DNA from: Desulfurobacterium thermolithotrophum DSM 11699
Lineage (GTDB): Bacteria > Aquificota > Aquificia > Desulfurobacteriales > Desulfurobacteriaceae
DNA length: 64,000 nucleotides
Assembly (NCBI RefSeq): GCF_000191045.1
Contig: NC_015185.1
Span: 1,122,501 to 1,186,500, forward strand
Reading direction: 5' to 3'
Shown here: in pieces, positions 1 through 64,000 of the stretch
Layout of the letters: every line of letters begins with the position of its first letter
How positions within the stretch are numbered: the first letter of the stretch is position 1
Made by a program: the position numbers and the translations under genes
Notes under the pieces: generated by a model
What the model was told of the DNA's origin: nothing
The model's input: only the letters and a program-made list of their open reading frames with translations
Databases searched by the model: none

Positions 1-458
1 TTTCCAATTCTGAACGCACCAGCAGCAATCCCACCAACAGTAGCAGGACCAATAATCCACTTTCCAAGCTGCTTGGCTTTATAAGCCATATCTCTTGCAA
101 GTCTTTCTGGGATACCTTCAGCAGTAATAGCTACTGTTCTAATAGTTGGAATGTTAAGAGCTTCAATTGTTACATTGTAAGCAGTTCTGAAAGACGCAAA
201 GTTAACTAAAACGTCAGCTTCAGGATGCTTTTCAGCAGCCTCTACAGTGGACTTGTAGATAGGAATCATTATCTCTTGAGTTCCAAAGAAGAACTTCTCA
301 AACTTTCTGTTTTGAGTAGGAGCAACTATTGCAACGATAGAAGGAGTTCTTCCAACTGTATAGTCGTAGTCAAGCATTCTCTGGATAGCATTTCTGTTTA
401 GGTTCCAGAAAATAGCCTTTGTATTTCTGTCAAAAAGTACGTAATCAGGTCTGCCCAT
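1..458 (-). CDS. aclA: ATP-citrate lyase alpha subunit (AclA), N-terminal 152 residues only
   Basis: The reading frame runs off the left edge of the window. The visible N-terminus (MGRPDYVLFDRNTKAIFWN and onward, with a PTIRTVAITAEGIPERLARD stretch) resembles the succinyl-CoA-synthetase-alpha-like CoA-binding part of AclA. ATP-citrate lyase cleaves citrate to acetyl-CoA and oxaloacetate, the diagnostic step of the reductive TCA cycle. The ATG at 458 has a GGAGG-type site and lies 15 nt after the aclB stop, so it ends the acn-icd-aclB-aclA operon. Only the N-terminal part is present. It therefore cannot be told from the small citryl-CoA synthetase subunit (CcsB) of other Aquificota. A full length near 600 residues with a citrate-synthase-like C-terminus would settle it. 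Confidence 0.85.
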   Translation of the reverse strand, partial: MGRPDYVLFDRNTKAIFWNLNRNAIQRMLDYDYTVGRTPSIVAIVAPTQNRKFEKFFFGTQEIMIPIYKSTVEAAEKHPEADVLVNFASFRTAYNVTIEALNIPTIRTVAITAEGIPERLARDMAYKAKQLGKWIIGPATVGGIAAGAFRIG

Positions 459-473
459 TATCTCTCCTCCGTA

Positions 474-1775
474 TTAAGGATTCTCTGTGAGAGCTTTTTT
501 AACAATTGCTGTAATGTGAGTTTCTGGACCGTAAACCTCTATTGGAAGACCAAGCTCTTCTGCAGCTTTTTTGATTCTTGCAAGACCAACTTCGTAGTTA
601 GGTCCTCCACGACGTACGTAGATTTTCACTCCAACTTCTTTCATCTTATCAGCATACTCTTTGAAAGCATCAATGATTCCGTCGAATGTCTTAGCAACGT
701 CTGTGAAGTTAGCAATAGCACCACCGATGATGAGGATCTTTGGTCTTCCTTGAGGATCTTTCTTTCTTGTCATAAGGTCGAGAACAGTCTTAACGTACTC
801 TCTTGTTTCAGCCCTTGATGGGTTACCGGAGTATTCACCGTAGTTTGCAAGTTCATTAACGTATCCAAGGTCTGCAACAGTGTCTGCGTAAACTACAGAT
901 GCTCCACCACCAGCAACGAGAGTCCAGATTCTACCTTCTGGGTTAAGAATTGTGAGTTTAAGTGAAGCACCGGACTTTTCGTCCATTTCTTTAATGTACT
1001 TCTCTTCTGGTGTAAGCTCTCCACCAAATCCTGCTGGAAACTCTATCTCACCCCACTTTCTACCAACCAAGAACTGTGCTGTATCGTCAAGTCTTCCTAC
1101 AAAGTCAAGTGGGTAGATTTTATTTCCAACCATAACAAGAGGGTTGATTTCAAGGTATGCAAAGTGCATGTCTTTAAAGAACTTGTAGAGTCTCTTTACA
1201 AAGTCAGCATACTTCTCTTTATCCTTTATTTCTTCAGGTACGTTTTCTTCAATAAGCTTTTCAGCTTCTTCATCTGTTGCGAGAACAGGAATAACAACTT
1301 CTTTTACCTTGTCCCAGTTTTCTTCAACGTCAATTCCACCAAACGCAGACATGAAGATGTGGTCACCATCCTGACCAAGTGTCATAGCAACGTAGTATTC
1401 ATCTTCCTGAGCGTGTGGAACACATGGTTCAATGAGGAAGTGAGTAAGTTTACCTTTCTTTCCTTTTATCTCTACATCTTCTTCCATTTTCTTCTTAATC
1501 CACTCTTTTGCAGCTTCGTAATCAACATCACAAGGCTTTTCTTTCTTAAAGAGGATAAGTCCAAGCTTACCCCTTTTACCAAAGAGCATGTCAGGTTTTG
1601 CAACAAGTGGTAATTCTCTAAGCCATGGATACTCTTCTGGAAGTTTATCTAAGTCTGTTTGTGGCGTTACAAGAACTGATTTAAAGTCGTACTCAAACTC
1701 TGGAGCAAAATACTCGTTCCAGTGCTCTGCAAGGATTCTTTTACCATCGTATTCTCTAATCCCTCTTTGAGCCAT
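474..1775 (-). CDS. aclB: ATP-citrate lyase beta subunit (AclB)
   Basis: The 433-residue product begins MAQRGIREYDGKRILAEHW and is related to the ATP-grasp beta subunit of succinyl-CoA synthetase. The segment AYLEINPLVMV fits the metal/nucleotide-binding ELNPL region, and LVAGGGASVVYADTVADLG and KILIIGGAIANFTDVA match the C-terminal CoA-ligase-type fold. With AclA it forms the ATP-dependent citrate-cleaving enzyme of the reductive TCA cycle in the cytoplasm. I placed the start at the ATG preceded by an AAAGGAGG site. The frame is open about 30 codons further upstream, but that part overlaps the icd-aclB spacer hairpin. It lies downstream of icd and 15 nt upstream of aclA. The same family includes CcsA of two-step citrate cleavers. 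Confidence 0.9.
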   Translation of the reverse strand: MAQRGIREYDGKRILAEHWNEYFAPEFEYDFKSVLVTPQTDLDKLPEEYPWLRELPLVAKPDMLFGKRGKLGLILFKKEKPCDVDYEAAKEWIKKKMEEDVEIKGKKGKLTHFLIEPCVPHAQEDEYYVAMTLGQDGDHIFMSAFGGIDVEENWDKVKEVVIPVLATDEEAEKLIEENVPEEIKDKEKYADFVKRLYKFFKDMHFAYLEINPLVMVGNKIYPLDFVGRLDDTAQFLVGRKWGEIEFPAGFGGELTPEEKYIKEMDEKSGASLKLTILNPEGRIWTLVAGGGASVVYADTVADLGYVNELANYGEYSGNPSRAETREYVKTVLDLMTRKKDPQGRPKILIIGGAIANFTDVAKTFDGIIDAFKEYADKMKEVGVKIYVRRGGPNYEVGLARIKKAAEELGLPIEVYGPETHITAIVKKALTENP

Positions 1776-1802
1776 TAATTGACCTCCTTTAAAGTGGTTA
1801 AA

Positions 1803-1818
1803 GGGGGCAGGAGCCCCC
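1803..1818 (-). terminator. G/C intercistronic hairpin after icd
   Basis: On the minus strand GGGGGC-TCCT-GCCCCC is followed by only three T residues and then the aclB ribosome-binding region. It starts 12 nt after the icd stop codon. The short T-run makes it a weak terminator at best. A partial attenuator or an mRNA-processing/stabilising hairpin that sets the icd:acl ratio is equally possible. A similar hairpin follows acn and the DUF505-like gene. Confidence 0.4.
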
Positions 1819-1830
1819 CGTATTTTTGTC

Positions 1831-4038
1831 TTAAATGGAGTCGATGATTGAGTTGAGAGTTGCACTTGGTCTCATAGCTGCTTCTGCTTTTGCGTCATCT
1901 GGATGGTAGTATCCACCGATATCCTTTGGAGAACCTTCAGTTGCTCTAATTTCTTCTAAGATCTTTTCCTCGTTCTCAATAAGAGCAGCTGCTACAGGTT
2001 CGAAAATTTTCGCAAGCTCAGCGTCTGTGTCTTGCGCAGCAAGCTCTTCTGCCCAGTAACGTGCAAGCCAGTAGTGGCTACCACGTGTATCAAGCTCTCC
2101 AACTTTTCTCTTTGGAGTCTTGTCGTTGTCAAGGTACTTACCAACAGCCTTAGAGAGAGTATCCGCCATGATGAGGATTCTCTTGTTAGTGCTTCCTGAC
2201 TGCTTGTATGCAAGCTTGAGAGCTTCTACAAATGCAAGGAACTCTCCAAGGCTATCCCATCTGAGGTGTCCTTCTTTTACAAACTGCTGAACATGCTTTG
2301 GAGCTGATCCTCCAGCACCTGTTTCAAAGAGTCCACCACCGGCGATTTCAGGAACAATGGAAAGAGCTCTTGCACTTGTTCCAACTTCAATAATTGGGAA
2401 GAGGTCTGTGAGGTAGTCTCTGAGAACGTTTCCTGTTACGGAAATTGTGTTGAGTCCTTTTCTGAATCTTTCAAGTGTAAACTTCATTGCCTCTCTTGGA
2501 GGCTTGATGTACCACTCAACATCAGAAAGATCGTACTTTTGAAGCTCTTCTTTTACCTTCTCGATAAGCTGTCTATCGTGAGCTCTCATGTGATCAAGCC
2601 AGAATACGATTGGCTCACCGGACTCTTTAGCTCTGTTAACTGCAAGCTTAACCCAGTCGCGAATAGCAATATCCTTTGTTACGCAGCTTCTGTAGATGTC
2701 ACCTTCTTCAACCTCATGTTCCATGAGGACGTTTCCGTCTTCATCAACGATTCTAATAACACCATCTGCCGGTGGGAAAAATGTTTTATCGTGGGAACCG
2801 TACTCTTCAGCTTTCATAGCCATAAGACCAACGTTTGAAACGCTTCCCACCTTTGTTGGATCGAATTGACCGCGTACCTTGATGTCTTCAACGATTTCGC
2901 TGTACATTGTTGCATAAGAACGGTCTGGGATTGTAATTACACAGTCATCTGTCTCTCCGCTTGGTCCCCAGCCCTGGAGTCCATTTTTGATAACAGCAGG
3001 AACAGAAGCATCAACGATAACGTCGTTAGGTCTGTGAAGGTTTGTAATACCGTTATCTGAGTCAACCATGTAAAGACGTGGTTGCTTCTTGTAAATTTCC
3101 TCTATTGTTTTCTTGATTTCTTCTTGCTTTTCTGGTGGAAGCTTAGAAAGTTTGTTTTCAAGGTCAATGAGACCTTTGTTAGGATCAAATCCAATCTCTT
3201 CAAGTTCTTTTCCATGCTTTTCAAAAAGTTCCTTGTAGTAAACCCTGATTGCATCACCAAAGATTGCAGGGTCTGAAACTCTCATCATTGTAGCTTTAAC
3301 GTGAAGGGAAAAGAGAATATCTTTTTCCTTAGCATCATTAATAACTTCTTCAAAGAACTCTTTGAGCTTCTTTCTGCTCATGTAGGTTCCGTCAACGACG
3401 TCACCCATTCCAAGCTCGATCTCTTTGAGAACAGTCACATTTCCTTCTTTATCAACAAACTCATAACGAATCTTTGTATCCTTCTTAAGAGTTACAGATT
3501 TCTCATTCTCGTAGAAATCACCGCTCTTCATGTGAGCAACGTAGCTAAGAGACTTTGGAGAAACATCTCTCATTCTGTGAGGATGTTTCTTGGCATACTC
3601 CTTAACAGGTGGAGCAATACGTCTGTCGGAGTTGCCCTGTCTTAGAACCGGGTTAACTACACTGCCGATACACTTGTCGTACTTTGCTCTGATTTCTTTT
3701 TCTTCCTCGGTTTGAGGGTTCTCCGGAAAGTCTGGAAGATCGTATCCTTGGGACTGGAGCTCCTTAACAGCGTCGATAAGCTGAGGAATAGAAGCAGAAA
3801 TGTTAGGAAGCTTCATAATATTTGCTTCTGGCTTCCAAACGAGCTCACCAAGGTAAGCAAGATCATCCGGAACATATCCAAACTGAGCAAGGATTCTTCC
3901 TGCAAGGGAGATATCTCTAACTTCAATATCTACGTCTGCATGCTTTACAAAGGCTCTCATAATTGGCAGAAGTGAGTAGGTTGCAAGTGCTGGAGCCTCG
4001 TCAACCTTTGTCCAGATAATAGTTGGCTTTTTTGCCAT
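1831..4038 (-). CDS. icd: Monomeric NADP-dependent isocitrate dehydrogenase
   Basis: The 735-residue product starts MAKKPTIIWTKVDEAPALAT, the typical N-terminus of the monomeric (about 740 aa) IDH family. That family is distinct from the roughly 400-aa dimeric enzymes. Family landmarks include VNPVLRQGNSDRRIAPPVK, SYVAHMKSGDFYENEKS, and MVDSDNGITNLHRPNDVIVDAS with the substrate/metal-binding acidic residues. In the reductive direction it would carboxylate 2-oxoglutarate to isocitrate with NADPH. I chose the ATG at 4038 because AGGAGGAT lies just upstream; six further in-frame codons precede it. It sits between acn and aclB on the same strand, so its role in CO2 fixation is supported by context. 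A dimeric IDH elsewhere in the genome cannot be excluded. Confidence 0.93.
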   Translation of the reverse strand: MAKKPTIIWTKVDEAPALATYSLLPIMRAFVKHADVDIEVRDISLAGRILAQFGYVPDDLAYLGELVWKPEANIMKLPNISASIPQLIDAVKELQSQGYDLPDFPENPQTEEEKEIRAKYDKCIGSVVNPVLRQGNSDRRIAPPVKEYAKKHPHRMRDVSPKSLSYVAHMKSGDFYENEKSVTLKKDTKIRYEFVDKEGNVTVLKEIELGMGDVVDGTYMSRKKLKEFFEEVINDAKEKDILFSLHVKATMMRVSDPAIFGDAIRVYYKELFEKHGKELEEIGFDPNKGLIDLENKLSKLPPEKQEEIKKTIEEIYKKQPRLYMVDSDNGITNLHRPNDVIVDASVPAVIKNGLQGWGPSGETDDCVITIPDRSYATMYSEIVEDIKVRGQFDPTKVGSVSNVGLMAMKAEEYGSHDKTFFPPADGVIRIVDEDGNVLMEHEVEEGDIYRSCVTKDIAIRDWVKLAVNRAKESGEPIVFWLDHMRAHDRQLIEKVKEELQKYDLSDVEWYIKPPREAMKFTLERFRKGLNTISVTGNVLRDYLTDLFPIIEVGTSARALSIVPEIAGGGLFETGAGGSAPKHVQQFVKEGHLRWDSLGEFLAFVEALKLAYKQSGSTNKRILIMADTLSKAVGKYLDNDKTPKRKVGELDTRGSHYWLARYWAEELAAQDTDAELAKIFEPVAAALIENEEKILEEIRATEGSPKDIGGYYHPDDAKAEAAMRPSATLNSIIDSI

Positions 4039-4079
4039 ATTTATCCTCCTCCACATTTTGATTTCAATTTCAGGTGAAA

Positions 4080-4094
4080 GGGGGACAAGCCCCC
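4080..4094 (-). terminator. G/C intercistronic hairpin after acn
   Basis: Minus-strand GGGGG-CTTGT-CCCCC begins 5 nt after the acn stop and is followed by TTTCACC, not a long T-run. Position and composition match the hairpin after icd. I read it as a leaky terminator or a 3'-end-protecting stem between acn and icd. Confidence 0.4.
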
Positions 4095-4099
4095 AAAGA

Positions 4100-6052
4100 T
4101 TACTGGAGTTTACCTTCGAATTTGTCCTTAACGTATTTGAGAACGCCCCCCGCCTTGATGATCTTGACCTGTCTCTCGTTGAGGCCGTGCTTTGTAGGAA
4201 TTGAAATACCCTTTGTTCTGTTGATTACGGTAATGATGTTGTCTTCTCCTGGAGCAAAGTTTGAAAGATCTATCTCAAGAAGATCTCCTTGGTCAATCTT
4301 GTCGTAGTCTTCAGGGTTAACAAATACAAGTGGAAGAATTCCAAAGTTGATAAGGTTAGCATGGTGGATTCTTGCAAAGGACTTGGCGATTACTGCCTTA
4401 ACTCCAAGATACATTGGACCAATTGCAGCGTGCTCTCTTGAAGAACCCTGTCCGTAGTTTTCACCACCAACGATGAATCCACCACCCTTCTCCTTAGCTC
4501 TTTGAGCAAATGTTTCATCCACAACTGAGTAAACATACTCAGAGATTGCAGGAATGTTTGAACGGAGTGGGAGGATCTTTGCACCACCAGGAATGATGTG
4601 GTCTGTTGTAATGTTATCACCAACTTTGAGGAGAACTTCTCCCTCTACCTTATCTCCAAGAGGCTCCTTATAACCAACATAGTTGATTGTAGGACCTTTG
4701 TAGATTTCAACCTCATCTGGATCAGCAGCTGGAGCATAGATCATTGAGTCGTCAATCTCAAACTTCTCTGGAAGAAATACCTTAATCTCCTCAATTCCAA
4801 GGTCTCTTGGGTCTGTAATAACTCCCTTCATTGCAGTTGCAGCTGCTGTTTCTGGGGAAGCTAAGTAAACTTCTGCATCCTTTGTACCAGAACGGCCGTA
4901 GAAGTTTCTGTTAAATGTTCTAACAGAAACTCCTCCAGATGGTGGAGCAAATCCCATTCCGATACATGGACCACAAGCGTTCTCAAGAATTCTAAATCCA
5001 GCTCTCAGGAATACATCGTAGTAGCCTTCTTTATCCATCATTCTGAGAACTTGCTTTGAACCTGGAGAGATTGCAGCTGAAACAAGCGGATGTACCATCT
5101 TTCCGGTTCTCTTGAACATTTCACCTACAGTCTTGAGGTCTCTGTAGGAAGAGTTTGTACAAGAACCAATTGCAACCTGATGAACTCTTAGACCTTCAAC
5201 TTCTTTAACTTTCTTAACGTTGTCAGGCATGTGTGGGCAAGCGATGAGTGGCTCGAGCTCAGAAAGGTCAATATCAATTACTTCATCGTATGTAGCGTCT
5301 GGGTCAGCCTGTAGTGGTCTCCACTGGGATTCTCTTCCCTGAGCTTTCATGAAGAGGTATGTCTGCTCGTCACTTGGGAAGATAGATGTTGTAGCACCAA
5401 GCTCAGCACCCATATTTGTAATAGTTGCTCTTTCTGGAACTGAAAGGTACTTAACACCCTCTCCACCGTATTCAAAGATCTTTCCAACACCGCCTTTAAC
5501 GGAAAGTCTTCTGAGGAGCTCAAGGATAATGTCCTTAGCTGAAACGAAAGGTCTGAGCTTTCCGTAGAGGTTAACCCTAACAACCTTTGGCATTGTGAGG
5601 TAGAAAGGTTCTCCAGCCATTGCAAGAGCAACGTCCATACCACCTGCACCAATAGCTAAGCTACCGATACCGCCTGCTGTTGGTGTGTGGGAGTCTGAAC
5701 CGAGGAGTGTCTTTCCTGGAACAGCAAATCTTTCAAGGTGAACCTGGTGACAGATACCGTTTCCAGCTTTGCTGAAGAAAACTCCAAACTTTGCAGCAGC
5801 TGTCTGGAGGAAGAGGTGGTCGTTTGCGTTTTCAGGACCACCAGCTTGGAGTGTGTTGTGGTCAACATAAGATACAGAAAGTTCTGTTTGAACTTTTGGA
5901 AGTCCCATAGCTTCAAAATGGAGGTACGCCATTGTTCCTGTGGCATCTTGTGTGAGTGTCTGGTCGATTCTAATTGCTATGGGCTTTCCAGGAGTCATGT
6001 CTCCTTCAACAAGGTGTGTTTTAATAATTTTCTGAACGATGTTTAAGCCCAT
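4100..6052 (-). CDS. acn: Aconitate hydratase
   Basis: The 650-residue enzyme interconverts citrate and isocitrate using a [4Fe-4S] cluster. The cluster ligands are visible as SCTNSS and ACGPCIGMG, and RSGTKDAEVYLASPETAAA follows. The C-terminal swivel domain has GENYGQGSSREHAA with the substrate-binding SSREH motif. Length and sequence fit the short aconitases of about 650 aa rather than the roughly 890-aa AcnA. The ATG at 6052 is preceded by GGAGGAGAG. It is the first gene of the acn-icd-aclB-aclA unit and lies directly downstream of the 11-bp repeat array and TAGTAT box described separately, which probably set expression of the whole cycle segment. Confidence 0.94.
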   Translation of the reverse strand: MGLNIVQKIIKTHLVEGDMTPGKPIAIRIDQTLTQDATGTMAYLHFEAMGLPKVQTELSVSYVDHNTLQAGGPENANDHLFLQTAAAKFGVFFSKAGNGICHQVHLERFAVPGKTLLGSDSHTPTAGGIGSLAIGAGGMDVALAMAGEPFYLTMPKVVRVNLYGKLRPFVSAKDIILELLRRLSVKGGVGKIFEYGGEGVKYLSVPERATITNMGAELGATTSIFPSDEQTYLFMKAQGRESQWRPLQADPDATYDEVIDIDLSELEPLIACPHMPDNVKKVKEVEGLRVHQVAIGSCTNSSYRDLKTVGEMFKRTGKMVHPLVSAAISPGSKQVLRMMDKEGYYDVFLRAGFRILENACGPCIGMGFAPPSGGVSVRTFNRNFYGRSGTKDAEVYLASPETAAATAMKGVITDPRDLGIEEIKVFLPEKFEIDDSMIYAPAADPDEVEIYKGPTINYVGYKEPLGDKVEGEVLLKVGDNITTDHIIPGGAKILPLRSNIPAISEYVYSVVDETFAQRAKEKGGGFIVGGENYGQGSSREHAAIGPMYLGVKAVIAKSFARIHHANLINFGILPLVFVNPEDYDKIDQGDLLEIDLSNFAPGEDNIITVINRTKGISIPTKHGLNERQVKIIKAGGVLKYVKDKFEGKLQ

Positions 6053-6102
6053 CTCTCCTCCTTTTATGAATAAATTTCTATTTTATAGGCACTCTCATGA
6101 GC

Positions 6103-6108
6103 ATACTA
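6103..6108 (-). promoter_or_regulatory. Candidate -10 box of the acn operon
   Basis: TAGTAT on the minus strand starts 13 nt after the start of the last repeat of the neighbouring array. The nuo promoter has TAGTAT 12 nt after its last repeat. There is no good -35 hexamer, as expected if a bound activator replaces it. A second AT-rich box (TATAAA) lies further downstream and is an alternative. Confidence 0.45.
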
Positions 6109-6114
6109 AACAAC

Positions 6115-6143
6115 GTGTAAAAATTATGTAAAAAATTTGTAAA
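6115..6143 (-). promoter_or_regulatory. Three heptamers at 11-bp period upstream of acn
   Basis: Read toward acn, the sequence contains TTTACAA, TTTACAT and TTTACAC beginning at 6143, 6132 and 6121, an exact 11-bp spacing. Eleven-bp direct repeats are the usual site layout for dimers of OmpR/PhoB-family response regulators. The same heptamer, period, orientation and distance to a TAGTAT box recur upstream of nuoA. The region also lies upstream of the divergent rtcB, but the orientation favours acn. Confidence 0.65.
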
Positions 6144-6170
6144 AATTTCAAGTCAAGCTTGGAGGAAAAA

Positions 6171-7349
6171 GTGGATCCAATTGTAATTGAAGGAAGGATT
6201 CCTATATACGTTTACGCTAAGGAAATTGAATCAGAGGTTAAGGTTCAAATAGAGAGAATAAAAGACCTTCCATTTTTTAAAGACAAAGTTGTCATAATGC
6301 CAGATTGTCATGCAGGAAAGGGATGTGTTATAGGTTTTACAGGTTACTTTAATGAAGTTGTAATTCCAAATATTGTTGGTGTTGATATAGGTTGTGGTGT
6401 TTATACATATCCTTTAGGAATTAAGGTAGATAAAGAAAATCCAAAAGAAGGATTAAATCTTTTAAAATTTGATGCTTTTGTAAAGGGAAAAATTCCTGTA
6501 GGATTAACCTCAAGAACAAAGTCAAATGCCAAGAAGTTACCACTTTCTAAAGATGACAAAGAACTCCTTTCTGAAATCAAATCAGTTCTTATAAATACTT
6601 ACAAAATTGACCTTCAAGAACCTATCCTACAGGTTGGAACACTTGGAAGTGGTAATCACTTTTTGGAACTTGGATACGACACAGAAAGCGGAGAACTCTA
6701 CCTAACTGTTCACTCCGGTTCAAGGAATCTTGGACTTAGGGTTTGCAACCACTTCCAGAGAAAAGCCAAAGAGCACACAAAGAAACGCTATTCCGACATT
6801 CCAGCAGACCTCTCATTCCTTCCACTTAACAAAGGAGGAAGAGAGTATTTACGGGCAATGAAACTTGCTCAAAAATATGCGGATTTAAACAGAAGAATGA
6901 TTTTAAAGCTGATAGTAGAAGAGTTTTTCAAAGAAGAATTTAACGAGAACAAACTCATTAAAAGTGTTCACAACTATATAGACCTTGAAAGGGATATGTG
7001 CGTAAGGAAAGGTGCAATTTCTGCTCATAAAGACGAAAGGGTAGTTATTCCTTTCAATTTAACAACAGGACTAATTATAGGTAGAGGAAAAGGAATTAGA
7101 AAGCTCAACTTTTCCGCACCCCATGGTGCTGGAAGGAAGTTAAGCAGAAGAAAGGCAAAAGAAATGTTCTCTGTTAGTGACTTTAGGAAAGCCGTTGAAG
7201 AGGCTGGGGTATTTTCAACAACTGTTAACAAAGATACACTCGATGAAGCACCATTTGCTTATAAAGACCCTAAGGAAATCTTAGAATTTCTACCAAAAAC
7301 TGTTGAAGTAGAACACTTTATTAAGCCAATGTACAACCTAAAAGGATAA
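6171..7349 (+). CDS. rtcB: RtcB-family RNA-splicing ligase
   Basis: The product (392 aa from the GTG) joins 2',3'-cyclic phosphate or 3'-phosphate RNA ends to 5'-OH ends using GTP and Mn2+. Metal-binding motifs PDCHAGKG, GVDIGCGV and GSGNHFLELG are present. APHGAGRKLSR near the C-terminus holds the histidine that is guanylylated in this family. I placed the start at the GTG at 6171 because GGAGG lies 6162-6165 region just before it. An earlier in-frame TTG at 6159 would overlap that site. It is divergent from acn and followed by a strong terminator, so it is a single-gene unit. tRNA splicing is not expected here, so a repair role for cleaved RNA is the likely function, by inference. Confidence 0.9.
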   Translation: MDPIVIEGRIPIYVYAKEIESEVKVQIERIKDLPFFKDKVVIMPDCHAGKGCVIGFTGYFNEVVIPNIVGVDIGCGVYTYPLGIKVDKENPKEGLNLLKFDAFVKGKIPVGLTSRTKSNAKKLPLSKDDKELLSEIKSVLINTYKIDLQEPILQVGTLGSGNHFLELGYDTESGELYLTVHSGSRNLGLRVCNHFQRKAKEHTKKRYSDIPADLSFLPLNKGGREYLRAMKLAQKYADLNRRMILKLIVEEFFKEEFNENKLIKSVHNYIDLERDMCVRKGAISAHKDERVVIPFNLTTGLIIGRGKGIRKLNFSAPHGAGRKLSRRKAKEMFSVSDFRKAVEEAGVFSTTVNKDTLDEAPFAYKDPKEILEFLPKTVEVEHFIKPMYNLKG

Positions 7350-7355
7350 ATAGAT

Positions 7356-7388
7356 AGAACTCCCTCCTTTGGGAGTTCTCCTTTTTTT
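7356..7388 (+). terminator. Intrinsic terminator of rtcB
   Basis: AGAACTCCC, a 6-nt loop (TCCTTT) and GGGAGTTCT form a perfect 9-bp stem, followed by CCTTTTTTT. The T-run overlaps the stop codon of the convergent gene. Confidence 0.9.
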
Positions 7389-8460
7389 AAGCGATTGGAT
7401 ATGCAACTTCTGGTCTTTCTTCAGTAAGCTTTATATCTACAGCTTCTTTTGGAAGTGGGACAACCTTAACCCTTTCAACCCACCTTTCTGGAAGGTGAAT
7501 CACTCTCTTTCCAATTCTGATTGTTGCCGGAGCTACTTTTGCTTTGTACTTGATTCTTACTCCAAAGACTTTTCTACCAAGCTTGTTCTCAAACTCGCCA
7601 GGTCCTTCTACCTCTATATCCTTAGCACTTCCAGGGAAGTAGATTCTCTTTGCATAGTGTCTATCTCTACCTTTGTGGTAGTAAACAAGCCAGAGAACTT
7701 TTCCTTCTTTGTACTTAGCTTCAGTTGGGATATACTTCTCAGCCTTTTCCTCTTCCTCGAGAAGTCTCTGGACGTACTGCTCAAGGGTTTCGTCTTCCCT
7801 GACCTCGTTTTCTGTCCAGGTTTCAAATTCGATTTGCCACTTTTTAACAGTCGCAATGATGTTTGCAAGCTTAACGTTTTTCTTTTCTTCTTTTTCTACA
7901 AGTTCATCGATTTTATCAAGGATGTCCTTAAATCTTTCTCTGAAGTCTTCAAGCCTTGTTATCGCAACAATCAGGTCACCCTGCTTCTTGAGTTTCTCAA
8001 GGAGCTCCTCACTGTCTGCAAGTACCATCGCCTTTCTGATTTCGCAGAAATTCTTCCTGAGCTCCTCGAGAATTTCTGGAGAGAGTTTGAGCTCAACAAC
8101 ACTCTCAAAGATCTCCTTCGTTATGGCTTCAGGAATCTCTTTTAACCTTTCATCAATCGTCCTATCGTCACTTCCCCAGGGATTGTAGGTCTTATTCCAG
8201 TTGTGATACTTAGCTATGCAGTTTGCAAGCCTTACGGTTACCCTGTTTTCTTCAAGGGCAACTTCCCTTAGCTCTTCAATCATTGAGCCGAATTTCTTTT
8301 GCCAGAACGGAGAATATGTGAGTGTGCAGAGGTAATCTGAACGTTTCTTGAGATCTGTAAGCTGCTCAGGTGTTTCAACCTCAAGCATTTCATCTCTGAT
8401 GATGCAGTTGATACGACGAATGTCTTCAGGACCTTCTACTTTTCCGTAGATTCTTCCCAT
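7387..8460 (-). CDS. Uncharacterised 357-aa protein, partner of the DUF505-like gene
   Basis: I do not recognise this family. The ATG at 8460 has a GGGAGGG site. The N-terminal 250 residues are predicted helical and highly charged, with coiled-coil-like stretches around residues 130-240 (for example EELLEKLKKQGDLIVAITRL). There are four scattered cysteines but no paired metal motif. The C-terminal 110 residues look beta-rich (KVLWLVYYHKGRDRHYAKRI, and VAPATIRIGKRVIHLPERW). No signal peptide or membrane segment is seen, so it is probably cytoplasmic. It lies 45 nt downstream of the DUF505-like gene on the same strand, separated by a G/C hairpin like those in the acn operon. The pair is probably co-transcribed. 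Function unknown. Confidence 0.8.
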   Translation of the reverse strand: MGRIYGKVEGPEDIRRINCIIRDEMLEVETPEQLTDLKKRSDYLCTLTYSPFWQKKFGSMIEELREVALEENRVTVRLANCIAKYHNWNKTYNPWGSDDRTIDERLKEIPEAITKEIFESVVELKLSPEILEELRKNFCEIRKAMVLADSEELLEKLKKQGDLIVAITRLEDFRERFKDILDKIDELVEKEEKKNVKLANIIATVKKWQIEFETWTENEVREDETLEQYVQRLLEEEEKAEKYIPTEAKYKEGKVLWLVYYHKGRDRHYAKRIYFPGSAKDIEVEGPGEFENKLGRKVFGVRIKYKAKVAPATIRIGKRVIHLPERWVERVKVVPLPKEAVDIKLTEERPEVAYPIA

Positions 8461-8487
8461 AACTCCCTCCCAAATTCAGTTTTAAAA

Positions 8488-8501
8488 GGGGCCAAAGCCC
8501 C
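8488..8501 (-). terminator. G/C intercistronic hairpin after the DUF505-like gene
   Basis: Minus-strand GGGGC-TTTG-GCCCC followed by TTTT starts 4 nt after the stop codon and ends just before the next gene's GGGAGGG site. The short stem and short T-run suggest a leaky terminator or an mRNA stabiliser. Confidence 0.4.
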
Positions 8502-8505
8502 GCGT

Positions 8506-10449
8506 TTAATCAAGTTTCTCAAGAGCTTCAAGAATTAGAAGACCTGCTTCGTTGATGCTGCTTTTTCCAATTAGGTTTGAAGCTCTAAGGACTATGAGCT
8601 CTTTTTCAAAAGTATCTGGATCAAGACCGGAAAGTTTCATAGCCTCTTTGAAGTTCTTTGGAAGAACTCTTACCTTCTTTTCCTTTTCATAAAGGGTACC
8701 TACTTTGCTAAGGGCTTCAAGGACTCTCACTGCAAGAGGTGTAATTGGGTTTGCAAATCCTTCTGGAGTTCCGGAAAGAGCACGTTTGATTAGCTTACCA
8801 GCTTCTGTAAGAACAATTGCTTCATTTTGCAAAATATCTATGTAACCACGAGCTTCAAGCTTATTAAGAGCATACTCAACTTCTTCCTTCCAAGTTTCAT
8901 CAAACTGTTCATAAACATCTTTAATGAAGAAACCTTTTTCTGGAAGTTTGTGAAGAACTTGAAGCTCAAATCTTGTGATGTGTGGAAGTCTTCTAATCTG
9001 GTATGCCATCTCTGCGTACATCTTTCCAGCTTCCGTTGCCTCACCACCACCGATGAGCTGGGCATCAACTCCTTTCTTGTACCAGTCAACGTTTGGAGAT
9101 GCAAACTCTTTATTTGCAATTATGATAGCCTTAACTGCAACGGCTGGAATTTCCCTCATTCCTCTTGTTTCCATATCCTCAAGAACTTTCTTACCGTACT
9201 CTGTCAGGTAGTGGACTCTCTTTCCTTCCTTCTCCTCAGCATGGATTAGGTTGAAAGATTCAAGTGTATAGAGGGACTCTTGGATGATGTCATACATCTT
9301 TTCATACCACTTATTGCCCTTTTCGTAAAAGCTCTTAAAGAGCTCCTCAACTGTCTTAACTTCGGCAAACTTGTTTTTAATCTCTTCCTTCTTCTGATAA
9401 CCCAAGTCCTGATAGAGTCTTCTACCGTAATGTTCAAGGAGATGTTTATACTCTTTGGCAGGTTTGTAGAACATGTAGTGGACAAGCTCATCAACCGTAG
9501 GCATTACACTTGGATCGCTTTCGTGGTGTTTCCATACCTCCTGAATAGCTTTGAGGAGCTCTGCATCGAGAATTTCAATGTTAATAGATTTAACAGGCTT
9601 AAAGCTTCTCTCCTTCCAGATCCTATAAGCCTCAAGTAGGTGCTCGCCAGCCGGAAGGATTTCACCGTCACCATCGATGTAGGCAAGTGCCATAAGGACT
9701 TCTTTCTCTTCGGCTGTAAGGGCTTCAACCCCCTCATCAACAACCTTACCAAGTGAATCCATAATGTCTTCAGAGATTACTGTCTCATAACTTGGAGCAA
9801 GGTATTCGCAGGCTTTCTTAATCTCCTGGCCAAGAGCTGTAAGAGCATAAACGTCAGAAGTTGGAACAGAAAATGCAAGAAGTCTCATAGCTCCCATGAG
9901 AAGAGGGAATCTTCCACCTGCTGGAAGCATTGAGGACTCTGCAGGTCCTGCTGGCATGTCCTTTATGTACTGGTAGAGCTCTCTATCTATTATCAATCTT
10001 GGGTGAGCGTTTCTGAAGATTTCATAGATATCCTTAGCGTACTTGTTAATTGCCTTAAACGTTCCTTTCTTCTCAACTTTTCTCTCTTCAATAAATCCTC
10101 TCTTTTCCAGCTCTCCTTCTGTAAGTGGACCAGGAATGTCCTCGTTTTCGATAGCTGTCTCTATCATCATAATAATTTCGGAGCCAAGCCATCTAAATTC
10201 TTCATTCCACTTTGAAGGGTGTTCTATTAAACCTTTTTGAATCATGTCATCTATTAAATTAGCAAGAGCTCTTCCCCAATATGTAAGAGAATATTCCAAC
10301 GGTCTTTCCATTCTAACTAAGTTCATTCTCTCAAGCTCAATAAATGGTGGTTCTTCAGACTTTGCAAAAAGTTGACAAGTTGGTGCTTTCTTAAGCTCCT
10401 CCTCCCTTATTCTCAAAAGTGCAAGCGCATGTTCTTTCCTAATTACCAT
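8506..10449 (-). CDS. DUF505-like protein with repeated winged-helix-like segments
   Basis: The 647-residue soluble protein resembles the DUF505 family known from Aquificales and some archaea (recognised by eye, not searched). It contains several copies of an LT-x-x-G-x2-hydrophobic pattern, such as LTYWGRALANLID, LTALGQEIKKACEYL, LTEYGKKVLEDME and LTEAGKLIKRAL. In winged-helix proteins this pattern marks the wing and the following helix, so tandem winged-helix units are likely. A DNA- or protein-binding role is inference. The ATG at 10449 follows a GGAGGGA site. It starts a two-gene unit with the downstream 357-aa protein. The IS481-like element is inserted 95 bp upstream and may have separated this gene from formerly neighbouring regulatory DNA. 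Confidence 0.75.
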   Translation of the reverse strand: MVIRKEHALALLRIREEELKKAPTCQLFAKSEEPPFIELERMNLVRMERPLEYSLTYWGRALANLIDDMIQKGLIEHPSKWNEEFRWLGSEIIMMIETAIENEDIPGPLTEGELEKRGFIEERKVEKKGTFKAINKYAKDIYEIFRNAHPRLIIDRELYQYIKDMPAGPAESSMLPAGGRFPLLMGAMRLLAFSVPTSDVYALTALGQEIKKACEYLAPSYETVISEDIMDSLGKVVDEGVEALTAEEKEVLMALAYIDGDGEILPAGEHLLEAYRIWKERSFKPVKSINIEILDAELLKAIQEVWKHHESDPSVMPTVDELVHYMFYKPAKEYKHLLEHYGRRLYQDLGYQKKEEIKNKFAEVKTVEELFKSFYEKGNKWYEKMYDIIQESLYTLESFNLIHAEEKEGKRVHYLTEYGKKVLEDMETRGMREIPAVAVKAIIIANKEFASPNVDWYKKGVDAQLIGGGEATEAGKMYAEMAYQIRRLPHITRFELQVLHKLPEKGFFIKDVYEQFDETWKEEVEYALNKLEARGYIDILQNEAIVLTEAGKLIKRALSGTPEGFANPITPLAVRVLEALSKVGTLYEKEKKVRVLPKNFKEAMKLSGLDPDTFEKELIVLRASNLIGKSSINEAGLLILEALEKLD

Positions 10450-10543
10450 TCTCTCCCTCCTTTCTTCGTTACTGTAGTTGTTTTGCTTCTATTATTTAAA
10501 TTATGTCAAATATCGTTTTAAGTCAACTAAAAAGTTTTTTTAT

Positions 10544-10572
10544 TGTTGAAGTTCAGATAGAAGGTGGACACC
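10544..10572 (+). repeat. Left terminal inverted repeat of IS481-like copy 1
   Basis: Starts TGTTGAAGTTCAG and ends GGTGGACACC. It matches the reverse complement of 11641-11668 (TGTTCGAGTTCA ... GGTGGACACC) with a one-base length difference. Confidence 0.85.
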
Positions 10573-10600
10573 CTACAATAACCTTTGAATACCACAAGGA

Positions 10601-10610
10601 GGTGTCCACC
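10601..10610 (+). promoter_or_regulatory. Internal decamer that can fold over the transposase ribosome-binding site
   Basis: GGTGTCCACC is the perfect inverted complement of GGTGGACACC at 10563-10572 inside the left terminal repeat. In a transcript reading into the element the two would form a 10-bp stem. The AAGGAGG site (10596-10602) would lie in its loop and stem edge, 10 nt before the ATG. It may also be an extra transposase-binding site. Confidence 0.5.
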
Positions 10611-10611
10611 G

Positions 10612-11739
10612 ATGAAACAATTGAAAAGATTCAAAGGAACATCCCTCCATATATCAAGCACAAATACAGCATTCAAAGAAACCCTGAAAGAAGGAAGAAG
10701 AGTAAAAAAGAAGCTTGACCTAACAAAAGACAGAAATGTTAAAAGGAGACTCAAATGGATAGAGTATTACCACAAAACAGGCAACGCCAGAAAAACATGC
10801 AGATACTTTGGCATCAGTCCAACAACCTTCTACAAGTGGAAAAAAAGATACGACAAGTACGGGATAGAAGGACTCCAAGACAGAAACAAAAGACCTCATA
10901 AAGTAAGACAACCCCAAACAGAACCAGAAATAGAACACATCATCGTCACAATAAGGGAAAAATTCCCAACCTGGAGCAAAGAAAAGATAGCAGCCTTCAT
11001 GGAAAGATACCTAAATGTAAAAATATCATCCTCTACAGTTTACAGGGTTCTCAAAAGACACGGACTAATAGAAAGAACCTGGAAACTAAAAAGTACCTAC
11101 AAGAGGAAGAAACAGAAAGGGAAAAAGAACCGCACCAGAAAAGGACTAAGAGCAGACAAACCAGGAACAATCCTCATGGACGTTAAATACCTCTACTGGT
11201 GCGGTAAAACCTTTTACCAGTTCACGGCAATAGACAAGTTCACCCGAATAGCATTTGCCAAGGTTTATTCTACAAAAAGCAGCAGGAGCGGAAGAAGGTT
11301 TTTTGAAGAACTTGAAAAATTTCTTCCCTTCAAGATAGAGAAAGTTCAAACGGATAACGGGAGCGAATTTTTAGGGGAGTTAGACGAATATCTTAAAAGA
11401 AAAGGGATAGAACACTACTTTAGTTATCCGAAATCTCCCAAGACTAATGCGCATGTAGAAAGGTTTATTCAAACGACAGAAAGTGAACTATGGATGATAG
11501 AAGGAACAGAACCGACTGTTGATGAGATGAATAAAAAACTTTTTGAGTATTTAAAGATTTACAACTTTCTTAGACCCCATCACTCTTTAAATTACAAGAC
11601 TCCCGCTGAGAAGTTTGAGGACTATATTAGAAGTCATCAAGGTGTCCACCATGTATTGAACTCGAACATTTATTTGAAGAGATGCTCATCAAGCTATAAA
11701 TTTTTTGAAGTCTCTTCTTTAACTTATGAGGAAATGTAA
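10612..11739 (+). CDS. IS481-like DDE transposase; C-terminal tail supplied by flanking DNA
   Basis: The 375-residue product starts MKQLKRFKGTSLHIS after an AAGGAGG site. An N-terminal helix-turn-helix (ARKTCRYFGISPTTFYKWKK) is followed by an integrase-core domain with the acidic triad in ILMDVKYLYW, VQTDNGSEF and the glutamate of VERFIQTTESE. It catalyses cut-and-paste or copy movement of the element. No in-frame stop lies before the right end at 11668. The frame exits after ...HHVLNSN and picks up 23 residues of host sequence before stopping 3 nt upstream of the mutL ATG. This copy looks intact, unlike the copy at 30187. Confidence 0.88.
   Translation: MKQLKRFKGTSLHISSTNTAFKETLKEGRRVKKKLDLTKDRNVKRRLKWIEYYHKTGNARKTCRYFGISPTTFYKWKKRYDKYGIEGLQDRNKRPHKVRQPQTEPEIEHIIVTIREKFPTWSKEKIAAFMERYLNVKISSSTVYRVLKRHGLIERTWKLKSTYKRKKQKGKKNRTRKGLRADKPGTILMDVKYLYWCGKTFYQFTAIDKFTRIAFAKVYSTKSSRSGRRFFEELEKFLPFKIEKVQTDNGSEFLGELDEYLKRKGIEHYFSYPKSPKTNAHVERFIQTTESELWMIEGTEPTVDEMNKKLFEYLKIYNFLRPHHSLNYKTPAEKFEDYIRSHQGVHHVLNSNIYLKRCSSSYKFFEVSSLTYEEM
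11641..11668 (+). repeat. Right terminal inverted repeat of IS481-like copy 1
   Basis: Starts GGTGTCCACC and ends GAACA. Its complement matches the left end. It also encodes the last conserved residues of the transposase. Confidence 0.85.
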
Positions 11740-11742
11740 GAA

Positions 11743-13191
11743 ATGATAAAGAGATTACCTCCTGAGATAATTTCAAAAATTGCTTCTGGACAGATAGCTT
11801 CTTCTCCAATGAACGTTTTAAAAGAGCTGATAGAAAATGCAATTGATGCAAAAGCTACAGAAATCTTGATAAGAATAAAGGATCACTTTAACTTTAAAGT
11901 CACTGATAATGGAATAGGTATACCCTACAAAGAATTACCAACTGCTGTTGAAAGATTTACAACAAGTAAAATCAGCACAATCAGAGATTTATCACAAATA
12001 AATACTTACGGATTTAGAGGAGAAGCTCTATATGCAATTTCTCAAGTCTCTCATCTTACGATAAAATCACGATTTCAAGAAGAGTCTATTGGAGGAAAAT
12101 TAGAAGTAAAAGGAGGAAAAATCCTTTCCCATTCTCCCATTTCCTTTTCTCGAGGAACTTCAGTTTTAGTAAGTTCTCTTTACTTCAATGTTCCAGTTAG
12201 AAAGAAATGTTTTGACTTAAGAGAAAAAAGAAATTTAAAAAAAATCGTTAAAACCTTTGCTCTTTGTAGACCTGAGATAACTTTTAAGCTTGATAATGAA
12301 GTTTTTTTTGCCTCTTCGTTAGAAGAAAGGATAAGACAAATTTTTGGAAAAGAAATTACCTTTGAAAAGGAACTATCCAAAAGATTCACTATTTTTTATC
12401 TAACAGAAAAAGAAGAAGGAAGGAGAAAAATAAGCTTTATCTTCGTTAATAAAAGACCTGTTTCTCTTCCAGAAGTTGAAAAAGTTCTAAGTGAGTTAAA
12501 TATCAAAAATTACATACTGTTCATAAATGTAACACCAGAAGAAGTAGATGTTAATGTTACTCCTACCAAAGATAAAGTTATTTTAAGAGACTTCTCAATT
12601 TTAGAAGAAATGAAAAATTTACTAGCAAAGAAAGTTTTTCTTCCTACCTTCCCTGTTTTAAGAGAAAAAAAAGAAATTCACTATCAAACACCAATAGAGG
12701 TCTTGGGTAGTGATGGCACGATAATAGTTGCTCATGACAGTGAATACTTTTACTTTTTTGATCAGCATTTAATCCACGAAAGGGTAAACTATGAAGAATT
12801 AATAAGTCTACTCTTTTCAAAAAAAGTTCCATTGAAAAGAATTTTTCCTCCTATGGAAGTAGATTTTTCCGTTAAATTAACAGATAAACTTGAAAAATTT
12901 GGAATAGAGTATGAAAAAGTAGGAAAAACTATTTTTATTCATTCAATTCCAGAGATTTTAAGAGTTGAAGATATAAAGAAAATAATAAATGGAGAAACTC
13001 CTGAGTCTATAGCAGAAATCGCCTGTAAAAAAGCAATAAAAAGCGGATACAAACCCTTGAATTTTAATGATATAAAGGAACTTTTTGAAAAATACCTACT
13101 TTGCAAAAATAGGGAAACCTGTCCCCATGGAAGACCAATATACTACCGAATTAAAAAGAGCAAAATAATGAGAAAGGTAGGGAGAAATTAA
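11743..13191 (+). CDS. mutL: DNA mismatch repair protein MutL (endonuclease type)
   Basis: The 482-residue protein has an N-terminal GHKL ATPase: ELIENAIDA with Glu28 and Asn32, DNGIGI at 55-60, a TSK motif and GFRGEAL. The C-terminal dimerisation domain carries DQHLIHERVNYE, which fits the metal-dependent nicking motif DQHA(X)2E(X)4E with Ala replaced by Leu. It also has ACKKAIKSG and CPHGRP, further metal-site motifs. It should therefore nick the error-containing strand without MutH, as Aquifex MutL does. It is shorter than most MutL proteins, mainly in the linker. The ATG is preceded by GAGGAA. It ends one base before the stop codon of the convergent pstB. The IS481-like element lies immediately upstream, so its promoter may be displaced or IS-supplied. 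Confidence 0.93.
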   Translation: MIKRLPPEIISKIASGQIASSPMNVLKELIENAIDAKATEILIRIKDHFNFKVTDNGIGIPYKELPTAVERFTTSKISTIRDLSQINTYGFRGEALYAISQVSHLTIKSRFQEESIGGKLEVKGGKILSHSPISFSRGTSVLVSSLYFNVPVRKKCFDLREKRNLKKIVKTFALCRPEITFKLDNEVFFASSLEERIRQIFGKEITFEKELSKRFTIFYLTEKEEGRRKISFIFVNKRPVSLPEVEKVLSELNIKNYILFINVTPEEVDVNVTPTKDKVILRDFSILEEMKNLLAKKVFLPTFPVLREKKEIHYQTPIEVLGSDGTIIVAHDSEYFYFFDQHLIHERVNYEELISLLFSKKVPLKRIFPPMEVDFSVKLTDKLEKFGIEYEKVGKTIFIHSIPEILRVEDIKKIINGETPESIAEIACKKAIKSGYKPLNFNDIKELFEKYLLCKNRETCPHGRPIYYRIKKSKIMRKVGRN

Positions 13192-13971
13192 CTATCCAAA
13201 GCGTCCGGTTATGTAATCCTCTGTAAGCTGTTCCTTAGGTTTAACAAAGAGTTCTTCAGTCTTATTAAATTCTATGAGTTCACCTAAGTACATAAAGGCA
13301 GTATAATCTGAAACCCTAGCTGCTTGCTGCATATTGTGAGTTACTATTATTATAGTTAAACGGCCTCGAAAGCTAACAACCAATTCTTCTATCTTCCCTG
13401 TTGAAATAGGATCAAGTGCTGAAGTAGGTTCATCAAAAAGTAAAACTTCAGGTTCTACAGCTATAGCCCTTGCTATACAAAGCCTTTGTTGTTGACCTCC
13501 TGAAAGACCAGATGCAGGATCTTTCAACCTATCCTTAACTTCATCCCAGAGAGCTGCATCCTTTAGTGCTTTTTCTACTCTATCTTCAAGTTCACTTTTA
13601 TTCTTTAGCCCTTTTAATCTTAAACCATAAGCAACATTATCAAAGATTGACATTGGGAAAGCTGTTGGTTTTTGAAAAACCATTCCAACTCGACTTCTTA
13701 GTCTTATTAGATCATAATCCTTATCAAGAATATTTTCTTCATCCAAAAGTATCCTTCCTTCATATCTATTACCAGGATAAAGATCATGCATTCTGTTAAA
13801 ACATCTAAGTAATGTTGTTTTTCCACATCCGGAAGGACCTATCAGCGCCGTTATCCTTTTTTCTGGAACCTTAAAAGAGATATTTTTTAACGCATGTTTA
13901 CTTCCATAGTAAAAGTTTAGATTTTCAACTATTAACTTCGGTTTTTCTTCTATTTGAACTATGTAAGCCAT
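13192..13971 (-). CDS. pstB: Phosphate ABC transporter ATPase PstB
   Basis: The 259-residue ATPase drives high-affinity phosphate import. Walker [10 protein letters not shown], signature LSGGQQQR, Walker [12 protein letters not shown] and the switch histidine in VTHNMQQA are all present. FNRMHDL and [21 protein letters not shown] are typical of PstB. It is the last gene of pstC-pstA-pstB. Its stop codon directly abuts that of mutL on the other strand, with no terminator between them. Confidence 0.95.
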
Positions 13972-13986
13972 CGAGTAACTCCTCCA

Positions 13987-14829
13987 CTATTTTTTGAACT
14001 TATAGTGAGCTATAACCCTTCCAAGAATATTTGCACTTAAAACACCAAAGGTGAGAATAATTGCAGCTGCCCAGGCAAGTTTCTGCCAGTAAGGATATGG
14101 ACTCATTGCATAATCATACATAGTAACTGTAAGAGAAGCTATAGGCTGAGTCATATCAACAGTAAAGAAGTTATTGTTAAAGGAAGTAAAAAGGAGCGGT
14201 GCTGTTTCTCCTCCAATTCTTGCAACAGAGAGGATTATCCCAGTTATAACTCCCGTTATTGCTGCTCTATATACAATATCTTTTATTACCTTAAACTTTG
14301 TAGCTCCTAAGGCATATCCAGCCTCTCTAAGCTCAGGAGGAACCAGTCTTAACATATCATCTGTTGTTCTTAAAACAATCGGAATCATCATTATCGCAAG
14401 AGAAAGGGAACCTGCAATTCCCATAAAGTGACCAACAGGTTTTACCAAAATAGCGTAAATGAAAGTTCCAATTACTATTGAAGGAACGCTCATCATGATA
14501 TCCGAAAGATCTCTAACAATATTAGCCAATCTACTATTTCTTCCGTACTCAGAAAGATAAGTCCCAGCAAGTATTCCTAAGGGAATTCCTATAATCGTTG
14601 CAACAAAAACTATTAAAGCCTGTCCGACTATAGCGTGTTTCAAACCGCCTGTTTCATCTCCTGGAGATGGAGGTTCTCCAATAAAAACTTCTAAAGATAA
14701 CGTAGAAAATCCTTTATAAAGAAGTGTTCCAAGTATCCAAAAGAGCCACATAATACCAAACAAAGCTGCAGCCGTTGAGAGAACTAAAACTATGCTGTTT
14801 ACTATCTTTCTTTTTGTAAACGCGTCCAA
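13987..14829 (-). CDS. pstA: Phosphate ABC transporter permease PstA
   Basis: The 280-residue inner-membrane permease has about six transmembrane segments. The ABC-permease EAA loop is visible as LREAGYALGATKFKVIKDIV, and EPPSPGDETGGLKHAIVG is typical of PstA. It pairs with PstC to form the phosphate channel. It lies 3 nt downstream of pstC and 15 nt upstream of pstB. Confidence 0.94.
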   Translation of the reverse strand: MDAFTKRKIVNSIVLVLSTAAALFGIMWLFWILGTLLYKGFSTLSLEVFIGEPPSPGDETGGLKHAIVGQALIVFVATIIGIPLGILAGTYLSEYGRNSRLANIVRDLSDIMMSVPSIVIGTFIYAILVKPVGHFMGIAGSLSLAIMMIPIVLRTTDDMLRLVPPELREAGYALGATKFKVIKDIVYRAAITGVITGIILSVARIGGETAPLLFTSFNNNFFTVDMTQPIASLTVTMYDYAMSPYPYWQKLAWAAAIILTFGVLSANILGRVIAHYKFKK

Positions 14830-14832
14830 CTT

Positions 14833-15756
14833 TTACCTCTCAACCTTTCTTAAGAATATAAATTTTCCGATAGCTATAATTAAAAAGCTCATAACAAAAA
14901 GAATAAGAGCAAGATAAAAGAGACTGGAAAGATATAAGTCTGTGTCTGCTTCTGTAAATTCGTTAGCAAGAGTAACTGTAATTGAAGTTGCAGGTTCTAA
15001 CAAAGACTTAGGAATTACAGGTTGATTACCCATTACAAACGTAACTGCCATAGTTTCTCCTAATGCTCTTCCCAAAGAAAGGATAATACCCCCAATTACA
15101 CCTAATTTAGTATAAGGAATTACAACATCTTTCATGACATCCCATTTAGTTGCACCAAGAGCGTATGCAGACTCTTTCAAAATAGGTGGTACCATATTAA
15201 AGGAATCTCTTGCAATTGCTGCAGTAAATGGAAGAATCATTATAGAAAGAACAATTGAAGCTGTTAAAAGACCTATTCCCGGAGTGTAGCCTGCAAACCA
15301 TTCTCCAATTAACGGAAGCTTAGCAAGCGTTTGATGAATTATTGGTTGAACTTTGTCTCTCATGAAAGGCGCAAAGTAGAAAAGTCCCCACATACCGTAA
15401 ATGATACTTGGAATTGCAGCTAAGAGCTCTATTGCAACTCCTACAGGAGTCCTTAAAAAGTAAGGAGAAATCTCTGTAAGAAATATAGCTATACCAATAG
15501 CAACAGGAACTGCAATTAAGATAGCTATTACAGTGCTTACTATAGAACCAAATATTGCAGGAGCTCCTCCAAACTTATCTAAGGGAGGGTTCCACGTAGT
15601 AGAGGTAATAAATTTCCATATCCCAAAAGTTTGAAGGGAAAGAGAGGATTCCTTGTAAAGGACTACAAAAAGGACTAATAGAATAGTTATTACGAGTAAA
15701 GTTGAAGCCAGAGCAACTTTTTCAAAAGTCCAATTTATTAGGTAACTTCTCTTCAC
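14833..15756 (-). CDS. pstC: Phosphate ABC transporter permease PstC
   Basis: The 307-residue membrane permease has an N-terminal transmembrane segment, a periplasmic region (TTWNPPLDKFGGAPAIFGS) and the EAA loop LKESAYALGATKWDVMKDVV. It uses a GTG start. It is the first pst gene in the window and is divergent from dnaE across a 95-bp spacer. The phosphate-binding protein gene pstS, normally just upstream, and phoU are both missing here, so the binding protein must be encoded elsewhere. Confidence 0.94.
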   Translation of the reverse strand: MKRSYLINWTFEKVALASTLLVITILLVLFVVLYKESSLSLQTFGIWKFITSTTWNPPLDKFGGAPAIFGSIVSTVIAILIAVPVAIGIAIFLTEISPYFLRTPVGVAIELLAAIPSIIYGMWGLFYFAPFMRDKVQPIIHQTLAKLPLIGEWFAGYTPGIGLLTASIVLSIMILPFTAAIARDSFNMVPPILKESAYALGATKWDVMKDVVIPYTKLGVIGGIILSLGRALGETMAVTFVMGNQPVIPKSLLEPATSITVTLANEFTEADTDLYLSSLFYLALILFVMSFLIIAIGKFIFLRKVER

Positions 15757-15851
15757 CGCTACCTCTTAGGTTAGGTTGTAAAATTTCATTGGTAAGTATA
15801 GCTTTTTTTCTTGAAAAAGTGTTATCAAATTCTTAACAAAGAGAGGAAAAA

Positions 15852-18800
15852 ATGGCAAATAAAGGAGATTTTGTCCATCTCCATCTTCACTCTCAGTATT
15901 CCCTTCTTGATGGTGCTATAAAGATAAAAGACTTAGTAAAAAAAGCCAAAGAGTACGGTATGTCTGCAGTTGCAGTTACAGATCACGGTAACATGTATGC
16001 TTCGTACGAACTTTATAAAGAGTGTACCGCTGAAGGAATTAAACCAATAATTGGACAGGAATTTTACATAGCTAAGGGATCAAGATTTGATAGAAAAAAG
16101 GGAAATGAAGGAGAAAAAGGAAGCTATCACCTAGTTCTTTTGGCAAAGAATGAAATAGGGTTAAAAAACCTTATGAAACTTAGTTCTATAGCTTTTTTAG
16201 AAGGTTTTTACTATAAACCCAGAATAGATAAAGAAGTTCTTGAAAAGTACAGCGAGGGATTAATTGCTCTATCAGCCTGTATACAGGGAGAAATTCCGGT
16301 TCTTTATCTTCAGGGAAAGGAAGAAGAAGCAAAAAATGTAGCAAAATGGTATAAAGAATTATTTGGAGACGATTTTTATTTAGAAATTCAGTATCACGGC
16401 ATAAAAGAACAGGAAAAGGCAAATCAGTTTCTTATAAAACTTTCCAAGGAATTAGATATCGATTTAGTAGCCACGAATGATGCTCACTATCTTGAAAAAG
16501 AAGATTGGGAAGCCCACGATGTTCTTCTATGTCTTCAAACAGGAAAAAAGCTATCTGATGAAAATAGACTACGTTTTTCTACAAAGGAATTTTACTTTAA
16601 AGATGCTAATGAAATGCTTGAACTCTTTAAAGAAGTTCCTCATGCCGTTTTCAACACATTAAAGGTTGCGGAAAAAATTGATGTAAAAATAAAAAACACG
16701 GGATATCTACTTCCAAAATACGATGTACCACCAGATTATACCTATGAATCCTATCTTAGAGAGCTTGCTGAAAAAGGTCTTGAGAGACGATTTAAAGAAT
16801 TAGGAATAACCAATGGCGAAATCAAACAAAAATACTATCAGAGATTGCAGCATGAACTAAAAATAATTTCAGATATGGGATTTCCAGGTTACTTTCTCAT
16901 CGTTTGGGACTTTATCAACTGGGCAAAGAAGAATGGCATTCCTGTAGGACCTGGGAGAGGTTCAGCAGCAGGTTCATTAGTAGCCTATGCCATAGGTATT
17001 ACCGATATAGATCCTTTAAGATTTAATCTTCTCTTTGAAAGGTTTCTCAATCCTGAAAGAGTAACAATGCCAGATATTGATGTTGACATTTGTCAGGAGG
17101 GAAGGGATAGAGTTATTCAATACGTTAGAGATAAGTACGGTGAAGATAAGGTCTGTCAGATAATTACTTTTGGAACTATGAAAACAAAAATGGTTGTAAG
17201 AGATGTTGGAAGAGTTTTAGGCATTCCTCCAAAAGAAGTAGATAAATTTGCAAAGCTCATACCAAATGACGCTAAGTCAATTGAGGATGCAATCGATAGA
17301 GCTCCAGAAATTAAAGAGTTAGCTCAAGAAAATGAAACAATTTCAAAACTTTTAAAAATAGCCTCTAAACTCCAAGGACTTGCAAGACAAACAGGTGTTC
17401 ACGCTGCAGGCGTTGTTATCGCACCAGATACTCTTACAAAGTATATCCCCTTAGCCAAAAGTAAAGACGGAGATATAACAACCCAGTACGACATGGGACA
17501 GATTGAATCTCTTGGTCTTTTAAAGATGGACTTTTTAGGTCTAAAAACTTTAACGATTATTGATAAAACAATAAAGTTGATTAAAGAAAGACATGGAATT
17601 GAAATAGACACGAGAAAAATACCTCTTGATGATGAAAAGACGTTTAAGCTCCTTCAGGAAGGAAACACCGTTGGGGTTTTCCAGCTTGAATCTCAAGGAA
17701 TGAGAAATTTGATGAGAAGACTTAAACCCTCTGTTTTTGAGGACATTATTGCTCTTGTTGCTCTTTACCGCCCCGGACCATTAAACTCTGGAATGGCAGA
17801 AAGCTACATAAGAAGAAAACACGGTCTTGAACCGGTTGATTACATATTTCCTGAACTTGAACCTTACCTTAAGGAAACCTACGGTCTTTTCATCTATCAG
17901 GAACAGATAATGCAAATTGCAAACGTTCTTGCCGGCTACTCGCTTGGAGAAGCTGATATTTTGCGTCGTGCAATGGGTAAGAAAAAGAAAGATGTTATGG
18001 AAGAACAAAGAAACATCTTCATTACAAGGGCTGTTGAACGAGGTTATCCAAGAGAAAAGGTTGAAAAACTCTTTGACGATATAGCTAAATTTGCAGAATA
18101 CGGCTTTAACAAGTCTCACTCTGCTGCCTATGGCTTTCTTGCTTACGTAACCGCATATCTAAAAGCTCATTATCCAAAAGAGCTTATGACAACAATGCTT
18201 TCGATAGATTATGATAAGACTGACGAAATTGTAAAACTAATAAAAGATTGCAGAGAAAATGGTATTCCTGTATTTCCACCTGATGTTAATAAAAGCGATG
18301 CTCTTTTCTCAATTGAAGGCAAAGGAATACGTTTTGGGCTTGCTGGAATTAAGGGTGTTGGAGAAAAAGCTGCACAACATATAGTTAAAATAAGGAAAGA
18401 AAATGGAGAGTTTAAAGATCTTTACGATTTTTGTGAGAGAGTAGATCTAAAACAAGTAAACAAAAAAGTAATAGAATCCTTAATAAAAGCAGGAGCTTTT
18501 GACTCAACAGGTATTTCAAGAGCGGCAAATCTTGAAGTTCTAGATAACGCAATGTCTGTTGCTCAAAGTCTTCAGAAAACAAAAAGCAAAGGATTAATGA
18601 ACCTTTTTGATAACGAAACAAAAATCGTAAATAAAGAATTTCCAAAGGTTAGGGAATGGCCCGATAGAATTAAGCTAGAATACGAAAGACAGGCAATAGG
18701 CTTTTACCTTTCAGGTCATCCTCTTCTTGAGTATAAAGATATTGTTCAGTTTAGTTTCGATTTAACATCTGAAAAAGATAGCTGGAAAGACGGTCAAGAA

Positions 18801-19295
18801 GTGAAGTTGGCAGGTGCAATAACTGAAGTAACAACCAAGAGAACCCAGAGAGGAGATCTGTGGGCAACAGTTGAAATTTCAGATCTTGAAGGAACTGTTT
18901 CTATTCTTGTCTTTCCAAACTTGTACAGAGAAAAAATGGAACAAATAACAGAAGGAAATGTTGTTGTTATTGAAGGAAGCGTGAGAGAAGAAGAGGAATC
19001 AAAAACTATAATAGCTAAAGATATCTTGCCTCTTAACGATGAAATAGTAAAAAATATAAGAAACATTACAATAAAAATTTATGATGAGGAGATAAAAGAT
19101 GAGTTTCTCTATAAACTTAAGGAATTCATAGAGAAAAATCGAAATGGTAAAGGCAAACCTGTTATTATTGAAGCGAAATTAAAAGATTGTTTTGTAAAAT
19201 TGCAACTTCATCCTGATTACTCTTTGCCTATTGAGCCTGAAGTTTTAAAAGAACTTCAAAGGTTGCTTCCTAAGGAGAGAATAACTATTTGCTGA
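15852..19295 (+). CDS. dnaE: DNA polymerase III alpha subunit DnaE
   Basis: The 1147-residue replicative polymerase begins with a PHP domain (FVHLHLHSQYSLLDGA, TDHGNMYASYELY). The catalytic core follows, with GPGRGSAAGSLVAYA and the acidic PDIDVD motif, then a helix-hairpin-helix region (FGLAGIKGVGEKAAQHIVKI). The C-terminal OB domain is VKLAGAITEVTTKRTQRGD. PHP-domain histidines and aspartates look largely preserved, so residual proofreading-type activity is possible. The ATG follows GAGAGGAAAAA. The stop overlaps the ribosome-binding site of accA, indicating co-transcription. No intein is present. Confidence 0.96.
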   Translation: MANKGDFVHLHLHSQYSLLDGAIKIKDLVKKAKEYGMSAVAVTDHGNMYASYELYKECTAEGIKPIIGQEFYIAKGSRFDRKKGNEGEKGSYHLVLLAKNEIGLKNLMKLSSIAFLEGFYYKPRIDKEVLEKYSEGLIALSACIQGEIPVLYLQGKEEEAKNVAKWYKELFGDDFYLEIQYHGIKEQEKANQFLIKLSKELDIDLVATNDAHYLEKEDWEAHDVLLCLQTGKKLSDENRLRFSTKEFYFKDANEMLELFKEVPHAVFNTLKVAEKIDVKIKNTGYLLPKYDVPPDYTYESYLRELAEKGLERRFKELGITNGEIKQKYYQRLQHELKIISDMGFPGYFLIVWDFINWAKKNGIPVGPGRGSAAGSLVAYAIGITDIDPLRFNLLFERFLNPERVTMPDIDVDICQEGRDRVIQYVRDKYGEDKVCQIITFGTMKTKMVVRDVGRVLGIPPKEVDKFAKLIPNDAKSIEDAIDRAPEIKELAQENETISKLLKIASKLQGLARQTGVHAAGVVIAPDTLTKYIPLAKSKDGDITTQYDMGQIESLGLLKMDFLGLKTLTIIDKTIKLIKERHGIEIDTRKIPLDDEKTFKLLQEGNTVGVFQLESQGMRNLMRRLKPSVFEDIIALVALYRPGPLNSGMAESYIRRKHGLEPVDYIFPELEPYLKETYGLFIYQEQIMQIANVLAGYSLGEADILRRAMGKKKKDVMEEQRNIFITRAVERGYPREKVEKLFDDIAKFAEYGFNKSHSAAYGFLAYVTAYLKAHYPKELMTTMLSIDYDKTDEIVKLIKDCRENGIPVFPPDVNKSDALFSIEGKGIRFGLAGIKGVGEKAAQHIVKIRKENGEFKDLYDFCERVDLKQVNKKVIESLIKAGAFDSTGISRAANLEVLDNAMSVAQSLQKTKSKGLMNLFDNETKIVNKEFPKVREWPDRIKLEYERQAIGFYLSGHPLLEYKDIVQFSFDLTSEKDSWKDGQEVKLAGAITEVTTKRTQRGDLWATVEISDLEGTVSILVFPNLYREKMEQITEGNVVVIEGSVREEEESKTIIAKDILPLNDEIVKNIRNITIKIYDEEIKDEFLYKLKEFIEKNRNGKGKPVIIEAKLKDCFVKLQLHPDYSLPIEPEVLKELQRLLPKERITIC

Positions 19296-19303
19296 GGTGG
19301 AAA

Positions 19304-20236
19304 ATGTCTATTCTGTTTGAATTTGAGAAAAAGGTTGATAGATTAAGAAAGAAAATAGAGGAATTAAAATCTATGGGAAGATTCGAACAACCGGTGATAG
19401 AAGAAATTGAAAAAAAGTTTCAGAAGAAAATACAGGAGTTTTATGAAAGTCTTACTCCCTGGGATAAAGTTCAAATCGCCCGACATCCTGATAGACCTCA
19501 TGCTATTGACTACATAAACAATGTGTTTACAGATTTTATTGAACTCCATGGAGATAGACATTACGGAGATGGAAAAGCAATAGTTGCCGGATTTGCAAAG
19601 TTTGAAGGAATACCAGTTTGCATTATAGGACAGGAAAAAGGTAGAGATACAAAAGAAAAGATAGCAAGAAACTTTGGAATGCCAGTTCCTGAAGATTACA
19701 GGAAAGCGTTAAGAGTTATGAAGTTAGCTGAAAAACTAGGAAAACCAATAGTAACTCTTGTCGATACTCCAGGAGCATTTCCTGGAATAGAAGCTGAAGA
19801 ACACGGACAATCAGAGGCAATAGCTAAGAACCTTTTTGAAATGGTAAAACTGAGGGTTCCTGTAATCAGCGTTGTTATTGGAGAAGGAGGTTCAGGTGGG
19901 GCTTTAGCAATAAGTGTAGCCAATAAATTGCTAATGCTTGAAAATGCCATCTATTCTGTTATATCTCCGGAAGGCTGTGCAGCTATCTTATGGCAATCCC
20001 AAGATAAAGTAAAAGAAGCTGCGGAGGCTCTTAAGCTTACTTCAAAAGATCTTCTAAAACTCGGAGCCATAGACGGAATTATTCCAGAGCCAATAGAGGG
20101 AGCTCATAGAGACTACGAAACTACTTTTAAAAACTTTAAAGAACATGTACTAAAAGCTTTAAATGAACTTTTGAAAATGACTCCTCAAGAGCTTGTAAAA
20201 CAGAGATACGAAAAATTTAGAAAAATTGCTGGGTAG
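19304..20236 (+). CDS. accA: Acetyl-CoA carboxylase carboxyltransferase subunit alpha
   Basis: The 310-residue protein starts MSILFEFEKKVDRLRKKIEE. It carries the AccA landmarks ARHPDRPHAIDYI, ELHGDRHYGDGKAIVAGFA, TLVDTPGAFPGIEAEEHGQS and IGEGGSGGALAI. With AccD it transfers the carboxyl group from carboxybiotin to acetyl-CoA, making malonyl-CoA for fatty acid synthesis. I use the ATG at 19304, with GAGGTGG just before it. Earlier in-frame codons would overlap the end of dnaE. accD is not adjacent. Confidence 0.95.
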   Translation: MSILFEFEKKVDRLRKKIEELKSMGRFEQPVIEEIEKKFQKKIQEFYESLTPWDKVQIARHPDRPHAIDYINNVFTDFIELHGDRHYGDGKAIVAGFAKFEGIPVCIIGQEKGRDTKEKIARNFGMPVPEDYRKALRVMKLAEKLGKPIVTLVDTPGAFPGIEAEEHGQSEAIAKNLFEMVKLRVPVISVVIGEGGSGGALAISVANKLLMLENAIYSVISPEGCAAILWQSQDKVKEAAEALKLTSKDLLKLGAIDGIIPEPIEGAHRDYETTFKNFKEHVLKALNELLKMTPQELVKQRYEKFRKIAG

Positions 20237-20266
20237 CTAATTACGAATATTTCAAAATGAAATGAG

Positions 20267-20938
20267 ATGAAAATACTTTTAGTGGAAGATGAGAAACTAT
20301 TGGCAAATACTTTAAAGAAAGGTTTAGAAGAAGAAGGATATATTGTGGATGTAGCATACGATGGAGAAGAAGGTTTTTTCTTAGGTAGATGTTATGGTTA
20401 CGATGTTATTATCTTAGATGTGATGCTTCCTAAGTTAGATGGAATGGAGCTCTTGTTAAAATTGAGAGAAGAGGGAGTTAAAACTCCCATTTTAATGCTA
20501 ACAGCAAAAGATTCTGTAGAAGATAAAGTAAAAGGTTTAGATAGTGGAGCTGACGATTATCTAACAAAACCTTTTTCTTATGATGAACTTCTTGCACGGA
20601 TAAGAGCTCTACTTCGGAGAAAATCTGAATCCAAAACTTCATTCATCAAAATAAAAGACTTAGAAATCGATTTAAACAAAAAGATTGTAAAAAGAGCTGG
20701 AAATGAAATAAAACTTACAAAGAAAGAATTTAAAGCTTTAACATTACTTGCTTTAAATAAAAACAGAGTAATTAGTAAAGAATTTCTTATAGATAGTCTC
20801 TACTCTACAGATAGATTTGTAAGTATTAATGCTATAGAAGTTTTAATCAATAGATTAAGAAAGAAAATAGATAAAGACTATCCTCTAAAGCTAATACATA
20901 CTATTAAAGGATTTGGATATATGATAAAAGATGATTAA
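20267..20938 (+). CDS. OmpR/PhoB-family response regulator
   Basis: The 223-residue protein has a receiver domain with acidic pocket VEDEK, phosphoacceptor Asp51 in ILDVMLP, TAKDS and the KPF lysine. A C-terminal winged-helix DNA-binding domain (LTKKEFKALTLLALNKNRVIS, IHTIKGFGYMIKDD) follows. It overlaps the sensor kinase gene by 8 bp and heads the efflux operon. It probably controls that operon in response to an envelope or metal signal, like CusR/CopR. Its likely operator is the TGTAAGG direct repeat at 22333-22350. It is not linked to pst, so I do not call it PhoB. Confidence 0.9.
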   Translation: MKILLVEDEKLLANTLKKGLEEEGYIVDVAYDGEEGFFLGRCYGYDVIILDVMLPKLDGMELLLKLREEGVKTPILMLTAKDSVEDKVKGLDSGADDYLTKPFSYDELLARIRALLRRKSESKTSFIKIKDLEIDLNKKIVKRAGNEIKLTKKEFKALTLLALNKNRVISKEFLIDSLYSTDRFVSINAIEVLINRLRKKIDKDYPLKLIHTIKGFGYMIKDD

Positions 20939-22337
20939 AAAAGAGTCCTTCAAAGGAAGAATTATTCTTTTTTCTATTTTAATTATGAGCTTTTTAGTAG
21001 TTTTTCTAAGTATTGCTTCTGCATTTTTATTAAAAGAAATAAGTTTACATATTACAGAAGATTCCCTAAAAGCAGAATCTCAAGAGATACTAAACGATTT
21101 AATAGATGAAAATGACGGTGAAGAATGTAAATTACCCGATGTCAGGATTTCTAACATTTGTATATCTGAAGAAACACTTAAAACATATAATCCTAAAAAT
21201 AAAGAATCAGTATTAGTATTAGTTAAAGATAACAAAGTAATTTATAGTTCTTTGCCAGAATTTCCTAAAAACATAAGCTTTCAGTCACCTACATTCCAAT
21301 TAAAACTAAAAAACAATGATTATCTCTTTTCTACAGTAAAAGTTGAAAATAGTGCTATTCCAGGGGTTTCCTTAATTCTAGGAAGAAATGTTTCTGATTT
21401 AAAAAAGACTCTTAACGTGTTTGTCCTTAGCATAAGTCTACTTGGAATAGGAGTAACGTTCCTTGGAGGATTAATAATCTATCGAAAATTAAACTCAGAA
21501 TTTAAATATTTAGAAGACCTTATCCTAAAGATAGAATCAATTTCTGAAAAAAACTTTGGGAATTATAAAATTAACTGTGGACATCAATGTCCACAAGAAT
21601 TTAAATTTTTAGCTAAGACTTTTAACAACTTAATGAATAGAATCTTTCGACTTGTAGAAAATCAAAAAAATTTTTTATCAAATGCTGCTCATGAGCTTAA
21701 AACTCCATTAACGGTAATACTATCTCAAGTGGAAATAGCCCTCAGAAGAGAGAGAAAACAAAAGGAATATAGGGAAATTTTAGAGAATATTAAAGAAGAA
21801 ATTTCTCAAATGACAGATACTGTAAAGAAGCTACTTATTCTTTCTAGAATAGAACTTGATAAACAAAAAATTTCCTTTCAAGAAGTTGATTTAAAGGAAG
21901 TAATAAAAAAATCGATAAATCTTGTAACTCCTCTGGCAGAAAAAGAAAATATAAAAGTAAGCTTTAAGTTGCAGGAAGATAAATCTCTTAAAATTAAGGG
22001 TGATAAAACACTTCTCATTCAGCTCTTTGTAAATATTCTTGAAAATGCAATAAAATACAATATATACGGGGGAAGTGTTAATATTGATGTAAAAAATACA
22101 GAACAGGAATTAAGAGTTAGTATCTCTGATACTGGTGTAGGAATTCCTGAAAAAGAAATTAATAGAGTCTTTGAAAAGTTCTACACAGTAAAAGAGTGCG
22201 ATTTAAAGGAACCAGGAACAGGTATAGGTTTATCAATCGTTAAAGAAATAGCAGAGCTCCATCGTGCTTCTCTTAAAATTGAAAGTAAACTCAACAAAGG
22301 AACAACTATATACATTGCTTTTAAGAAAAATTTGTAA
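20931..22337 (+). CDS. Membrane sensor histidine kinase
   Basis: The 468-residue kinase has TM1 at about 11-35, a periplasmic domain at 36-162 and TM2 at 163-184. A HAMP-like linker leads to the H-box with His254 (NAAHELKTPLTVI). The catalytic domain shows ILENAIKYN, DTGVGIPEKE and GTGIGLSIVKEIAELH. The periplasmic part contains only two cysteines, Cys66 and Cys77. A CGHQC motif (216-220) sits in the cytoplasmic linker. These could be metal or redox sensing elements, but that is inference. It phosphorylates the regulator encoded just upstream and probably governs the downstream efflux genes. Confidence 0.9.
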   Translation: MIKKESFKGRIILFSILIMSFLVVFLSIASAFLLKEISLHITEDSLKAESQEILNDLIDENDGEECKLPDVRISNICISEETLKTYNPKNKESVLVLVKDNKVIYSSLPEFPKNISFQSPTFQLKLKNNDYLFSTVKVENSAIPGVSLILGRNVSDLKKTLNVFVLSISLLGIGVTFLGGLIIYRKLNSEFKYLEDLILKIESISEKNFGNYKINCGHQCPQEFKFLAKTFNNLMNRIFRLVENQKNFLSNAAHELKTPLTVILSQVEIALRRERKQKEYREILENIKEEISQMTDTVKKLLILSRIELDKQKISFQEVDLKEVIKKSINLVTPLAEKENIKVSFKLQEDKSLKIKGDKTLLIQLFVNILENAIKYNIYGGSVNIDVKNTEQELRVSISDTGVGIPEKEINRVFEKFYTVKECDLKEPGTGIGLSIVKEIAELHRASLKIESKLNKGTTIYIAFKKNL

Positions 22338-22350
22338 GGCATCTGTAAGG
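22333..22350 (+). promoter_or_regulatory. TGTAAGG direct repeat at 11-bp spacing
   Basis: TGTAAGG occurs at 22333 and 22344, exactly 11 bp apart. It lies across the kinase stop codon and 47 bp upstream of the PAP2 gene. This layout fits a binding site for the OmpR-type regulator encoded at the head of the operon. Confidence 0.45.
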
Positions 22351-22396
22351 TTGAAATATTAACTCTTTTTTAAAGAAATTTTTAAGGAGATAGTTT

Positions 22397-23137
22397 ATGA
22401 GAGGGTTCTTTATCTTCGTTTTATGGTTTAGTTACGTAGTAAACGCTTTTGCTGGTAGTTCTTCAAATTTATTAAAGACCTATAAAAAAGATGTTTTCTA
22501 TACAGTTAAAGGGTTAAAAGCTAACAAGAACTCGCTATTAACATTTGGAGGTCTCCTTGGATTTAGTTTCTTTTTAGATAAGGGAACAAGAACGTATGTT
22601 TTGAATCACCAGAATACAACGTTGAAAAATACCGCAGACTTTACAAATTATTTTGGAAGTGGATATATTCTCTTTCCTGCAGTAACTGCTCTTGGCACAT
22701 GGGGATTTTTGAATAATAACTACAAACTCTTAGAAGCCTCTGTTACCTCTTTTGAATCTGGATTAACAGCTGGACTACTAACAATAGGTATTAAGATAGC
22801 TGTTGGTAGAAAAAGACCTTACGGTACTGATAATCCATTTAGATTTAAGCCATTTAAAAAAGACACTTTATTTCATTCCTTTCCTTCTGGGCATACTGTA
22901 ATGGCATGGTCGATGATTACACCTTATGCTGTTTACTATAAACAACCACTTCTTTATCTAATTCCTCTATCTGTTAACTTTGCACGTGTCTATAAGAATA
23001 AACACTGGCTATCAGATACAGTTATGTCTTCTGGTATAGGTCTTGCAGTTGGTTATTTCTTTTCCAAAAGACATTTAAACAAAAAAATAGTACTACTGCC
23101 TAGTAAAAACAACTTAATGGTAGGGGTAAGATTTTGA
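22397..23137 (+). CDS. PAP2-superfamily membrane phosphatase
   Basis: The 246-residue protein has an N-terminal signal or membrane segment (FFIFVLWFSYVVNAFAGSSS) and the three PAP2 signature motifs. These are KIAVGRKRP, SFPSGHTVMAWS with the catalytic-type PSGH, and ARVYKNKHWLSD, where the first residue is Ala instead of the usual Ser. Family members dephosphorylate lipid phosphates such as undecaprenyl pyrophosphate or phosphatidate at the outer face of the inner membrane. It starts 59 nt after the kinase gene and overlaps the following TolC-like gene by 4 bp. It therefore belongs to the efflux operon, an unusual partner. Substrate unknown. Confidence 0.85.
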   Translation: MRGFFIFVLWFSYVVNAFAGSSSNLLKTYKKDVFYTVKGLKANKNSLLTFGGLLGFSFFLDKGTRTYVLNHQNTTLKNTADFTNYFGSGYILFPAVTALGTWGFLNNNYKLLEASVTSFESGLTAGLLTIGIKIAVGRKRPYGTDNPFRFKPFKKDTLFHSFPSGHTVMAWSMITPYAVYYKQPLLYLIPLSVNFARVYKNKHWLSDTVMSSGIGLAVGYFFSKRHLNKKIVLLPSKNNLMVGVRF

Positions 23138-24354
23138 AAAAGAAATGGATTATTGCATTAATACTTATTTTAAGTTATCAAAATACTAAAGGTGAAGAAA
23201 TTGTTGAATTATTTAAACAAGCAGAGAAAAATCTACTTTTAAGTAAAAAGTTTTCTCTCAATCAAGAGTATTATGATCAGCTTAACAAAGTCTTAAAAAA
23301 GAATAGATTTTTAAATCTAAATTCTCAGATTTCTTATTCAAGGATAGATACAAAACTTACACATCCATATAATTTTTCTTTAATAGCTATATCAGACGAC
23401 ATTGATCTTTTCAATAAAACACAATACGATGTAAGAATAAATGAAATTCAGAAAGAAAAGTCAAATGTTCTTGTTAAAAAAGATAAACAGTTACTCTTTA
23501 AAAATATATTAAGTTTATATACATCTCTTTTGATGTACAACGAATTACTTAAGCTACAAGAGGAGAGGATTATTTGGATAAGAAAAAACTTAAGATTTAC
23601 TCAAAAAGCTATTAGTCGTGGTATTTTTCCAAGTATAGAATCAAGTAAATGGGAATCACAACTTCTAAAAGAAAAAGAAAAACTTGTAAATTACAAAGGA
23701 AATATAAATATTATCGAAAAAAATCTTAAAACTTTGTGTGGGATTAAAGAAGTTAAATTAGAAAAAGTCAAGTTACCTAATAAATTAGAAAATCTGCAGT
23801 CTTTAAAGGCTAAAGTCTTACACAACAATCCAGACTTACAGCTATTAGAATTGGATAAAAAGATTTTAAAAACAACCTACCTCAAGGAAAAGAATTATTG
23901 GCTTCCCACTCTTTCTATTTTTTCTGAATATCAGATCAATAAAGATCCAACAGGAAATGGAAATCAGTACTCTATAGGAGCATCTTTAAATTTTAAAGTG
24001 TTTAATAATGGAAAGAAGTATAAATTACTGAGTATAAAAACAAAGGAAAAAACTTTAAATATACTTAAACACCAAGAAAAGATACGGCTAATCCAAAAGA
24101 TCAATTCTTTATATAACTCTGTTTCTTCAGGGCTAAAAAGTCTTAGTTTACTTAAAAAAAGGTGTAGAGCTCTAAAAGACATTCTTGATAAGTACGAAAA
24201 AGCGTATGAAATGAAACTTTGTGATTTCACAATACTTGACAATTATTATAAAGAATACGTATCAGCAAAAGAATCTTATATAAAAACGAAATATAGAATC
24301 TACCTTAAATATCAGCTATTAAAACATCTATCAAAAGGAGATATTTACAGATGA
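23134..24354 (+). CDS. TolC-like outer-membrane efflux protein
   Basis: The 406-residue protein starts at a TTG that overlaps the PAP2 stop (TTGA). A signal peptide (MKKKWIIALILILSYQNTKG) is followed by two long, predominantly helical, coiled-coil-like halves. A short beta-rich segment (LPTLSIFSEYQINKDPTGNG) fits the second outer-membrane strand pair of TolC-family channels. The family is assigned from architecture and operon position, as sequence identity to TolC is low by eye. It would form the exit duct for the adaptor and RND pump encoded next, with which it shares 4-bp overlaps. Confidence 0.8.
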   Translation: MKKKWIIALILILSYQNTKGEEIVELFKQAEKNLLLSKKFSLNQEYYDQLNKVLKKNRFLNLNSQISYSRIDTKLTHPYNFSLIAISDDIDLFNKTQYDVRINEIQKEKSNVLVKKDKQLLFKNILSLYTSLLMYNELLKLQEERIIWIRKNLRFTQKAISRGIFPSIESSKWESQLLKEKEKLVNYKGNINIIEKNLKTLCGIKEVKLEKVKLPNKLENLQSLKAKVLHNNPDLQLLELDKKILKTTYLKEKNYWLPTLSIFSEYQINKDPTGNGNQYSIGASLNFKVFNNGKKYKLLSIKTKEKTLNILKHQEKIRLIQKINSLYNSVSSGLKSLSLLKKRCRALKDILDKYEKAYEMKLCDFTILDNYYKEYVSAKESYIKTKYRIYLKYQLLKHLSKGDIYR

Positions 24355-25403
24355 AAAAGCTTTTATACGCACTGGTCTTTATATTTATTATGTCAAGTAA
24401 GCTTTACGCTTTTGATTTTGATGACGACGAAATTCCACATATAGTAAAGAAAACAAGAGTACCAGTAAAAGTTTTTAAACCTATAGAAAAAATTTCAGAT
24501 ATAACTGTGGAAGTTCCTGGACAAATAGATTTAAGTAATGTTTGTGCTATTACCTCAAAAACAGAAGGATACATTACAACATATGTAGGAAAAGGAGATT
24601 CTGTAAAAAAAGGAAAAGTAATTGCTGAGATCCAAAATGAAATTTTAAAAACAAAGGTACTTTCCTTAAAAAATAAAATAAGTCTTGTAAAAGGAGAGCT
24701 CTTAAACTTTAATAAAAAATTAAAAAATTACCAAGAGTTATTTCAATTAGGATTAATATCTAAAAACGATTTAGTTAATCTAAAAAATACTATTTTGAAT
24801 AAAAAAATAGAACTTGAGAATTTACAGCATCAACTCAGAATACTTCAGTTTCAAGAAAATTACTCTAAGATAATATCTCCGTGTAATGGATATGTTTTAG
24901 AAATAGTTCCTAACAAAGGATACATCAAAATTGGTACACAAATAGCAAAAGTCTATAATTTCCAAAAAACTTATTTATCCTTATATCTTCCAATTGAGTA
25001 TCTCTCCGAAATAAAAACAAATAAAAAATTAAAAGTAAGAATTCTTAAGAAATGGTATATAGGAAAAATTAAAGAGGTTATTCCTATTACCAACGGAAAC
25101 TTAGTAGAAGTTAAGGTTTCAGGTATTAACAGTCTATCTCTTCCTTTAAACTATAAGTTTACTGCTAAGATTTCTATAAAAAAACTAAAAGGACTTGTAG
25201 TTCCCAAAGAAGCTATAGTCATAAAGGACAATAAGCCCATCTTGTTTATAGTGAAAAACAATAAAGCAATAATGAAACAAATAAATGTTTTAAAAGATTT
25301 AGGTAATGAAGTATTAGTAACAGGAAATTTATCATCCAAAGACCTTATAGTTATTTCTAATTCTTACCGGCTTCAAAATGGAACAGAGGTAACAATAAGA
25401 TGA
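24351..25403 (+). CDS. RND-type periplasmic adaptor (HlyD/MFP family)
   Basis: The 350-residue protein has a signal peptide. A lipoyl-like first half (TSKTEGYITTYVGKGDSVKKG) leads into a helical hairpin at about 95-165, the second lipoyl half (IISPCNGYVLEIVPNKGYIK) and C-terminal beta domains (GLVVPKEAIVIKDNKPILFI). It bridges the inner-membrane pump and the TolC-like channel. Just after the signal sequence is an acidic run FDFDDDEIPH that could bind cations, by inference. It overlaps both neighbours by 4 bp. Confidence 0.88.
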   Translation: MKKLLYALVFIFIMSSKLYAFDFDDDEIPHIVKKTRVPVKVFKPIEKISDITVEVPGQIDLSNVCAITSKTEGYITTYVGKGDSVKKGKVIAEIQNEILKTKVLSLKNKISLVKGELLNFNKKLKNYQELFQLGLISKNDLVNLKNTILNKKIELENLQHQLRILQFQENYSKIISPCNGYVLEIVPNKGYIKIGTQIAKVYNFQKTYLSLYLPIEYLSEIKTNKKLKVRILKKWYIGKIKEVIPITNGNLVEVKVSGINSLSLPLNYKFTAKISIKKLKGLVVPKEAIVIKDNKPILFIVKNNKAIMKQINVLKDLGNEVLVTGNLSSKDLIVISNSYRLQNGTEVTIR

Positions 25404-28400
25404 AAGGAGAAAAAATCTTTTTATTCATATTACAAAGAAAGTTTGCTATTTCACTAACCCTCTTAATACTATCTCTTGTTGGTTATTTAGTATCAAAAGA
25501 TATACCAAGAGGTGTTTTCCCTAACGTTTTTTTCCCAAGAATTGAGGTAACTATTGAAAATGGCTTTGTTCCCGTAGAGCAAATGCTTTCAGAAGTTACT
25601 AAACCAGCAGAAGAATCTCTAAAAACGGTTCAAGATGCAGAAAAGATAGTTTCCAAAACTTCAGTTGGTTCAACGGAAATAAACATATACTTTGACTGGA
25701 AAATAAATCCATATTTGGCCTATCAACTTGTTCAGGCAAGAGTTGCAGAACTAAAAAACAGATTACCTTCAACTGCTAATGTAGTAGTAAGACAAGCAAC
25801 TCCAAGTATTTATCCAATAGCGATATACGCTATATGTTCCAATTCTTTGCCACGAGATAAATTAACAGAAATTCTTTATTATCAACTTAAACCCCTCTTT
25901 CTTTCTATTAAAGGAGTTTATGACATAGAAATAAAGGCACCTGAATGGGAAGAATATCACGTAATTGTTGATTTAAAAAAACTTGCAAACTACAACATAG
26001 ATATCGGTAAAGTAGTATCAATTTTAAGAGAACAAACTAAAATCAAATTCCTTGGAAAATTAGATTCTCCCCATAAACAATATATTATTTCTTTGTATCA
26101 AAAGTCTAAAGACATATACAAACTCTTAAAAATTAAAATTCCTGTTTCAAACAGCAAATTCATTAGTCTTTCCGATATAGCTATAATCGTTAAATCTCAT
26201 ACTCCTGTAAAGTCAATTTCTGCATTTTCAGGGTACAAAAACGCTGTTGTATTTAATCTTCTTCGTCAACCAAACGCTAACTCAGTAGAAGTAGTAAAAA
26301 ACGTTGATGAACTCTTAGGAAAGATAAATGCTTCATTAAAAAAGCAAGGAATAATAATTAAAAAATCTTATGATTCTACTCTCTTTATAGAAGAAGCCAT
26401 TAAAAGCGTAAGAGATGCTATACTACTTGGAAGTGTAATTGCTGTTTTTATCATATACCTGTTCCTACGAAAAGTTAAACTTTCTTTGGCTACTTTACTC
26501 ACAATTCCTGTAATTTTTTTCATAACGATAATTGGAATTAAGATTACTAAGCTGGACTTTAATCTTTTTTCTCTTGGTGGACTAGCAGCTGCTATAGGCG
26601 GACTAATTGATCACATAATCATAGTAACAGAGAACATAGAAAGACACTTACGAAAAGGAAAAGATAAGTTAACTGCTGTAATTGAAGGCTCAAAAGAGAT
26701 AATTCCCATAATGACCGTTGCAACTCTTATTTCAATCATTGTTTTTATTCCGTTGCTTTTAGTTTCTGGAATTGTAGGAGTTTTCTTTAAACAGTTAGCT
26801 TTGGTATTGGTTGCAACATACATAATATCCCAAATTTTAGCTATATTTTTTGTTCCTATAGTAGCTTATATTCTTTTACCTCAAAAAGAAGAGAAAAAAG
26901 TTGACTTGATAGAAAGACTTAAAGAAAAGTATGCCAACTTTTTAAGAAGAGCTCTCAAATACGATTATCTTTCGGTTCCTTTAATTATCATAGGTATATT
27001 AACGACTTTTGTTCTTTACAAAGCATTACCTTCAACATTTTTACCTAAATGGGATGAAGGAAATCTCGTAGTAGATTTTTCATTTTCTCCAGGAACTTCT
27101 TTAGAAGAAGCTTACAAAGAAGCCATGGAAATAGGAAAAATAATAAATAGTATTCCTGAAGTAGAAAACTGGACACTAAGAATAGGAACTTCCTTAGGAC
27201 ACATTGTTACTCAACCAAGTAAAGGAGATTTTCTTGTTGTCTTAAAAAGTAATAGAAAACGTAGTATTTTCCAGATTAAAGAAGAACTCAGAGCAAAGGT
27301 TCTTTCCCGCTTTCCAAACTTACAGGAATTTGATTTACCCCAAGTATTGGAAGATAGATTAGGAGATATAATGGGAGCAGAAGCTCCTATTTCCATCATC
27401 CTTTACGGTTCCGATCCAGAGAAACTTATAAAAACCGGTCAGTATCTTCGAGATATATTAAGGAAACAACCACTTTTAGAAGAAGTAAATCTCAAAACTA
27501 ACTATGTTTCTCCTTCAATCCAAATAAGTGTTAAACCAGATGCAGAAGCTCTCTATGGAATAACAGTTAATGATATATATAACCAACTGTACAGTATCTA
27601 CTGGGGAAAAGTAATAGGAAATATTATGCAAGGAGAAAAAATAATTAATATTCGTCTTTTATCTTCTCAGAAAAAAAGTTTTTTTGAAATTCAAAAATTA
27701 AAGGTTTATTCTCCTAAATTAGGAAAATTAATCCCTATTTCTTATGTAGTAGATATTTCTTTTAAAGATAAAGTACCAGAAATAACACATTACAATCTTT
27801 CCCCAGTTTCTGTAATAACTTTAAGATTCAAAGGAAACAATATGTCTAAAGCTGTTGAAATAATCCAAAAAGTTATAAAAGAGGCTAAAATTTCTTCTAG
27901 TATTTCTCCCGTTATTTCTGGATTTTACAAAGAACAACAAAAATCATTTAAAGAAATGCTTTTTGTAATAATCCTATCGATAGTTATCATACTAACTGCT
28001 CTAATGTTTCAGTTTGGAGATTTCAAAATATCTATTTCTACTTTATTGGCACTCATTTTGACACTTATAGGGGTTTTTATGGCTTTGCTTTTAACAGCAA
28101 AACCGCTTGATATTACAGCTTTCATGGGAATGCTAATAGTTCTCAGTATTGCCATTAACAACAACATATTAATCTTTGACTTTTACAAGATGAGTGAAAA
28201 AAATCACCTTTCAGAAACAGAAAAAATTGTAGCTGCTACATCTACAAGATTTAGACCTATAATGATGACCATGCTATCTAACTCTTTTGCTATGCTTCCA
28301 ATAGCATTGACTATTGGAAGTGGTACCCAAATACTTCAAGATATGGCAATAGCAATTATTGGAGGATTATTGTTTGCAATTTTTGTTAATTTATGGATTA

Positions 28401-28441
28401 TCCCTATGTTCTTCCACTTTATAAAGAAAAAAGCAATCTAA
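25400..28441 (+). CDS. RND-family efflux transporter, inner-membrane pump
   Basis: The 1013-residue pump has the AcrB/CusA layout: TM1 (FAISLTLLILSLVGYLVS), a large periplasmic porter loop, TM2-6, a second loop and TM8-12. TM4 contains GGLAAAIGGLIDHIIIVTENIERH with one of the usual proton-relay aspartates. The C-terminal half has MGMLIVLSIAINNNILIFDF. Length and operon (two-component system, adaptor, channel) resemble heavy-metal or small-molecule RND systems. The substrate cannot be read from the sequence. It is the last gene before a terminator. Confidence 0.9.
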   Translation: MKGEKIFLFILQRKFAISLTLLILSLVGYLVSKDIPRGVFPNVFFPRIEVTIENGFVPVEQMLSEVTKPAEESLKTVQDAEKIVSKTSVGSTEINIYFDWKINPYLAYQLVQARVAELKNRLPSTANVVVRQATPSIYPIAIYAICSNSLPRDKLTEILYYQLKPLFLSIKGVYDIEIKAPEWEEYHVIVDLKKLANYNIDIGKVVSILREQTKIKFLGKLDSPHKQYIISLYQKSKDIYKLLKIKIPVSNSKFISLSDIAIIVKSHTPVKSISAFSGYKNAVVFNLLRQPNANSVEVVKNVDELLGKINASLKKQGIIIKKSYDSTLFIEEAIKSVRDAILLGSVIAVFIIYLFLRKVKLSLATLLTIPVIFFITIIGIKITKLDFNLFSLGGLAAAIGGLIDHIIIVTENIERHLRKGKDKLTAVIEGSKEIIPIMTVATLISIIVFIPLLLVSGIVGVFFKQLALVLVATYIISQILAIFFVPIVAYILLPQKEEKKVDLIERLKEKYANFLRRALKYDYLSVPLIIIGILTTFVLYKALPSTFLPKWDEGNLVVDFSFSPGTSLEEAYKEAMEIGKIINSIPEVENWTLRIGTSLGHIVTQPSKGDFLVVLKSNRKRSIFQIKEELRAKVLSRFPNLQEFDLPQVLEDRLGDIMGAEAPISIILYGSDPEKLIKTGQYLRDILRKQPLLEEVNLKTNYVSPSIQISVKPDAEALYGITVNDIYNQLYSIYWGKVIGNIMQGEKIINIRLLSSQKKSFFEIQKLKVYSPKLGKLIPISYVVDISFKDKVPEITHYNLSPVSVITLRFKGNNMSKAVEIIQKVIKEAKISSSISPVISGFYKEQQKSFKEMLFVIILSIVIILTALMFQFGDFKISISTLLALILTLIGVFMALLLTAKPLDITAFMGMLIVLSIAINNNILIFDFYKMSEKNHLSETEKIVAATSTRFRPIMMTMLSNSFAMLPIALTIGSGTQILQDMAIAIIGGLLFAIFVNLWIIPMFFHFIKKKAI

Positions 28442-28451
28442 GTTAAATTAA

Positions 28452-28483
28452 GCCCCCTCATTTTGACTATTTAATTTGGGGGC
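28452..28483. terminator. Bidirectional terminator between the RND pump and the helicase
   Basis: GCCCCC and GGGGGC are separated by a 20-nt AT-rich loop, with A/T-rich sequence on both sides, between two convergent genes (stops at 28441 and 28492). It can end transcripts from both directions. Confidence 0.65.
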
Positions 28484-28491
28484 GCAAAAAT

Positions 28492-29739
28492 TTAAATTAG
28501 TTTAGCTATTAAAAGAGAAATAACTTCTTCAGGATCTCTTTCTCTTAAGAGCTCCTTAGCTACTTTTCTAATTTTTTCTGAAACTTTACCAACGTCGGCA
28601 GAAAGGAGGTCTTGTTTAAGATCTCTTAAATCATTTGCTTTAAATTTTTCTGGCTTAATGTGCTTCAATCCCTTTATCCTGTAAATTCTCCTTTTTTCAT
28701 TATCTGCGACCAAACTGATTGCAGTTCCTTCTCTACCAGCTCTTCCAGTTCTTCCGATTCTGTGAACATAGCTTTCAGGATTTTCTGGAAGTTCATAGTT
28801 TATGACTAATCCTACGTCTTTGATATCAATACCTCTTGCCGCAACATCGGTTGCCACGAGGGTCTTTACTTTACCCTCCTTAAAGGCTTTCATCACATTT
28901 TCTCTCTGTCTTTGAGAAAGATCCCCATGAATTGCTCTGGCATTGATACTTCTTTTTTGGAGCTCCTTCTCTATCTCTGCAGCATCTCTTTTTGTTTTAA
29001 CAAAAACAATTGTAGAGGTTCCTTGATGTTCTTTTAAAAGCTTTTCTAAAGCCTTTAACTTATCTTCGCTTTTAACAAAAATAATCCTCTGATGAACCTT
29101 TGGAGTTATTAGATTTTTTCCAACTTTAATGGTTTTATAACCTGACTTAAGATAGTTGTCTATAAGCTTTCTAATTTCGTAAGGCATAGTTGCAGAAAAT
29201 AATAAAGTCTGTTTTTCTCTAGGTGTCTTAGAAAGGATTTCTTCAATATCTTCTATAAATCCCATATCAAGCATCTGATCAGCTTCATCTAAAACAGCAA
29301 ATCTTACCCTATCAAGCTTTAAAAGTCCTCTACTTATTAAGTCTTTTACTCTTCCGGGAGTTCCGACAACTATCTGATTTCTTCCTCTTTTTAGAATATT
29401 TGCTTGTCTCTCAATAGAAACGCCCCCATAAATCGGATATGCAGAAACTCCTTTATTCTTTCCTATAAGAGAAAGTTCATGAGCTACCTGTATTGCTAAT
29501 TCTCTTGTAGGAGTAAGAACTATTGCTTTAACACCTCTTTCTCGCGAATTTATGTTTTCTATTATAGGGATACCAAAGGCTGCAGTTTTCCCTGTTCCTG
29601 TTTGGGCTTGTCCTACAATGTCGTATCCTTCAAGAGCAAGAGGAATCGCTTCTTTCTGAATAGGAGTAGGACTCTCAAATCCCATTTCTTCCAAAGACTT
29701 TTGAACTTTTAAATCAAGTTGATTGAACGTAAATTCCAT
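28492..29739 (-). CDS. DEAD-box RNA helicase
   Basis: The 415-residue ATP-dependent RNA helicase has an intact motif set: Q motif (GFESPTPIQKEAIP), AQTGTGKT, PTRELA, TPGR, DEAD, SAT, and ATDVAARGIDIKDV and HRIGRTGRAG in the second RecA domain. The short C-terminal tail lacks a CsdA/DbpA-type RNA-binding domain. I place the start at the ATG at 29739, with AAGGGAG upstream. It is downstream of the cold-shock gene csp. A strong terminator-like hairpin ends only 23 nt before the ATG, so expression must depend on read-through. This suggests a cold-adaptation helicase for RNA unwinding. Confidence 0.93.
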   Translation of the reverse strand: MEFTFNQLDLKVQKSLEEMGFESPTPIQKEAIPLALEGYDIVGQAQTGTGKTAAFGIPIIENINSRERGVKAIVLTPTRELAIQVAHELSLIGKNKGVSAYPIYGGVSIERQANILKRGRNQIVVGTPGRVKDLISRGLLKLDRVRFAVLDEADQMLDMGFIEDIEEILSKTPREKQTLLFSATMPYEIRKLIDNYLKSGYKTIKVGKNLITPKVHQRIIFVKSEDKLKALEKLLKEHQGTSTIVFVKTKRDAAEIEKELQKRSINARAIHGDLSQRQRENVMKAFKEGKVKTLVATDVAARGIDIKDVGLVINYELPENPESYVHRIGRTGRAGREGTAISLVADNEKRRIYRIKGLKHIKPEKFKANDLRDLKQDLLSADVGKVSEKIRKVAKELLRERDPEEVISLLIAKLI

Positions 29740-29762
29740 TTTTTCTCCCTTCTTAATAAAAA

Positions 29763-29805
29763 TTGCCACGACTCACGCCGCCGTTTCAGACGTAAGCCGT
29801 GGCAA
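29763..29805 (-). terminator. Terminator-like hairpin between csp and the helicase gene
   Basis: On the minus strand TTGCCACG-G-CTTACG pairs with CGTGAG-T-CGTGGCAA (about 14 bp with one mismatch and one G-U). It is followed by TTTTTATT. The loop contains GAAACGGC, complementary to the loop of the hairpin at 30076-30114. It lies between the csp stop and the helicase start with no room for a promoter after it, so it probably acts as a conditional attenuator. Confidence 0.85.
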
Positions 29806-29832
29806 CTGATTTTAATTAAGTTTAATTTTTAA

Positions 29833-30039
29833 TTAAACTCTCTCAACATCAACAGCTTTCAAACCTTTGTTGCTTTCAGTGATGTTAAAAGAAACTCTTT
29901 CGCCCTCTTCAAGAGTCCTGAAACCTGTACCTGCAATTCCTGTGTAGTGAACAAATACATCCTGTCCGTTGTCGGCTGTTATAAAGCCGTATCCTTTCTT
30001 TGAATCAAACCACTTAACTGTTCCAACAAGCTTCTCCAT
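29833..30039 (-). CDS. csp: Cold-shock-domain protein (Csp)
   Basis: The 68-residue single OB-fold protein has both RNA-binding motifs: KGYGFI (RNP1) and VFVHY (RNP2-like). The ends are [15 protein letters not shown] and [10 protein letters not shown]. Such proteins bind single-stranded RNA and can act as transcription antiterminators by melting hairpins. The ATG follows AGGAGAGG. It is transcribed from a clear promoter 115 nt upstream and through a leader that contains a strong terminator-like stem. It precedes a DEAD-box helicase gene, a typical cold-shock pairing. Confidence 0.95.
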
Positions 30040-30075
30040 GTGTCTTACCTCTCCTTAAATTCATCTTAAAGTAAA

Positions 30076-30114
30076 AAAGCCCTGAAGGCAGAAACGGCAT
30101 GCCTTCAGGGCTTT
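30076..30114 (-). terminator. Terminator-like hairpin inside the csp leader, with competing antiterminator
   Basis: On the minus strand AAAGCCCTGAAGGC pairs perfectly with GCCTTCAGGGCTTT, followed by a T6 run (30078-30073), 33 nt before the csp ATG. Upstream in the leader, GAAGGCAG (30135-30128) is complementary to CTGCCTTC (30091-30084) in the stem's right arm. An alternative pairing could therefore prevent the terminator. The loop GCCGTTTC is complementary to the loop of the downstream hairpin. Confidence 0.85.
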
Positions 30115-30153
30115 CGTATTTCCGGTACTGCCTTCTTTAAAGAATTTAACTCT

Positions 30154-30181
30154 AATTTAAACCTTATTTAACATTTGTCAA
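30154..30181 (-). promoter_or_regulatory. Sigma-70-type promoter of csp
   Basis: A perfect -35 box TTGACA (30181-30176), a 16-nt spacer and TAAATT (30159-30154) predict initiation near 30147. The IS481-like copy 2 ends only 5 bp upstream of the -35 box, so the promoter itself survived the insertion. Confidence 0.7.
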
Positions 30182-31242
30182 GGCTCTGTTCGAGTTCAAT
30201 ACATGGTGGACACCTTGATGACTTCTAATATAGTCCTCAAACTTCTCAGCGGGAGTCTTGTAATTTAAAGAGTGATGGGGTCTAAGAAAGTTGTAAATCT
30301 TTAAATACTCAAAAAGTTTTTTATTCATCTCATCAACAGTCGGTTCTGTTCCTTCTATCATCCATAGTTCACTTTCTGTCGTTTGAATAAACCTTTCTAC
30401 ATGCGCATTAGTCTTGGGAGATTTCGGATAACTAAAGTATGTTCTATCCCTTTTCTTTTAAGATATTCGTCTAACTCCCCTAAAAATTCGCTCCCGTTAT
30501 CCGTTTGAACTTTCTCTATCTTGAAGGGAAGAAATTTTTCAAGTTCTTCAAAAAACCTTCTTCCGCTCCTGCTGCTTTTTGTAGAATAAACCTTGGCAAA
30601 TGCTATTCGGGTGAACTTGTCTATTGCCGTGAACTGGTAAAAGGTTTTACCGCACCAGTAGAGGTATTTAACGTCCATGAGGATTGTTCCTGGTTTGTCT
30701 GCTCTTAGTCCTTTTCTGGTGCGGTTCTTTTTCCCTTTCTGTTTCTTCCTCTTGTAGGTACTTTTTAGTTTCCAGGTTCTTTCTATTAGTCCGTGTCTTT
30801 TGAGAACCCTGTAAACTGTAGAGGATGATATTTTTACATTTAGGTATCTTTCCATGAAGGCTGCTATCTTTTCTTTGCTCCAGGTTGGGAATTTTTCCCT
30901 TATTGTGACGATGATGTGTTCTATTTCAGGTTCTGTTTGGGGTTGTCTTACTTTATGAGGTCTTTTGTTTCTGTCTTGGAGTCCTTCTATCCCGTACTTG
31001 TCGTATCTTTTTTTCCACTTGTAGAAGGTTGTTGGACTGATGCCAAAGTATCTGCATGTTTTTCTGGCGTTGCCTGTTTTGTGGTAATACTCTATCCATT
31101 TGAGTCTCCTTTTAACATTTCTGTCTTTTGTTAGGTCAAGTTTCTTTTTTACTCTTCTTCCTTCTTTCAGGGTTTCTTTGAATGCTGTATTTGTGCTTGA
31201 TATATGGAGGGATGTTCCTTTGAATCTTTTCAATTGTTTCAT
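30164..31242 (-). pseudogene. IS481-like transposase, frameshifted
   Basis: Nearly identical to the intact transposase at 10612-11739. One base is missing between 30439 and 30440, so GAACACTACTT in the intact copy reads GAACATACTT here. The frame shifts right after KRKGIEH, inside the catalytic domain between the second Asp and the Glu, and ends as TLVIRNLPRLMRM. The original frame resumes and, as in copy 1, has no stop before the element's end, reading 7 host codons (RALTNVK) into the csp promoter. It is inactive unless rescued by frameshifting or by copy 1. Confidence 0.88.
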
Positions 31243-31310
31243 CGGTGGACACCTCCTTCTGGGATTCAAAGGTTATTTTAGGGTGTCCACCTTCTATCTG
31301 AACTTCAACA
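30187..31310 (-). mobile_element. IS481-like insertion sequence, copy 2 (1124 bp, defective)
   Basis: Same ends as copy 1 (TGTT...AACA, inner GGTGGACACC), in the opposite orientation and one base shorter. I see no target duplication: the flanks are GGCTC and ATAAT. That suggests loss by mutation or a rearrangement after insertion. It lies between the csp promoter and the GltD-like gene. Confidence 0.9.
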
Positions 31311-31438
31311 ATAATCGTTAGAAATACAAATCTTTAATGAAGAGAGGAAGTCACAAAATTGAAATCTGAATTTAATCCCCTATTATTTTATAGGGTAACT
31401 TCGTTGATTTACAAACTAACGTTTTAAGGGTATATGAA

Positions 31439-32905
31439 TTGAATTTTCCTGATTTTGAATTTCATATAAGAGGAAAACGGATTCTAAAAGAGCGAAAGAA
31501 AGCTTTCTACCTTTCGCTACTTTTTCCAGGACTTGGACAGTTATACCAAAGACGTTGGATTTCAGGACTTGCTTTTTTGTTGATATTTCTTTTTCCTTTT
31601 TACTATCTCTACTTAATAGGCTTTAAACTCAACTATGGTTCAGTGACCCTCATTTTATCTCAGTTTTTTCTTTATATTTTGCAACTTCTTGATGCAAAAA
31701 GAGGAACTAAAAGAGAAACATCTCCATGCGAAGATTTCTGTCCTACAAACGTTAATATTCCAACCTTTATGAGCTATTGCGAATCGGGAGATTTCAAGAA
31801 AGCTTTTGGTTCCTTTATGACGCGAGCTCCATTTCCTTTTACTCTTGGAGAAATTTGTCCAGCCCAGTGCGAAACAAAGTGTGGCACTCTTCCAGAAAGA
31901 CCATTAAAAATAAGAGAAGTTCATAAAGAGTTTGGAAAAAAAGTTCTTGAAGAAATAGAGATAATAGAGAGAGAACCTGTATTCCCAATTATCAACAAAA
32001 AGGTTGCAGTTGTGGGCGGAGGAGCTGCTGGATTAACAGTAGCTTACTATCTTGCTTCTGCGGGTATAAAAGTTGATATCTTTGAAAAGGAAAGTGAGCT
32101 TGGAGGACTCTTACATGTAATTCCCGATTTTAAACTTAACAAAGTTCTTCTAAGAAAGGAAATTGAATTTCTAACTTCATTTAAAAATATTAAAGTATTT
32201 CTTAACACTAAAGTTAACTCAAGGCTAAAAAATTATGATTTTGTCGTTATTGCAACGGGAGCACAGAAAGAGAAAAAGTTAGATATTCCTACAAAGGGAA
32301 ATCCAAAAATTCTTTATCCTCTCTCTTTTTTAAAGAATCCCCCGAAACTAAAAGGAAAGAAAGTTGTAGTCATTGGAGCTGGAGATACTGCCTTTGACGT
32401 TGCAAGACTTACGATAAAAAAAGAAGGAGAAGCTTTTGTCTTTTATAGAGGAAACGCTACTGAGATTAAAGCTCAACAAAGAGAAATAAATGCTGCCATA
32501 AGGGAAGGAGTGAAAATATATACAAACTGTCAACCTATATTAGTAGAGAACAAGAAAGTAAAGTTCTCTTGTGGAGAAGTTTACTTTGATTACTTAGTTC
32601 CTGCAATAGGTTTTGAAAAAGATAAGGAAATTTTTAAAGTATTTGGCGTTTCGGGAAAAAAACTTTTTGAGAACGGAGTTTTTGTAGTTGGAGATTCGTT
32701 GAGCGGTGTTTCCTCAGTGGTCAATGCGGTTAGAGATGGAAGAATTGCCGCTTATGAAATCTTAAAGAAACTAGGTTTATGGGAAAGAGCATGGTTTACT
32801 GTTGACTTTTATCATCCAAAGCCAGAAAAAACTTCTGGAGAAAATTTGTTTATTATTTCTGAGAGCTCTCTCTGCCAACACTGTGGCAAAAAAGTTGAAA
32901 GCTAA
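31439..32905 (+). CDS. GltD-like FAD/NAD(P) oxidoreductase fused to an N-terminal membrane domain
   Basis: The 488-residue protein begins at a TTG with TAAGGG upstream. Residues 1-90 are a membrane module with two hydrophobic segments (LSLLFPGLGQLYQRRWISG, then ILSQFFLYILQLLDA) that looks like a TM2-type domain. Residues 95-165 form an Fe-S-binding GltD/DPYD-type region (PCEDFCPTNVNIPTF, ICPAQCETKCG). An FAD Rossmann motif (VAVVGGGAAGLTVAYYLA) and an NAD(P) motif (VVVIGAGDTAFDVARL) follow. The tail has CQHCGKK. GltD-type subunits pass electrons between NAD(P)H, flavin and Fe-S clusters, and this one would do so at the membrane. The electron partner is unknown. No gltB is adjacent. Confidence 0.8.
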   Translation: MNFPDFEFHIRGKRILKERKKAFYLSLLFPGLGQLYQRRWISGLAFLLIFLFPFYYLYLIGFKLNYGSVTLILSQFFLYILQLLDAKRGTKRETSPCEDFCPTNVNIPTFMSYCESGDFKKAFGSFMTRAPFPFTLGEICPAQCETKCGTLPERPLKIREVHKEFGKKVLEEIEIIEREPVFPIINKKVAVVGGGAAGLTVAYYLASAGIKVDIFEKESELGGLLHVIPDFKLNKVLLRKEIEFLTSFKNIKVFLNTKVNSRLKNYDFVVIATGAQKEKKLDIPTKGNPKILYPLSFLKNPPKLKGKKVVVIGAGDTAFDVARLTIKKEGEAFVFYRGNATEIKAQQREINAAIREGVKIYTNCQPILVENKKVKFSCGEVYFDYLVPAIGFEKDKEIFKVFGVSGKKLFENGVFVVGDSLSGVSSVVNAVRDGRIAAYEILKKLGLWERAWFTVDFYHPKPEKTSGENLFIISESSLCQHCGKKVES

Positions 32906-32919
32906 CAAGGAGGTCTTCG

Positions 32920-35454
32920 TTGAAAGAGAACCCTTTTAGAGACTCAGAAAAGATATGGGTCTTAGATGGTGGAATGGGAACAATGCTTATGAGGAAAGGA
33001 GTAGACGTCAATTATGCTCCAGAGCTCCTTAATATGGAAAAACCAGAAATTTTGAAAGAAATCCATAGAGAGTACATAGAAGCTGGAGCAGATATCATAG
33101 AAACAAACACTTTTGGCAGTAATAGGATCAAACTTTCTCACTATGGTCTTGAAAATAGAGTAAAAGAGCTAACTGCTGCAGGAGTTAGGATTGCAAAAGA
33201 AGCAGCAAAAGATAAGGCCTTAGTTGCACTTTCTGTCGGCCCGACAGGTGTATTTGTAGAACCTGTTGGAGACTATACTTTTGACGAACTTGTGGATGTT
33301 TTTAAAGAACAAATAGAAGCTGGTGCCGAAGCAGGTGCCGACCTTGTTTTGATTGAAACAATGTCCGACACAAAAGAAGCAAAAGCAGCAGTTGTTGCTG
33401 CTCAAGAAGTTTGTGATTTACCTATAATGGTAAGCATGACTTATCAAGCTGATGGTAGAACTCTTCTTGGAACTCCGCCTGAAGTCTCTGCAGCAATATT
33501 TGAAGGTTTTGGTGTTGCTGCTATTGGTGCAAATTGTTCACTTGGTCCTGAAAGCTTTGTTGATCTTATAAAAAGAATGGCTAATATTACAGATACTCCA
33601 ATTATCATTTATGCAAATGCTGGCCTTCCTGTTTTAAAAGATGGAAAGACTTACTATCCTGAACCTCCAGAAACTTTTGAAAAATATGCACCTCTTTTTG
33701 TAGAAGCAGGTGCAAACATAATTGGTGGCTGTTGTGGAACTACTCCAGAACACATAAAGGCCATCAAAGAAGCAGTTAAAACTCTAAAACCTATTAAGAA
33801 AAATCCTACTAAAGGATTAAAGGTTGCAAGCAGAACAGAACTTGTAATAATTGGAACTAACCATCCAACAAGAATAATTGGAGAGAGAATAAATCCAACT
33901 GGAAAGAAAAAACTCCAAGAAGCTTTAAAGAAAAAAGATTTCTCGTTAGTAAAGGAAGAAGCTAAAAAGCAAGTAGAAGAGGGAGCAGATATACTTGATG
34001 TTAACGTTGGGGTTCCAGGGATTAACGAAGCACAAGCAATGGAAAAAGCAGTAAGAACAGTCATTGAAACTGTTAACGTTCCAATAATGATAGACAGTAA
34101 GGATCCTGAAGCTGTTGAAAGAGCCTTAAAAATGTGTGATGGAAAGCCGATAGTCAATTCTTGTTCAGGAGAAGAAAAAGACATAAAGAACATACTTCCA
34201 CTTGTAAAAAAATACGGTGCAAATATTCTTGTTCTTGGAATTGATGATGAAGGGCTAAAAGAAAAAGCCGAAGATAGAGCAGCCATTATAGATAAATTAG
34301 TAGAAGAATGTCAAAAACTTGAAATACCAAAAGATTTCATAATTGCAGATGTTTTAAATCTTGCAGCAAGTGCAATGCAGGAAGCAACAAGAGAAACTCT
34401 TAAAGCAATAAGAATTGTTAAGGAAAGACATGGAATTGCAACTACTCTTGGTGTAAGTAACGTTTCTTTCGGGCTTCCAGGAAGATCTCTTCTTAACTCA
34501 TCCTTTATGGCCATGGCAATAGAAGCAGGACTTGATTCTGGAATTGTTAATCCAGCTGATTCGAGAATGGTAGAAACTATCTATGCTTCAGACGTGTTAG
34601 TTGGAAAAGACAAAGGAGCTACTCGTTACGTTGAAAAGTTTCAAAACTATAAACCTAAAACAGAGGACAAAGAGTGCAGAGAGCTCCTTAGAAAGATTTG
34701 TCAGATTTCTTGCGCTTTCTTAGAAGGAGAAAAAATAAGTTTTGAAGTAGAAAGTGAAGGTAAGAAGAAAAAAAAATCCTTAGAGGAAGACAAAAGTAAA
34801 GAAGATGAAAGTATTCCGCCAGGAATTTTAGGAAAAATCTTCAAAAAAGTTCTTGAAGGAGATAAAGAAGGAATAATTAAACCAACTGAAGAAGCTTTAA
34901 AAGAGTTTGAACCTATGGAAATAAGCGATAAAGCTTTAATTCCTGCTCTTGACGTTGTTGGACAAAGATTTGAAAAGGGAGAAATCTTTCTTCCCCAAAT
35001 GCTTAGATCTGCTCAAGCAGTTCAATCAGCCTTTGAAATTATTAAAAGAGAAGTCAAAAAAAGAGGAGGAAACGTAAAAGTAGATGGAAAAATTGTAATG
35101 GCAACAGTTTATGGAGATGTTCACGAAATAGGTAAGAACATTGTAATAACAATGCTTGAAAACAGCGGATTTGAAGTGATAGATCTTGGTACAAACGTTC
35201 CTCCAGAAAAAATAGTAGAGGTTGCCAAAAAGGAAAAAGCAGATGTTGTAGGTCTAAGTGCTCTTATGACAACAACTTTACCGTCCATGGAAGAAACTAT
35301 AAAAAAGTTAAGAGAAGCAGGACTTGATGTTCCTGTAATTGTCGGTGGTGCTGTTGTAACTCCTGAATATGCTAAAGAAATAGGAGGACACTACAGTGAA
35401 GATGCACAAGAAGCTGTTAAAATAGTGAGGAAAATTTTAAACATTTCAGATTAG
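32920..35454 (+). CDS. metH: Cobalamin-dependent methionine synthase lacking the reactivation domain
   Basis: The 844-residue protein uses a TTG start after AAGGAGG. The homocysteine-binding TIM barrel (LDGGMGTMLMRKG) has zinc ligands in GANCSLGP and GGCCGTTPEH. A pterin-binding barrel (RIIGERINPTGKKKLQEAL, DVNVGVPG), the B12 cap and the B12-binding domain with DVHEIGKN (cobalt-ligating His) and VGLSALMTTT follow. It stops there, whereas the classic enzyme of about 1200 aa adds an AdoMet-dependent reactivation domain. It makes methionine from homocysteine and methyl-tetrahydrofolate. A separate reactivation protein is expected elsewhere. A lysine/glutamate-rich linker lies near residue 620. 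Confidence 0.92.
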   Translation: MKENPFRDSEKIWVLDGGMGTMLMRKGVDVNYAPELLNMEKPEILKEIHREYIEAGADIIETNTFGSNRIKLSHYGLENRVKELTAAGVRIAKEAAKDKALVALSVGPTGVFVEPVGDYTFDELVDVFKEQIEAGAEAGADLVLIETMSDTKEAKAAVVAAQEVCDLPIMVSMTYQADGRTLLGTPPEVSAAIFEGFGVAAIGANCSLGPESFVDLIKRMANITDTPIIIYANAGLPVLKDGKTYYPEPPETFEKYAPLFVEAGANIIGGCCGTTPEHIKAIKEAVKTLKPIKKNPTKGLKVASRTELVIIGTNHPTRIIGERINPTGKKKLQEALKKKDFSLVKEEAKKQVEEGADILDVNVGVPGINEAQAMEKAVRTVIETVNVPIMIDSKDPEAVERALKMCDGKPIVNSCSGEEKDIKNILPLVKKYGANILVLGIDDEGLKEKAEDRAAIIDKLVEECQKLEIPKDFIIADVLNLAASAMQEATRETLKAIRIVKERHGIATTLGVSNVSFGLPGRSLLNSSFMAMAIEAGLDSGIVNPADSRMVETIYASDVLVGKDKGATRYVEKFQNYKPKTEDKECRELLRKICQISCAFLEGEKISFEVESEGKKKKKSLEEDKSKEDESIPPGILGKIFKKVLEGDKEGIIKPTEEALKEFEPMEISDKALIPALDVVGQRFEKGEIFLPQMLRSAQAVQSAFEIIKREVKKRGGNVKVDGKIVMATVYGDVHEIGKNIVITMLENSGFEVIDLGTNVPPEKIVEVAKKEKADVVGLSALMTTTLPSMEETIKKLREAGLDVPVIVGGAVVTPEYAKEIGGHYSEDAQEAVKIVRKILNISD

Positions 35455-35470
35455 CAAAGGAGGACGTAAA

Positions 35471-36037
35471 ATGGAAAATTACATCAATGAAACAGACCTT
35501 AACGTTCACAAGGAAATACAGGAGTTAAAGTCTTTAATAAGAGATATTCCAGACTTTCCAAAACCTGGCATCATTTTTAAAGATATTACTCCTTTACTCC
35601 ACAAGCCTTGGGCTTTTCAAAAAATTATAGACTACATAGGAAATAGATATATTGGTCTTGGAGTTGACATAGTTGCAGGAATAGAATCTAGAGGTTTTAT
35701 TCTTGCTTCAGCTCTTGCTTACAAAATAGGAGCAGGTCTTGCAATTATTAGAAAACCTGGAAAGCTTCCTTACAAAACTATAAGTGCTACCTATACACTT
35801 GAATACGGAGAAGACAAGATAGAAGTTCATGAAGATGCTATTCAAAAAGGAATGAAAGTTGTCCTTATTGATGATGTTCTTGCAACTGGTGGAACAATGA
35901 GTGCAGCTATTGATCTTGTTGAAAAGTTGGGAGGAAATATCGTAAGTGTTGATTTCCTTCTTGAGCTAACATTCCTTAATGGAAGGAAAAAAATCACAGA
36001 TAGAGGTTATCCTGTATTTTCACTCATTAAGTTTTAA
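35471..36037 (+). CDS. apt: Adenine phosphoribosyltransferase
   Basis: The 188-residue enzyme salvages adenine to AMP using PRPP. The PRPP-binding motif VVLIDDVLATGGT, IPDFPKPGIIFKDITPLL near the N-terminus and GIESRGFILASALAYKIG are all typical of Apt. It has an 18-residue N-terminal extension relative to E. coli-type lengths. A GGAGG site precedes the ATG, 17 nt after metH, so they are co-transcribed. Adjacent metH suggests linkage to methyl-cycle purine salvage, by inference. Confidence 0.93.
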   Translation: MENYINETDLNVHKEIQELKSLIRDIPDFPKPGIIFKDITPLLHKPWAFQKIIDYIGNRYIGLGVDIVAGIESRGFILASALAYKIGAGLAIIRKPGKLPYKTISATYTLEYGEDKIEVHEDAIQKGMKVVLIDDVLATGGTMSAAIDLVEKLGGNIVSVDFLLELTFLNGRKKITDRGYPVFSLIKF

Positions 36038-36052
36038 CGATGGAGAAGTACA

Positions 36053-37987
36053 GTGAATAGATTCTTTTTGTTAATCTGTTTCTTTATGCTTAGTATTAAC
36101 GCACTTGCATCTTCAGAGTATAAAGAAAAACTTTTACCAAAGTTTGCATCGACAATATATGATAGAGATGGACATATTATTGGCTTTTTCTATAAAGGAA
36201 AATTTAGAATCTATGCATCTTATAAAGAGATACCAGAAAACTTAATAAGAGCAGTTATAACAGCAGAAGATGAAAGGTTCTTTGAACATAAAGGTATAGA
36301 CCCCCTTGGAATTCTTAGAGCAGCAGTAACAGATATTTCAAAAGGAAAAGTAGTCCAAGGGGGAAGTACAATTACTCAACAACTTGCAAAAATGGTGTAT
36401 CTGTCTCCTAAAAGAACTGTAGAAAGAAAGTTAAAAGAACTTGCACTTGCAAGAGAGCTAGAAGAAAAGTTAACGAAAAAGGAAATCCTTGAGCTATATT
36501 TAAACTACGTTTATCTTTCAAATGGAGCTTATGGAGTAAAAGCTGCTGCATGGGTTCTCTTTGGAGTAAGTGATCTTAAACAACTTACTCTAGCTCAGTG
36601 CGCACTTCTTGCAGGAATCATTAGGGGTCCTGAATATTACAACCCTTTTAAACATCCAGTAAGAGCTAAGAAGAGAAGAGATTTCATTTTGAAAAAAATG
36701 TTAAAAGCAGGATACATTTCAAGAAAAGAGTATGAAAAGGCTATTAATGAGCCACTTACTCCTCTTGAAAAACCTAATAAACCCAAAACAGCCGGTTACG
36801 AGCTTGACCTTGTAAAATTTGAAATTGCGAGAAAAGGATTAGTTCCATACAACTCTATATTTACAAGTGGATATAGGATAAAAACCACTATAGACGAAGA
36901 AATTCAGAAGTTTGCTCAAGAAATACTTTCTAAATATGATCAAAAGTACTCAGAAATCCATAAACTTGAAGACCTTCAATGTGCTGGAATGGCAATAAAT
37001 AAAAAAGGAGAGGTACTATTTGTCGTTGGAGGTAAAGATTACAAAACAAGTAAATTTAACAGAGCTTTCCAAGTCTTAAGACCAATAGGTTCTACAGCAA
37101 AACCTATGACTTATCTAACTGCTTTTCAAAATGGGTGGTCTCCATTAGATTTCGTTCCAAACGAACCTTTAGAAATTCCAACTGGGCAAATTGACAACGA
37201 AACGGGAGAAGAAAAAATTTGGAAACCTGAAAATTATTCAGGAAAGTTTACTCCCTTTATTCAAGTAAGAGAAGCTCTAATTCATTCAGTAAACGTTGCA
37301 ACTATTTATTTAGCGTTAAATTTTCCTCAAAAAATAAGAAAAAATATGATTGCCTTTGAACTTATAAAGAAAGACTCTCCTTTTGACTTATCCTATGTTC
37401 TAGGAAGTTTTCCTGCAAATTTATACAGAATTATAAGAGCCTATTCTGCAATTCAAGACAATGGAATACTAAAAGAACCTTACGTGGTAACAGAAATAAG
37501 AAGTAAAAATGGAAAAATAATTTATAAAGGATATCCAACTATAAAACCAGTTTCAGATCCTTTTTCTATTCAGCTTATAAGATCTATACTTCAGGACGTA
37601 GTGAAGGAAGGAACAGCAAAGAGGATATCTTATCTAACAAAATGGTTTGATGTAGCTGGTAAAACAGGTACAACTAATGATTGGAGAGATACTTACTTTA
37701 CAGGATTTACAACTTCTTTTATTATGAGCATATGGTTTGGAAGGGATAGCTATGAAACAATGTGGAAGGGAGCTACAGGTGGAGGAGTAGCTGCACCTCC
37801 ATGGGCTGAGATTGCCAAGGAACTTTGTTCAAAATACGGTTGTGAGCAGTTTGAACCACCATACGAAGAAATAGTAAAGAACTACCCTCTTCCAACTCAC
37901 TTCCCCGAAGAGGAAATGAAAGAAGCTTACTATGATGAATTGATAAATTCATTGGGCGAAAAAGCTGATAAAGCAAAAATTCAGTAG
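36053..37987 (+). CDS. Class A penicillin-binding protein (PBP1a type)
   Basis: The 644-residue bifunctional peptidoglycan synthase starts at a GTG with a signal-anchor (FFLLICFFMLSINALASS). The GT51 glycosyltransferase domain has TAEDERFFEHKGID with catalytic Glu72 and QGGSTITQQLAKM. The transpeptidase domain shows the active-site tetrad STAK, SVN and KTGTT. It is shorter than E. coli PBP1a, lacking the OB insert. It polymerises and cross-links the cell wall in the periplasm. It is the last gene of the metH-apt unit and lies upstream of the gyrA promoter. Confidence 0.92.
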   Translation: MNRFFLLICFFMLSINALASSEYKEKLLPKFASTIYDRDGHIIGFFYKGKFRIYASYKEIPENLIRAVITAEDERFFEHKGIDPLGILRAAVTDISKGKVVQGGSTITQQLAKMVYLSPKRTVERKLKELALARELEEKLTKKEILELYLNYVYLSNGAYGVKAAAWVLFGVSDLKQLTLAQCALLAGIIRGPEYYNPFKHPVRAKKRRDFILKKMLKAGYISRKEYEKAINEPLTPLEKPNKPKTAGYELDLVKFEIARKGLVPYNSIFTSGYRIKTTIDEEIQKFAQEILSKYDQKYSEIHKLEDLQCAGMAINKKGEVLFVVGGKDYKTSKFNRAFQVLRPIGSTAKPMTYLTAFQNGWSPLDFVPNEPLEIPTGQIDNETGEEKIWKPENYSGKFTPFIQVREALIHSVNVATIYLALNFPQKIRKNMIAFELIKKDSPFDLSYVLGSFPANLYRIIRAYSAIQDNGILKEPYVVTEIRSKNGKIIYKGYPTIKPVSDPFSIQLIRSILQDVVKEGTAKRISYLTKWFDVAGKTGTTNDWRDTYFTGFTTSFIMSIWFGRDSYETMWKGATGGGVAAPPWAEIAKELCSKYGCEQFEPPYEEIVKNYPLPTHFPEEEMKEAYYDELINSLGEKADKAKIQ

Positions 37988-38031
37988 AAAGAAACTTACA
38001 ATGATCTTTAAAATTCTAAGTTAAAGTTAAG

Positions 38032-38040
38032 TGTTATAAT
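38032..38040 (+). promoter_or_regulatory. Extended -10 promoter of gyrA
   Basis: TGTTATAAT is a perfect TGnTATAAT extended -10 located 30 nt before the gyrA GTG. No matching -35 hexamer is visible at 16-18 bp, as is usual for extended -10 promoters. Confidence 0.65.
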
Positions 38041-38069
38041 TGCTAACAATCCTTAAAGGAGGTTTCTCA

Positions 38070-43092
<5,023 letters not shown>

Positions 43093-43105
43093 AAGGACAA
43101 ACAGT

Positions 43106-43555
43106 TTGAGGCTAAGGAAAGGTTTTACACTTGGTGAACTAATAGTCGTCATTGCAATAATTGGAATTCTTTCTTCTTTGGTAATGCCAAGTATCATAAA
43201 TTGGATACACAAAATCAAGGTTAAAAGCTTTTCAGAGGAAATACTTTCTGATTTGGAGTGGGCACGTTGCTTAGCATTTAAGAAAGGAAGCAGTAAAGTA
43301 GAATTTCAGAGTGATAGATATTTAATATACGTTCCTGAAAATTCTACTTCTCCAATTAAGGAAAAAGTAGCCCCTGAAAAGATTGCTATTAAGGCTAATT
43401 TAGATTTAGAAAAAACAAGAATAAAATTCAAAAGAAACAAGCTTCCTGATACAGGTGGAAATATTGAAATAAAGGATTCTGAATCTGAAATTATTTATTA
43501 TAAAATAGTTATCAACTCTACTAGTGGGAGAATTTATTTAGAGAAAATACAATGA
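43106..43555 (+). CDS. Type IV pilin-like / GspH-family minor pseudopilin
   Basis: The 149-residue protein starts at a TTG. The N-terminus MRLRKGFTLGELIVVIAIIGILSS is a prepilin leader: cleavage after Gly, then Phe at +1 and Glu at +5, followed by a hydrophobic helix. The soluble part is beta-rich and resembles GspH/FimT minor pilins that prime the pilus tip. It begins four consecutive pilin-like genes that follow serS closely and overlap one another. Confidence 0.85.
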   Translation: MRLRKGFTLGELIVVIAIIGILSSLVMPSIINWIHKIKVKSFSEEILSDLEWARCLAFKKGSSKVEFQSDRYLIYVPENSTSPIKEKVAPEKIAIKANLDLEKTRIKFKRNKLPDTGGNIEIKDSESEIIYYKIVINSTSGRIYLEKIQ

Positions 43556-43938
43556 AAAGAAAAGGTTTTTCAATCGTTGAGGTCTTAATAGCCCTAGCCA
43601 TTTTCTCTATAGCTATTCTTGGTATTGGAGCTACAATAGTTTACAACATTAAATTTGCAAAGATAAATAAACTAAGAGAGAGAGCTCTTTACAAGGCTGA
43701 TAAATTGCTAAATTATTTAACATCTCTTCCATATGATAGTTCCTGTCTTACTGTTGGAATCCGGAATTGTCAAACAGATGCTGGAACCTGTTGTAATGGC
43801 TTTGCTGGAGATCCAAAAATAAGTTACTCAGTAGAAAACCTTGAAACAGATATGAAGAAAATATCAGTGACTGTAAGGTTTAAAAGTGGAGATTATGAAG
43901 GAGGTGTGTCTTTAGAACAGATTAAAGGAAACTGGTAA
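43552..43938 (+). CDS. PilV-like minor pilin
   Basis: The 128-residue protein has prepilin leader MKRKGFSIVEVLIALAIFS with Glu at +5. It overlaps the preceding gene by 4 bp and the next by 1 bp. Four cysteines cluster in the middle (SSCLTVGIRNCQTDAGTCC) and could form disulfides. It matches minor pilins of the PilV/PilI type by leader, size and position. Confidence 0.82.
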   Translation: MKRKGFSIVEVLIALAIFSIAILGIGATIVYNIKFAKINKLRERALYKADKLLNYLTSLPYDSSCLTVGIRNCQTDAGTCCNGFAGDPKISYSVENLETDMKKISVTVRFKSGDYEGGVSLEQIKGNW

Positions 43939-44504
43939 TGAGGAAAGGATTTACTTTAATAGAAATTCTTATTGGAGCTTTAATAGGTATCATAATAGTT
44001 TTAGCATCCACAATTTTTTTCTCTTATGGATATCGTTTGATTTTAAATACTATTTCTAATTCAAGAAGTAATACTTCTATTTTTCAAGTAGAGGAAATAA
44101 TCAATTCTGATTTGAGAAAAGCAGGATATGGAATAGAGGACCCAACTACTTATCCTCCTGTTGAATGGAATTTAGAACTAAAAAAACTTATTGTTAGATA
44201 TGTTGATTATGAAAAAGATGATATAGACTGTGAAAATGAAACTTTTGGAGACAATAACACTCCCGAGTGTGATTATATCATTATCTATCAACTTAAAAAT
44301 AATAACTTATATAGGTTCGTTGATAAAGGAGCAAATGGCAACAGCTCTTCTGCTCCTATGTTCGACGGAAATCTGATAAAGATAGAGGATTTCTTTGTTT
44401 CAATAAATAACACAACTCATGCAGTAGAATATGCTATTAATGGTACAACACTAGAAGGAAATTTTACAATTGGGGATACAGTTATCTGTAGAAACTGGAA
44501 ATAA
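43938..44504 (+). CDS. PilW-like minor pilin
   Basis: The 188-residue protein has prepilin leader MRKGFTLIEILIGALIGIII and an Asn/Asp-rich soluble domain with two close Cys (DDIDCENETFGDNNTPECDY). The third of four tandem pilin genes usually corresponds to PilW/PilJ. Assignment is by leader and gene order. Confidence 0.82.
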   Translation: MRKGFTLIEILIGALIGIIIVLASTIFFSYGYRLILNTISNSRSNTSIFQVEEIINSDLRKAGYGIEDPTTYPPVEWNLELKKLIVRYVDYEKDDIDCENETFGDNNTPECDYIIIYQLKNNNLYRFVDKGANGNSSSAPMFDGNLIKIEDFFVSINNTTHAVEYAINGTTLEGNFTIGDTVICRNWK

Positions 44505-44524
44505 ACTTTTTTAGAGATTTTAGG

Positions 44525-45901
44525 ATGAAAGCAAAAAAAGGTTTTATACTTACAACAACACTTGCAATCATTACCATTCTCACAATAGCTGGAGCTATTG
44601 GTTTATATATTGTAACCAAAGAAACAAGAGTAACTGTTGACACTTCAGACTCCATAAAGGCTCTAAAAGCTGCTGAAAGTGGTGTAGAAATAGCAATCAT
44701 AAAATTGAAAAATAGGCTAATTACCTCTTTTCCTTATTCTTTTTCTGGCACAATAGGTAATGCAACTTATACAGTTACTCTAGATGTTAATGGAAACAGT
44801 TTTATAATAGATTCTAAGGGTAAAAAGAATGATGCAGAAAGAAGAATTGTAGCTTCCGTAGAAAAAAAAGGTTCTACGTTTTTTCCCTTTTCAATAAATG
44901 GAGAACTTAGAATTAACCGTTTTCATAATAAAGGAAGAAGTCGAAGCTGGACGGATGCACAGTTGGGTGTAAAGAGTATTTCTGAAGAGTTGAAAAAAGC
45001 ATTTGAAGAAAGTGCTTTTACTGTCAGAGTAGATCCTTCAGGTTTTGATTTTCCAAAAGCTTCTAACATCGATATTTCTCCTGAAAAATACTGTAGTGAT
45101 GTAGAACTCAGCAAGGATAAAAATTTAACGCTTAGTGATTTAAAAGAGTTGTTAAAAAATAAATCAGGAACCGTTTTTATTTGTGGTAAAAACATATCCA
45201 TTGAAGGTATAGGATCAGAAAACGCTTTAGATTTTGATGCAGACTTATTTATAGTGGCAAAAGAAAATGTAACAATAAGTAGTGAACTTAAGTTTACAGG
45301 AAACAAGCAGAGTGATAATTCAGCTGATAATTTGTCTTTTATAGCAGGAGGACAGATTATATTTAACAGCAATGCAGGAATAGACTTTTCTGGTTCTCAA
45401 GAAGGATATAACATTCTTCTTTATGCTCAAAAAGGGATTGAAAGCACGTCTTCTAACAACTTGATAAAAATCTCAGGTAACCAAAACACAGAATACACCT
45501 CAAATGTCTTTATAATAACTCCGGAAACAGTAAGAACTAAAGGAAATTTAATTTTTGAACCATCAACAACAAAAAAAGATGTCAATTTTTTGATTTGGGC
45601 AGATAAAGGAATTGAAAGTGAACAAGGAGGGTTTAAAATAACTGGAAATTCAGGTAATACTTTTGATAATAATGAAAGAAATTTTTCAATATTAGTTTCT
45701 AATGGAAACGTAAACCTTAACTTTTGGTTTTTTGCTGGTCAAGAGCAAAGAAGTGGATTAAGTTACGATGAAATAAAATATTATTGTGAAGAAGATACGA
45801 CTATTCCTAGCTTTTATAAAAATATATACTGCCAACTTAAAGACATGATAGATGGAAGAGACTCAAAGACATTTGAAATTAAAAGCTGGAAAATATATTA
45901 G
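44525..45901 (+). CDS. PilX-like pilus assembly protein with a large extracellular domain
   Basis: The 458-residue protein starts [21 protein letters not shown], a PilX-type N-terminus. It is followed by [20 protein letters not shown], typical of PilX (AAE-SG-E-A). The remaining 380 residues form a beta-rich domain with repeated motifs such as [14 protein letters not shown] and [15 protein letters not shown], much larger than usual PilX (about 200 aa). It would sit at the pilus tip and may be an adhesin. No PilY1 follows. Its TAG overlaps the lptB stop codon on the other strand. Confidence 0.8.
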
Positions 45902-46638
45902 AACGTGAATTGTTCCCCTAAGTATATTTTTTTGACAATTTCTTGTTTAGCTACTTGTTGGGGTGAGCCTGACGCTATAACCTTTCCATGTCCTATTATA
46001 TAGGCTCTATCAATAATCCTTAGAGTCTCTCTCACGTTATGGTCAGTAATTAAAATTCCAATGTTCATTTCTTTTAACTCTTCAATTAACTCCTGAATTT
46101 CATAAACCGCTATAGGATCAATTCCAGCAAAGGGTTCATCAAGAAGCAAAAATTTGGGATTTATAGTTAAAGCTCTCGCTATTTCTAATCTTCTTCTTTC
46201 TCCTCCAGAAAGTGAGTTTGCCTTTTGTTTTCTAAGATGTGTAATTCCAAATCTCTCAAGAAGCCAATCAGTTTTTTCTTTTATTTCTCTTTCTGAAAAT
46301 CCATGCATTTCAAGAATAGCTTTTATGTTTTCTTCAACTGTTAATTTTCTAAAAATAGAAGGTTCTTGAGGGAGATATGAAATACCTTTTCTTGCTCTTA
46401 TATAAGTTGGGTCATTAGTAACATCTTCTTCTCCAAGAAGAACTCTGCCACCATCAGGTTTTATTAAACCAACAATACAGTAAAAAGTAGTAGTCTTTCC
46501 TGCTCCATTAGGACCTAAAAGTCCTACAACCTCTCCTTCCATTACCTTTATAGTTACGCCGTTAACGACTTTCCTTTTGTTATATATCTTTGTTATGTTT
46601 TCAGCTCTGAGAACATTTAAATCAACGACTCTTTTCAC
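45898..46638 (-). CDS. lptB: LPS export ABC transporter ATPase LptB
   Basis: The 246-residue ATPase has Walker [11 protein letters not shown]-loop [16 protein letters not shown], signature LSGGERRR and Walker [14 protein letters not shown]. The combination is diagnostic for LptB. It powers lipopolysaccharide extraction with LptFG. I prefer the GTG at 46638, which has AAGGTGG 8 nt before it. A GTG at 46650 is also open but overlaps that site. It overlaps the end of lptA, showing translational coupling. Confidence 0.94.
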
Positions 46639-47134
46639 TTTCTTTTCCACCTTTTATGAGGTTTTTGTTCTTTTCTTCTGGAAATATTACAGTTTTTACT
46701 CTTTGTTTTATGCCTTCAACTGTTACACGCCCATCTTTATAAGCTATTATTTCATCTCCAACAACAAGATTCTCTTTTTGTTTTAACTTAGCATTCCCTA
46801 TAAGAACTGCTTTTTCTTGCACAGGATAGTAATAAAGCTTATTGCACCAACCTTCTCCTCTTGGATCTTTTATATAGACGTGACCTATAACCTCTATTTT
46901 TTCGATATAACGATCAGTTGGATCAAAATAAACAATTAATTTATCTCCTTTCATTATAGTTTTTTCTCTTTGAGCAATAACATTACCAATATAGGTAGCC
47001 ATGTGTTTTTTTTGAATATAAATAAGCTTTTGAGATTCAATAACTATTGGAGTAGAAGTTTTCTCTTTAGTTTCTCCAAGAGCAGAAAGAGAAATAGACA
47101 TAAAGAAAATTAACAAGGAAACTACTAATCTCAT
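46622..47134 (-). CDS. lptA: LPS transport periplasmic protein LptA
   Basis: The 170-residue protein has a signal peptide ([18 protein letters not shown]) and an OstA-type beta-jellyroll, with [32 protein letters not shown] and [20 protein letters not shown]. LptA forms the periplasmic bridge for LPS. It overlaps lptC by 4 bp upstream and lptB downstream, in the usual gene order. Confidence 0.88.
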
Positions 47135-47658
47135 TTTATAGCCTCTCCGAATTTAGATTTAACGTTAGATTGGATTATAACTTTTTTATCTTTAAGCTCT
47201 AATTGACATCCTTTACCTGTCACTCTTTTATCATTATCAAAAGTAAACTCACATGTAGTTTTAGTGGTAAAAATTTCTTTGTCCGTGTAGTAAGTCCCAT
47301 AAGGTGCTTTTCCTCTAAGATTTTTACCAATTAGAGTAACCTGCTTTAGATGTACCAACTTCTTGTTTTGATAATATACAGCTTCATCTGCAATTAGAAA
47401 AAACTTATCTTTATCATAGATAACAAGCTGAGGTTTCTTTAAGTGAATTTCTTCTCCTTCAAAGAGAGCTTTAGGGGCTCTCAGTATCCACTTTTTTACT
47501 CCTTCTGATTTAAGAACAAAATCTTTTATTACCTGTTTTTTGTGAGTTTCTACATTGAGTTTTTCAGGCGGAGTTTCTTTGCGCATTATAAGAACAATAA
47601 ATGGAAGAATAGAGATAATAGCCAAAAACACGGCTACTTTAAAAAATTTTTCCCTCAC
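47131..47658 (-). CDS. lptC: LPS export protein LptC
   Basis: The 175-residue protein has a single N-terminal membrane anchor (VAVFLAIISILPFIVLIM) and a periplasmic OstA-like domain (GVKKWILRAPKALFEGEEIHL, KVIIQSNVKSKFGEAI). It links the inner-membrane LPS extractor to LptA. Identification rests on topology and its position between kdsC and lptA, with 4-bp overlaps on both sides. Confidence 0.88.
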   Translation of the reverse strand: MREKFFKVAVFLAIISILPFIVLIMRKETPPEKLNVETHKKQVIKDFVLKSEGVKKWILRAPKALFEGEEIHLKKPQLVIYDKDKFFLIADEAVYYQNKKLVHLKQVTLIGKNLRGKAPYGTYYTDKEIFTTKTTCEFTFDNDKRVTGKGCQLELKDKKVIIQSNVKSKFGEAIK

Positions 47659-48119
47659 TCTATTCCACCTAAGAGATATTCAATAAAATCCCTAACTGCT
47701 CCTTTACCGCCTGGGAAAGAAGAAACAAACTTTACTTTTTTCTTAACTACCTCCACAGCATCTTTTGGAGCTCCTGAAATACCTACTCTCTCAAGAATAG
47801 GTAAATCAGGTATATCATCTCCCATAGCAGCTATTTCTCTGTCCTGTAAACCGTATTTGGCTTTTAAGATTTCATAGGATTTTAATTTATTATCCACTCC
47901 TTGAAAAATGTCTTCAATTCCCAATTCTTTACACCTTTTTTCTACCATAGGAGAAAACCTACTTGTGATTACAGCAACCTTGATTCCTTTCTTTATGGCA
48001 GTAACTACTGCATAACCATCTTTAACATTAAAACTCTTGTACTCTCTTCCTTCACTGTCATAGGTAATGGTACCATCAGTCATAACACCATCAACATCAA
48101 AAATTATAAGCTTTATCAC
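47655..48119 (-). CDS. kdsC: KDO-8-phosphate phosphatase KdsC
   Basis: The 154-residue HAD-family enzyme releases phosphate from KDO 8-phosphate in LPS core synthesis. The nucleophile motif is FDVDGVMTDG (Asp8, Asp10) and the C-terminal acidic motif is AAMGDDIPDLPIL. The cap-less short form is typical of KdsC. It uses a GTG start after AAAGGAG. It heads the kdsC-lptC-lptA-lptB operon. The 106-bp AT-rich spacer upstream presumably holds the promoter. Confidence 0.93.
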   Translation of the reverse strand: MIKLIIFDVDGVMTDGTITYDSEGREYKSFNVKDGYAVVTAIKKGIKVAVITSRFSPMVEKRCKELGIEDIFQGVDNKLKSYEILKAKYGLQDREIAAMGDDIPDLPILERVGISGAPKDAVEVVKKKVKFVSSFPGGKGAVRDFIEYLLGGIE

Positions 48120-48225
48120 AACAAAAACTCCTTTTAATAAAATAAAATTACACGTAAATTCTACATATTTTTGATTTGAAGAAAAAACTGTGTTGATTAA
48201 CTTAATATAACTTTTTTCATAAACG

Positions 48226-48801
48226 TTATTTAATTAACTTTCTTTTATAGTAATTGCTATAAAGAGCTCCAACAGGATTATGAGCTAGAACTCTATCTTT
48301 AACAATCAAAGTAGTTACAGGAGCTCTTGAGTGCATTTGAAAGAGCATATCATGGCCAATGCAAAGTCCAACAATTACGTTCATGTCAGTTCCGACTTCA
48401 TTTAAAACTTCAGCTTGACCAATCGGATTACAGGAAGCCTCTAAGGTGTCAGGATTTATTTTTTCAATATTTAACTCAGATTTATCTATTCCTCCTATCT
48501 TACATATAGCTGAAAAGACTTCAAATCCGCAAGATTCTAAAATTTTCGCAAGAGTTCTAGCTTCTTCCAAAAGGCCTATACAAAAAGCTATACCAATTCT
48601 TTTGAATTCCATTCTTTTTGCAAATTCAATAAGTTCTTCCACTCTTGTCAATTTGCAGTAAAATTCCTTCTCAATATGAGAAGAAACTGTAAGTAACTTT
48701 CTTTCAAATTCAGATAATTCTTCCAAAATTCCTTTTAAATTTTTACATTCCTTTCCTTCTCTATAACAAGCTGGAAAGTAGCATCTATGACACTTCAACA
48801 A
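48226..48801 (-). CDS. DUF1847-family cysteine-rich protein
   Basis: The 191-residue protein matches my recollection of the DUF1847 family: an N-terminal metal-binding-type cluster (CHRCYFPACYREGKECKN) and a conserved core (RIGIAFCIGLLEEARTLAKIL, SCNPIGQAEVLN, VGLCIGHDMLF). At least eight cysteines suggest an Fe-S cluster or zinc site. It starts at tandem TTG codons after GAGGAG. It is divergent from leuD. Its biochemical role is not known. Confidence 0.75.
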   Translation of the reverse strand: MLKCHRCYFPACYREGKECKNLKGILEELSEFERKLLTVSSHIEKEFYCKLTRVEELIEFAKRMEFKRIGIAFCIGLLEEARTLAKILESCGFEVFSAICKIGGIDKSELNIEKINPDTLEASCNPIGQAEVLNEVGTDMNVIVGLCIGHDMLFQMHSRAPVTTLIVKDRVLAHNPVGALYSNYYKRKLIK

Positions 48802-48875
48802 AACTCCTCTCTTACTTTGATAGCATTGTAAAAATTATTTTATTAAATTTTAGATTAGCAAGGATACTGTATCAC

Positions 48876-48895
48876 TGATATAATCTCTGTATAAT
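48876..48895 (+). promoter_or_regulatory. Two overlapping -10 elements upstream of leuD
   Basis: TGATATAAT (48876-48884) is an extended -10. TATAAT also occurs at 48890-48895. Neither has a convincing -35. The leuD ATG lies about 40 nt downstream. Confidence 0.5.
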
Positions 48896-48935
48896 TTCCA
48901 GTACATTCAAATTAGGTTTAAGTTAGGAGGAAAAG

Positions 48936-49439
48936 ATGTCCGAAATTTTTAAAGGAAGAGCTTTTAAGTTTGGAGATGACATTAATACTGATGAAATTAT
49001 TCCAGCAAGGTATCTCAATACTTCTGAGCCATCTGAACTTGCAAAACATGTAATGGAAGATGCAGATCCTGAATTTCCTCAAAAAGTTCAAAAGGGAGAT
49101 ATCATTGTAGCTGGAAAGAATTTTGGATGTGGTTCTTCAAGGGAACATGCTCCTATAGCGATTAAAGCTGCGGGAGTATCTGCTGTAATAGCAAAGTCCT
49201 TTGCAAGGATTTTTTATAGAAATGCTATTAACATTGGACTTCCCATATTTGAATCTTCTGAGGCAGTAGAAGGAATAGAAGAAGGAGACATTGTTGAAAT
49301 TAATCCAGAAACGGGAGTTATAAAAAATCTTACTAAGGGAACAGAATACAAAGCCAATCCAATTCCTCCAGATATTAGAAGAATAATGGATGCTGGTGGA
49401 CTTATGGAATACGCAAAGCAAAAATTAGGATTGAAGTAA
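48936..49439 (+). CDS. leuD: 3-isopropylmalate dehydratase small subunit
   Basis: The 167-residue swivel-domain subunit has [34 protein letters not shown] and [19 protein letters not shown], all family hallmarks. With LeuC it isomerises 2- to 3-isopropylmalate for leucine synthesis. The short YLNT form fits thermophile LeuD proteins that sometimes serve homoaconitase-like reactions. The large subunit gene is not adjacent. It is followed 59 nt later by leuB. Confidence 0.93.
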
Positions 49440-49498
49440 AGATTTAAAAGGTTAGATGATTAGGCACTAAAAATTAGCAATAACTTTGGAGGTGAAAA

Positions 49499-50578
49499 TT
49501 GAAAACTTTTAAGATTGCAGTTCTACCAGGCGATGGAATAGGTCCAGAAATAGTTAAGCAGGCTGTTAAAGTAATGGATGCTGTTTCTGAAAAGTTTAAT
49601 GTTAAGCTTGAATACAATTATGGTCTTATTGGTGGTGCTGCTATTGATGAATGTGGAATTCCTTTCCCTGAAGAAACAAAAGAAATAATTCTTTCATCAG
49701 ATGCTGTCTTACTTGGTGCTGTTGGAGGACCAAAGTGGGATAATCTTGATTTTTCAATAAGACCTGAAAGAGCTCTCCTTGGAATGAGAAAACTCTTAAA
49801 CGCTTTTGCAAACTTAAGACCTGCAAAACTTTACGATGAACTTATTGATGCTTCTACTTTAAGACCTGAGGTTGTTAGAGGCGTAGACATTATGGTTGTT
49901 AGAGAACTCACCAGTGGTATCTACTTTGGAATTCCAAGAGGAATTTTTGAAGACGATGGAGAAAAAGTAGGAATTAATACTCTTAGATATAGAGAACATG
50001 AAGTTGAAAGAATTGCAAGAGTAGCTTTTGAAGTTGCGAGAAAGAGAAACAAAAAGGTAACAAGTGTTGATAAAGCTAATGTTCTTGAAGCTACTGTTCT
50101 TTGGAGAGAAGTTATCGAAGAAGTTCACAAAGAGTACGAAGATGTTGAACTTAACCATATGTACGTTGACAATGCAGCAATGCAGATAATCAGATGGCCA
50201 AAACAGTTTGACGTTATAGTTACAACAAATATTTTTGGAGACATTCTTTCTGATGCATGTGCAATGCTTACAGGTTCTCTTGGAATGCTTCCATCAGCAA
50301 GTATTGGCGGAAAGATAGGTCTTTATGAGCCAATTCATGGTTCAGCTCCGGATATTGCGGGACAAAATATTGCCAATCCTATTGCAACTATTAATTCTAT
50401 TGGAATGATGTTCACTTATTCTTTTGATATGCCTGAAGTTGAAAAAGCAATTGACGAAGCTGTTAAGGGAGTTCTTGCTAAAGGTTATAGAACTAAAGAT
50501 ATCTGCTCTGAAGGAACTAAACTTGTTTCAACTGAGGAAATGGGAGACTTGATTGCTGAAGAAATAAAGAAATTGTAG
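49499..50578 (+). CDS. leuB: 3-isopropylmalate dehydrogenase
   Basis: The 359-residue enzyme begins at a TTG after GGAGGTG. The NAD-binding and substrate motifs are clear: [45 protein letters not shown] and [19 protein letters not shown]. It oxidatively decarboxylates 3-isopropylmalate. Length is normal. Its stop codon (TAG 50576-50578) overlaps the GAG target triplet into which IS110 copy A is inserted. Before the insertion, leuB and asd would have been about 15 nt apart in one operon. Confidence 0.95.
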
Positions 50579-50600
50579 AGATGATATAAAAGATGTCACC

Positions 50601-50775
50601 CCCTGAAATTCGGGACTATAGTAAAGAGGCAACCTTTAAAGGCAGGAGGCTGGATTTTTCCCTGGGGAATAAGCCCCGTGCGTGGAGATTAGCCGATGCC
50701 TCCTGCCGGCTAATTATAGTGGCGGGAAGCGCCGTATTGGAGTATGGGAATAGTCCCGAAGCAGAGGTTGCAAAA
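50601..50775 (+). ncRNA. Candidate bridge RNA of IS110 copy A
   Basis: The region is much more GC-rich than the surroundings and folds well by eye. GCAACCT (50629-50635) pairs with AGGTTGC (50765-50771) and closes the structure. GGCAGGAGGC (50641-50650) pairs perfectly with GCCTCCTGCC (50698-50707), enclosing an internal loop capped by a GGGG/CCCC hairpin. GGCG-GGAAG-CGCC (50721-50733) caps a second internal loop. The flanks of that second loop, TTATAG (50714-50719) and GTATTG (50734-50739), match the element's own joined ends: TCATAG in the same sense and TGATAT by antisense pairing with wobbles. That is as expected of a donor-binding loop. The guide assignment is inference. Confidence 0.7.
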
Positions 50776-50799
50776 CACAAAACATATCAGGGGGTAGAG

Positions 50800-51900
50800 A
50801 TGAAGGAGAAGGTAGAGAAAACACTGTATGTCGGAGTGGACTACCACAAAAACAGCTTTACAGCAGCTTATTTAGATTGTCTGACAGGGATACTTAATAC
50901 CAAGAAGTACGAAGCAGAAGAGTTAGAGAAATTTAAAAATCACCTAACAACTTTTAGGAAAAAAGGATATTCAGTAAAAGTTGCGGTAGAAACCTTAACA
51001 GGAGTAACATTTTTTACGGAGGAGATAAGGAACTGCGTTGATGAAATAACTTACGTTAACACTAACAAATTTAAGAACATTCTAAAAGGTGTTAACAGTG
51101 CTAAAAACGACAGGATAGATGCAGAAACGATAGCCATTTACTATGAAATGGGCTTACTTCCGACAGTTTACGTCCCGACGAGAAAAGAAAAAGAGCTAAG
51201 GATAAAGATGAAAGAGAGAGATAGCTTTGTAGATATGAGAAAAGGGGTAATTAACAGACTTCATAGCCTATTGCTTGAATATGGGATAAAGACAAACAAG
51301 AGAGAACTCACCACGAAGAAAGGGATGGAAAGGATAAAGGAAGAAACGAAGAAGAAAGTGCCTCCGTCATTACGAGAAACGATATGGAGGCAAATAGAAA
51401 CAATAGAATACTTAACAGATAAGATAAGAGAGACAGAAGAAGATATCAAGAGTTTTATAGGAGAAGATGAGGAGCTTAAGGGAAAAGTAGAACTTCTAAA
51501 AAGCATACCTGGAGTAGGAGATATAGTAGCTATAGCCTTTATATCTGCCGTATGTAACGAAGAGAGGTTTGAAAACGGAGACAAGGTAGCGGCTTATTTT
51601 GGACTTGTTCCTCGTGTTAATAGCAGTGGAAACGAAGTTAGAAATGGAAGGATAACAAAGAAAGGGGACAGCAGAACGAGGAACAAGATTATCCAGGCTA
51701 CGAGAGCGTTATTGAACAGCAAGTTAGACAATTCAGTTAAAAGATTTTACGAAGGGTTAGTTAAGAAAGGTTTAGAGAAGAAGAAAGCGCTGATAGCTGC
51801 GGCGAGGAAATTGGTTAAAGTAATGTTCGCAGTTTTGAGAGAGAGAAGGCAATTTATGGATTTTGTTGAAAATAAATGCAACCTCTGTGTTGGGGGTTGA
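50800..51900 (+). CDS. IS110-family transposase (RuvC-like DEDD type), copy A
   Basis: The 366-residue recombinase starts MKEKVEKTLYVGVDYHKNSF after an AGGGGG site. The N-terminal RuvC-like DEDD acids lie in VGVDYHK, VAVETLTG and AKNDRIDAETIA. The C-terminal Tnp_20 domain has LLKSIPGVGDIVAIAFISAV and NSSGNEVRNGRITKKGDSRTRN with a candidate nucleophilic serine. The frame is open 69 codons further upstream to 50593, but that part is the structured RNA, so I exclude it. It differs from copy B in this region by one residue, Asn versus Asp after SSG. Confidence 0.92.
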   Translation: MKEKVEKTLYVGVDYHKNSFTAAYLDCLTGILNTKKYEAEELEKFKNHLTTFRKKGYSVKVAVETLTGVTFFTEEIRNCVDEITYVNTNKFKNILKGVNSAKNDRIDAETIAIYYEMGLLPTVYVPTRKEKELRIKMKERDSFVDMRKGVINRLHSLLLEYGIKTNKRELTTKKGMERIKEETKKKVPPSLRETIWRQIETIEYLTDKIRETEEDIKSFIGEDEELKGKVELLKSIPGVGDIVAIAFISAVCNEERFENGDKVAAYFGLVPRVNSSGNEVRNGRITKKGDSRTRNKIIQATRALLNSKLDNSVKRFYEGLVKKGLEKKKALIAAARKLVKVMFAVLRERRQFMDFVENKCNLCVGG

Positions 51901-51922
51901 CATCTTTCATAGGAGGTAAGAA

Positions 51923-52939
51923 ATGAAGGGATATAGAGTTGCTGTTGTTGGTGCAACAGGAGCAGTTGGACAGGAAATGATAAGAGTTTTGGAGGATAGA
52001 AAATTTCCTGTTTCCGAGATAAAACTTCTTGCATCTGCAAGGTCTGCTGGAAAAAAACTCAAGTTTAAGGGAGAAGAAGTAGTTGTAGAAGAATTAAAAC
52101 CTGAATCTTTCGAAGGAATTGATATGGCTCTCTTTTCTGCAGGTGGAGACAGAAGTAAGCAATTTGCTCCTGAAGCTGTAAAAAGAGGTGCTATTGTAAT
52201 TGATAACAGCTCTGCTTTCAGAATGGAACCGGACGTTCCCCTTGTAGTTCCCCAAGTAAATCCTGAAGATGTTGACTGGCACAAAGGAATAATTGCAAAC
52301 CCAAACTGTTCTACAATCCAGATGGTTGTAGTTCTTAAACCTCTTTATGATATATCAAGAATAAAGAGAGTTGTCGTATCTACTTATCAAGCAGTTTCTG
52401 GTGCTGGTGCTGCAGCAATAGAAGAGTTAAAAGAGCAAACAAAAGCTGTTCTTGAGGGAAGAGAGGTCCCTCCTCCTAACAAAATTCCAAGACAGATAGC
52501 GTTTAACTGTGTTCCTCATATAGATAAGTTCTTTTCTGATGGATACACAAGAGAAGAACATAAGATGATAAACGAAACAAAGAAAATTATGCATGACGAT
52601 AGTATAAAAGTCTCTCCTACTTGTGTAAGGGTTCCGGTATTTATAGGTCATTCAGAGGCTGTAAACATTGAATTTGAAAAACCAGTTTCTTTAGAAGAAG
52701 CAAGAGAAGCTCTTGAGAATGCTCCAGGTGTTAAAGTAATGGATGATATTGAAAACCTTGTCTATCCTACTCCTATAGATGTTGCAGGAAAAGATGATGT
52801 TTTAGTAGGAAGGATAAGGAAAGATGAAACAGTAGAAAATGGCATAAACTTATGGATCGTAGGAGACAATCTTAAAAAAGGAGCTGCTTTAAACGCAGTT
52901 CAAATTGCTGAAGTCTTAATAGAAAGGGGATTGATATAA
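51923..52939 (+). CDS. asd: Aspartate-semialdehyde dehydrogenase
   Basis: The 338-residue enzyme reduces aspartyl phosphate to the semialdehyde for lysine, threonine and methionine synthesis. It has NADP-binding VVGATGAVGQEM, nucleophile Cys129 in NPNCSTIQM, STYQAVSGAGAAAIEEL and the catalytic His in VPVFIGHSEAVNIEF. The Shine-Dalgarno sequence GGAGG before its ATG is formed partly by the right end of the IS110 element. Downstream genes follow closely. Confidence 0.95.
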   Translation: MKGYRVAVVGATGAVGQEMIRVLEDRKFPVSEIKLLASARSAGKKLKFKGEEVVVEELKPESFEGIDMALFSAGGDRSKQFAPEAVKRGAIVIDNSSAFRMEPDVPLVVPQVNPEDVDWHKGIIANPNCSTIQMVVVLKPLYDISRIKRVVVSTYQAVSGAGAAAIEELKEQTKAVLEGREVPPPNKIPRQIAFNCVPHIDKFFSDGYTREEHKMINETKKIMHDDSIKVSPTCVRVPVFIGHSEAVNIEFEKPVSLEEAREALENAPGVKVMDDIENLVYPTPIDVAGKDDVLVGRIRKDETVENGINLWIVGDNLKKGAALNAVQIAEVLIERGLI

Positions 52940-52951
52940 TTCGGAGATAAT

Positions 52952-53311
52952 ATGGAAGAAAAGCTTAAAGAAATTGCTAATTCAATACCTGAAGTTAAGT
53001 CATTATCGATTGTAGATGAAGAAGGTTTTATTCTTTATAAATTTGATAAACCTGGCCTTGACGTAGATCCAGAGGAAATTTCAGTTCATATAGTAAATCC
53101 TGTAAAGACTTTAGTAGAAAGCATAGAGGATATATCTGGAGAAAAAGATAGCTTAGAGGAAATGGTTTTGTTCACGGAAAAACATGTACTTTTAGTTTAT
53201 AAACTTGTAAATGATACATATCTTGTTGCACTTGCCGAAAGAGATCATCTATATGGAAAAATACGGTTTAAACTTCGTGCCAAGCTTAATGAGATAAAAC
53301 TATCGTTATAG
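52952..53311 (+). CDS. Roadblock/LC7-like small protein
   Basis: The 119-residue soluble protein has the size and pattern of roadblock/LC7 domains: an N-terminal helix, SLSIVDEEGFILYKF (sheet and turn), a long central helix and HVLLVYKLVNDTYLVALAER (paired strands). Such proteins dimerise and often regulate small GTPases of the MglA type, but no GTPase gene is adjacent. It lies 12 nt after asd, in an operon with a metal hydrolase and a patatin. Assignment is by eye. Confidence 0.6.
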   Translation: MEEKLKEIANSIPEVKSLSIVDEEGFILYKFDKPGLDVDPEEISVHIVNPVKTLVESIEDISGEKDSLEEMVLFTEKHVLLVYKLVNDTYLVALAERDHLYGKIRFKLRAKLNEIKLSL

Positions 53312-53320
53312 GGGGGAGAA

Positions 53321-54010
53321 ATGGCGAAGCTTTGGTATCTTGGGCATTCAGCATTTTACCTTGAAGGAGAAGGCATTAAAGCTCTTATAGATCCATTTCT
53401 TTCAGAAAATCCTTGGAAAATTGCTAAACCAGAGGATTTTAAAGATCTTAATTATATTTTTGTAACCCATGCTCATGGTGATCATCTTGGTGATGCTATT
53501 GAAATAGCAAAGAAAACAAATGCGGTAATAGTTAGTATTTTCGAAGTAGCTCAATACTGCCAATCTAAGGGAGCAAATATTCATGCAATGCATATCGGTG
53601 GTACTTTCAATTTTCCATTTGGAAGGGTAAAACTTGTTCCAGCATCTCATGGAAGTTCTGTAATTGAGGATAATAAAGTCATTACTCTTGGAAGTCCATG
53701 TGGAGTAATTATTGAAGTAGAAGGTAAAAACGTTTATCATGCTGGAGATACAGGACTTATTGCTGAAATGGAACTCCTTGGAAAATACGAAAATATAGAG
53801 ATTGCTCTTCTTCCAATTGGTGGGAATTTTACAATGGACATTAAAGATGCAGCCATTGCTTCAGAACTTATAAAACCAAAAGTTGCTATTCCAATGCATT
53901 TTAAGACATGGCCAATTATTGATGCTGAGCCTGAAGACTTTAAAGCCCTTGCAGAAAAAAGAGGAATCAACGTTCAGATACTCAATCCAGGAGATGAAAT
54001 AGAGTTCTAA
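53321..54010 (+). CDS. UPF0173-type metallo-beta-lactamase-fold hydrolase
   Basis: The 229-residue protein carries the metal ligands THAHGDHLGD (HxHxDH), ASHGSS and HAGDTG, and ends in PMHFKTWPIID, as in the UPF0173 family. These are predicted metal-dependent hydrolases of unknown substrate. No signal peptide, so cytoplasmic. GGGGGGAG lies before the ATG, and the stop codon shares one base with the following patatin start. Confidence 0.88.
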   Translation: MAKLWYLGHSAFYLEGEGIKALIDPFLSENPWKIAKPEDFKDLNYIFVTHAHGDHLGDAIEIAKKTNAVIVSIFEVAQYCQSKGANIHAMHIGGTFNFPFGRVKLVPASHGSSVIEDNKVITLGSPCGVIIEVEGKNVYHAGDTGLIAEMELLGKYENIEIALLPIGGNFTMDIKDAAIASELIKPKVAIPMHFKTWPIIDAEPEDFKALAEKRGINVQILNPGDEIEF

Positions 54011-54759
54011 TGAAGATAGGGGTAACTCTCTCGGGCGGCTTTATAAAAGGAGTCGCCCATGCAGGTTTATTAAAAGCTCTTGAGTATAAAGGAATATCTC
54101 CTTCTTTTATAGCAGGTTCTAGTTCTGGTGCGGCAATAGGAGTTCTCTATGCTGCTGGATATTCTCCTGACAAAATAAGAGAACTTTCTTTGGATCTTAA
54201 TTGGAGAAAACTGACAAAACCTTCCTTTAAAGGAGGACTTTTTTCTCTTTCCGGTCTAAGAGCTAAACTTAAAGAACTTATAGGTGATATAGATTTTAAG
54301 GACTTAAAAATTCCTTTTGGATTAACAGTAGTAAACTTAAAAACTCTAAAAGTTGAATTCATAACTGAAGGAAAAGTCATAGACTACGTTGTAGCTTCAT
54401 GCTCAATTCCTCCAATTTTTACTCCTTATCAGATAGGAAAAAATTATTACATTGATGGAGGGATAAGAAATTGTCTTCCGGCCGAAATGGTAAAAGCTTC
54501 AGGATGTCGCATTAACATCTGCTCAAATGTAAATGAAATATCTGAAAAGTTTGAACCTTCCTCAATAAAAGATGTTTCATTAAGAGTTAGCTTCGCATCA
54601 ATACTAGAAAATCAAGAAATGAGATATAAATATTGTGATGTTCTTGTAAACCATTGCTTTGAACAATTTAGCTTTGATTTTGAAAATATAGAGGAAATTT
54701 TTGAATTAGGTTATAAAAATGGACTTAAAGCTTTTGAAGAGATAGAAGATTGGTTGTAA
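54010..54759 (+). CDS. Patatin-like phospholipase
   Basis: The 249-residue protein has the patatin catalytic set: oxyanion loop LSGGFIKGVAHAG, nucleophile elbow GSSSGA and the Asp of DGGIRN. Bacterial members are lipid acyl hydrolases (RssA/YlbK-like). No signal or membrane segment is seen. It overlaps the UPF0173 gene by one base, and a LysM gene follows after 46 nt. Confidence 0.88.
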   Translation: MKIGVTLSGGFIKGVAHAGLLKALEYKGISPSFIAGSSSGAAIGVLYAAGYSPDKIRELSLDLNWRKLTKPSFKGGLFSLSGLRAKLKELIGDIDFKDLKIPFGLTVVNLKTLKVEFITEGKVIDYVVASCSIPPIFTPYQIGKNYYIDGGIRNCLPAEMVKASGCRINICSNVNEISEKFEPSSIKDVSLRVSFASILENQEMRYKYCDVLVNHCFEQFSFDFENIEEIFELGYKNGLKAFEEIEDWL

Positions 54760-54805
54760 TAGCTTTACATGCTATTATAAGCGTTATAGTTTCTAAGGAG
54801 GAACT

Positions 54806-55837
54806 ATGCAGATTTTAATATTATTCATTAGCTTTTTATTCTTAACTAACTTTGCCTTTGCAGATATAACTTATGTTGTAAAAAGAGGTGATAGTATAGC
54901 TAAAATTGCTAAAAATTATGGTGTATCTGTAAAGGATATAATTAAAGCTAACAATTTAAAAAGACCTTATATAATTAGAGTTGGACAGAAACTAAAAATA
55001 CCTAATAAAAGTCGAAGAATTGAAAAAAAGTTTGTTTACTATACTGTAAAAAAAGGAGATTCTCTTTCAAAAATAGCAAAGCGATTTAGGACGTCTATAA
55101 AAAAACTTATAAAGATTAATAATTTAAAGAAACCATACATAATTAGACCTGGTCAAAAACTAAAGGTTCCGGTAAAAAAGAGCTATCTTGTAAAAAGAAA
55201 TTTGAAAAAGAAAAGTTCGAAAAAGAAAAAAAATAGTCAATTTGTCTATAAATCATCTCTTCTTTCGAAAGTACCGGTTTATAAGTACTATCGTGTCAGA
55301 AAAGGAGATTCTGTTCTCAAAATAGCAAAGAAATTCCGAGTTTCTCCGAGAATGATAATAAGAGAAAATCACTTAAGAAAGCCTTACATTCTTAGACCAG
55401 GGCAAAAACTAAAAATACTAACAGGTTATAAAGATGTATTGAAATTAAATAGGCCCGTTCAGTTTAGGTTTCCTCTTGATGGAAGAATTGATCCAACAGT
55501 TAGAGAAAAGGGATATCCTGGAATATTTATCCTCAGTAATCCTGGGAAAAAAGTTAAAGCTGCAGAGACAGGAATTGTAAAGTTTGCTGGAAAAGATGAA
55601 CATTTTCTCAAACCTTATGGAAACGTAGTAATAATAGAACATCCTAAAGGTTATCAGACCGTTTATAGTAATTTAGACAAGATTTTTGTAAAACCTAAGC
55701 AAATAGTTAAGAGAGGTGATGTTATCGGAACGGCAGGAATATCAGGAGACTGGGGTAAAAGTGGGATTTATTTTGAAATAAACAAAATATACAACAGAAA
55801 GATATATCAGATTAACCCGCTTGAAGTTTTAAAATAG
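54806..55837 (+). CDS. Secreted protein with three LysM repeats and a degenerate M23 domain
   Basis: The 343-residue protein has a signal peptide (ILILFISFLFLTNFAFA). Three LysM repeats (about 23-67, 76-122 and 162-206) each have the form GDS-x2-KIAK...RPGQKLK, and a lysine-rich linker separates the second and third. The C-terminal 120 residues align with the M23/LytM fold (PGIFILSNPGKKVKAAETG, KRGDVIGTAGISG, SGIYFEINK). The zinc ligands are lost: the usual HxGxD is YPGIF and HxH is SGIYF. It is therefore probably a non-enzymatic EnvC/NlpD-like activator of cell-wall amidases that binds peptidoglycan. Confidence 0.85.
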   Translation: MQILILFISFLFLTNFAFADITYVVKRGDSIAKIAKNYGVSVKDIIKANNLKRPYIIRVGQKLKIPNKSRRIEKKFVYYTVKKGDSLSKIAKRFRTSIKKLIKINNLKKPYIIRPGQKLKVPVKKSYLVKRNLKKKSSKKKKNSQFVYKSSLLSKVPVYKYYRVRKGDSVLKIAKKFRVSPRMIIRENHLRKPYILRPGQKLKILTGYKDVLKLNRPVQFRFPLDGRIDPTVREKGYPGIFILSNPGKKVKAAETGIVKFAGKDEHFLKPYGNVVIIEHPKGYQTVYSNLDKIFVKPKQIVKRGDVIGTAGISGDWGKSGIYFEINKIYNRKIYQINPLEVLK

Positions 55838-55843
55838 CTTTTG

Positions 55844-56029
55844 TTAGTCTTTCTTCGCTACCTTTATAATAGGTTTTTCTTTTTTAGTAGCTTCCGTCTC
55901 TTCTTTTCCTTCTAGCCCTTTTTTAAACTCTTCTTTTGCAACAAAGAAGGATTTAATAAGATTGATGATCTTATCCCATCCGAATATGATACCAACAACA
56001 ATAAGGAGAAGTATTATCTTTGTTAGCAA
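55844..56029 (-). CDS. Small TatA-like membrane protein
   Basis: The 61-residue product starts at a TTG after AGAGGTAAAGG. It has one hydrophobic helix (KIILLLIVVGIIFG), the FG hinge, an amphipathic segment (KIINLIKSFFVAKEEFKKG) and a charged tail. The order and the FG...EFKKG pattern are those of TatA/TatE subunits of the twin-arginine translocase, though the usual proline after FG is missing. It is convergent with the LysM gene, 6 bp apart. It could instead be an unrelated single-pass protein. Confidence 0.55.
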   Translation of the reverse strand: MLTKIILLLIVVGIIFGWDKIINLIKSFFVAKEEFKKGLEGKEETEATKKEKPIIKVAKKD

Positions 56030-56102
56030 CCTTTACCTCTTTCGTAGAATAAATATTAATAGTAATATTTATTCTACATCATTCTAACTTATTCATCATG
56101 AC

Positions 56103-56153
56103 TTTACAAAATATTTACAAAATATTTACAAAATATTTACAAGTTATTTACAA
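56103..56153 (+). promoter_or_regulatory. Five TTTACAA heptamers at exact 11-bp period upstream of nuoA
   Basis: TTTACAA begins at 56103, 56114, 56125, 56136 and 56147. The first three units are identical over the full 11 bp (TTTACAAAATA). All lie on one face of the helix, directly upstream of a TAGTAT box. This matches tandem sites for OmpR/PhoB-type regulators and the shorter array in front of acn. Confidence 0.75.
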
Positions 56154-56158
56154 TTTGT

Positions 56159-56167
56159 TAGTATAGA
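56159..56167 (+). promoter_or_regulatory. Candidate -10 region of the nuo operon
   Basis: TAGTAT (56159-56164), overlapping TATAGA (56162-56167), starts 12 nt after the start of the last TTTACAA. Initiation near 56174 would give a 25-nt leader containing the AAGGAG site. The downstream TATAAA (56179) is too close to the ribosome-binding site to be the -10. Confidence 0.45.
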
Positions 56168-56198
56168 CGAATTAAATGTATAAAATAAGGAGATGAAA

Positions 56199-56534
56199 AT
56201 GCTTTATGACTTTGTAATCTTTGTAATAGTTATGACAATAGCAGGAATTTCTCTATGGCTTCTTTCTATTGTTACTTCTCCGAAGAATCCTCATCCTGTA
56301 AAAGAAGATACTTATGAATGTGGCCTTCCTGCTCCTGAACCAATAATCTCTAGTGTTAATTTTCAGTATTACTTTTATGCAATCATTTTCATTGCAATGG
56401 ACATCGCAGGTGTTCTTTTCGTTCTCTATGCAATAGGAAAAGGAAATCCTTCATTTGGATGGATATTCATCCTCTTTTCATTTCTTCTAATGATTCCTCT
56501 TTCATACGTTATGCTTGGAGGAAGAAAAGAATGA
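56199..56534 (+). CDS. nuoA: NADH-quinone oxidoreductase subunit A
   Basis: The 111-residue three-helix membrane subunit has NPHPVKEDTYECGLPAP on its conserved loop. I use the second of two near ATGs (56199), because AAGGAG directly abuts the first one at 56193. It starts nuoABCDHIJKL and overlaps nuoB by 4 bp. The operon is preceded by the 11-bp repeat array. Confidence 0.93.
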   Translation: MLYDFVIFVIVMTIAGISLWLLSIVTSPKNPHPVKEDTYECGLPAPEPIISSVNFQYYFYAIIFIAMDIAGVLFVLYAIGKGNPSFGWIFILFSFLLMIPLSYVMLGGRKE

Positions 56535-57001
56535 TTTTAAAGTTTTTAGATTGGTCTAGAGCTAACTCTCCATGGGGAGTTCATTTTTGTAGTGGTTGCT
56601 GTTCCTTAGAAGTTTTAGCTCTTATGGGACCTCGTTTTGATTGGGAACGGTACGGTTTTATGATGACTCCAAGTCCCAGACAAGCTGACTTCATAATTGT
56701 CACGGGCCTTGTTTCAAAGAAGGTTCTTCCAGTTCTTCTAAGGGTTTACCAACAAATGCCGGAACCAAGATATGTTTTTGGAATGGGAGCTTGTGCTGGA
56801 GGTGGAGGACCATACTGGGATTCAGACTTTGTGGCAGTTGATGTTTCCCAATATATTCCTTTTGACATTTTTGTTACAGGTTGTCCTCCAAATCCAGAAG
56901 CTACTCTTGAAGGACTTCTTAAGTTAAAAGAAATAATACTCAAAAATAAAAACAATGCTGCAAAGAAATATCCAAACAAAATGGAAGAAATTAATTATTA
57001 A
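56531..57001 (+). CDS. nuoB: NADH-quinone oxidoreductase subunit B
   Basis: The 156-residue peripheral subunit carries the N2 [4Fe-4S] cluster, with cysteines in CSGCCSLE, GACAGGG and TGCPPNPE. The N2 cluster passes electrons to quinone. The start ATG overlaps the nuoA stop. Its TAA is followed by ACTATAGGAG, the original Shine-Dalgarno region of nuoC, now split by IS110 copy B. Confidence 0.95.
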   Translation: MILKFLDWSRANSPWGVHFCSGCCSLEVLALMGPRFDWERYGFMMTPSPRQADFIIVTGLVSKKVLPVLLRVYQQMPEPRYVFGMGACAGGGGPYWDSDFVAVDVSQYIPFDIFVTGCPPNPEATLEGLLKLKEIILKNKNNAAKKYPNKMEEINY

Positions 57002-57030
57002 CTATAGGAGATGATATAAAAGATGTCACC

Positions 57031-57205
57031 CCCTGAAATTCGGGACTATAGTAAAGAGGCAACCTTTAAAGGCAGGAGGCTGGATTTTTCCCTGGGGAAT
57101 AAGCCCCGTGCGTGGAGATTAGCCGATGCCTCCTGCCGGCTAATTATAGTGGCGGGAAGCGCCGTATTGGAGTATGGGAATAGTTCCGAAGCAGAGGTTG
57201 CAAAA
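57031..57205 (+). ncRNA. Candidate bridge RNA of IS110 copy B
   Basis: Same fold as in copy A: long-range GCAACCT/AGGTTGC stem, perfect 10-bp GGCAGGAGGC/GCCTCCTGCC stem and GGCG/CGCC hairpin. The one change I found (C to T at 57185) replaces a G-C pair by G-U in the last GGG/CCC hairpin and so preserves pairing. The inferred guide regions are unchanged. Confidence 0.7.
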
Positions 57206-57229
57206 CACAAAACATATCAGGGGGTAGAG

Positions 57230-58330
57230 ATGAAGGAGAAGGTAGAGAAAACACTGTATGTCGGAGTGGACTACCACAAAAACAGCTTTACAGCAGCTTA
57301 TTTAGATTGTCTGACAGGGATACTTAATACCAAGAAGTACGAAGCAGAAGAGTTAGAGAAATTTAAAAATCACCTAACAACTTTTAGGAAAAAAGGATAT
57401 TCAGTAAAAGTTGCGGTAGAAACCTTAACAGGAGTAACATTTTTTACGGAGGAGATAAGGAACTGCGTTGATGAAATAACTTACGTTAACACTAACAAAT
57501 TTAAGAACATTCTAAAAGGTGTTAACAGTGCTAAAAACGACAGGATAGATGCAGAAACGATAGCCATTTACTATGAAATGGGCTTACTTCCGACAGTTTA
57601 CGTCCCGACGAGAAAAGAAAAAGAGCTAAGGATAAAGATGAAAGAGAGAGATAGCTTTGTAGATATGAGAAAAGGGGTAATTAACAGACTTCATAGCCTA
57701 TTGCTTGAATATGGGATAAAGACAAACAAGAGAGAACTCACCACGAAGAAAGGGATGGAAAGGATAAAGGAAGAAACGAAGAAGAAAGTGCCTCCGTCAT
57801 TACGAGAAACGATATGGAGGCAAATAGAAACAATAGAATACTTAACAGATAAGATAAGAGAGACAGAAGAAGATATCAAGAGTTTTATAGGAGAAGATGA
57901 GGAGCTTAAGGGAAAAGTAGAACTTCTAAAAAGCATACCTGGAGTAGGAGATATAGTAGCTATAGCCTTTATATCTGCCGTATGTAACGAAGAGAGGTTT
58001 GAAAACGGAGACAAGGTAGCGGCTTATTTTGGACTTGTTCCTCGTGTTAATAGCAGTGGAGACGAAGTTAGAAATGGAAGGATAACAAAGAAAGGGGACA
58101 GCAGAACGAGGAACAAGATTATCCAGGCTACGAGAGCGTTATTGAACAGCAAGTTAGACAATTCAGTTAAAAGATTTTACGAAGGGTTAGTTAAGAAAGG
58201 TTTAGAGAAGAAGAAAGCGCTGATAGCTGCGGCGAGGAAATTGGTTAAAGTAATGTTCGCAGTTTTGAGAGAGAGAAGGCAATTTATGGATTTTGTTGAA
58301 AATAAATGCAACCTCTGTGTTGGGGGTTGA
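57230..58330 (+). CDS. IS110-family transposase (RuvC-like DEDD type), copy B
   Basis: The 366-residue protein is the same as copy A except for Asp instead of Asn after SSG near the putative catalytic serine. All DEDD residues and the Tnp_20 domain are intact, so it may be active. The start is the ATG after AGGGGG; upstream in-frame sequence is the structured RNA. It ends 21 nt before the nuoC ATG. Confidence 0.92.
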   Translation: MKEKVEKTLYVGVDYHKNSFTAAYLDCLTGILNTKKYEAEELEKFKNHLTTFRKKGYSVKVAVETLTGVTFFTEEIRNCVDEITYVNTNKFKNILKGVNSAKNDRIDAETIAIYYEMGLLPTVYVPTRKEKELRIKMKERDSFVDMRKGVINRLHSLLLEYGIKTNKRELTTKKGMERIKEETKKKVPPSLRETIWRQIETIEYLTDKIRETEEDIKSFIGEDEELKGKVELLKSIPGVGDIVAIAFISAVCNEERFENGDKVAAYFGLVPRVNSSGDEVRNGRITKKGDSRTRNKIIQATRALLNSKLDNSVKRFYEGLVKKGLEKKKALIAAARKLVKVMFAVLRERRQFMDFVENKCNLCVGG

Positions 58331-58350
58331 CATCTTTCATAGGAGAAAAA

Positions 58351-58809
58351 ATGTTAGAAGATATAAAAGAAAGGATACAGGAAGAATTTGGATTTAAAAC
58401 AGAACCTTATGACACTAACATATTGCTTGTTCATGGAGAGAAAGAAAAGATAAAAGATTTCCTTAAATTTCTAAAACATTCAGGATTTAACTATCCTCAT
58501 ACAATTTCTGTTGTTGATTACACACCGAAAGGAGAAGGATTTCAAATAAACTATATTATTGAAAATATAGAGGAGAAGAAATTCGTAATTGTAAGAGTAA
58601 ATTTATTGGAAGATGAACTTTTTATTCCTTCCGTCTGTGATGTTTTCCCAGCTTTACAACCACATGAAAGGGAAGCTTGGGAAATGTTCGGTATTGAATT
58701 TGTTGGAAATCCAAGGCTTGAAGTTATGCTTTTACCAGAATGGGCAAAGGGAACATTTCCTTTAAGAAAATCTTATGATTTTGAGAAGCATCGCAAGGAG
58801 AAAAAATAA
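58351..58809 (+). CDS. nuoC: NADH-quinone oxidoreductase subunit C
   Basis: The 152-residue peripheral subunit (30-kDa family) has the C-terminal signature HEREAWEMFGIEFVGNPRL and FPLRKSYD. It is a separate gene, not fused to nuoD. I use the ATG at 58351, whose AGGAG site lies at the IS110 right end. The frame is open into the IS element but that is not coding for NuoC. It overlaps nuoD by one base. Confidence 0.92.
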   Translation: MLEDIKERIQEEFGFKTEPYDTNILLVHGEKEKIKDFLKFLKHSGFNYPHTISVVDYTPKGEGFQINYIIENIEEKKFVIVRVNLLEDELFIPSVCDVFPALQPHEREAWEMFGIEFVGNPRLEVMLLPEWAKGTFPLRKSYDFEKHRKEKK

Positions 58810-59975
58810 TGGCTGATATATCTCAATTAGGATTCTCCTTTGTAGTAGAAGAAAGAAAAGAAGTAAGTGGCAAAGATTTAGGTTTATTACAGGAAAAGTT
58901 ACTCCAGCTTAACTGGGGAGTTCAACATCCAGCTAGTGGTCCTATGAGGTTAAAGGTTTGGATTGATGGAGATGAAGTAGTAAAGATAGATCCAGATATT
59001 GGATATGTTTTTAGGCTTCTTGAGAAGCTTGTTGAATATAGAAGCTGGATAAATGCTATCGTTAATGTGGAGAGAATCTGTTTTATGGATGATTTTGGAA
59101 CAATGACAGGTTATTCTATAACCGCGGAAAAAATTGCAGGGATAGAAATTCCTAAAAAAGCTAATTATATCAGAACAATTCTTTGTGAAGGAGGAAGAAT
59201 TGTTAGTCATCTTTTAGGCCTTGGTAGTTTTGTCGGAATTATGGGAGTTAATACGCCTATGCAATGGGCACTTATTGCAAGAGAAAAGTTTTTAGATTCT
59301 TTTGAAATTTATTCAGGTCAAAGAATTGCAACTTCCTCTATTGTTCCTGGAGGAGTTAGATATGAACCTACCAAAAAGTTCATAGATAAAATGTTAGAAG
59401 CAATTAACTATCTTGAAAAAGAGTTTATACCAAGATATGAAGAAGTCTTTATTGATAATCCTACTTTAAAAATGAGATCTAAAGGGGTGGGAGTTATACC
59501 TAAAGAGAAAGCTATTAAAATTGGTCTTGCAGGACCTGCATTAAGAGCATCTGGAATAGCTTCAGATATAAGAAAAGACTACCCTTATGCTGCCTATGGA
59601 GAACTCGATTTTAACGTTGTAACAAAAAAAGATGGAGATTCTTACGCGCGCTACTGCGTTTTGTTTGAAGAGCTAAAAGAATCAGTAAAGATAATTAGAC
59701 AAGCAATAGATGGACTTCCAGAAGGTGAATACAAAGTACGATTTCCTATTAAAATCCCTCCAGGAGAAGCCTATGTAAACGTTGAGTGGGCAAGGGGATG
59801 TTTTGGATTTCACCTTGTAAGCGATGGAGGTACTGGTCCTTATAGACTTAAGATGAGAGCTCCTTCTTTTGCCAACCTTTGGGCTATGCCTGAAATGATA
59901 AAGGGAGTTAAACTAGCAGATGTTCCAGTAATTTTTGCTTCTCTTTACATGTGTCATGGAGATATCGACAGATAG
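58809..59975 (+). CDS. nuoD: NADH-quinone oxidoreductase subunit D
   Basis: The 388-residue 49-kDa-family subunit lines the quinone site. Family signatures are NWGVQHPASGPMRLKVWIDG, GLGSFVGIMGVNTPMQW, GPALRASGIASDIRKDYPYA and a C-terminal DIDR. The LQLNWGVQHPASGPM start replaces the usual GPQHPAxHG and has Ser where canonical NuoD has the HG of the quinone-binding loop. That variation is known in complex I-like and hydrogenase-related enzymes. It shares a base with nuoC and is 8 nt before nuoH. Confidence 0.92.
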   Translation: MADISQLGFSFVVEERKEVSGKDLGLLQEKLLQLNWGVQHPASGPMRLKVWIDGDEVVKIDPDIGYVFRLLEKLVEYRSWINAIVNVERICFMDDFGTMTGYSITAEKIAGIEIPKKANYIRTILCEGGRIVSHLLGLGSFVGIMGVNTPMQWALIAREKFLDSFEIYSGQRIATSSIVPGGVRYEPTKKFIDKMLEAINYLEKEFIPRYEEVFIDNPTLKMRSKGVGVIPKEKAIKIGLAGPALRASGIASDIRKDYPYAAYGELDFNVVTKKDGDSYARYCVLFEELKESVKIIRQAIDGLPEGEYKVRFPIKIPPGEAYVNVEWARGCFGFHLVSDGGTGPYRLKMRAPSFANLWAMPEMIKGVKLADVPVIFASLYMCHGDIDR

Positions 59976-59983
59976 GGGGAAAA

Positions 59984-60928
59984 ATGGAACCTTGGTTTAA
60001 AGCAATTGTCTTCCCGGGATTTTTATTCCTCTTAATTGTTTTCCTACTAATATTTTACTTAGAGAGAAAAATTCTTGCAGATGTCCATCTAAGAACTGGT
60101 CCTTACTATGTTGGTAAATGGGGACTCCTTCAAACAACAGCAGATGTTTTCAAACTTCTTCAAAAGGAGTTTATTATTCAGCGTAGAGCCAATAAACTCC
60201 TTTATTCTCTCATTCCCTTTGTCGCATTTTTGATGGTTACAATAATCATTGCTTTCATACCCTTTTCAAAAAGCTCGTACGTTGTTAGTACAAGCTTTGA
60301 TCTTTTGATTGTTCTTGCAATAGTTACAAGTATGCCACCCATTTTTTTCTATGCGGGTTGGGCTTCAAAGAGTAAATATTCCTTCATTGGAGGATTAAGA
60401 GTCGTTAATCAGATGATATCCAGTGAAATTCCTATCTGGCTTTCCGCTCTTGCGGCTGCTGTTTTCTATGGAACTCTCAATCATATAGAAATAGTGGAAA
60501 AGAGCTCTTGGCTTAGTTTTTTAGTTCTACTTCCAGCATTTTTTATTTTCACGGTAGCAACATTAATCGTTACAGACAGACCTCCCTTTGATATTCCTGA
60601 AGCTGAGCAGGAAATTGTTTATGGATTTCTTACAGAATATGGAGGATTTAACTACGCACTTTTAATTCTATCAAAGCTAATAGAGCTCTTTGGCCTTTAT
60701 GCACTTGCGGTTACACTTTTTTTAGGAGGATTTAAGGGACCTTTTCTACCTGGAATATTTTGGTTCCTCTTGAAAATACTTGTCCTTTACTTTTTCACTT
60801 TTGTTTTAAGAGCTTCGACACCAAGAATAAGAATGGATCAATTGCTTAGATTTTGTTGGCAAATTTTAACTCCATTTGCTCTTCTTAACCTTATTTTCAT
60901 CATTTTTGTCAAGATGTTACTTTCATAA
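59984..60928 (+). CDS. nuoH: NADH-quinone oxidoreductase subunit H
   Basis: The 314-residue membrane subunit joins the peripheral and membrane arms at the quinone cavity. It has ERKILADVHLRTGPYYVGKWG, the charged RPPFDIPEAEQEIVYGFLTEYGG loop and RASTPRIRMDQLLRFCWQIL. I use the ATG after GGGGGAAAA. About eight transmembrane helices are visible. Confidence 0.95.
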   Translation: MEPWFKAIVFPGFLFLLIVFLLIFYLERKILADVHLRTGPYYVGKWGLLQTTADVFKLLQKEFIIQRRANKLLYSLIPFVAFLMVTIIIAFIPFSKSSYVVSTSFDLLIVLAIVTSMPPIFFYAGWASKSKYSFIGGLRVVNQMISSEIPIWLSALAAAVFYGTLNHIEIVEKSSWLSFLVLLPAFFIFTVATLIVTDRPPFDIPEAEQEIVYGFLTEYGGFNYALLILSKLIELFGLYALAVTLFLGGFKGPFLPGIFWFLLKILVLYFFTFVLRASTPRIRMDQLLRFCWQILTPFALLNLIFIIFVKMLLS

Positions 60929-60937
60929 GGAGAAAAC

Positions 60938-61447
60938 ATGGAATTTAAAGATGTAATTAAGATTCCTGCAGAAGTAGTTAAAAAGCTAATAAGAATAACA
61001 AAAGCAGTATTTAGACCAAAAGCCACGGAAGTTTGGTTGGATAAAGATATAAAAAGAGATTATCACTACAGGGGAAAACATATTATAAAAGCAGCAATTT
61101 GTATTGGTTGTGGTCTATGTGCAAGAACCTGTCCTGTTAAGTGTATAGAAATGATTCCCACAGGAGTAAAAAAACCAAGAGCTATACCTCGTGTTAAAGC
61201 TAGCGAATGTATGTTTTGCGGCTTTTGTGAAGATGTATGTCCTGCAAAACCAGAAAAAGCTATAAAGCTTACAGATATCTATGCAATGTACGTAGAACCT
61301 GGAACTTGGGACAATCTCTCAAAATATGTTTTTGAAGCAGAAGATTTTGAAAAGGCAATAGAAAAAGCAAAAAAACTGGAAGAAATGTTAGAAAAGAAAA
61401 AGCAGGAAGCATTAGAAAAAAGGGAAACAAAAGGAGAACAATCATGA
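60938..61447 (+). CDS. nuoI: NADH-quinone oxidoreductase subunit I
   Basis: The 169-residue ferredoxin-like subunit has two [4Fe-4S] motifs, CIGCGLCARTCP and CMFCGFCEDVCP. It relays electrons toward NuoB. The C-terminal 30 residues are a Lys/Glu-rich helix. Without NuoEFG nearby, it is a plausible docking point for ferredoxin, by inference. It overlaps nuoJ by 4 bp. Confidence 0.95.
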   Translation: MEFKDVIKIPAEVVKKLIRITKAVFRPKATEVWLDKDIKRDYHYRGKHIIKAAICIGCGLCARTCPVKCIEMIPTGVKKPRAIPRVKASECMFCGFCEDVCPAKPEKAIKLTDIYAMYVEPGTWDNLSKYVFEAEDFEKAIEKAKKLEEMLEKKKQEALEKRETKGEQS

Positions 61448-61920
61448 GTATTTATTTTTGGATTATCTATGCAGTAATCATTATATCTGCAATAGTAGCA
61501 CTTGAAGCAACATCTCTTCTTTGGGCAGCTATAGCTTTTGTTGTTCTTCTTTCAGAGATTGCACTTGTCTATTTCGGAATAGAAATGCCTGTTCTTGGAG
61601 GAGTTCAATTAGCCATTTATGCTGGAGGAGTAACCATTCTCGTTCTGTTTGCAATAATGATGATAGGAGAAAGTTATAAAAAACCACAAAGTAAAGCCGT
61701 TGGAGCAAAAGTTTTAAGTTTAATAATCTTGATTCTTGGAACAGCAGTTTCATTTTTCAGTGCCATAGATACTTTTTCATACAGAATTTATCCAACTCAA
61801 GTACTTGGAACAGTTTTTGTAGAAAAATACTCATTTTTCACAATTATTCTCGGTTTTATAGTTTCTGCAATTCTCTATATGGCTAATGCAATTATCTCAA
61901 AAAAGAGGGAGGCAGAATAA
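61444..61920 (+). CDS. nuoJ: NADH-quinone oxidoreductase subunit J
   Basis: The 158-residue membrane subunit has five hydrophobic helices. GVQLAIYAGGVTILVLFAIMM is the conserved TM3 with the pi-bulge region. It is directly followed by nuoK with no gap. Confidence 0.93.
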   Translation: MSIYFWIIYAVIIISAIVALEATSLLWAAIAFVVLLSEIALVYFGIEMPVLGGVQLAIYAGGVTILVLFAIMMIGESYKKPQSKAVGAKVLSLIILILGTAVSFFSAIDTFSYRIYPTQVLGTVFVEKYSFFTIILGFIVSAILYMANAIISKKREAE

Positions 61921-62229
61921 ATGTTACTTGAAGCAGATATTCACGCCTATCTTTTTTTATCGTTTTCTCTCTTTGCTGTTGGTGTATATGGACTTTTGTC
62001 AAAAAAGTCCGTAATCAGAATGCTTTTTTCTGTTGAAATGATAATAAATGCTGCCAACCTTAATTTTGTCATATTCTCAGCTCAAAGAAATCTTGACGGC
62101 CAGATTTTCACTTTTTTCACTATAGGCCTTGCAGCTCTTGAGGCAGCAGTTGGTCTTGCAATAATCATTGTCTTTTACAAAAGGTTTGGAGAGGTTATAC
62201 CCTCTAAAATAAAAAACCTGAGGTGGTAG
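61921..62229 (+). CDS. nuoK: NADH-quinone oxidoreductase subunit K
   Basis: The 102-residue, three-helix subunit has the conserved membrane glutamates in MLFSVEMIINAANLN and in ALEAAVGLAIIIVFYKRFG, which are part of the proton path. It starts right after the nuoJ stop and is followed by nuoL after 1 nt. Confidence 0.95.
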   Translation: MLLEADIHAYLFLSFSLFAVGVYGLLSKKSVIRMLFSVEMIINAANLNFVIFSAQRNLDGQIFTFFTIGLAALEAAVGLAIIIVFYKRFGEVIPSKIKNLRW

Positions 62230-62230
62230 A

Positions 62231-64000
62231 ATGGAATTTTGGGTCTACTCTTTAATTGGAATATTTTTCCTTGGTAGCATACTTGCTTTTATAGTAGGAA
62301 AGTTCACACAGAAATGGAATTCTTTTTGGGTCGCAGTTATCACTGGAGCCATAGGTTTCGTAACTTCTTGTTACATAGCTTTAAATATAGGAAATTCTCC
62401 AATAGCTCATGAGTTTGAGTGGTTTCGATTTGGTAATTTTTCAATTCCTCTTGGAATCTATGTTGATACTCTTTCCATTTTAATGGTCTTAATTGCCACA
62501 GGAATTGGTTTCTTAGACATAGTCTTTTCTAAAGGTTATATGGAAGAAGATGAATCTCCCCACAGATATTATTTTGAAAAGCTCTTTTTCATTGGTTCGA
62601 TGGTTGGTCTTGTTTTTGTTAGCAATCTAATAGGTCTTTACATATTCTGGGAAGGAGTAGGTCTTTGTTCCTACCTTTTAATAGGCTACTGGTACTGGAA
62701 AAAGAACGCTGCAGAAGCAGCTTTAAAAGCTTTTGTAATGACAAGATTTGGTGATGTCTTTATGTTAGCAGGTATCATTGTTTCTCTTGTTTTTCTTGGA
62801 ACTGTTAACTTTCAAGAACTTAATGCTTTAAGTGTTATAGGAGCTTTTAGTGCAAAACTAGGCTTCATAATTTCTATATTAATATTCATTGGAGCTATTG
62901 GTAAATCCGCTCAATTTCCGCTCTTTCCTTGGCTTCTTGATGCAATGGAAGGACCAACTACAGTTTCTGCCCTCATTCACGCTGCTACGATGGTTAATGC
63001 TGGTGTTTATCTCGTTGCAAGAATGTTTCCATTTTTTGACTATTCTAATGCCCTAATTATCGTTGCTTTTGTAGGAGCAATTTCTGCATTCATCGCAGCA
63101 ACGGGTGCTTTAGTACACAAAGAGATAAAAAAAGTTCTTGCTTTTTCTACTATGGAGCACTTAGCCCTTATGTTCGTTGCTCTTGGTGTAGGTTCTGTCG
63201 CCGCAGGTATATTTCATCTTACAAGCCATGCCATCTTTAAGGCTCTTTTATTCCTTGCAGCTGGTGCTGTCATACATATGACTCACCATACAAAAGATGC
63301 ATTTAAATTAGGTGGTCTCTATAAATACATGCCTCAAACTGCTTTTCTATTCTTAATAGGAATTCTTGCTTTATCTGGTATTCCTCCTTTTAATGGATTC
63401 TTTAGCAAAGATTGGATACTTACTGAATCCTATAGATTTGGAAATCCTGTAATTTTTGGTCTTACTTTTGTTTCAGCTGTTTTGGCAGTTGCTTACGGTT
63501 TTAGGCTTTGGTTTGTTCTCTTTACTGGTAACCCTTCAGAAAGGTCTAAACATGCCAAAGAAGCTTATCCTGTAATGCTGTTTCCTCTTTATGTTCTTGC
63601 AGCGTTTACTCTTATTACTGCCTTTTTTAAGGAAAAAATTATTTACTTCATCTTTGAAGAAGTTCATGAACCTTTTTACATGAATTTATTTATGATAACT
63701 ATGGTTGTTATGTTTATTCTTTTTTCAATTATTTATTTAATCTACTATAAGAAAAAATTTAGCACTGAAAAGTTTCTTGCACATCCAATTGGTTCAGCTG
63801 TTAACTTCTTTTTTTACAAAGGTTGGCTAATAGATGACGCTATTAAATGGACGTGCAAAAATATTTTTTACGGTTCCATCGCTAAAGCTATCGAATGGAT
63901 TGATACCAATGTTATTGATGGAGCTGTAAATGGAACTGCAAAATTTGCTTTAGTTTGTTGGGAAAAAGGTAGAAAAATACAAACTGGTAATTTAATTCAC
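62231..64000 (+). CDS. nuoL: NADH-quinone oxidoreductase subunit L, 3' end beyond the window
   Basis: At least 590 codons are open to the window's right edge with no stop. The antiporter-like proton-pumping subunit begins MEFWVYSLIGIFFLGS after AGGTGGTAG. Conserved features are the glutamate of FWEGVGLCSYLLIGYW, GKSAQFPLFPWLLDAMEGPTT with the key Lys, ALIHAATMVNAGVYL, and HxxxHAxFKALLFLAAG. The distal amphipathic lateral helix region (residues 520-590) has begun. nuoM and nuoN are expected next. Confidence 0.95.
   Translation, partial: MEFWVYSLIGIFFLGSILAFIVGKFTQKWNSFWVAVITGAIGFVTSCYIALNIGNSPIAHEFEWFRFGNFSIPLGIYVDTLSILMVLIATGIGFLDIVFSKGYMEEDESPHRYYFEKLFFIGSMVGLVFVSNLIGLYIFWEGVGLCSYLLIGYWYWKKNAAEAALKAFVMTRFGDVFMLAGIIVSLVFLGTVNFQELNALSVIGAFSAKLGFIISILIFIGAIGKSAQFPLFPWLLDAMEGPTTVSALIHAATMVNAGVYLVARMFPFFDYSNALIIVAFVGAISAFIAATGALVHKEIKKVLAFSTMEHLALMFVALGVGSVAAGIFHLTSHAIFKALLFLAAGAVIHMTHHTKDAFKLGGLYKYMPQTAFLFLIGILALSGIPPFNGFFSKDWILTESYRFGNPVIFGLTFVSAVLAVAYGFRLWFVLFTGNPSERSKHAKEAYPVMLFPLYVLAAFTLITAFFKEKIIYFIFEEVHEPFYMNLFMITMVVMFILFSIIYLIYYKKKFSTEKFLAHPIGSAVNFFFYKGWLIDDAIKWTCKNIFYGSIAKAIEWIDTNVIDGAVNGTAKFALVCWEKGRKIQTGNLIH

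Follow-up and report, generated by a model that had tools for sequence, protein, structure and literature searches.

Upstream of nuoA in Desulfurobacterium thermolithotrophum DSM 11699, the heptamer TTTACAA is repeated at 11-bp intervals, and a shorter row of the same kind precedes acn, a gene of the reductive TCA cycle. This raises the question of whether CO2 fixation and electron input are controlled together through one operator and, if so, by which protein. Among the routes of CO2 fixation at hydrothermal vents, the reductive TCA cycle has a central place, and no transcription factor or operator of this cycle was found described in the open-access literature searched. D. thermolithotrophum BSA is an obligately chemolithoautotrophic, sulfur-reducing anaerobe, with no microaerophilic growth (PMC3368423). 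Constitutive expression of the cycle could be expected in an obligate autotroph; the arrays suggest instead that some of its steps are regulated, perhaps in opposite directions, and the presence of the same repeat row at CO2-fixation and electron-transfer promoters in a group of thermophilic, CO2-dependent vent bacteria points to one shared candidate master regulator.

Repeat arrays at the nuo and acn promoters

We examined both promoters in the window, that is, the whole stretch of 64,000 nucleotides analysed here (Table 1). The units upstream of nuoA, where the sequence reads GACTTTACAAAATATTTACAAAATATTTACAAAATATTTACAAGTTATTTACAATTTGTTAGTATAG, start at 56103, 56114, 56125, 56136 and 56147 on the plus strand, and those upstream of acn at 6143, 6132 and 6121 on the minus strand, so the five TTTACAA and the three TTTACA units of the original prediction are found with the coordinates and the exact 11-bp spacing it gave. 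A TAGTAT box following the start of the last unit by 12-13 bp had also been predicted for both promoters and is present (nuo, 12 bp; acn, 13 bp). However, the accompanying claim that a -35 box is absent was wrong and is ruled out by counting the spacer: the penultimate unit (TTTACA, which differs from TTGACA at a single position) is in a -35-like position, with a spacer to TAGTAT of 17 bp at nuo and of 18 bp at acn (unit at 6132-6127). The exact 11 bp between units, in the genome of the window (G000) and in relatives, fits the tandem direct repeats of about one helical turn (10-11 bp) in OmpR/PhoB-family operators, and the distances of the penultimate (17-18 bp) and the last (12-13 bp) unit from the -10 at nuo and acn fit the placement of such operators at the -35 and upstream of the -10 of activated promoters.

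The identities of nuoA, nuoB, acn, idh and acl are backed by HMM matches. The order of acl, idh and acn is that of Thermovibrio ammonificans, of the same family, in which the three genes have been described as a single operon (PMC5441870). The acn array is shared with a divergent RtcB-like gene, relative to which it lies in reverse orientation. Near acn, the window also encodes a 647-residue protein with a full-length DUF505 match (8506-10449). Inside the nuo operon, an IS110-family transposase ORF (57023-58330) is located between nuoB and nuoC. An Rfam scan of the window gave no match.

Table 1. Positions of the arrays, promoter elements and genes discussed (window coordinates unless stated otherwise)
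Feature	Position	Strand	Basis and remarks
aclB, ATP-citrate lyase subunit	474..1775	-	Pfam PF16114 + PF24948 on frame 474-1865; start ATG read at 1775
idh, monomeric NADP-dependent isocitrate dehydrogenase	1831..4056	-	TIGR00178, above cut-off
acn, aconitate hydratase	4100..6052	-	NCBIfam NF005558, above cut-off
-10-like TAGTAT, acn promoter	6103..6108	-	sequence; 13 bp from start of last unit
Three-unit TTTACA array, 11-bp period	6116..6143	-	sequence; forward site upstream of acn, kept at acn in 10 genomes
RtcB-like gene, divergent, sharing the acn array	6159..7349	+	NCBIfam match under cut-off; neighbour kept in 6 genomes
RR3, response regulator	20267-20938		heavy-metal type, beside efflux pump
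Five-unit TTTACA array, 11-bp period	56103..56152	+	sequence; forward site upstream of nuoA, kept at nuoA in 17 genomes
Penultimate nuo unit TTTACA	56136..56141	+	sequence; -35 position, 17-bp spacer to TAGTAT
-10-like TAGTAT, nuo promoter	56159..56164	+	sequence; 12 bp from start of last unit, same offset at most nuoA orthologues
nuoA	56193..56534	+	Pfam PF00507, E 1.1e-13
nuoB	56459..57001	+	NCBIfam NF005012, above cut-off
RR1, orphan PhoB-like response regulator	G000:C1:727405-728076		outside the window; no adjacent kinase

Specificity and conservation of the arrays

The complete genome (1,541,968 bases, one contig) was covered by pattern searches and by reading chosen stretches. The exact triple TTTACA array occurs in these 1.54 Mb only at the nuo and acn promoters, and a reversed control pattern gave no match genome-wide, even with 2 mismatches permitted. 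Within the window, the three-unit pattern with at most 3 mismatches gave 8 matches, compared to a mean of 0.39 and a maximum of 2 in 100 dinucleotide-preserving shuffles. Such repeats are not common at random intergenic sites of this genome, and the shuffles and the reversed-pattern controls rule out a chance origin. The looser form TTWACA adds arrays at sucC (165117), at a divergent frd/sdh flavoprotein pair (447904) and at an NfnA/NfnB-like operon (707932), and a weaker, Pho-like array lies at the locus of RR2, another response regulator (977655). The remaining two-mismatch match, at 842032, is at the background level, the control likewise giving 2.

The arrays recur at orthologous promoters in related genomes. 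The 24 genomes of the order gave 106 pattern matches, compared to 3 for the reversed pattern, and 17 class-mate genomes gave 8 compared to 0. When the search was widened, the TTTACA form was found in 23/24 genomes of the order and in 11/112 other genomes of the class, with a control match in 3 of these 112. We read five of the matching loci from outside the order; four fall within coding sequence, and the remaining one (L235, G093:C101) is on a contig of an f3 MAG that is near-identical to the locus of RR1 and argF in G023, a member of the order, and was probably misbinned. Two class-mate matches, both in family f4 (L082 and L085, around position 1501), read CTTAACA with an 11-bp period upstream of PhoX-like genes and are likely the Pho boxes of this class. 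A pattern derived from the sucC site was found in 17/24 genomes of the order, with 0 control matches. Hence, the recurrence at orthologous promoters in 23 of the 24 genomes, together with the near absence elsewhere in the class, supports a shared regulon.

Genes that carry the arrays

We then read the arrays in about 85 genome stretches. Of 90 arrays after merging, 80 belong to a small set of genes for central carbon metabolism, electron transfer and regulators, and at least 5 of the other ten are at nuoA, idh, gltD-like or RR1 loci. The most frequent targets are nuoA (17 genomes, including that of the window and G002), sucC (15), acn (10) and aclB (9), followed by frdA (6), nfnA (5), mdh (3) and extra copies of nuoA (3); idh at close range and the NiFe hydrogenase small subunit (both in G022) and acs (in G016) were each found in a single genome. 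The arrays are thus a real, conserved and specific promoter element, and these sequence comparisons strongly support a common regulon that unites reductive-TCA with electron-input genes in the order of Desulfurobacterium. The proposal that nuo and reductive-TCA genes form one regulon therefore gains from a box that links both across the order, and the set is larger than first proposed, comprising nuo, acn-idh-acl, sucC, frd, nfn, mdh and hydrogenase genes. Phosphate-acquisition genes are not the main sites: TTTACA arrays lie at reductive-TCA, nuo and nfn genes, and pst- or PhoX-type loci carry only weaker TTAACA-type arrays.

Two orientations relative to the promoter

The arrays fall into two geometries. 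In the forward sites (nuoA, acn and a gltD-like gene), the units are directed toward the gene. At nuoA in most genomes, the last unit begins 12 bp ahead of the -10 (TAATAT, TAAAAT, TAGAAT or TAGTAT), which places the units near -24, -35, -46 and onward. The -10 of acn is 13 bp away in the genome of the window and is weak or unclear in several others. In the reverse sites (sucC, aclB, nfnA, frdA and mdh, plus idh in G022), the sequence in the direction of the gene is TGTWAAA-N4-TGTWAAA-N4-TGTTAAAAT or near it. All sucC sites have TAAAAT; the distance from the end of the array to the sucC start codon is 32-34 bp in 14/15 genomes and 47 bp in G022, and the only conserved elements at sucC are the array, the TAAAAT inside the array edge and the ribosome-binding site. 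Since TG-N-TAAAAT is similar to an extended -10, the reverse array appears to cover the core promoter.

In relatives, the region upstream of aclB holds a reverse array with a -10-like TAAAAT, preceded by the idh stop codon and followed by a GGGGGG...CCCCCC-TTTTT hairpin; the genome of the window has retained the hairpin, but not the array. With the array placed just before it, the hairpin may both end the idh transcripts and form the beginning of the acl transcript. In the window, the G-rich/C-rich hairpin with its T run occupies the idh-aclB gap (1776-1830), and a hairpin upstream of aclB is also present at loci L097, L102, L105, L109, L155, L160 and L166.

From this geometry, we infer opposite signs of regulation. 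The forward sites fit activation, as they would cover the -35 and leave the -10 free, with the penultimate unit at -35 and the last one 12-13 bp before the -10, like at a PhoP- or PhoB-activated promoter. The reverse sites (sucC, aclB, nfnA, frdA, mdh) fit repression, as the array would lie over the core promoter with its last unit reaching into the -10 TAAAAT, and a protein bound there should block RNA polymerase. Taken together, the two geometries suggest that the same protein would act as an activator at nuo and acn and as a repressor at sucC, aclB, nfn and frd. The original prediction of one dedicated activator is consequently supported in part, by the geometry of the forward sites, and made doubtful by the reverse arrays over the -10, which have the geometry of repressor sites. 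It could be argued that one activator does act at every site and that the reverse sites activate from a different position, given that all targets belong to one pathway and that the forward sites have an activator geometry. However, sucC retains no conserved element other than the array with TAAAAT in its edge and the ribosome-binding site, and the 32-34 bp between its array and the start codon leave scant room for a downstream promoter, so that we consider activation at every site unlikely.

Candidate regulators

The genome of the window encodes three OmpR-family regulators (RR1, RR2 and RR3). The type and the neighbourhood of RR3 (Table 1) led us to set it aside as the reader of the boxes. 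RR2, whose neighbours encode a sensor kinase, a porin and PstS-like proteins, is likely the true PhoB. The best model for RR1 is PhoB (TIGR02154), but its score of 248.3 bits is below the cut-off of 296.2. Orthologues of RR1 with 53-91% identity are present in 20/22 genomes of family f1 and in G023, which belongs to a sister family, that is, in 21/24 genomes of the order, and other regulators have at most 48% identity to RR1. These 21 copies correspond to one change on the tree, the clade having modest support (78/64), and all f1 copies share the same recognition-helix region, TRT[VL]DVYISRLRKKLG. The closest named matches of RR1 are in Desulfurobacterium and Desulfurobacteriaceae MAGs, and no match above 47% was found in named genomes outside the family.

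In G023, an array lies immediately upstream of RR1. Against RR1 as the reader, its own promoter carries no array in the genome of the window. Seven genomes have a second, RR1-related regulator (RR4, helix DVYI[HY]RLR) with a reverse array that stops 1-10 bp short of the RR4 start codon and with a porin gene opposite (loci L157:1872-5000, L098, L104, L114, L139, L143 and L149). In G004 (L157), next after the porin that faces RR4 come genes for an acetate uptake transporter and an acetyl-CoA synthetase-like protein, which suggests that the RR4 locus is a box-controlled acetate module. The arrays at the RR1 (G023) and RR4 genes, together with the distribution and the helix of RR1, single out regulators of the RR1/RR4 type as the strongest candidates for reading the box.

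A different reader within the same family would be RR2, if the arrays were ordinary Pho boxes and if carbon fixation and nuo belonged to the phosphate-starvation response. TTAACA-type 11-bp arrays, which differ from the carbon-fixation boxes mainly in one base, do occur at the RR2/pst-type locus and at the f4 PhoX-like genes, and nuoA follows pstB in relatives. Nevertheless, the core is TTTACA rather than CTTAACA, the carbon genes of the f4 genomes lack TTTACA arrays even though RR2-like regulators and Pho-type boxes are present there, and G001 (89% complete) has four arrays with RR1 as the sole OmpR-family regulator found. We therefore regard control by RR2 as rather improbable.

The distribution of RR1 has exceptions. 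Neither G020 (87% complete) nor G011 (62% complete and without arrays) yielded a copy. In G022 (95% complete), where sucC, idh, mdh and hydrogenase each have a good array, four in all, a search for OmpR-family proteins detected none. The end of a contig at argF was ruled out as the cause, as argB follows argF there without RR1 and without a contig break; the absence of RR1 is thus real, or the gap lies elsewhere, and either RR1 falls in an assembly gap or another protein reads the box in G022. The repeats fit the predicted OmpR/PhoB-family site type, but the step from site to regulator is weakened by this genome. The arrays of G022 would be explained if the reader of the box came from a different protein family with tandem direct repeats as its sites, such as a BldC-type MerR-like protein, BldC being known to bind head-to-tail direct repeats of variable number (PMC5859096). 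This seems slightly less probable again than control by RR2, given the 11-bp period and TTWACA core as opposed to the 9-bp AATTXXXX(C) repeat of BldC, and the arrays at two related OmpR-family regulator genes, RR1 (G023) and RR4 (the seven genomes given above). That the phased repeats are simply a curved or UP-like promoter element with no regulator is very hard to maintain, for although the AT-richness, helical phasing and promoter location of the sites would suit it, a reversed pattern of equal composition gave 3 matches compared to 106, and the sites are limited to one metabolic gene set with strict orientation classes.

In summary, we favour as probable the reading that the tandem 11-bp TTWACA direct repeats are predicted sites of one OmpR/PhoB-type response regulator, most likely RR1. 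In the order of Desulfurobacterium, this regulator would control the reductive TCA cycle together with the supply of electrons to it, activating from forward sites and repressing from reverse sites. More tentatively, RR1 might be a master regulator of the cycle that is specific to this order, an orphan PhoB-like protein that receives its phosphate from a remote kinase or from a metabolite such as acetyl phosphate and that activates nuo/acn and represses sucC/aclB/nfnA/frd according to box orientation, and a paralogue with a similar recognition helix (RR4) might run acetate uptake and activation. The open-access literature searched gave no description of this regulon or of its split by orientation. 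The outcome is a testable cis-element, a target list spanning eight genera and one candidate regulator.

Comparison with known systems

The Pho boxes of Bacillus subtilis PhoP consist of TT(A/T/C)ACA-like repeats with a period of about 11 bp and a core from about -20 to -60, and some PhoP sites, placed on the opposite strand across the core promoter, are repressive. The arrays described here are similar in the repeat core, in the 11-bp period, in having several units and in their position at and upstream of -35; unlike in B. subtilis, the targets are reductive-TCA and electron-transfer genes rather than phosphate genes, and the candidate regulator is an orphan. In the case of Escherichia coli PhoB, the Pho box is 22 bp long and made of two 11-bp repeats. 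The likeness lies in 11-bp direct repeats that replace the -35 and in the PhoB model (TIGR02154) being the one on which RR1 scores best, whereas the core sequence differs, three to five units are present here and the score of RR1 is under the PhoB cut-off. The CTTAACA arrays at PhoX-like genes of the Aquificaceae-type genomes (L082 and L085) are 11-bp TTAACA-type arrays of the same class, but with phosphate-type targets rather than nuo or TCA genes. BldC also resembles the system proposed here in that it binds cooperatively to direct repeats in variable number and in either orientation (PMC5859096); its operator differs in period and core, as described above, and no link between BldC and these genes was found. 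The site type is thus one that is already known, that of PhoP/PhoB-like direct repeats.
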